The position numbers and the translations under genes were made by a program. Source: a virus. From it: a DNA stretch of 26,741 bases. Location: positions 1 to 26,741 of the IMG/VR virus record IMGVR_UViG_3300010354_000523; one strand, given 5' to 3'. The notes under the pieces were generated by a model that worked only from the letters and a program-made list of their open reading frames with translations, was not told where the DNA came from and searched no databases. Shown piece after piece: positions 1 through 26,741 of the stretch (position 1 is the first letter of the stretch; each line of letters begins with the position of its first letter).

Positions 1-2342
1 CCTCCGCATCCAGTACCAACGCAGATGGTTTCTCCGTATTCAACCACAAGAGTAGTGCAGCAAGATACAATACTTGCAGATGTTCCGCAAGCACCGCATG
101 GAGTACATCCTGCACTCTCGGCGCATTTCATGTAAGTTCTGACCGCTTGGTATAGTTTGCATCCGTCTGGGCATCCTGCACCCGCTCCGATTGGCTGAGG
201 TGGAAGTGGAAGATTGTTGTCTTCTGGTCCTGGAGTGGTCGCTACTGTATCGTAAACATTCGGATTTGGTGTTCCAGTACATCCGCCTGCAAAGTACATC
301 GTCCAAAACTGAACACCCAAGAAGTTGTTACCTCCAAGATATCCGTCTGATGGCTTGGTATCTTGTACATCGGGAATGTCTAGCACAATTTCATAGCGAT
401 TCCAGTTTGCGCTTCCATCTAATGTTACCTTAACAGGAGTGGAATACGCATCATCTAGGATGCCTCGATTTCCTGCAAAGTGCTGACGAAGGGTTACATA
501 GATGTCGCCTGGATCAGTTCCTCTTGCCCAGAAACTCAGGGTAACTCGCTCACCGCTGAATGTGCGAACATCCTCTATGCGATTTTCCAAGTAGTGATAT
601 GACTCGTAATCCACACCAGTTACCAATGCAACTGAAGGCCAATATGTTGTGGTCGGAGAACCATGAGGACGATTTGCCGTCATCAAAGTGCCTTGGAACT
701 GAGCATATGTGGTGATATCGTCTGGCAACTCCTCTGCTCTTGCGCCAGGAGCAACCACGGTGCCTGGATCAAGCGGAACTACCATAGATGCAGGATTGAA
801 GTGAGTACGCTTAACTCCCTTCTTTAGTACATGGTATGTTCCAGTTAGCGGTGGTTGGATTGGAGGAGAAACGCTAAAGTCTTCAAACCAACGATCTGCT
901 GTATATTCTGGCTGAGCATCGAATGTTTGGCGAGAGAATTCCTTTCCTCGCTGCCATACCAAGAATGCACCATTGATGATCGCGTTATCGTTTAGACCAA
1001 CAGGGTTCAGAGGCGCGCAGCAATCGTTGATGAATGTACCGCAGTCTACGGCAAGTGCCTTGATGGCAAATATAACCTTCAATGCATCTGCACGAACATC
1101 AACAGTCGCGCTGTATCCTGTTCCACTCTGAATGTCTCCACCAAGATCAAGTGGATTGGTGTTGCTTCCTGAATAGTCGCCTGCGTCTGATTGAATATTG
1201 CTACCTTCAAACACAGCATACGGATCGGCACCGCGCAAAGTTCTACTACGAAGATTTGGAACAAAGAACTGACGATCAATGCCTGGAATATACGGAGCGC
1301 GAACCTTGACTTGTAGTGCTTGTCCAACTTGATATTCGGTCACACCTTCAGGTGGTGCGCTACGATCAACGATTACGCGAAGTCTGTTGTTGTCTATGAT
1401 GCTGTCGATGATGGCAGCAACTTCTCCTGATCCGCTGCTCGATTGTAGTTTGATATTGAGCGGTTCTTGTAGAACTGCTGCACTTACATCAATGTTCTCT
1501 CCAGTAAAGTCGAGAATGCAGTATCCTTCAATTCCAGTAAATGTGTCTGCCTGCGGAGCATCACCTTCAAGAGTCAGCGTAGCAGCAACACGAACGCTTC
1601 CACCAATCGCTTCTGCTAGTTGGGGATATTGAGAAGTGTTGCACAGTCTTCCATCGCAAGGAATCCATGAATCGGGAACAGTAGTTTCCAAGAAAGCACC
1701 AACTGCACCAACCTTCTGAACATCCTGAATGTTGATCCACTCTTCTGGCAAACTCTCTAGTTTCGATCCAATATAGTTCACCACAACTGCTCTGCGGTGA
1801 TCCAAAGCAACAAGCATTGGTTTCACAACCGTTGTTGCCAAGACTCCGCCAAACTCAAGAGGACTTTTGCGGATTAGTTTACCTGCTTCATTAGGAAACG
1901 GACTCAGATAGTAAACACCGCCTGGTGTGTACTGTTCTCTTACTGAATCGGTTCCTGTAAGCAAAGCATACTGGCTATAGTCGATGTCAAGAGCATCGGG
2001 AATGGTGATCTCGCCACGGAACACTATACTGAAATAGTGTCGCGGGTTATTGCAGGATTCTTCGGTCTGCGTTCTGTGATCGAACTCGTAGGATGGCAAA
2101 GCGCGCAACGAGTAATCTAGGGTGGATGCCGTGTTGTCTGCTCCACGGTATCCGCTGTGACTGACCACTCCCAACGCCTCTGCATTGTGTGCCAAATCGG
2201 CAGAAGCAAGCACCCACTTCTGAGTGGCACCATCCCAACGCACAACATCTCCGAACAGAAATGTGTGATCCTGTTGGTAAATCTTGGTGCGGCGGTATGC
2301 TCTACCGTCCCAGTATGATCTGTGAAACGCGCTTACTCCCAT
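1..2342 (-). CDS. Tail fibre protein with phage tail-collar domain, 3' end beyond window (partial)
   Basis: The frame is open from an ATG at 2342 to the left edge, 780 codons with no stop, so the C-terminus is missing. The N-terminal part (residues about 22-200) shares a domain with the upstream 1162-residue protein. Residues 212-245 (GAVGAF...PDSWIPCDG) followed by FFVPNLRSR at 359-367 match the phage tail-collar pattern of short tail fibres such as T4 gp12. Residues 456-485 (IINGAFLVWQRG, then ADRW) and LSFWARG at 602-608 resemble the jelly-roll, sugar-binding-like modules common at fibre tips. The last 60 visible residues contain 10 cysteines. The start is chosen by AAGGTGAGG upstream and a 24-nt gap after the previous stop. 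Its place at the downstream end of the baseplate block, in the gp12 slot, supports a role as peripheral host-binding fibre. The collar call is firm; receptor and oligomeric state are inferred. Confidence 0.85.
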   Translation of the reverse strand, partial: MGVSAFHRSYWDGRAYRRTKIYQQDHTFLFGDVVRWDGATQKWVLASADLAHNAEALGVVSHSGYRGADNTASTLDYSLRALPSYEFDHRTQTEESCNNPRHYFSIVFRGEITIPDALDIDYSQYALLTGTDSVREQYTPGGVYYLSPFPNEAGKLIRKSPLEFGGVLATTVVKPMLVALDHRRAVVVNYIGSKLESLPEEWINIQDVQKVGAVGAFLETTVPDSWIPCDGRLCNTSQYPQLAEAIGGSVRVAATLTLEGDAPQADTFTGIEGYCILDFTGENIDVSAAVLQEPLNIKLQSSSGSGEVAAIIDSIIDNNRLRVIVDRSAPPEGVTEYQVGQALQVKVRAPYIPGIDRQFFVPNLRSRTLRGADPYAVFEGSNIQSDAGDYSGSNTNPLDLGGDIQSGTGYSATVDVRADALKVIFAIKALAVDCGTFINDCCAPLNPVGLNDNAIINGAFLVWQRGKEFSRQTFDAQPEYTADRWFEDFSVSPPIQPPLTGTYHVLKKGVKRTHFNPASMVVPLDPGTVVAPGARAEELPDDITTYAQFQGTLMTANRPHGSPTTTYWPSVALVTGVDYESYHYLENRIEDVRTFSGERVTLSFWARGTDPGDIYVTLRQHFAGNRGILDDAYSTPVKVTLDGSANWNRYEIVLDIPDVQDTKPSDGYLGGNNFLGVQFWTMYFAGGCTGTPNPNVYDTVATTPGPEDNNLPLPPQPIGAGAGCPDGCKLYQAVRTYMKCAESAGCTPCGACGTSASIVSCCTTLVVEYGETICVGTGCG

Positions 2343-2358
2343 GGCGGAAACCTCACCT

Positions 2359-2366
2359 TATTTAGA
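2359..2366 (-). promoter_or_regulatory. Possible T4-type late promoter element
   Basis: The minus strand reads TCTAAATA, matching 7 of 8 bases of the T4 late consensus TATAAATA, in the 24-nt gap before the collar fibre gene. It is the only such match I found outside coding sequence. It lies only 16 nt before the ATG, so the leader would be very short and would start close to the ribosome site. This is a weak call; it could be chance in an AT-rich spacer. Confidence 0.2.
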
Positions 2367-5300
2367 TCATGCTGTAGCAGTCGGCATTGGGATGACGCGC
2401 ACATTTGTCATTCTGGCAGTAATGTTGTACTTGCCAATACTGCGTGGATTGTTTCCTCCGCCTGGATCAATGGTAACTGTGCAAGTGATTGCTCGGGTTG
2501 ATTGGTTGATACTGAACACGACGCTGCTTGCAGAGTCCCACAATCCTGTTGCATCTAGATGCAAGTCGTTTCCTGATCCTGTGTTAGAAGCAGTAGTAGA
2601 CCATACGGTGAATGTTCCTGTATCTGTTCCAACGCCATCCAAGCGGAACGCAAGATCGCGCATGGAGCCATAGAACCAGCCTTCTGTATTTGGAGTACCT
2701 GCTCCTGCCGCACTTGGACGATAGAACACAGAACCGCACAGTTCAAAGTCGCACACAAACATGGAACCACCTGTGAGCAAATCAATCTCTTGTGCAAGTG
2801 GTTGTGGTCCAAAACTCACCACGATATCATTCAGAGTGGCATTATTGTTTCCAGTAACCGATTGCTGATATACCGTCAGCGTATTGTCTCGGTTTTCCCA
2901 CATTTGAGTGGTTGCATTCCATACAAGAATCTGACCATCTTGTACTGCATCCGCTCCAGTTACAGGGGCATCAACATCCCTGAGATCGTCTATGCGAAGC
3001 ACAGGATTCTCTTGGAAGTAGTCTCCATTCACTACACCTTCGTAGTTTGTCACAAGCAATTGATAATCGTTTACTGCAAGCACAACTGGTTTGCGAATGT
3101 ATCCGACTTCTAGCGGTTCACAATCTACTAGGGTTCCACCCGTTACTGGATTCAAGAAGTAAACTGATCCAGGCGTAATGTCAGCAAGACCGCACATTCC
3201 TACTGTCCAATCAATGAGATTGCCAACAGCAATGAGCCATCCTTCTGCTGTAGCAACTCCACCGCCAATGTCGCAATCGCTACCTCCGCCTGTTACTTGT
3301 TGCACGACAATTCCAAGAACTTCTGCATTGTCGCGGGTATCTGCTCTGGCTAGGAACAATGCTCCATTAGAGTTGATACCAACAACATCTCCAACATCAA
3401 AGTCTGTGTAGTTGGCAGCACCTGTTACAGGCACAAAGATTCTATCTTGCTGAGTGTGATCCAACACACCAAACTCGTTTGTGACCACAACACTATTTGG
3501 TTTTGTTCCACCCTCTACATTGAACTGCGGAGAGCAAGTAATGTTGTGGATATAAATGCCACCACATGGCAGAATACTAAGTGCAGGGATGTGTCCTGCT
3601 GTTCCTGTTACTCCAGTTGGAACAAATGCAAAGTGCAACAGTCCGTTGTCTGTGCTGTCTAGACAATGGTTGCCTGTAATCAGAGTTGCATCAAGATATT
3701 GATGCACATTCCAGTAGTTGTGCGATCCAGTAGAGTTGTTTGCAAAGTTACTGCTACCGTTTGCAATATTGAACGGAGTCAGCACATGGTATCGGGTATC
3801 TACTGCAAGATTCTGATTCAGAGTCCATGCATCATTCACATTTGCCCAAAGGATTTGTTTGTTGCCTTGGGACGAGTTTAGAATGATACCGCCACCATTT
3901 ACATCAATATCGGTTCCTGCTTGGCCAGAGATCACATTGATTGTGAACTTGACTCCGCTGCGAGTTGTGTATGCAACCTTTCCTGTTTGGAACGGAACAT
4001 CGTTATAGATGCGAACCTTTACAGTTGCTTGTGAACCTCCGCCAGTAATGTTGCTTACTGAGATGATACTAGCGCGAGAGTATTCTGTTCCTGTTAGTTC
4101 GGGTGTCTCGGGCGTTCCGATGTTGTTGTTATGCAGAACAACCCCTGCTCCATCCGTATCGGTTGCGCTGTATCCAGGACCTCTATTCAGGTATGCAGAG
4201 ATGTTTGCGCTACCAGTTAGATCGTATGGATCATCTGTGTATCCGCTAACAGGATCAATTGAACCTGGCTCAGTTCTCGCATAGGTGCTTACGCGCAGAT
4301 GCTCTTGTACAACCCACTCACCCGTTAGACCAGTATAGGTGTTGCCTGGATCGGTTTCATCGTTCTCTAGCGATCCACCTTCATAGTAGTACGAATCGCC
4401 GTCGGGATCGTGACTCATTCCTGCAATGAGTTGCGATGCTGTACCACTCACCATGACTACCGTGAACTCTAAGAACGGACTCGCTCCCAGTTCAATGGCT
4501 TTGTCATCAATGGTCAGTTTAGTGGCATTGATCTCCATTGCGGGAGATTCAAATGCAACTTTGCCCGTGAATCTGTGATCGCCGGCAATGGTAAACGGAA
4601 GCATATGTTCCGCTTTAACCTTGTACAGCATTGCAGCGGTGTTTGCGGGATCAATGCCTCTGCGAGATGGATTTCCAAGTTCATCAATCTCGAATCGCTC
4701 AAACACGAACAAGTCAGTATCTTTGACTTGATTTCTTCCCTTGCCGTCTTCAAACTTATCATACGATCCTGTTACTTGAACTTCGGGTAGACCAAAGATG
4801 TCAAGTACAATCTTTCCATTCGCGCAGTCTTGTGGGAGTCCATTAACTGGCGATGTAGGAGGGAAGATGCGAAGTCCGGCACCAACATCTGCTTCAAGAT
4901 ATAGAACTCCGTTCTGAGAAGGAACGAGTTCTTTCAATCCTCCCAATGCCTTCACATCGTAGATGCGAAGAGGATCAAGGGCAGAGATGATATTGTTTGT
5001 TGCTGCATACCACTCGTAGAATGTGTCTCCGAGAGATAGCGGAGAAAGCGGTGTCTCCCACGGTCTGTCGTGGACATTGCATTCTCCAGTTACTCCGCAC
5101 TCAAAGCCAGGCAATGCTCCAATAATGACAATCTTTCCACCACGAATCTCAGTTCCATCGGTGGAGTACTCTCTGTAGTATAGAACATCGGGCGCACAAG
5201 CAGGAACGCGGAATGCCAAGTTAGGGCACGGTTGTCCTGCACAACCTCCTCCACCAACGCACGGACAATTCATTGTCGAAGGCAATTCGTGCAGTAGCGC

Positions 5301-5855
5301 CGTGTATGATCCACCTTCCCACGGAGCATCCACCTCCATTGAGGCATCGCGGTACAGTAGATTTCCGTTGGTCGCGGCAGTTCCTGTTACAGAGTAAAGA
5401 ACTCCGCTGTTCAAGTCTCCGATTGCACTTGTAGCGATGCAGATTTGATGTCCTGCATTTGATCTATCTTGTTGTCTGAAGACGATCCATTGTCCACGGA
5501 AGGCATATAGAGTTGGAGCAAATCCACAGTTGCTGTTTAGATGCGTACTGTAGTCATAGAAATCAGCACCTGTAACTGGTCCAGGCCATCTGAGATAGAA
5601 AGCATCTTCTAGTGTTGTGCCAGATTCAGCGGTATCTTTACGCACAAACACATCTACAATGTATCCCTCGCTTCCAGTAGTGGAATCTGCTGTAGGAGGA
5701 ACATTGTCAAATGGAAGACTTACTCCAGTTAGTCCGATGTGAACATTGCAGACACACAAATCCCACTCAGGTGGATTCGGAGATGGGGTTGGTTGCGGTG
5801 GGAACGGAGGTTCGCAACCAGTTAGATTTAGATTTGGGTCTGGGCAAGTTGGCAT
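2367..5855 (-). CDS. Large cysteine-rich fibre-like virion protein (1162 aa)
   Basis: This is probably a peripheral baseplate or tail-fibre protein; I do not recognise a full-length family. It opens with a Pro-rich segment (residues 16-29) and a cysteine-rich first 260 residues, including NCPC and QPCPN near residues 195-215. Around residue 450 it has an INATKLTIDDKAIELG stretch, a motif style often seen in T4-like tail fibres. Residues about 800-945 are a domain shared with the next fibre gene. Residues about 945-985 (LRIDDLRDVDAPV, then DGQILVWNATTQMW) match the short fibre module that carries GQxLVWNxxTxxW. The C-terminal 170 residues look like a beta-rich jelly roll. Val/Leu/Ile-Thr-Gly tripeptides recur throughout. 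The start follows TAGGAACC, 41 nt after the preceding stop. It lies between a Ser/Thr-rich protein and a collar fibre, which supports an exposed structural role. Fibre class is fairly sure, exact role unknown. Confidence 0.7.
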   Translation of the reverse strand: MPTCPDPNLNLTGCEPPFPPQPTPSPNPPEWDLCVCNVHIGLTGVSLPFDNVPPTADSTTGSEGYIVDVFVRKDTAESGTTLEDAFYLRWPGPVTGADFYDYSTHLNSNCGFAPTLYAFRGQWIVFRQQDRSNAGHQICIATSAIGDLNSGVLYSVTGTAATNGNLLYRDASMEVDAPWEGGSYTALLHELPSTMNCPCVGGGGCAGQPCPNLAFRVPACAPDVLYYREYSTDGTEIRGGKIVIIGALPGFECGVTGECNVHDRPWETPLSPLSLGDTFYEWYAATNNIISALDPLRIYDVKALGGLKELVPSQNGVLYLEADVGAGLRIFPPTSPVNGLPQDCANGKIVLDIFGLPEVQVTGSYDKFEDGKGRNQVKDTDLFVFERFEIDELGNPSRRGIDPANTAAMLYKVKAEHMLPFTIAGDHRFTGKVAFESPAMEINATKLTIDDKAIELGASPFLEFTVVMVSGTASQLIAGMSHDPDGDSYYYEGGSLENDETDPGNTYTGLTGEWVVQEHLRVSTYARTEPGSIDPVSGYTDDPYDLTGSANISAYLNRGPGYSATDTDGAGVVLHNNNIGTPETPELTGTEYSRASIISVSNITGGGSQATVKVRIYNDVPFQTGKVAYTTRSGVKFTINVISGQAGTDIDVNGGGIILNSSQGNKQILWANVNDAWTLNQNLAVDTRYHVLTPFNIANGSSNFANNSTGSHNYWNVHQYLDATLITGNHCLDSTDNGLLHFAFVPTGVTGTAGHIPALSILPCGGIYIHNITCSPQFNVEGGTKPNSVVVTNEFGVLDHTQQDRIFVPVTGAANYTDFDVGDVVGINSNGALFLARADTRDNAEVLGIVVQQVTGGGSDCDIGGGVATAEGWLIAVGNLIDWTVGMCGLADITPGSVYFLNPVTGGTLVDCEPLEVGYIRKPVVLAVNDYQLLVTNYEGVVNGDYFQENPVLRIDDLRDVDAPVTGADAVQDGQILVWNATTQMWENRDNTLTVYQQSVTGNNNATLNDIVVSFGPQPLAQEIDLLTGGSMFVCDFELCGSVFYRPSAAGAGTPNTEGWFYGSMRDLAFRLDGVGTDTGTFTVWSTTASNTGSGNDLHLDATGLWDSASSVVFSINQSTRAITCTVTIDPGGGNNPRSIGKYNITARMTNVRVIPMPTATA

Positions 5856-5896
5856 CAGATGAGGTTCCTATGCTGCTATGCGACTATGTATCGGTA

Positions 5897-6730
5897 TTAT
5901 GCTTCTCCAACTGGCGTACTTGAAGCAGATGGAGAAGGTGTTGGGGTTAGAGTTGGAGTCACAGATGCGGTTGGTGAAATTGTCGGAGTTAGACTCGGTG
6001 ATACTGTAGGTGTCGGTGTCTTTGTCGGTGTTACAGTAATGCTTGGAGTAACTGACGGGGATGGAGAAAGCGATGTTACTGGAGTGTTTGTTACACTTGG
6101 AGTTGGTGTAACTGAACGAGTTGGACTTACAGTTGGAGTTACTGTAATACTCAAACTTGGACTTGGAGTGATAGACTTTGTTGGAGATGGTGAAGGAGAT
6201 GGAGAAGAACTTCTCGTAATGCTCGGCGTCGGTGTAATTGTCAGAGTCGGACTTGGTGTAAACTCGGGGAATCTTGTAGGTGAAGGTGTTGGTGTTGGAG
6301 TTCTTGAAGAAGTAGGAGATACGGTTGGGGTGAATGTCACCGTTACTGTTGGAGAAGGGGTTACGGTGCATAGTGGGTAGCATCTCAGCAAGCCCAAAAC
6401 CTGTGCCTCAAGAACTGCAATACGATCAGTTAGTGTCTCGATTGTATCTACTGTGTTTCTTGCTGCTGCTTTAGCGGTGCGCTTGTCAATTGTTGCCTGC
6501 ACCTTTGCAGCATCGCTGGCATTTTCAGCAAACTGCACTCCAGGCTGACCCTGAACTCTTGCAATTTCTGCATTGATTACGGGTGCTGCTGCTTGAAAAC
6601 TACTGACAAGATCATTCAGCAAGACGATCTCTACAGATGCGCCTGTATCTGCGCTAACAGCCGATACGACTTTAGTTGTATCTGTTTGAAGCGATGATTC
6701 TGTGTATCTGTTTTTGGGATTGCTTGCCAT
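5897..6730 (-). CDS. Virion-module protein with coiled coil and long Ser/Thr-Pro-rich alternating tail (277 aa)
   Basis: The function is unknown. Residues 1-90 are mixed, Ala/Thr-rich and probably globular or helical. Residues about 93-116 (DTIETLTDRIAVLEAQVLGLL) have heptad spacing typical of a short oligomerising coiled coil, followed by CYPLC. From residue 122 to the end (156 residues) the chain is an almost perfect two-residue repeat with Ser or Thr first and Pro, Val, Ile, Leu, Arg or Lys second. There is no signal peptide or membrane segment. The start lies 3 nt after the stop of the 2274-residue gene (TAACACATG), with only a weak GGTGG ribosome site, so translation is probably coupled. 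Position among fibre genes suggests an exposed stalk, spacer or decoration protein, perhaps O-glycosylated; that is inference. The minus frame is the real one: it carries a ribosome site, a non-repetitive N-terminal domain and operon-like spacing. Confidence 0.75.
   Translation of the reverse strand: MASNPKNRYTESSLQTDTTKVVSAVSADTGASVEIVLLNDLVSSFQAAAPVINAEIARVQGQPGVQFAENASDAAKVQATIDKRTAKAAARNTVDTIETLTDRIAVLEAQVLGLLRCYPLCTVTPSPTVTVTFTPTVSPTSSRTPTPTPSPTRFPEFTPSPTLTITPTPSITRSSSPSPSPSPTKSITPSPSLSITVTPTVSPTRSVTPTPSVTNTPVTSLSPSPSVTPSITVTPTKTPTPTVSPSLTPTISPTASVTPTLTPTPSPSASSTPVGEA
5900..6367 (-). repeat. [Ser/Thr]-X dipeptide repeat, 78 units
   Basis: Residues 122-277 of the 277-residue protein fall into 78 consecutive dipeptides, of which 73 begin with Ser or Thr; the exceptions include F-P, E-F and V-T. 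Pro is the most frequent second residue. At DNA level the period is 6 bases, but codons vary widely: Ser uses TCT, TCA, TCC, TCG, AGT and AGC. The repeat is therefore conserved at protein level rather than being a fresh microsatellite expansion. Confidence 0.9.
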
Positions 6731-6733
6731 GTG

Positions 6734-9700
6734 TTATACCACCGCGATTACTCGTAGGTCTTTGACTTTCGGAACGATAGTTCCATTGTTGCTGTACATC
6801 ACAACTTTGATTGCATACCGCGTGAATGGAACCGCAAATTGTTGCTCAGCCTTGGTATAACCAGTTCTGGGCGCGCTAGGACTTGGATACGAATACTCTG
6901 GCATAGTGAATGAGTATTCCGTGAATGTCACTTCATCTGTGGCAATTTGTGTTGCTTGCAGAGGGTTCACATCCATTCTCATCCAGTTCAGATCATCAAA
7001 AGGAACATCTGAGTCAGCGGTTTGTACTTTTGCCCACACTTCAATAGAAGTCTTGATCTCTGTGTCTTGTCCGCTTGCACCATTTACATAGGTGTAGTTT
7101 GGAAGATTGGCGCTGAGATACACCTTCAAATCGTCACATTCTAGACCAGTAAGCAGATCGACTCTGCGAGAAATGTACCTGCTAACTGGGTATACTAGAT
7201 TTCCTTCGCCATTTACTTCATCAATCTCATAAGGAGGACGAGCCTTGTATTCGACTTCCCAGTTTTGACTGGCTGGTTCAGGATCACCGATGATGTTGTC
7301 GATCAGAATGGCGCTCACGCGCTCGCTGTCAACGCAAGGTGAGAGGGTCGGATCGGTGCTTGTGAACTCAAATATGAGTCTGCTATCTGCATTCATTTGG
7401 AATGCAACTGGTCGTGGAGCGAAGTTTTCGTTCAGAGGTACTGCAAACTCTCTTCGACTACCGTTCGAGTCCATCAAAGAAATCTTGGCATTGATTTCTG
7501 TACCATCGAACTTCAGCATCTGAGCAACGATCTTCATGGCATCAACTTCAAAATCGGGATCGGTTGTGCTGAATCCAAGATCGCCAGCAACTGGAGCAAA
7601 CTGAATCGACCAAGTGTTGTCGTTGTTGGGGGTTGGATTGAATCTGCAAGTGTTTAGGGAGAACATCAAGTCTGTGTTTTGATCCGCAGACCATGTGCTT
7701 GCGTTCTGAGACTTGAAGAATACGCCAGCATATGGTTGCTGTGTAATGCGCGTATTCTCTGTTCCAATGGCAACTTCTCCCATTTCGGCGATATAGCACT
7801 CATACTCTGCACTATTGCTCATAATCACAATAGCGTATTCGCCAGGAATCAAGTACACGGGGCTAGAGAACTGGAATCTTGTGTATTTGGTTGCATCGTC
7901 AATCGTTGGAAGATCGGTTCCAAGACCACTCACAACAGTAACCTCAGAAGCATTCAATGCTGCTTCTGCAAATGGAAGCACCATTGAAGAGTGAGGATAT
8001 CCATTTACGGTTGGTCTAATCTGCACTCTTACCGGCGGAGCAGACGATCCTGTTGGCTTGTTCTTGAAGAACAGGTCAATGCTATGCACCCAAACACCCT
8101 TTGGATTCTTCGCAACATCTACTAGGAATGTTTGAGCAAGAGGATCGCGCCAAGAGATGTTTGAAGACGAATCTGTTTGAACACGAGTCACCACATCGCG
8201 CACCACACGCTCTTCCTTGACACTCTGACGAGTGATTGTAGGAACGCGAGTAGATACAATGGTATTCTCTTTCGTCTGTAGCAATCCCTGAGCAAAGTAA
8301 CTGCCATCGGCAGATGTGTTGCTCTTTGGTAGATCATTCGTTGCACTATCGGTTAGGCGGAATTGTCTTTCGCCAGTCTTGAATACCCCACCAGGCAAAT
8401 TGAATACTACTTCGACTTCACCTGTTGCACTAGTCTTGATTGGATTCGATGGAGTAACCTTGTTTCCATTGAATAGGCAATACTGGTCAACCGAGGTGTT
8501 GTCAAAGAAGGCATGAAGAATCGTATTTGGCTTCAAAGACTTTCCAGTAATAGTAATCTGACGAGAGCGAATGTAAGGAACAACGCTAACATCTACGATT
8601 CTATCTCCGAGTTCTTTGGTAACTCTCTGCGGAGTAATCGTGGTCTTTACACCTTCTCGCGTCTGCTTACGGTCAACTGTTTCTGTAACTAGATTGGTAC
8701 GGGTGGTTGTTGTCTGTAGGCGTCTACGCATTACACCATCTGGCGCTCTGCGTGTATGTGGAGCATCCAAGAACTGACTAGAAGTTTTCTCTCCTAGAGA
8801 TTCTGTGGTGCTTGATCGTACACCTGTCCATGTGGTTTCCCAATCGTTCCATTGAGTACCGAAGGCATTCTTCATGCCTTGCCATGCATCGTTTTCACCT
8901 TCAAGATTGACGGTTACTGCTGGCTTAGTCTTGGTGTCAATCCATGTATCTGTGCTTGGAGACATAGTTACAGTTCCAAGCCAACTTACGATATCGAATG
9001 GGTTGACGCTGATTGCTCTGCTTGCAATCGGTTGAATAATGTATCTGTTTGGATTGCTAGAGTCGTACTTCAGAGTCACTACACCATCTGGCGATACTAC
9101 AAAGTCCGAGGTTTCGTTTGATGCAGGGATTACTGGATCAAATTCGATATGCTTGGTGCTAAAGCGCGGGCGCAGATGCCCCTTGTCGAAATCCATGGCG
9201 CATGAATAGTATGGACTAAACACATCTCCTACACCATGTCCCTTGAAGTTGTCAACAAAGATTCCATTCTTGATGCGCTCTGCTCCACCCAATGCAGGAT
9301 CGGGAATAGACAGTTCTGCTGCTTCTTTTTCTAGCAGACTGAGCGTTGTGTAATATTCAACACGCTCTATGCGCTTCTCTAGTTTGGCAATATCACTCAT
9401 GGTGAATCGCTTGTTGTCGATGTAATCGACCAACACATCTTCTGGACCAAAGGTGTATTGCGGAACTGTCAGATTGTACAACGACATCGACTCAGGAACA
9501 TCCTTTGGAGATTCTGGGCGAATCGCTGGCTTGCCTTCGATGATCTTGAACTCGCGGTTCTTCAGCAATACAATCTTGTCTCTGCGAGAAGTGAAGTAGT
9601 CGTATGTGACTGCTGGCCTCGAGCCAGATACACCAACAGCAGGAAGCACGGTTTCAGAATCTCCGCGCGCCAAACGAAGAACAAATGCTCCAGTTGACTC

Positions 9701-12700
9701 GTCAACCATAGAGTTGTCGCGCAACGGGCAATCTTCATCTAGTGCCTGTGGTCGGTTTGCATCGGTTGCTGTGAAGTTTGATGCTTGCTCTACAGCGGTT
9801 GCAACTCTTGCAGGGGTGCTATTTTCTCTAGAAGGTCTGTAATCCAAGCAGTTGCGGAGTTCAAATGTAAATCCGTAAACTGGACTTGTGTATAGAGGAA
9901 TGTCTTCGTAGCGATTGAAGAATGGGTGATGATCGTAGTGTTCGTATGAGTTTACTGTGAATGGTCCGCTTCCGCTGTGCTTGAAGAACTTGAAGCGCAC
10001 AAACAGGGTGTAGTCTAGTTGATCGCCTTTGTTCTTGAAGATGCCTGGGAACTGCTGCTTTAGGCTTTGCAATACACTCTTGCGAATCACGATCTTTCCG
10101 TGATCGTAGAAGTTATCATTGCACCCATTCAGCATCTCAAAGTACTTGGTGATATCTCTCTTACCAGTTGGATTCGCCACTCCATCTGTGTTGTCCCATA
10201 CAAGAACTTCATCAACCGAAAGAATATCAGAGAATCCTAGACTTGTGATGTACTCTTCTGGCAGATTTGGATTTTGGAACGAGTTTGTGTTTGTTGCACT
10301 CGTTGCATCATCATCGCCAATCCACAAGTCCCATCCATTTTGGCCATCGTCGGTGTAGTTAACATTCCACGGATCATCCGAGTCATCTCCATTGAACTGG
10401 AAAATTCCATCCCAGTTTTGCAAAGGAACCATGAAGTATCCGTCTTGGTCGAAGTACTTGTCCCACTTTGTGCCCGTATACTCTCCAATGACCGCAGCCG
10501 ACTTCTTTCTGAAGTTTACTGTGGGGGCAGAACCTGCTGTTTGAGCGGATACCACCGTTTCCAAAGAGAACGGTTTATTTGTGATGCCAAGTGTATCGCC
10601 TGCTGTTGGCTTGTAGACAATATACAGAACAGTTTTGTCTGCATTGGTCAATGCTTTGATCGGACTCGCAGGGTCTGCAACAGAACCAACCGTAAACATC
10701 TTGTTGGTGTTTGCATTGAATAGCATGATCTTGTCTAGATTGTCTGCTTGAAAGAACGAAAGGCTAGTGGAAAGAGCAGTATTGATAGATGCTTCAAAGG
10801 CAGAACCGCCAGCAATGCCTGCTGAAGATAGCGGAGTTTGTCCCTTGAATGAGTATAGAGTATCGTCAGACGATCCCGAAACATTGGCAACAATACCAAC
10901 CCCCGTGGTCTGATTGCTCAAAATCCACATGAGATTTGCACCACTACCATACTGTTTCCATACGAGACTGCTTCCATCAACGAAGTTAGGACCAGCACCC
11001 GCTCCGCTATTTACCAGTTGTTTGGTAAATGACTTCTTGCAGTCATACTTGACCTTTGCAAACTCATTGATTTGCTTGACCGAGCAAAGACTCGGAAGAT
11101 CAAATATTGCCAAGTTTGCTTTGGGAGCAAAGAGAATGGTATCGTAGTAGTTTACCAGTACCGTTCCAGTTGGACTAGTTTGCTCTACCTGAGTGAATGC
11201 AGTACCACCGAATCCCGATGGGCCGCCCGTGATGCTGATATTGAACAGTTCTACAGTACCGGCCATCTGATCGCCAGTAACAACTGTATCTTCTACATTC
11301 TGATAGCGGAAACGAATGTGATCGAAGTCTGCAAAGTATTGTCCATCGTTGATCTGAATATCGCAGAGATGAACATTCACCTTTCCTTCGTTTGGACTTA
11401 CTCCACGGATACGAGCAGTACCTACAAGAGTGTTTCCATTTGCATTTCCAGTTAGAGCATCGGGAGAGAGTTGGTTCCACAGTTCTACCTGTGGCATTGA
11501 ACTCCATGACGGAATGCGAAGGGTTGTGGGAGCGGTTGTATCTCCCAACGGTTGTTCGCAAATCACATAGTTTCCAAGTACGAGATTGACTTCTTCTCCG
11601 ATTACACTTTCAGACGCTCTTGCTTTTTCGATAGGAAGGAACTTGGTGTTTTGGTTCTCAAACTCATATCCATAGATGTACGCCTTACCTGTTCCAATTC
11701 CGACTGCAAGTTTGCTCTTTGCTGATTCTAGCGCATCTGTTACCTGTGAAGTAGTTGGATCAGCAGCATCCGAAGACCATTCGGGATGTAGTCTAGCAAG
11801 AGTATACTTTCCATTGAAGCGATTGTCTGAGAACACAGACACATGAGGGAAAACTGTCAGATAGTCTTTAGCAGCATCTCCCGTCTGCGAAAGAATCTTT
11901 CTAGGTTCTCCGTCACCCTTTGTATACAAGAAGTCATACACATCTCCCGTGACAGGAATCTCAGACTTCAAGAAGAAACGATTGTTTGTTCCTGGCTTGT
12001 TGTAATGCTCAGATACAATGGTGTCGCCTTCTTCGGGAGTTCCAAAGATCATGTACAGTAGAGTTGTTCCATATCCTCCGCTGCGGAAATCAACTTCGCC
12101 TTGTCTTGCCAAGAATGTATCTTGGTTTGCTACCAATCCCTTCCATGCAAGACCGTCGTTTCTGATTCCGTACAGACTAATATTTGCAGGGAATCCGTCA
12201 GTAATGTCAGCAAATCCTGCTTCGTTTCTTACTGTGTAGTATGTGGAATTTGGGGCACCTTCGATCTCTCTCACACCACTACGAAGAACACAGTACTTTT
12301 CATCATTGAAGTACTCTTCAATGTCGAGTACAAATGGCTTTACCGTGTACGATCCCGACTCGTCATATGTTCTGCGAGCCAAAGTCTCTTCGATCTCGCT
12401 GTAGATTGGATATTTCACGGAGTAGCGAATGTTTCCGTCTACTACGCGGGTCAGTTCTACAAAGTTGTTTGTCTTGTATTGCTCTACATCTGCAAGAGTG
12501 TCAAGATTGGTGAATGCAAGTTGATCTAGAACTAGATCAACCTTGTATCGGTCTGCGCCTGGAGCAGCATAGTTGTACGATCCATATGCAGGATCAAGCA
12601 AGGAAGAATCACCATCTGCGTCAATGACTTCGCGCTTGATGGTAAATCCAACTCTACACGATGGGAACTGATATAGACGAACACCAACAAGCGAGTTGAT

Positions 12701-13558
12701 TTGTGTTTCGCTGCCAGTTACGAATGTCCATCCTCCCGATGTTGCAGTTTCGCCAGGAGAACTCGTCCATTCTGTTTCGACTGAGTTTGGTGCAGATAGA
12801 GGACCAAACACATCTGTCTGAAGTCTTGCTTTGCGCTTTAGAGCGATTGTTTGTCCGCTTGCAAGAACAAATGCTCCATCAATGTAGTAGATGCCATCTT
12901 GGTTGGACATCAAGTATGCCTTACCGAATGTAGCAATCTTGTCGCTTGCAGGATCGCCCATCTTGACACGGCATCGCAGACTTGTGTATACTTCCGCGTT
13001 TGTAGTCTCATCTACAAGAGACACAACAGAAAGCATCTGCTGAGAACCTGTTAGATACTCGTACAGATTTTCCAAGTTGTTTATGGTTTCATCTGCACCC
13101 GTGGTTTGATTTCTGACTGTTACTGAGTTCTGATATTCAACGAACAGGACATGGTAGTTGTCCCCTTCGATTGCAGATACTGCTTCAGACGCTTCAGCGT
13201 GTAGCACTTTCATTCTGAGTTGCGGCGAATTTTGGTCAAGATTTACAAGCGTCTTGCCTACAAACTGGGATGGAGTGATTTCGCTATAGACTCCATCTGC
13301 ACCAGTAACTGCAATTTCCACACGGATAAAGTTGCACTCTACAATGCCAAGTTGACCGTCAACAACAGGACTACCATCCTTGAAGATGTGGTTGGCAAAT
13401 CTACTGATTTGCTTCTGTAGAACCGTCTGTAGTTGTGTAAGTTCGCGGGCCTGCAAGGCATAACCAGGCTTGAACAGCATCTTGATGAACTTCTTGCTGT
13501 CCTGATAGTCGTCGTAATACGGGAAGCCTGCGAATTGTGTTGGTTCGATCTCTGCCAT
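6734..13558 (-). CDS. Giant DUF4815-type virion structural protein (2274 aa)
   Basis: The N-terminus (FPYYDDYQDSKKFIKMLFKPGY, then ARELTQLQTVLQKQISRF and HIFKDGSPV) matches the DUF4815 family of large structural proteins in T4-like cyanophages. Further family-like landmarks in order are TGKAYIYGYEFE with PIEKARAS near residues 615-650, ELRNCLDYRPSR near 1235, a helical stretch KLEKRIERVEYYTTLSLLEKEA near 1390-1415, and DPLAQTFLVD followed by a beta-rich region near 1805-1900. The last 200 residues are again beta-rich. No enzymatic motif or membrane segment is visible. The gene starts 10 nt after gp8 with AAAGGAC as ribosome site. It occupies the T4 gp9-gp10-gp11 position and likely forms the outer baseplate or fibre attachment. 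The family call is from remembered motifs; the placement in the particle is inference. It alone takes up a quarter of the window. Confidence 0.85.
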   Translation of the reverse strand: MAEIEPTQFAGFPYYDDYQDSKKFIKMLFKPGYALQARELTQLQTVLQKQISRFANHIFKDGSPVVDGQLGIVECNFIRVEIAVTGADGVYSEITPSQFVGKTLVNLDQNSPQLRMKVLHAEASEAVSAIEGDNYHVLFVEYQNSVTVRNQTTGADETINNLENLYEYLTGSQQMLSVVSLVDETTNAEVYTSLRCRVKMGDPASDKIATFGKAYLMSNQDGIYYIDGAFVLASGQTIALKRKARLQTDVFGPLSAPNSVETEWTSSPGETATSGGWTFVTGSETQINSLVGVRLYQFPSCRVGFTIKREVIDADGDSSLLDPAYGSYNYAAPGADRYKVDLVLDQLAFTNLDTLADVEQYKTNNFVELTRVVDGNIRYSVKYPIYSEIEETLARRTYDESGSYTVKPFVLDIEEYFNDEKYCVLRSGVREIEGAPNSTYYTVRNEAGFADITDGFPANISLYGIRNDGLAWKGLVANQDTFLARQGEVDFRSGGYGTTLLYMIFGTPEEGDTIVSEHYNKPGTNNRFFLKSEIPVTGDVYDFLYTKGDGEPRKILSQTGDAAKDYLTVFPHVSVFSDNRFNGKYTLARLHPEWSSDAADPTTSQVTDALESAKSKLAVGIGTGKAYIYGYEFENQNTKFLPIEKARASESVIGEEVNLVLGNYVICEQPLGDTTAPTTLRIPSWSSMPQVELWNQLSPDALTGNANGNTLVGTARIRGVSPNEGKVNVHLCDIQINDGQYFADFDHIRFRYQNVEDTVVTGDQMAGTVELFNISITGGPSGFGGTAFTQVEQTSPTGTVLVNYYDTILFAPKANLAIFDLPSLCSVKQINEFAKVKYDCKKSFTKQLVNSGAGAGPNFVDGSSLVWKQYGSGANLMWILSNQTTGVGIVANVSGSSDDTLYSFKGQTPLSSAGIAGGSAFEASINTALSTSLSFFQADNLDKIMLFNANTNKMFTVGSVADPASPIKALTNADKTVLYIVYKPTAGDTLGITNKPFSLETVVSAQTAGSAPTVNFRKKSAAVIGEYTGTKWDKYFDQDGYFMVPLQNWDGIFQFNGDDSDDPWNVNYTDDGQNGWDLWIGDDDATSATNTNSFQNPNLPEEYITSLGFSDILSVDEVLVWDNTDGVANPTGKRDITKYFEMLNGCNDNFYDHGKIVIRKSVLQSLKQQFPGIFKNKGDQLDYTLFVRFKFFKHSGSGPFTVNSYEHYDHHPFFNRYEDIPLYTSPVYGFTFELRNCLDYRPSRENSTPARVATAVEQASNFTATDANRPQALDEDCPLRDNSMVDESTGAFVLRLARGDSETVLPAVGVSGSRPAVTYDYFTSRRDKIVLLKNREFKIIEGKPAIRPESPKDVPESMSLYNLTVPQYTFGPEDVLVDYIDNKRFTMSDIAKLEKRIERVEYYTTLSLLEKEAAELSIPDPALGGAERIKNGIFVDNFKGHGVGDVFSPYYSCAMDFDKGHLRPRFSTKHIEFDPVIPASNETSDFVVSPDGVVTLKYDSSNPNRYIIQPIASRAISVNPFDIVSWLGTVTMSPSTDTWIDTKTKPAVTVNLEGENDAWQGMKNAFGTQWNDWETTWTGVRSSTTESLGEKTSSQFLDAPHTRRAPDGVMRRRLQTTTTRTNLVTETVDRKQTREGVKTTITPQRVTKELGDRIVDVSVVPYIRSRQITITGKSLKPNTILHAFFDNTSVDQYCLFNGNKVTPSNPIKTSATGEVEVVFNLPGGVFKTGERQFRLTDSATNDLPKSNTSADGSYFAQGLLQTKENTIVSTRVPTITRQSVKEERVVRDVVTRVQTDSSSNISWRDPLAQTFLVDVAKNPKGVWVHSIDLFFKNKPTGSSAPPVRVQIRPTVNGYPHSSMVLPFAEAALNASEVTVVSGLGTDLPTIDDATKYTRFQFSSPVYLIPGEYAIVIMSNSAEYECYIAEMGEVAIGTENTRITQQPYAGVFFKSQNASTWSADQNTDLMFSLNTCRFNPTPNNDNTWSIQFAPVAGDLGFSTTDPDFEVDAMKIVAQMLKFDGTEINAKISLMDSNGSRREFAVPLNENFAPRPVAFQMNADSRLIFEFTSTDPTLSPCVDSERVSAILIDNIIGDPEPASQNWEVEYKARPPYEIDEVNGEGNLVYPVSRYISRRVDLLTGLECDDLKVYLSANLPNYTYVNGASGQDTEIKTSIEVWAKVQTADSDVPFDDLNWMRMDVNPLQATQIATDEVTFTEYSFTMPEYSYPSPSAPRTGYTKAEQQFAVPFTRYAIKVVMYSNNGTIVPKVKDLRVIAVV

Positions 13559-13568
13559 TCTTAGTCCT

Positions 13569-16121
13569 TTAGAACCGTAGAATCAACTTGAACTCTTCAA
13601 GCCGCTCGGGGTTGCGAGTGATTGCCCTGATATTGTCTATGTATACGACTTCGCCGCTATTGATCTGTAGGTCTGGCAGAGTTACATCAGGCCGTTCTCC
13701 CATGCTAGGGATGTTTGGTTCGATCAGTACCTTGTCAATCGTGAACAGGAATACTGGATCGCCGCTTTCTGACTTTCCAAATCCCAACAGTACCCCTTCT
13801 TTAGTGGCAAAGTCAAATGGAGTGAAAGATCGGTTCCATCCACGCAGAGAGGTGAGTTCCAAGTTTAGGCTCTGTTCGGATTGAGTCTGCGTCAGAGTGA
13901 AGTCCACAACGGATGCTGTTCCAATCTTTCGATAGTCTCCATCGGGATTGCCAGCAGTACCTGTAATCACTTCTAGGATGTCTATGGTACTGTCCAATGA
14001 CAGATAGGATGTTCCGTCAATGTCTGTCAGACTTGGGGTGTTGTTCAAAACCTTGGCATTCACCTTGAAGGTTTGACTATATGCAGAACGAACTAGCGTT
14101 TCGCGCTGTGGATCACCGCTAATGATTCCAATGTTGGTTTCTCTGAATCCAGTACTACTGATATTGCTTCCGTCCCAAACGCCAGAGAAAGGATCAACGC
14201 CAGAAACTTGGATGATGCGTTCACCTTCCACATAGTTTCCAAATGCATCAACGGTTGCTCCTCGGAATCGACCATTCAGTTGTGTCAGAATGAGGTATCC
14301 GTCTGTAGCATCGGTTCCAACTTCCCATCCAACAATTCTTGCTGTGGTAAGTGAGTCTATACCAACAATAAACTTGCCAGCATCGAAGGTTTCGGAGGTG
14401 TATCCGATGGTTGGCAGGAAGTTGTCATCTGCTTGAAAGTAGTTGTAAGATGGCCCGACAGCCGTTCCATTTTCACTTAGACCCACAATGGGCAATGTTG
14501 GATCGTTTCTGAATACACTATCTTCCAACGGCTCGATATAAAGATAACCAGTAGGATCACTTCCAGTTATAGGGGCGCAGCAGTTTGCAGAAGATACAGA
14601 TACTGGAGGAATCCATCGAACTACTCTGCCAGTTGCTCCGCTTTGAACCTGAGAAACCAGTTGTCCAGGCTTGTAGTCTCCGCTGAATGGGGTGTATCCG
14701 TGTCTTCCCGAAATCGGAGGATCAGCCCAAAACTTGATCTTGACTACTATGGTATTGGGTTTGGTAATGCGAAGTCTGTAACCATCCAAGTCTTCGCTGC
14801 CAGCGAACTCTCCTGAGTTTGGTCCTCTTCCTAGTCTTGGATTGCGTATCAGTCCGAACTGACGGAAGTTGTTGATTGCTGGCAAATCTCCTGCGATTCC
14901 TGCGCGAGTGGAACAATAAACCATGATCTCAGATGCACCGAGTTCGGTAACAGCATCTGCTCCATGTCCTCCTTTGGGGGATATGATTGCTCTTGCACTA
15001 GGAGCGCGGGCAGTAACTGGTCCTATCACCACGCTTGCATTGGTATAGTTCTTTCCAGACTGAAGCACGGTAATGTCTTCGATCTGATAGGTGTTGTTGC
15101 ATGAATCTCCAGTAATAAGTTCCATCTTACATAGCAACTGGCAACCTGTTCCATCTCCATACACCTTTGCAGTCGGAAGCAATGAAAACTCTGTACGATT
15201 GATGGAAGCGGAGATTGGTCTTACTAGTGGTTCTCTCAGCGTAAGTCCCAACAGTCCTGCATAGTTTGTGTTTGGTGCGCCCCACTCTGCTTGCATGATC
15301 TCGCAGATTTGTCCCGCTCCCAATCCACTCTTGAAATAGATGCTGTATCCTACCAATCCACCCTCTGCATTTAGGTTTGTTCCAACTGGAATGCCAGCAG
15401 GAACAACCCATACTACATTGTCTCCAACTCTGCCTGGAATAGCAACTACTTGATTGTCTCCAACGCTTGTCAGAGGAAACGAATCTCCTAATGCAGACAG
15501 CACTACATGGTTGATTGCGCCTGGAATAGCAGACTGCTGAACCGCAAGTTGCAGAGAGCGTACATTGCTAAGTCCACCTGCAAAGTTGAAACCGTTTTCA
15601 ATAAACTCTACTGGAATACGGGTATCGGTTGCAAACTTGTAGTACAGGTCATCAGGAATCTGATACATGAACTTCCACAAGTATCCATCGCTAGTGCAGA
15701 AGATATTTGTGCTTGTAGAGGTTGGTTGTTCTGTAGACGAAACACCACCTGCATTCGAGATACACTTGTACACTTTGTTTTCGGAAGTGGTTACATAGAA
15801 CTGCTTTGGATTGTAAGGATTTGCCAAGTCCACAACATCGTCATATTCCGTGTATACTGTTCCACTTTGCCATTGATTGCGTGGAATAACCAAACAGACA
15901 TCGCTTCTGCCAATTCTGACCGCTCCGAGCATATCAATCCATGCATCTAAATCTGCACGCACAGAATCCACTACTAGGTCTGGTCTAATTTCATTTGCCC
16001 ACTCAGAGTTCTTTCCAAAGAACAGAAAGAAGCGAGAGTTCGACAAAGAATCGAAATCATCTAGCAAAGATTCTGCCAAGGTTGCTCTGAATTTATTTCT
16101 GATGCGTGTGTCGAATGCCAT
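13569..16121 (-). CDS. gp8: Baseplate wedge subunit gp8-like (850 aa)
   Basis: The N-terminal 180 residues (RFFLFFGKNSEWAN, QWQSGTVYTEYDD, KQFYVTTSENKVYKCISN, DGYLWKFMYQIPDDLYYKFATD) follow the pattern of T4-like gp8 wedge proteins. The C-terminus (SGEVVYIDNIRAITRNPERLEEFKLILRF) is the typical gp8 ending. In T4, gp8 is a 334-residue homodimer in the baseplate wedge; here the protein is about 2.5 times longer. The extra length lies in the middle, residues about 180-780, and includes two SGATGRVVRW or LTTARIVGW-like units that resemble small beta repeats near residues 490 and 600. The start follows CGAGGTAACA and lies 24 nt after the gp7-slot gene, and the stop is 10 nt before the giant structural gene. 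The order gp6, gp7 slot, gp8 is as in T4. The middle expansion has no function that I can name. Confidence 0.85.
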   Translation of the reverse strand: MAFDTRIRNKFRATLAESLLDDFDSLSNSRFFLFFGKNSEWANEIRPDLVVDSVRADLDAWIDMLGAVRIGRSDVCLVIPRNQWQSGTVYTEYDDVVDLANPYNPKQFYVTTSENKVYKCISNAGGVSSTEQPTSTSTNIFCTSDGYLWKFMYQIPDDLYYKFATDTRIPVEFIENGFNFAGGLSNVRSLQLAVQQSAIPGAINHVVLSALGDSFPLTSVGDNQVVAIPGRVGDNVVWVVPAGIPVGTNLNAEGGLVGYSIYFKSGLGAGQICEIMQAEWGAPNTNYAGLLGLTLREPLVRPISASINRTEFSLLPTAKVYGDGTGCQLLCKMELITGDSCNNTYQIEDITVLQSGKNYTNASVVIGPVTARAPSARAIISPKGGHGADAVTELGASEIMVYCSTRAGIAGDLPAINNFRQFGLIRNPRLGRGPNSGEFAGSEDLDGYRLRITKPNTIVVKIKFWADPPISGRHGYTPFSGDYKPGQLVSQVQSGATGRVVRWIPPVSVSSANCCAPITGSDPTGYLYIEPLEDSVFRNDPTLPIVGLSENGTAVGPSYNYFQADDNFLPTIGYTSETFDAGKFIVGIDSLTTARIVGWEVGTDATDGYLILTQLNGRFRGATVDAFGNYVEGERIIQVSGVDPFSGVWDGSNISSTGFRETNIGIISGDPQRETLVRSAYSQTFKVNAKVLNNTPSLTDIDGTSYLSLDSTIDILEVITGTAGNPDGDYRKIGTASVVDFTLTQTQSEQSLNLELTSLRGWNRSFTPFDFATKEGVLLGFGKSESGDPVFLFTIDKVLIEPNIPSMGERPDVTLPDLQINSGEVVYIDNIRAITRNPERLEEFKLILRF

Positions 16122-16145
16122 TGTTACCTCGGTGTATCTATGCGA

Positions 16146-18146
16146 TCAGTTTGTGGGTGTCTGTGTTTGATTTACAGCAGAGAACCCATTTACAACGACT
16201 TGTTCTCCTAAGAGCGGAGCAGCCTGTCTTTGAGGATCGTGTGGTGTTGTTGGTTCTCCTGCCGCTATAGTTGCGCCGCCTGCGGTGTTGAATCCATAGA
16301 TGCTGCCAGATGTATAAGTTGCTTCGGGAGAAACAAAGTCATCTGTCTCATATCCTTCAAACTTGTTTATGCCAGGAGTGAATGAATGATAGTAGCGTCC
16401 ATCAATCATGTGGAAGAAGTCATTCAGTTTGATGCAAGAGAATCTAGTGAATGCTACCTGTCCTCCCTCATAGCAAAGATACGGTGGCATATGAGAGTAG
16501 CCTCTGCTATTTGGGTGGCTATAGATGATCCAATAGTCTTGTGACAGACAGCATCCAGGACCAGTTCCTGTACATAGTTCCCATGTTTCGTGCTTGTCTT
16601 GGAGTTCTTCAGTACCAGTACATCCTGCAATTATGGTACTAGAGTTGACTTTGGTATAGTCAGAACCATTGTGGTCTGCGTCCAAACACCAAATGTTGTG
16701 AATGCCTTGTATCAATCCTTCTGACAAAGCGCCGTCGCCTGGATCGTGAGATTCAGTTCCATTTTCAATTACGGTTCCACGCAAAGGATTGTATCCGATT
16801 GGGTATAGATCAATCCCTCTGCTGTTGTTTCTAAGGTTCTCGTAGGTTTTGAATCTGTACGGAGTATAGTGTCCAATGATCGGGTCTTCGTAAGAAAACA
16901 CAAAGTTCTTGTCGTCTAGTCGGTATCCGCTTATTCTGTACAGATACTGTTGAGCAAACACCGCCATTCCAGACGGATGGATGAGTTTGCGAATAGTGTC
17001 TATCCATCGGTTGAATGACTCATCAGTTTTCACGACATATGAAAAGTCTTGATAGAATCTGTTGTCTTGCAGTTTCTTCTTGGACGAAACATGACCATCA
17101 TCATTGGAATAGAATCCATAATCTTCGATAACTGCACCAAAGAGGGGAATGATCTTTGTTCCACTTCCTGCAAGCGAAACGATTTCTGCTTCCCACTCTT
17201 CGGGATTGTAGTTTACTCCACCATCTACAATCTTGAACTTCTTCACAGGTCCTCTGGCATCGCTTTCGCCAGTCTTTACAAAGAATGGACTTTTGAGATA
17301 GTCAATCTCGCTAATCTGTCCCAATGCTCCGCTTCCTTCAGGATTTCCGTAGTTGTACTTCGGATACACAATAACGGAATCACCGATGCGATACAGTTTC
17401 CATGCATTTGATCCTTCGGTGTTGTTTTCGCCTGTATCGCAAATCTCAAATCCAGTAAGAACTGTGTATACGGTTTCTACTAATGGAGACAGATTTGATG
17501 CAGAAATCTGTACTGGAGAGTTGGGAGAGAACTGACCAAACGGAGCAGAGATGGTGTATTCTGTAACTTCATATCCACCTTGAGTGTATTGGATGATGCT
17601 TTTGATATTGGCATACGCTTTCAGTATTCCCGCACCATCTCTCTGAGATAGAGTTCCACCGTTATAGTTGAATAGTTTGCGTCCGTTCGCAGAAGTAGTC
17701 TTCATCTTGTAGAGAGTATTCCACTTACCATCTGAGAGTCTAAGAATGTCTACCTTCGGATAGTAGAGTTCCGCGTATGTGTTAAAGAGAATCAAGAACA
17801 GAAACTTATATGCCTTCTCTGTTCCCTTGGCTTTGTAGAACGCTCTGATATGCTTCATCAGTTTGCGCTCGTCCAAAATTGCTCCCGTGGTTTGATCGAA
17901 TGCCAGTTGTTGTGGAAAGTGTTTCAGATACTCTTCTCGGAACAGTTTAACGAACGAATCCAAACTGTTGTCTATATCGCGTTGATCTAGTAGAGTTAGA
18001 GGAGAGAGTCTTCTGCCTTCTTCGTTGGTTTGCAACCACTCAAAATATGCTTCCATGAATGCAACAAACATGGGGTGATCCGCAGAGACAAACTCTGGAA
18101 TCTGACCCGCAACAAAATGTTGTAGTTTGTTGTCGTATCCCTGCAT
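16146..18146 (-). CDS. Baseplate wedge protein in the gp7 slot (666 aa)
   Basis: Residues 1-150 form a helical domain (IPEFVSADHPMFVAFMEAYFEWLQ, then HIRAFYKAKGTEKAYKFLFLILF, then ELYYPKVDILRLSDGKW) shared by structural proteins of many T4-like and jumbo myoviruses. Near residues 350-410, DGHVSSKKKLQDNRFYQDFSYVVKT and KLIHPSGMAVFAQQY are the second conserved block of that family. The C-terminal 200 residues are less familiar and rich in Cys, Trp and Tyr (for example ELCTGTGPGCC). Position between gp6 and gp8 equals T4 gp7, the large wedge protein, but the similarity I recognise is to this separate family, so no T4 symbol is given. The start uses TGAGGTAAACC, whose TGA is the gp6 stop, which gives an 8-nt gap and probably coupled translation. 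A baseplate wedge role is likely; exact contacts are inferred. Confidence 0.75.
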   Translation of the reverse strand: MQGYDNKLQHFVAGQIPEFVSADHPMFVAFMEAYFEWLQTNEEGRRLSPLTLLDQRDIDNSLDSFVKLFREEYLKHFPQQLAFDQTTGAILDERKLMKHIRAFYKAKGTEKAYKFLFLILFNTYAELYYPKVDILRLSDGKWNTLYKMKTTSANGRKLFNYNGGTLSQRDGAGILKAYANIKSIIQYTQGGYEVTEYTISAPFGQFSPNSPVQISASNLSPLVETVYTVLTGFEICDTGENNTEGSNAWKLYRIGDSVIVYPKYNYGNPEGSGALGQISEIDYLKSPFFVKTGESDARGPVKKFKIVDGGVNYNPEEWEAEIVSLAGSGTKIIPLFGAVIEDYGFYSNDDGHVSSKKKLQDNRFYQDFSYVVKTDESFNRWIDTIRKLIHPSGMAVFAQQYLYRISGYRLDDKNFVFSYEDPIIGHYTPYRFKTYENLRNNSRGIDLYPIGYNPLRGTVIENGTESHDPGDGALSEGLIQGIHNIWCLDADHNGSDYTKVNSSTIIAGCTGTEELQDKHETWELCTGTGPGCCLSQDYWIIYSHPNSRGYSHMPPYLCYEGGQVAFTRFSCIKLNDFFHMIDGRYYHSFTPGINKFEGYETDDFVSPEATYTSGSIYGFNTAGGATIAAGEPTTPHDPQRQAAPLLGEQVVVNGFSAVNQTQTPTN

Positions 18147-18154
18147 GGTTTACC

Positions 18155-20251
18155 TCAACACTTTGGATATCCCTTTGGTTTCGGAGCAGACTCTTGTGCT
18201 GGCGCGGCGTTGTTGCTTTGTGTGGATTGCTGAGTTGTGCTTGCCGCTTGCTGCGTTTGTGACTGTTGCGGTGCTTGGAATCTTGGTTGATTTCTTGCAG
18301 AACTTGGAGAGTTCAGTCTTCCATCTGTGGACAACTTAACATCAACAAAGTTAGATGTTGGATCGCTGTTGTCCATGACTAGCAGTTGATTTTTGTCAGC
18401 AACAATCTCTGCAAAGTTACTCGGTTGCGCTCCCACTTTCAATACTGGATTTACGCCAGATAGACCGGCGATGTTTAGTGTTGGCAAATCAAGTTGTCCA
18501 GTTCCGTAGTTAATGCTACCTGCTCTTGCCTTCAGAACTCTGAATGGTCTTTCAGAAAGAGAAGAGGGATTTGTAGATGTCGATGTAACTGGAGAGGTTG
18601 CTGCGCCTGGTACGGGTTCGTATGTAATCACATTCACACGACCGTTTCCATCGTCTTTCAGGTAAGCAACAGAGTATGGAGACACTTCAAACGCCTTTGA
18701 CGAGTCGTAATGAAGGAAACCATTGGATGTTAAAGTTTCTGGCTCTATTGGATTCGCAAAGTTGCTTGTGTAATTTGCATCGGTTCCATAGTTGGGAGCG
18801 ATATGCTTCTCTAGAGAGATCACCGTTCCACTTGCTTCTACACTTGTGTCCGAGGAATCTATGTTGGACGATAGACGAGATGCCAATAGATTTCCACCAA
18901 ACTTGCCAAGATTTCCATTCACATACGAGTTCACGGCATTCTTTACCACTTGCTTGACTTCGTTTGGAGTTTTAGTTGTCTTGGTTGGATTCATCTTCAC
19001 GGTTGTTTCAAACTTCAGATAGGTGTAGTCAGGATCAACAATCTCTGGCGTGACTCCAACGATATTGAACTTCTTCAAGATACCTGACTTGATCGCTTCT
19101 TTCTCTTGGTTGGTTAGACTAGTTCCACGAGAAGGTTTGATGGAAATGAAAACCTTTCCATACACGGGAGGTGAGTTGTCTTCTCCTCCCCAAACATAGA
19201 TGCTGTCTGCAAACGGATAGTCTCTAGCAAGCATGAAACTATAGTCTTCCACGGTAACTGCACGATCTTGTGCCTGGAATCCTCTCGGAGCATAGTACTT
19301 GATTGATTCTATTCCTTCGCGCTCTGCTCCACCGAGAGCGGGATCAAGAGTCACCACATCGGGATCGGCGAAATCGCTGGCTTCTAGACTGAAAGACTGA
19401 ACCGTATCGGAGTCATTTGCGCCGATTCCATTTGCTTCTGTAGGATCGGCAGAGGTAACTAGGTACTCTAGAACAATGATGTTTCCATTCTGCAATCCTT
19501 TGCCAACAATATCATCCCCAAAGTACACTTCGTACTTGGTGTTTTCTGTTTCCTGCACAAAGTATACCTTGCTTGCAGGATTCAATTGAAGAGGATCAGA
19601 AACCAATGTCCAGTACTCATCGTAGCCTGAGATATCGGTTAGCGACGCCTGCACTCTAACCTTCAATGTGCTGAGGTCAATGTTAGTCTCAGGAATAACA
19701 AATCGCTGCGATGGAGAGTTGGTTCGATCAACTACGAATGTCGAAACGCCTGGTCTGCCTTCAACAAGAGTTACTTCAGGAATCCAGTAGTCTTGAACTA
19801 TGCCGTTGTCATCATATGTCTTTGGCTCAAACTTGTAAGTGTCTATGGTTCTGAATGCAAAACTTGCTCCACCTGCTGATGCTAGAAATGTGCTATAGCG
19901 TGGAAGGAACTCATCTGCGATTCCACCATCTCCATCTGCTGCAACTGTCACAGATACCTGAGCGCGGGCGCCCTTGTTTGATGTTGGTGTATATCCGAGC
20001 AACTTGGAATGCGACACAACTGAATCTCGCACAGTTGCTGTATCCAAGAACATTTCATTCGCAACCATGTTGCTATAGTAGTTGATATAGTGCGTATTGT
20101 ACGCAAGCAAGTCCAGTAGAACACTCAACCCCGATCCCTCGAAGTTGTAATCCTTGAACTTGTCCTGAGAACTCAGGAACTGCTTTAGCCTAGTTTTGAT
20201 TTCGTAGAACTCTAGTCCGTCTACTGCAATCTTGTTGGTTGCATCTGCCAT
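18155..20251 (-). CDS. gp6: Baseplate wedge subunit gp6-like, Baseplate_J fold (698 aa)
   Basis: gp6 forms the inner iris ring of the T4 baseplate, where dimers link adjacent wedges. Here residues 1-110 (GLEFYEIKTRLKQFLSSQDKFKDYNFEGSGLSVLLDLLAYNTHY, then NEMFLDTATVRDSVVSHSKLLGY) are the characteristic gp6 N-terminus. Residues about 310-360 (GIESIKYYAPRGFQAQDRAVTVEDYSFML) are the Baseplate_J signature. Length is close to T4 gp6 (660). The last 50 residues form a Gln/Ala/Ser-rich, low-complexity tail ending in KPKGYPKC, which T4 gp6 is not known to have. The ATG overlaps the gp25 stop (TAATG), so the two are translationally coupled, as suits two proteins of the same wedge. The assignment is firm; the role of the tail is unknown. 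Confidence 0.92.
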   Translation of the reverse strand: MADATNKIAVDGLEFYEIKTRLKQFLSSQDKFKDYNFEGSGLSVLLDLLAYNTHYINYYSNMVANEMFLDTATVRDSVVSHSKLLGYTPTSNKGARAQVSVTVAADGDGGIADEFLPRYSTFLASAGGASFAFRTIDTYKFEPKTYDDNGIVQDYWIPEVTLVEGRPGVSTFVVDRTNSPSQRFVIPETNIDLSTLKVRVQASLTDISGYDEYWTLVSDPLQLNPASKVYFVQETENTKYEVYFGDDIVGKGLQNGNIIVLEYLVTSADPTEANGIGANDSDTVQSFSLEASDFADPDVVTLDPALGGAEREGIESIKYYAPRGFQAQDRAVTVEDYSFMLARDYPFADSIYVWGGEDNSPPVYGKVFISIKPSRGTSLTNQEKEAIKSGILKKFNIVGVTPEIVDPDYTYLKFETTVKMNPTKTTKTPNEVKQVVKNAVNSYVNGNLGKFGGNLLASRLSSNIDSSDTSVEASGTVISLEKHIAPNYGTDANYTSNFANPIEPETLTSNGFLHYDSSKAFEVSPYSVAYLKDDGNGRVNVITYEPVPGAATSPVTSTSTNPSSLSERPFRVLKARAGSINYGTGQLDLPTLNIAGLSGVNPVLKVGAQPSNFAEIVADKNQLLVMDNSDPTSNFVDVKLSTDGRLNSPSSARNQPRFQAPQQSQTQQAASTTQQSTQSNNAAPAQESAPKPKGYPKC

Positions 20252-20643
20252 TAGCGAAGCCTCTCTAGGTAGAACTGTGTTTCAGATACCTTTGATGTGT
20301 TTCTGATCTGAAACCGAATGGTTACAATGAACCTGTTACGGTCAGGATCGCCCTCAACAATTACATCTTGAAGCACTACACGAGGTTCGTATGACAATAT
20401 GGCATCACGAATGCCCTTCTCTAGTCGAATCACCGTTAGGTCTGTAAACGGTTCAAACAGCATCGCCGTGACATTGCCCTTGAATTCGGGCATGAAGGGT
20501 CTTTCGTATGTATTCGTGAGTATGATGTTTTTCAGAGAGCGTTTAATCGCAGACTCATCCTGTAGAACATTCACATCCTTTGTCAGAGGATTTCTGGCAA
20601 AGTTCAGATCAAGGTCGGTGAACTTGGTTTGTGGTATGGTCAT
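20251..20643 (-). CDS. gp25: Baseplate wedge subunit gp25 (130 aa)
   Basis: This is the small wedge protein of contractile tails, also conserved in type VI secretion (TssE), which joins gp6 to the tail sheath start. The length (130) matches T4 gp25 (132). The N-terminal FTDLDLNFARNPLTKDVNVLQDESAIKRSLKNIILTN and the Y-E-P-R motif at about residues 89-92, the hallmark of the GPW/gp25 family, are both visible. The start follows CAGGAGATCGC, a strong ribosome site in a 37-nt gap after the 482-residue gene. The stop overlaps the gp6 start. Confidence 0.95.
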   Translation of the reverse strand: MTIPQTKFTDLDLNFARNPLTKDVNVLQDESAIKRSLKNIILTNTYERPFMPEFKGNVTAMLFEPFTDLTVIRLEKGIRDAILSYEPRVVLQDVIVEGDPDRNRFIVTIRFQIRNTSKVSETQFYLERLR

Positions 20644-20680
20644 GCGATCTCCTGTTGGTATGTATTAGCCAGAACACGCA

Positions 20681-22129
20681 TCATCCAAATACATTTCCAC
20701 CACCAGACTGTATTCCGCCATCGTCCACTCCTAGTTCAACTGGAGGAGTTGGAGTTGGAGTCGGGGTTCGTGTTGGTGTTGGAGAAGGCCATCCCACGAT
20801 AATAACTCCGTCCGATCCACCACTTGCATCTTCATCGAAGAACCCTCCATCGTGAATACCATCGTCAGGGGTTGGGGTGACTTGATTACTCTCTAGACTT
20901 GCAACTCGATATCCAACTTGCATGGTGCGCTGCTCAATCTCCGCAAGTTTTTGTTCTAGCAGAGCGACCGTTTGTGGGTCTAGTGCGGGAGTTGGTGTGG
21001 GTGTTCCCGTGACCACGCCCTCAAAGATGAGTTCGTCTGCAACAGGCTCAAAGAAGATTTCTTTGTCTGTTTTCTTCTGCTTGTTTGCACGATCTTTGCC
21101 AAGTTCTGTAGTTGCGGAGGCAGCAGCGGCGGTTGCTTTCTGCTCCTTATCGCGTTCAATGTCTATGGCTGTGATTGCATCTCTGAGATTATCGCTGCCA
21201 GTAAACTCCTCTAGCATGGCGCGCATGATGCAGTTTCCTCTTCCATCTCCGTTCACGATTGCTGCCAGGAATTGACCTAGTGTAAACTTCTGCACATACG
21301 CTTGAGCCAACGAGAAGCGAGACAGGTCTAGGGATACGATGTAGTTCAAATACTCAAAGAATCCAGCCAGGTCAGACAGCATCTGATCCAGTTTGTCAAA
21401 GAATGCGTCTAGACTCATTCCTCCAAGCAGTCCGATGATATCGTCTAAGGTAAATGGCAGTATGCCTGCGATCAAGTCTAAGATGTTGCGAAGGATTTGT
21501 CCCAACGAATCGGGAACACATAGCAGATTCAGCATCTGCTGTACTATGATTGGACCTTGAATGGTTGAGTTAAAGAATCCAGTAAAGTTGTCCTGATCCT
21601 TACCCTCCATTTGCTGCTTTGCAGAATCATAAGCACTTGCAATGCCCATTGTTCTTTGAAAGGTAACGGGATCACCTACTCCGCTCTGCTGATCGGTGTG
21701 AGATTTGAAAGAGTTGATCTCTGATTGTTGCTGTGTGAGTTTGTCGGTAAATGTGGTTTGTTGAGTTGCAGAGTTTTCTGGACCATACTGCAAGGTTCTC
21801 AGTTTGTCGAGAATATCTCCACCAAGCGTGCTTGATCTTCCAAAGAAGTAAACCTGCGCGGGAGTTACCTGTTCTTGCGGATTGTCGGGATTCGTAGTGC
21901 TTGTTCCATTGTACCACCACGGAGGAATAGAACTGGCAAGAGTCTTTATGTCTTCTGAGCATAGAAGCCATTGCAAAATGCCCAACGCAGATGCATTCTC
22001 GAATATCTGACCCTTCATTACCTTGTCTATGAGGGACTTTACGGCATTGGATAGTCTATCGGCGTTCGGAGTGCATTTACCGACTGCTCGTTTCGTTAGT
22101 TCTTTGGTTCTTTCAATTCCATCTGCCAT
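20681..22129 (-). CDS. Unknown virion-module protein with hydrophobic helical core and Thr-Pro linkers (482 aa)
   Basis: I do not recognise the family. Residues 1-200 are mostly helical and polar. Residues about 190-295 hold a run of hydrophobic and amphipathic helices (IIVQQMLNLLCV, ILRNILDLIAGILPF, IIGLLGG, LAGFFEYLNYIVSL), long enough to insert in a membrane or pack as a bundle. Residues 320-355 are charged and Ala-rich. A Thr-Pro linker (375-381) leads to a probable coiled coil (384-414), then a second Thr-Pro linker (448-463) and a Gly-rich end. The gene starts 3 nt after the PAAR gene stop (TGACACATG), with GGGGTG as weak ribosome site. Its place between the spike tip and gp25 suggests a hub, tail-tip or injected protein; a divergent hub (gp27-like role) is possible but I see no sequence support for it. 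Confidence 0.75.
   Translation of the reverse strand: MADGIERTKELTKRAVGKCTPNADRLSNAVKSLIDKVMKGQIFENASALGILQWLLCSEDIKTLASSIPPWWYNGTSTTNPDNPQEQVTPAQVYFFGRSSTLGGDILDKLRTLQYGPENSATQQTTFTDKLTQQQSEINSFKSHTDQQSGVGDPVTFQRTMGIASAYDSAKQQMEGKDQDNFTGFFNSTIQGPIIVQQMLNLLCVPDSLGQILRNILDLIAGILPFTLDDIIGLLGGMSLDAFFDKLDQMLSDLAGFFEYLNYIVSLDLSRFSLAQAYVQKFTLGQFLAAIVNGDGRGNCIMRAMLEEFTGSDNLRDAITAIDIERDKEQKATAAAASATTELGKDRANKQKKTDKEIFFEPVADELIFEGVVTGTPTPTPALDPQTVALLEQKLAEIEQRTMQVGYRVASLESNQVTPTPDDGIHDGGFFDEDASGGSDGVIIVGWPSPTPTRTPTPTPTPPVELGVDDGGIQSGGGNVFG
20741..20788 (-). repeat. Thr-Pro linker, second copy in the 482-aa protein
   Basis: Residues 448-463 read as PSPTPTRTPTPTPTPP, the same [S/T]-X alternation as in the 277-residue protein. 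A shorter copy, residues 375-381 (TGTPTPTP context), lies at 20987-21007. The two flank a predicted coiled coil. Confidence 0.8.
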
Positions 22130-22132
22130 GTG

Positions 22133-22423
22133 TCACCCCGCAAACACATTTCCGCTGCCAGTTTCGTTACGCGATCCGCACGACACAGTATCTCCTATTC
22201 TCGCTACAGGAAGTCCATTTGCAAACACAGTTCCTGATCCGCTTGCTTGCGTTGCTCCATGACATCCATTGCTAGGACAGCAATGTGTTTGCCAAGGATC
22301 GCCAACCCGATGCACTCCTATTCCATTTGCAAGCACATTACCTGACGCGCCTGCATTGGTTCTTGATCCAAAGCAACCGTGTCCTGTACATATGTCTCCG
22401 AGTCTGTGTACTGGCATTCCCAT
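22133..22423 (-). CDS. gp5.4: PAAR-domain spike tip protein, gp5.4-like (96 aa)
   Basis: PAAR proteins cap the central spike of contractile tails and type VI systems and form a metal-stabilised sharp cone that first touches the cell envelope. Three spaced PAAR-like units are visible: VHRLGD (5-10), VHRVGD (37-42) and VARIGD (73-78). His15, His47, Cys82 and neighbouring Cys/His residues are candidate metal ligands. Length (96) equals T4 gp5.4 (97). The gene lies 1 nt after the gp5-like stop (TAACATG) with no clear ribosome site of its own, so translation is probably coupled to gp5, which supplies the spike it caps. Met3 is an alternative start. Confidence 0.95.
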   Translation of the reverse strand: MGMPVHRLGDICTGHGCFGSRTNAGASGNVLANGIGVHRVGDPWQTHCCPSNGCHGATQASGSGTVFANGLPVARIGDTVSCGSRNETGSGNVFAG

Positions 22424-22424
22424 G

Positions 22425-23774
22425 TTAGTTCAGTTGGATGGTAGCACCGCGAATGATGGTGTCTGCTTTGCTTGTGAAACGATGATACTGACCAGACTTT
22501 AGCGCGGTGTAAAGTCCAGTTGTCATGTCTCTGAATCCTCCGCAGGATTCTAGAATATTCTTTGCTGCTTCCAAGATGTAAGTCTTGTTGGTCTTGATAT
22601 GCGTGTCATCGCCAGAGTGAGAGAACCGCTTTTTGCCGATTCTTTCTGTCATGTTTCCTGTGACATCTAGCGTGTAGTTTCCATTCACATAAGCATTGTA
22701 GTCTCCATTATGCAAGGTAAGGTTTACGCTTCCACGCATTACCTCCACATTCACATTGGCTCCTTGACCAACCTGTACATCAAAGTTCTTGCCATTTTCT
22801 TGATCGGTGTTCTGTAGAATACGAAGTGCCTTGTCGATGGTGACATAGGTGTTTCCATCTATCTGCACATGGTTGTCTTTCAGTATCACCGTGTAGTTGT
22901 CGCGCACGATTCGCTCTACCTTGCTTCCATCGGGAAACACCTCATAGTGGGTTCCGCTTCGATGGTATTCCGTGATGCGCTCTGCATCGGGCGTATCATC
23001 GCATTCCCATGTGTGCCCAGACTCGGACTCGGTTACATGGTTGTAAGGATACTGTGCAGCATATTCGCTTTTGCGTTCATTCCATGCAGGCCCATCGGGA
23101 CTCTGAGTTCGTACAGAACCACCAACCGCAGGATCAGCGCCAGGAACGGTCTTGCTTCTGTTTGGTTGAAGCGCAGTAGGAACTGATTCCTTTGCTGTTC
23201 TGCGCTTCAATCCAATGATGGTTTCGTCTGTTTTGCATCCCCTTGCTAGACGATTTGTGTCTTGCTCATTGAGTCTTGCTTGGTGAGGACCGTCACCGAT
23301 ATGCTTGGGGTATGTCTTACCTTCTGTTGTATTTTCTAGAATGGCTCCTGTGCCATCGTTTGGATACTGTTGAACACGAAACTCATCTTTAGGAATGAAC
23401 TTCAGTTCTTTGCTTGTGCGCGGATCATTGAATCCCTTTTGGTTATTTGCCTTCTCTTCAGGGATTCCACCAATGCTTCCAAATATCACAGGCTCTTGGG
23501 CGTTTGCTCCGTCCCTAAAGAATCCCATTACCCACGATCCAGGCACTAAACCAGTTGGAGACTGTCCGATTCCGCTGATTGCTGCACTAGTGATGGGTTG
23601 AATCGGATACGCCCATGGCAGTTTGTCTGTTGGGATATCTTTCTTGTCGCTTGTATGAAATCCAAGAATGCGAACTCTGCATCGACCAAGTTGCAATGGA
23701 TCGAGGTTGTCCTCGACTACTCCCTGCCACCAAACAAATGAGTGACCAACAAAGTCACGATGCAGAATGTCCAT
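22425..23774 (-). CDS. gp5: Baseplate hub spike gp5-like, no lysozyme domain (449 aa)
   Basis: Residues 1-130 (HSFVWWQGVVEDNLDPLQLGRCRVRILGFHT, then LPWAYPI, then GSWVMGFFRDGANAQEPVIFG) are the gp5/VgrG-type OB-fold domain. Residues about 246-310 (HVTESESGHTWECDDTPDAERI, SGTHYEVFPDGSKV, then NYTVILKDNHVQIDG) begin the triple beta-helix needle, which continues to the end as short repeats. T4 gp5 (575 aa) carries a lysozyme domain between these parts; here only about 110 Pro- and Gly-containing polar residues lie there, with no lysozyme-like catalytic pattern. The spike therefore seems to puncture without degrading peptidoglycan. The ATG overlaps the stop of the 105-residue gene (TAATG). PAAR follows 1 nt downstream. 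The family call is firm. Confidence 0.93.
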   Translation of the reverse strand: MDILHRDFVGHSFVWWQGVVEDNLDPLQLGRCRVRILGFHTSDKKDIPTDKLPWAYPIQPITSAAISGIGQSPTGLVPGSWVMGFFRDGANAQEPVIFGSIGGIPEEKANNQKGFNDPRTSKELKFIPKDEFRVQQYPNDGTGAILENTTEGKTYPKHIGDGPHQARLNEQDTNRLARGCKTDETIIGLKRRTAKESVPTALQPNRSKTVPGADPAVGGSVRTQSPDGPAWNERKSEYAAQYPYNHVTESESGHTWECDDTPDAERITEYHRSGTHYEVFPDGSKVERIVRDNYTVILKDNHVQIDGNTYVTIDKALRILQNTDQENGKNFDVQVGQGANVNVEVMRGSVNLTLHNGDYNAYVNGNYTLDVTGNMTERIGKKRFSHSGDDTHIKTNKTYILEAAKNILESCGGFRDMTTGLYTALKSGQYHRFTSKADTIIRGATIQLN

Positions 23775-24091
23775 TAGGGTTTGCTCCTAGATTGTCCACG
23801 CTTGATGTAACTCATCTCTCCCGTGGATGGATTATGCACAATGATATGTCTGCCAGGAGTCTTGTACGAATAATCTCTGATGGCACTTCCAGTTGGGGTG
23901 TCCAAGTCTACGAACTTTTTCCATCTGGCTTGTGGACTCTTTGCACCACGGACGCACTTGTAGAAGGTGTCATTGTCCACATCAAACACTTTGCAACCTG
24001 CAAAGGTTCCTTGAACCACAGGAGGGCCATCAGGCTGAACTCCCTGAATGTTGTCTGCTCCAAGGCTATTTACTGGTGTTTCTTCGCTCAT
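23774..24091 (-). CDS. Small hypothetical protein upstream of gp5 (105 aa)
   Basis: No family is recognised. Residues 1-30 are polar and probably disordered (ETPVNSLGADNIQGVQP). Residues 32-100 look like a small beta-rich domain, with FAGCKVFDVDNDTFYKCVRG and GRHIIVHNPSTGEMSYIKRG, and a basic C-terminus (RGQSRSKP). No membrane segment is seen. The start follows CAGGAGAAAAT, a good ribosome site, and the stop overlaps the gp5 start as TAATG. Coupling to the spike gene suggests a hub-associated structural or assembly protein, but that is inference only. Confidence 0.7.
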   Translation of the reverse strand: MSEETPVNSLGADNIQGVQPDGPPVVQGTFAGCKVFDVDNDTFYKCVRGAKSPQARWKKFVDLDTPTGSAIRDYSYKTPGRHIIVHNPSTGEMSYIKRGQSRSKP

Positions 24092-24107
24092 ATTTTCTCC
24101 TGCCTGA

Positions 24108-24512
24108 TTATGTAGATCGTGCCGCCCTGAGTAAGCCTACTATTTCTTGATTGAGTGGTATCTGTATCAGGTCTGCTTCAGGAATACTCTTGGGAAGTGT
24201 TCCTATATGAACCATAAAGGTCTTGACTTCGGGGTGTAGTTCTGGCTCTACCTTGAAAAACAGGAGCCTCGCGGCTCCCGTTACCCCAAACACATTGCTG
24301 AGAATAATGAAGTGATTCGTTAGCAGTTGCTCTCTGAGTTCGCCAGTTTTCTTGTATCTTCTGAGCAACCGCTTGATGTACTTGATCCTGCTCAGGTCTT
24401 CAATGAACTCCCGCATACCAACGCAAGATGGGTTGGTATACGCGCTGACGGCGTACTGCATGAAATTGGAATCGTTCAATAGAGCAACTTCCATAGCAAA
24501 ACCGCATGGCAT
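24108..24512 (-). CDS. Conserved small T4-like phage protein of unknown function (134 aa)
   Basis: From memory this resembles a small conserved protein of T4-like cyanophages with the pattern 'KYIKRLLRRY..TGELR.RLL.NHFI.L.NVFG....RLLFFK' (perhaps the one labelled DUF7207; I am not certain of the number). Here FIEDLSRIKYIKRLLRRYKKTGELREQLLTNHFIILSNVFGVTGAARLLFFKVE spans about residues 36-90. It is helical and basic in its centre. Its function is unknown. The ATG overlaps the previous stop (TAATG). Met7 is an alternative start, and only the part from about residue 15 looks family-like. A terminator-like hairpin lies within the coding sequence at the AARLLFF codons. Confidence 0.75.
   Translation of the reverse strand: MPCGFAMEVALLNDSNFMQYAVSAYTNPSCVGMREFIEDLSRIKYIKRLLRRYKKTGELREQLLTNHFIILSNVFGVTGAARLLFFKVEPELHPEVKTFMVHIGTLPKSIPEADLIQIPLNQEIVGLLRAARST
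24255..24280 (-). terminator. Intrinsic-terminator-like hairpin inside a coding sequence
   Basis: In the minus-strand transcript, 24280-24261 reads CGGGAGCC-GCGA-GGCUCCUG: an 8-bp stem with one G-U pair and a GNRA-type GCGA loop. It is followed at once by UUUUUC (24260-24255). This is the form of a rho-independent terminator, but it sits in frame inside the 134-residue gene, over codons for GAARLLFF. It may stop a fraction of transcripts, protect an RNA end, or be an accident of the conserved protein sequence. Structure is seen; activity is inferred. Confidence 0.45.
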
Positions 24513-24784
24513 TATCCGCCTTTGCGTACTTGTCTTTCAAAGTTCAGTAGGTCTTGATTGCTGTATACGGTTCCCGACTTCTGTGCAACGGAAGAAACCG
24601 TAGACTTCAAAATTGAAGTTGCCTCATCGGGAGTCTTTGCGCCTGCCAGTTGCGTTCTGGCTGGTTCTATTGCTGCTTGCAGTTCGACTGGCAGCGGATT
24701 CTGCTCATTCGCTTGCATCTGTTGCAGAATACCTGCAATTTCTTTTGTGAACTGATCTTGGGTTGAAAATGGTGTAGGGTTCAT
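24512..24784 (-). CDS. Small hypothetical helical protein (90 aa)
   Basis: No family is recognised. The protein is mainly predicted helix, Gln- and Ala-rich in residues 10-75, with a basic end (NFERQVRKGG). No cysteine, signal peptide or membrane segment is present. The start follows AGAAAGGACAGC, a good ribosome site overlapping the end of the nucleotidyltransferase gene region, and the stop shares one base with the next start (TAATG). Size and context fit an assembly chaperone or minor structural protein, but nothing in the sequence decides this. Confidence 0.65.
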   Translation of the reverse strand: MNPTPFSTQDQFTKEIAGILQQMQANEQNPLPVELQAAIEPARTQLAGAKTPDEATSILKSTVSSVAQKSGTVYSNQDLLNFERQVRKGG

Positions 24785-24795
24785 GCTGTCCTTTC

Positions 24796-26127
24796 TTACG
24801 GAGCGGGTCCACTCAATAGCAATGCAGATATTTCTGTTGGAAGTCCACTTCTAATAGTGGAGTAGTTCTTGCATAGATTCTGCTGTGCTGCTTTCCAATC
24901 TGATTCTTTGCCTGTCTTTGCTGCCTTCAGAAACATATCAGCAAACTCAAGGTATGCCTTGTTGAACTTGACCATGTGGTTGTCTGCAAGTCCTTCCTCT
25001 GCTTCTTGCTTTCCAAAGGTCAGATTCTTGACCATCGGATCAACATACTGCTTGGCTTGCAACAGTTTCATCGGAAGTTCGCGCTTGCTGCATGGAGTCG
25101 AGGCGATGTACTTGATGCTCGGAAGAACTCCAGTTGCAAGTACTTCGCGCAGAGACTGCAATTGCAACATCCATGGCCGTAGCATATGAGACTCTTCCAC
25201 ATTGCTTTGCACGCCTGGATCAAAAGTAGTTCCATCTTCATCATGGTGTGCGCGTCTAGCGCGGGTGCGTTGATGATACGAGTTCATCAAAGGACGGAAG
25301 GTAGACCACGCCATAGGATACATCTTCAGCATGGTTTCAATTGTTCCGTATCCACCTTCTGTGCTGTTTCCATTCGCATCTGTTTCAACTGCAAAGTAAA
25401 TGTCTTCCTCTTCATCTAGCCAGAACTGAATTTTAGAGCCATCTGTCTTTTGTATCGTTCCAACTTCGATCAGATCGTCGGGGGAATGATCTGTGCTTTC
25501 CTTGATGCTCATGGCACGGCGGAGTTCTTTGAACAGAGTTTCAGCATCTGATTTGGACACTCCATCAGGAATGCCTCCCATGAATGCTTTCAGATTGTTC
25601 TCTGCTGCCGCGGCGCGCATCTTGCTTGCCGACATACCAACAACACCTTCTGCATCAGGATCACGCTCTCCTGCGCTTACCACTTCAAACTCAAAGGTGT
25701 ATCGCTTTTCGGGGTCTTTGTGTGTCAGGTATGGTTTGATTGCATTTCGCATCTCGTCCACCCGATCTCCACCAACAACCATGATTACCTTCTTTACTCC
25801 CTCATTCTGAAACTTGTTCATTACATCGAACATGGTCTTGGCGCCTGCATCATCCATGACCTTTACATCAGAACCAAAGAACTTGCGAAGCCATTTGATC
25901 TTTACGCCAGGATTCAGGGGATTCTTCTTTGCATCATTCGTGCGGGAAGGATACAGAAGAGCAACACCTCCTGACTTGGATGCTGCATTCACAAGGGCAT
26001 CAACCAGTTTTTGATGCCCAGAGGTAGGGGGTTGAAAACGACCGAAAGTGAATACGACAGTTTTACCTCTCAACTGTTCGTTGAGGGCATCGCGGTCGCT
26101 CTTAGCCTTCCAATCGCTGTACTTCAT
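24796..26127 (-). CDS. Cytidylyltransferase-fold nucleotidyltransferase with C-terminal extension (443 aa)
   Basis: Residues 22-215 are a HxGH-class nucleotidyltransferase domain. The nucleotide-binding loop reads FGRFQPPTSGH, with TSGH at 35-38 in place of HxGH. VVGGDR lies at 117-122. GMSASKMR at 164-171 is the second phosphate-binding motif (ISSTxxR-like). Similar proteins occur in the late region of many T4-like cyanophages; the family transfers nucleotidyl groups to phosphate substrates such as NMN or pantetheine phosphate, but the substrate here is unknown. Residues 216-443 are an extension: a small beta-containing segment (KIQFWLDEEEDIYFAVETD), then about 110 helical residues. The extension may be a virion- or partner-binding part. 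The start is fixed by an unusually long ribosome binding site. The key Thr for His change at the first motif position is tolerated in some family members, so activity is plausible but not certain. Confidence 0.85.
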   Translation of the reverse strand: MKYSDWKAKSDRDALNEQLRGKTVVFTFGRFQPPTSGHQKLVDALVNAASKSGGVALLYPSRTNDAKKNPLNPGVKIKWLRKFFGSDVKVMDDAGAKTMFDVMNKFQNEGVKKVIMVVGGDRVDEMRNAIKPYLTHKDPEKRYTFEFEVVSAGERDPDAEGVVGMSASKMRAAAAENNLKAFMGGIPDGVSKSDAETLFKELRRAMSIKESTDHSPDDLIEVGTIQKTDGSKIQFWLDEEEDIYFAVETDANGNSTEGGYGTIETMLKMYPMAWSTFRPLMNSYHQRTRARRAHHDEDGTTFDPGVQSNVEESHMLRPWMLQLQSLREVLATGVLPSIKYIASTPCSKRELPMKLLQAKQYVDPMVKNLTFGKQEAEEGLADNHMVKFNKAYLEFADMFLKAAKTGKESDWKAAQQNLCKNYSTIRSGLPTEISALLLSGPAP

Positions 26128-26143
26128 GGCTGGATCACCTCCT
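26128..26143 (-). promoter_or_regulatory. Exceptionally long Shine-Dalgarno sequence
   Basis: The transcript reads AGGAGGUGAUCCAGCC directly before the nucleotidyltransferase AUG. The plus strand here is GGCTGGATCACCTCCT, which from memory is the 3' end of 16S rRNA in many bacteria, so all 16 bases could pair. Other genes in the window show 4-7 matching bases. This fixes the start codon and suggests strong or specially timed translation. E. coli 16S has GGTTGG instead of GGCTGG, so the match fits another host group. Confidence 0.75.
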
Positions 26144-26179
26144 ACCCCCTACCTCAGAGGGCAGTCAAAACTCAAACGA

Positions 26180-26302
26180 TTACTTGTTCCACGGGAACTT
26201 CTTTGAAGCCCAATCCCAAAGTGGCTTGCCGATGAATGCACCAGCAACGAACACCACTACGGTATAAAAGAATGTGCCCAATGCGCTATGAATTGCTTCC
26301 AT
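26180..26302 (-). CDS. 40-residue single-pass membrane miniprotein
   Basis: The ORF begins at ATG 26302 and ends in TAA; the product has 40 residues. Residues about 7-26 (ALGTFFYTVVVFVAGAFIGK) form one hydrophobic membrane helix. The C-terminus (LWDWASKKFPWNK) is Trp- and Lys-rich, likely lying on the cytoplasmic membrane face. A strong ribosome site, AAAGGAG at 26310-26316, sits 7 nt before the ATG. It fills the space between two well-supported genes, 39 nt from one and 52 nt from the other. Short membrane proteins of this kind are frequent in T4-like cyanophages with unknown role. A holin-like, lysis-control or superinfection role is possible but not shown. Confidence 0.75.
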   Translation of the reverse strand: MEAIHSALGTFFYTVVVFVAGAFIGKPLWDWASKKFPWNK

Positions 26303-26341
26303 GTCTGATCTCCTTTCTAGAGATGTTGTATCTATGCCTAA

Positions 26342-26740
26342 TCACGACCAGTTCTTCACGGCAGTAAAGTTCTGGCGTGAGAACTCTAGACGGTCTACCA
26401 GTTTGTAGACCCCCTTTGCGGCAACTGCCACAAATCCTTCGGGATTCGCAACGCGGAATCCAGTATCTGTTGGATAGAATGCACCGATGGTCTTGACCTG
26501 ACTCATCTTTGCCACAATTATGTTCTTGGCAACAGCAATGCGCTTGTGCAGATCGAATGCTTTCTTTAGACCAGTTGCATTGGAGCGAATACGCTGTGCT
26601 AGTGCTTGATCTGGCTTCGGTTGTCCTAGCACGAACTTGATGAGGGCAGGAACTGATCCTTGATCCACTCCCGCTCGAATGCTGCTATTGAAGTAGCGCG
26701 TCACCGCATCCTTCATGCCAGTGTCTTTCTGAATGGTTGA
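26342..26740 (-). CDS. C-terminal part of conserved T4-like phage protein, DUF6267-like (partial)
   Basis: The frame stays open upstream of the internal Met at 26716 to the window edge (residues STIQKDTG precede it), so the true start lies outside. The visible 130 or so residues, notably FDLHKRIAVAKNIIVAKMSQVKTIGAFYPTDTGFRVANPEGFVAV and YKLVDRLEFSRQNF, resemble the C-terminus of a large conserved protein of T4-like cyanophages that I recall as DUF6267. In that family the upstream part carries a fold like nucleotidyltransferase or ligase enzymes (the KWDGAP motif), which cannot be checked here. Function in the particle or infection is unknown. The stop is TGA, 39 nt before the membrane miniprotein. 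Confidence 0.75.
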   Translation of the reverse strand, partial: STIQKDTGMKDAVTRYFNSSIRAGVDQGSVPALIKFVLGQPKPDQALAQRIRSNATGLKKAFDLHKRIAVAKNIIVAKMSQVKTIGAFYPTDTGFRVANPEGFVAVAAKGVYKLVDRLEFSRQNFTAVKNWS

Positions 26741-26741
26741 C

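Follow-up and report, generated by a model that had tools for sequence, protein, structure and literature searches.

Results

The gene and its neighbourhood

The window, by which we mean the whole 26,741-base virus record that was analysed, is probably a genome fragment. Its main genes are all on the minus strand and together make up a T4-like baseplate module, in which the order is a cytidyltransferase-like protein, a gp5-like OB protein, the PAAR tip, a 482-aa protein, gp25, gp6, a gp7-position wedge protein, gp8, a giant DUF4815 protein, a 277-aa gene and two fibre-like proteins. The 277-aa gene, its parts and its neighbours lie at the following positions:

5897..6730, minus strand: whole gene, 277 aa, short coiled-coil structural protein with a Ser/Thr-X tail (ORF list; synteny with relatives and S-PM2)
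6383..6730, minus strand: N-terminal domain, residues 1-116 (AlphaFold model; identity to relatives)
6368..6382, minus strand: CYPLC junction, residues 117-121 (alignment)
6275..6367, minus strand: proximal [S/T]-X spacer, residues 122-152, 31 residues (alignment of relatives)
6260..6274, minus strand: RFPEF motif, residues 153-157 (alignment of relatives)
5900..6259, minus strand: distal [S/T]-X tail, residues 158-277 (comparison with relatives)
6734..13558, minus strand: upstream neighbour, giant 2274-aa DUF4815 baseplate protein, phrog_358 (Pfam, PDB matches)
2367..5855, minus strand: downstream neighbour, 1162-aa presumed fibre/structural protein (ORF list; S-PM2-like position)

The giant neighbour matches Pfam PF16075 (E 5.8e-52) and ORF65 of PDB 9euf (E 4.3e-36), and the 1162-aa neighbour has a Pro/Ser/Thr-rich N-terminus. 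When genome contigs were scanned with gp6 as the query, no match was found. We rejected the possibility that the 277-aa ORF is an artefactual reading frame; an antisense ORF (5859-6380) and an ORF in another frame (5868-6383) look like mechanical by-products, which stay open because the repetition of Thr, Pro and Ser codons happens to yield no stops there.

Elsewhere in the module, the C-terminal region of the 482-aa protein between PAAR and gp25 (20681-22129, minus strand) contains short runs of Thr-Pro that are length-variable or missing in relatives L001-L016. For the gp5-like protein (22425-23774, minus strand), Pfam gives an OB domain and a C-terminal repeat alone, and the lysozyme domain was not found. 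The 780-aa collar-fibre protein (3-2342, minus strand), which is cut by the end of the record, has a Cys-rich C-terminal part.

Alternation in the window copy

The initial annotation had described an almost perfect alternation of Ser or Thr with other residues over 156 residues, and we confirmed it. The tail spans residues 122-277 (window positions 6367 to 5900, minus strand), and of its 78 dipeptides 73 have Ser (30) or Thr (43) in first place, while the second position (X) is Pro in 38, Val in 12, Ile in 6, Leu in 5, Arg in 4 and other residues in the remainder. Chance as the source of the pattern was rejected: among 20,000 shuffled sequences of identical composition the mean was 41 dipeptides beginning with Ser or Thr, and none exceeded 53. 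Five positions break the register, and the Phe and Glu of the conserved RFPEF motif are among them, so part of the imperfection of the register is itself constrained.

The codons are as varied as had been claimed. Ser is encoded by TCN 22 times and AGY 11 times, Thr by ACA (20), ACT (14), ACC (6) and ACG (4), and Pro by CCA (22), CCG (8), CCT (7) and CCC (1); the third positions of the Thr codons are near the background usage of the phage. Thr codons match one another at short lags at about the chance level, and Tandem Repeats Finder reports short weak arrays, with a maximum of 4.5 copies of a 6-base unit. The window copy is thus not explained by recent slippage, which we rejected as its origin, and by its sequence the copy is old.

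Relatives and distribution of the tail

A tblastn search with the N-terminal domain and the tail against 50,697 phage records gave no match (the low-complexity filter masks the tail), and scanning viral contigs with that domain as a single query sequence gave no match either. We found relatives among IMG/VR contigs by anchoring on the giant DUF4815 neighbour, and read the ORF that follows the giant gene in 21 of them. The encoded protein has a short N-terminal domain and, after it, an [S/T]-X tail in L062, L063, L064/L065/L070, L066, L067/L069 and the more diverged L068. Identity of the N-terminal domain to the tail-bearing relatives is 36-56% (38% to L067). Every near relative keeps the alternation; close homologues lacking it, which the initial annotation had named as the counter-case, were not found. 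The 205-residue tail is identical in L065 and L070, which come from two samples; like the others it comes from metagenome assemblies, where repeats can be mis-joined.

In the nearest outgroup, L071/L072 (47% identity in the giant protein), the gene has 112 codons, encodes 111 aa and ends after the coiled coil without a tail. In the more distant relatives whose ORFs were read, the proteins are 62-91 aa long, tail-less and mostly coiled-coil-like, and 6 of the 7 that were scanned match phrog_473 'virion structural protein'; the L071 protein did not match phrog_473. HTVC008M and Melnitz have a gene for 72-75 aa immediately after the giant gene, and in S-PM2 the order is gp8, the giant gene, a 67-aa 'virion structural protein', structural proteins and the tail fibre, which the order in the window matches. 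As near relatives have the tail and none of the outgroups read has it, the tail appears to be an extension of the protein in this slot within one phage group: a C-terminal extension that would have been gained in the tail-bearing group, or else lost from the outgroups.

Ser/Thr-rich segments also turned up in other genes of these contigs. In L066 a second, tandem gene (10918-11640) begins with a short segment unlike that of the first and carries a further Ser/Thr-X tail, of 187 residues, which suggests that the tail behaves as a module. A fibre-like protein of L065 (10145-13810) contains a Thr-Pro-Thr-Gln tract, and in L068 (10335-11153) the tail continues into a long poly-Pro. The distant phage L086 has adjacent proteins of 1139 aa and 1142 aa (2656-9506), each with a Ser/Thr-X segment of 125-150 residues, located upstream of its coiled-coil gene. 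A pattern scan for the RFPEF region matched one known relative and L117, which we set aside as a chance match.

Three-part anatomy of the tail

Alignment of the relatives divides the tail into a fixed proximal spacer, the conserved RFPEF motif and a length-variable distal part. The RF(P)EF-type motif follows the YP[LI][CF] junction at a distance of exactly 31 residues, ungapped, in all six distinct lineages. Across 16 register positions of the spacer in these six lineages, Ser or Thr occupies 95 of 96 cells (the sole exception is a Pro in L063), and is retained despite many third-base changes. Of the 15 X columns of the spacer, 4 are invariant Pro and the rest vary among P, V, I, K, R, A, F, H and S. 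The motif reads RFPNEF in L066 and RIFEV in L067/L069, and in L068 both CYPLC and RFPEF are absent. The two Cys residues of CYPLC are kept or lost together, with RYPLF in L062; this single case is a hint that they act together.

The distal tail ranges from about 30 to about 170 residues across the relatives (169 in the longest). The flanks of L067 and L069 align without gaps: identity is 99.3% across the 3,328-base stretch that ends at the giant gene and 99.5% across 3,000 bases within the gene that comes next. Even so, the two distal tails differ by 126 gap columns. The initial annotation had argued that recent slippage does not maintain the pattern; that stands for the window copy, but in relatives the distal tail grows by tandem duplication, and that of L069 carries a perfect 36-bp one. 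In L065, 84 of 97 Thr codons are ACA, and there are signs in this sequence of a young expansion.

Selection on the hydroxyl register

That the pattern is held at the protein level, as had been proposed, was borne out by Nei-Gojobori estimates over the 31 proximal columns, in which dN is 0.07-0.23 at register positions and 0.17-2.0 at X positions, with dS high or saturated in both. Amino-acid differences at register positions are Ser-Thr swaps in 53 of 58 cases, a count over pairs that are non-independent and drawn from few lineages. When neutral mutation was simulated until Thr third bases were as randomised as in the window, a calculation that starts from pure ACA without mutation bias and serves as a rough guide, Ser or Thr remained at about 30% of positions, as compared to the 94% observed. 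These comparisons indicate that selection holds the register positions while the alternate positions change freely, and that the tail is a real, constrained feature.

Predicted structure

A monomeric AlphaFold model, run on nine sequences, predicts a small beta hairpin, a helix at residues 40-60 and a long helix at 71-117 (mean pLDDT 54; 69-87 in the blocks of the long helix, the sole usable part). The long helix has a heptad pattern that can be read from the sequence (I97, L100, I104, L107, V111, L114), in agreement with the coiled coil that the initial annotation had placed before the tail. PDB matches of the outgroup alignment A2 include coiled-coil chains, in keeping with a coiled coil in the short protein, although such matches are generic.

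In the tail, AlphaFold predicted neither regular structure nor a strand. The earlier suggestion that all hydroxyls lie on one face was not borne out: it requires a beta strand, which is unlikely when 38 of the 78 X positions are Pro and none is predicted. For the same two reasons a polyproline-II-like or disordered conformation is more likely than a beta one. In polyproline-II there are three residues per turn, and alternate side chains spread round the axis, so that a single hydroxyl face would not arise.

Comparison with known systems

The gene resembles phrog_473 (S-PM2p088, T4-GC 112) in lying directly after the giant gene and before the fibre genes, and the protein likewise combines a small N-terminal part with a C-terminal coiled coil. 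Known members of phrog_473 stop after the coiled coil, whereas the 277-aa protein has 156 residues more. The N-terminal domain gave no profile match to phrog_473, and hhalign probabilities were 4% and 15%.

Serine-rich repeat glycoproteins of the Fap1 type also contain a long region of alternating (S/T)-X dipeptides, and their Ser-X dipeptide stalks, in Fap1 as in other members of the group, carry sugars (PMC3601411; PMC6973325). In contrast to these proteins, which carry a long accessory-Sec signal peptide and an LPXTG anchor, the 277-aa protein has neither when its sequence is read directly; no counterpart of their GtfA/GtfB pair was seen with the phage gene (families tested, window fragment), X in the phage tail is mostly Pro, and the gene lies within a baseplate cluster. 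The serine-rich repeat proteins are the nearest functional likeness and not relatives.

The tail also shares composition and low complexity with the Pro/Thr-rich regions in a survey of low-complexity regions of prokaryotes and phages, where the longest phage region was 115 aa (PMC6821194), and in relatives it shares growth by tandem duplication. It differs from those regions in its two-residue register with randomised codons, its fixed 31-residue spacer, its internal motif and its length of more than 115 aa. The claim that such a length is unusual in baseplate modules did not survive: the modules of the near relatives all have such tails, and Thr-Pro tracts are common in viral contigs, where a DNA pattern for six Thr-Pro units gave at least 120 stretches and, among the matches listed, an [S/T]-X segment of 248 residues in one open frame. 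Matches to phrog_15511 fall on the Thr-Pro stretch, and we read them as shared composition and not homology. The sequence type is thus common, and the three-part anatomy with its exact spacer is the new part.

Discussion

We propose that the 277-aa protein is a small structural protein that would sit at the edge of a T4-like baseplate, in the gene slot that by synteny is that of the Kyanoviridae short structural protein after the giant gene, of which it is a putative homologue. Its N-terminal coiled coil would be the anchor. The first 31 residues of the tail would act as an extended strap, Pro-rich and constant in length (a 31-residue segment, fully extended, measures about 95-105 Å), ending at RFPEF, a candidate docking motif that may be held by a neighbouring virion protein. 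Past RFPEF, the chain would be a free hydrophilic Ser/Thr-Pro brush, probably exposed outward, whose exact sequence and length would matter little and whose size could change by in-frame tandem duplication, while selection would maintain its character, with a hydroxyl at every second residue. The brush is probably an outward spacer or a surface-contact bristle near the fibres, and its Ser/Thr array may be O-glycosylated. We give this proposal as a whole a probability of about one half.

A glycan-based reading is possible but less likely. In it the tail is a mucin-like or SRRP-like stalk, O-glycosylated by an enzyme of the phage or of its host, and the sugar coat stiffens it into a bristle that serves attachment or shielding. 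In its (S/T)-X alternation the tail is like Fap1, whose (E/V/I)S dipeptide repeats are glycosylated (PMC3601411), and the hydroxyl register is the very feature that selection has kept. The initial annotation had proposed a check for a glycosyltransferase gene: searches with PF00535 and PF00534 in the records of twelve relatives found glycosyltransferases in the distant G012 and, in the near relative G005 (L066, the phage with two Ser/Thr-X tails), a GT2-family gene, whereas the families tested are absent from the window and from the contigs of the other near relatives, a weak absence in fragments. By the locus coordinates, some 14 kb separate gp6 from the GT2 gene upstream of it in G005. The window extends 6.5 kb in that direction, and the contigs of G006 and G009 also stop short of such a distance, so the absence of the gene elsewhere says little. 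A PMT search did not find one. It also counts against a glycoprotein stalk that T4-like phages carry glycosyltransferases for other purposes. Separately, in the distant relatives L073 (10426-11565), L075 (8340-9476) and L077 (10506-11642) the gene that immediately follows the short coiled-coil gene encodes a glycosyltransferase-like protein of about 380 aa (MAKNKLVLSMIVKNEAHVIERCL...); the PF00535 match in G012 is in the record of L077.

It is unlikely that the tail is simply a low-cost, low-complexity sequence, in which a 6-base Thr-Pro repeat expands by slippage at a dispensable C-terminus and leaves a pattern that marks this origin and is only weakly selected. The abundance of Thr-Pro tracts in viral contigs, the tandem duplications and low codon diversity of relatives such as L065 and the highly labile distal length all fit such an origin, but synonymous positions in the window are randomised with Ser or Thr still at 94%, the length of the proximal spacer is fixed, RFPEF is conserved and register dN is far below X dN. 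For the proximal part this reading is already strained. A beta-structured fibre, in which the alternating chain forms strands in an oligomer with its hydroxyls all on one face, is very improbable: about a quarter of X positions are the strand-favouring V, I or F, but Pro takes 38 of 78, the model has no strand in the tail, and X residues of relatives include K, R, Q and Y.

Returning to the anchored strap and selected brush, a stronger version, in which a fixed Ser/Thr-Pro ruler runs from the coiled-coil anchor to the docking motif and a fast-evolving glycosylated brush of variable length tunes adsorption, seems to us rather improbable as a whole. If a ruler plus brush is nevertheless what these phages carry, it would be a two-part phage appendage in which brush length is a tunable adsorption trait, and should the brush carry sugars, phages would have in it an equivalent of the serine-rich repeat stalks of bacteria. 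Thr-Pro low-complexity tails are common in environmental phages and are usually masked in searches. Comparison across relatives splits one such tail into spacer, motif and brush, and offers a testable case for structural work at the contact between phage and host.
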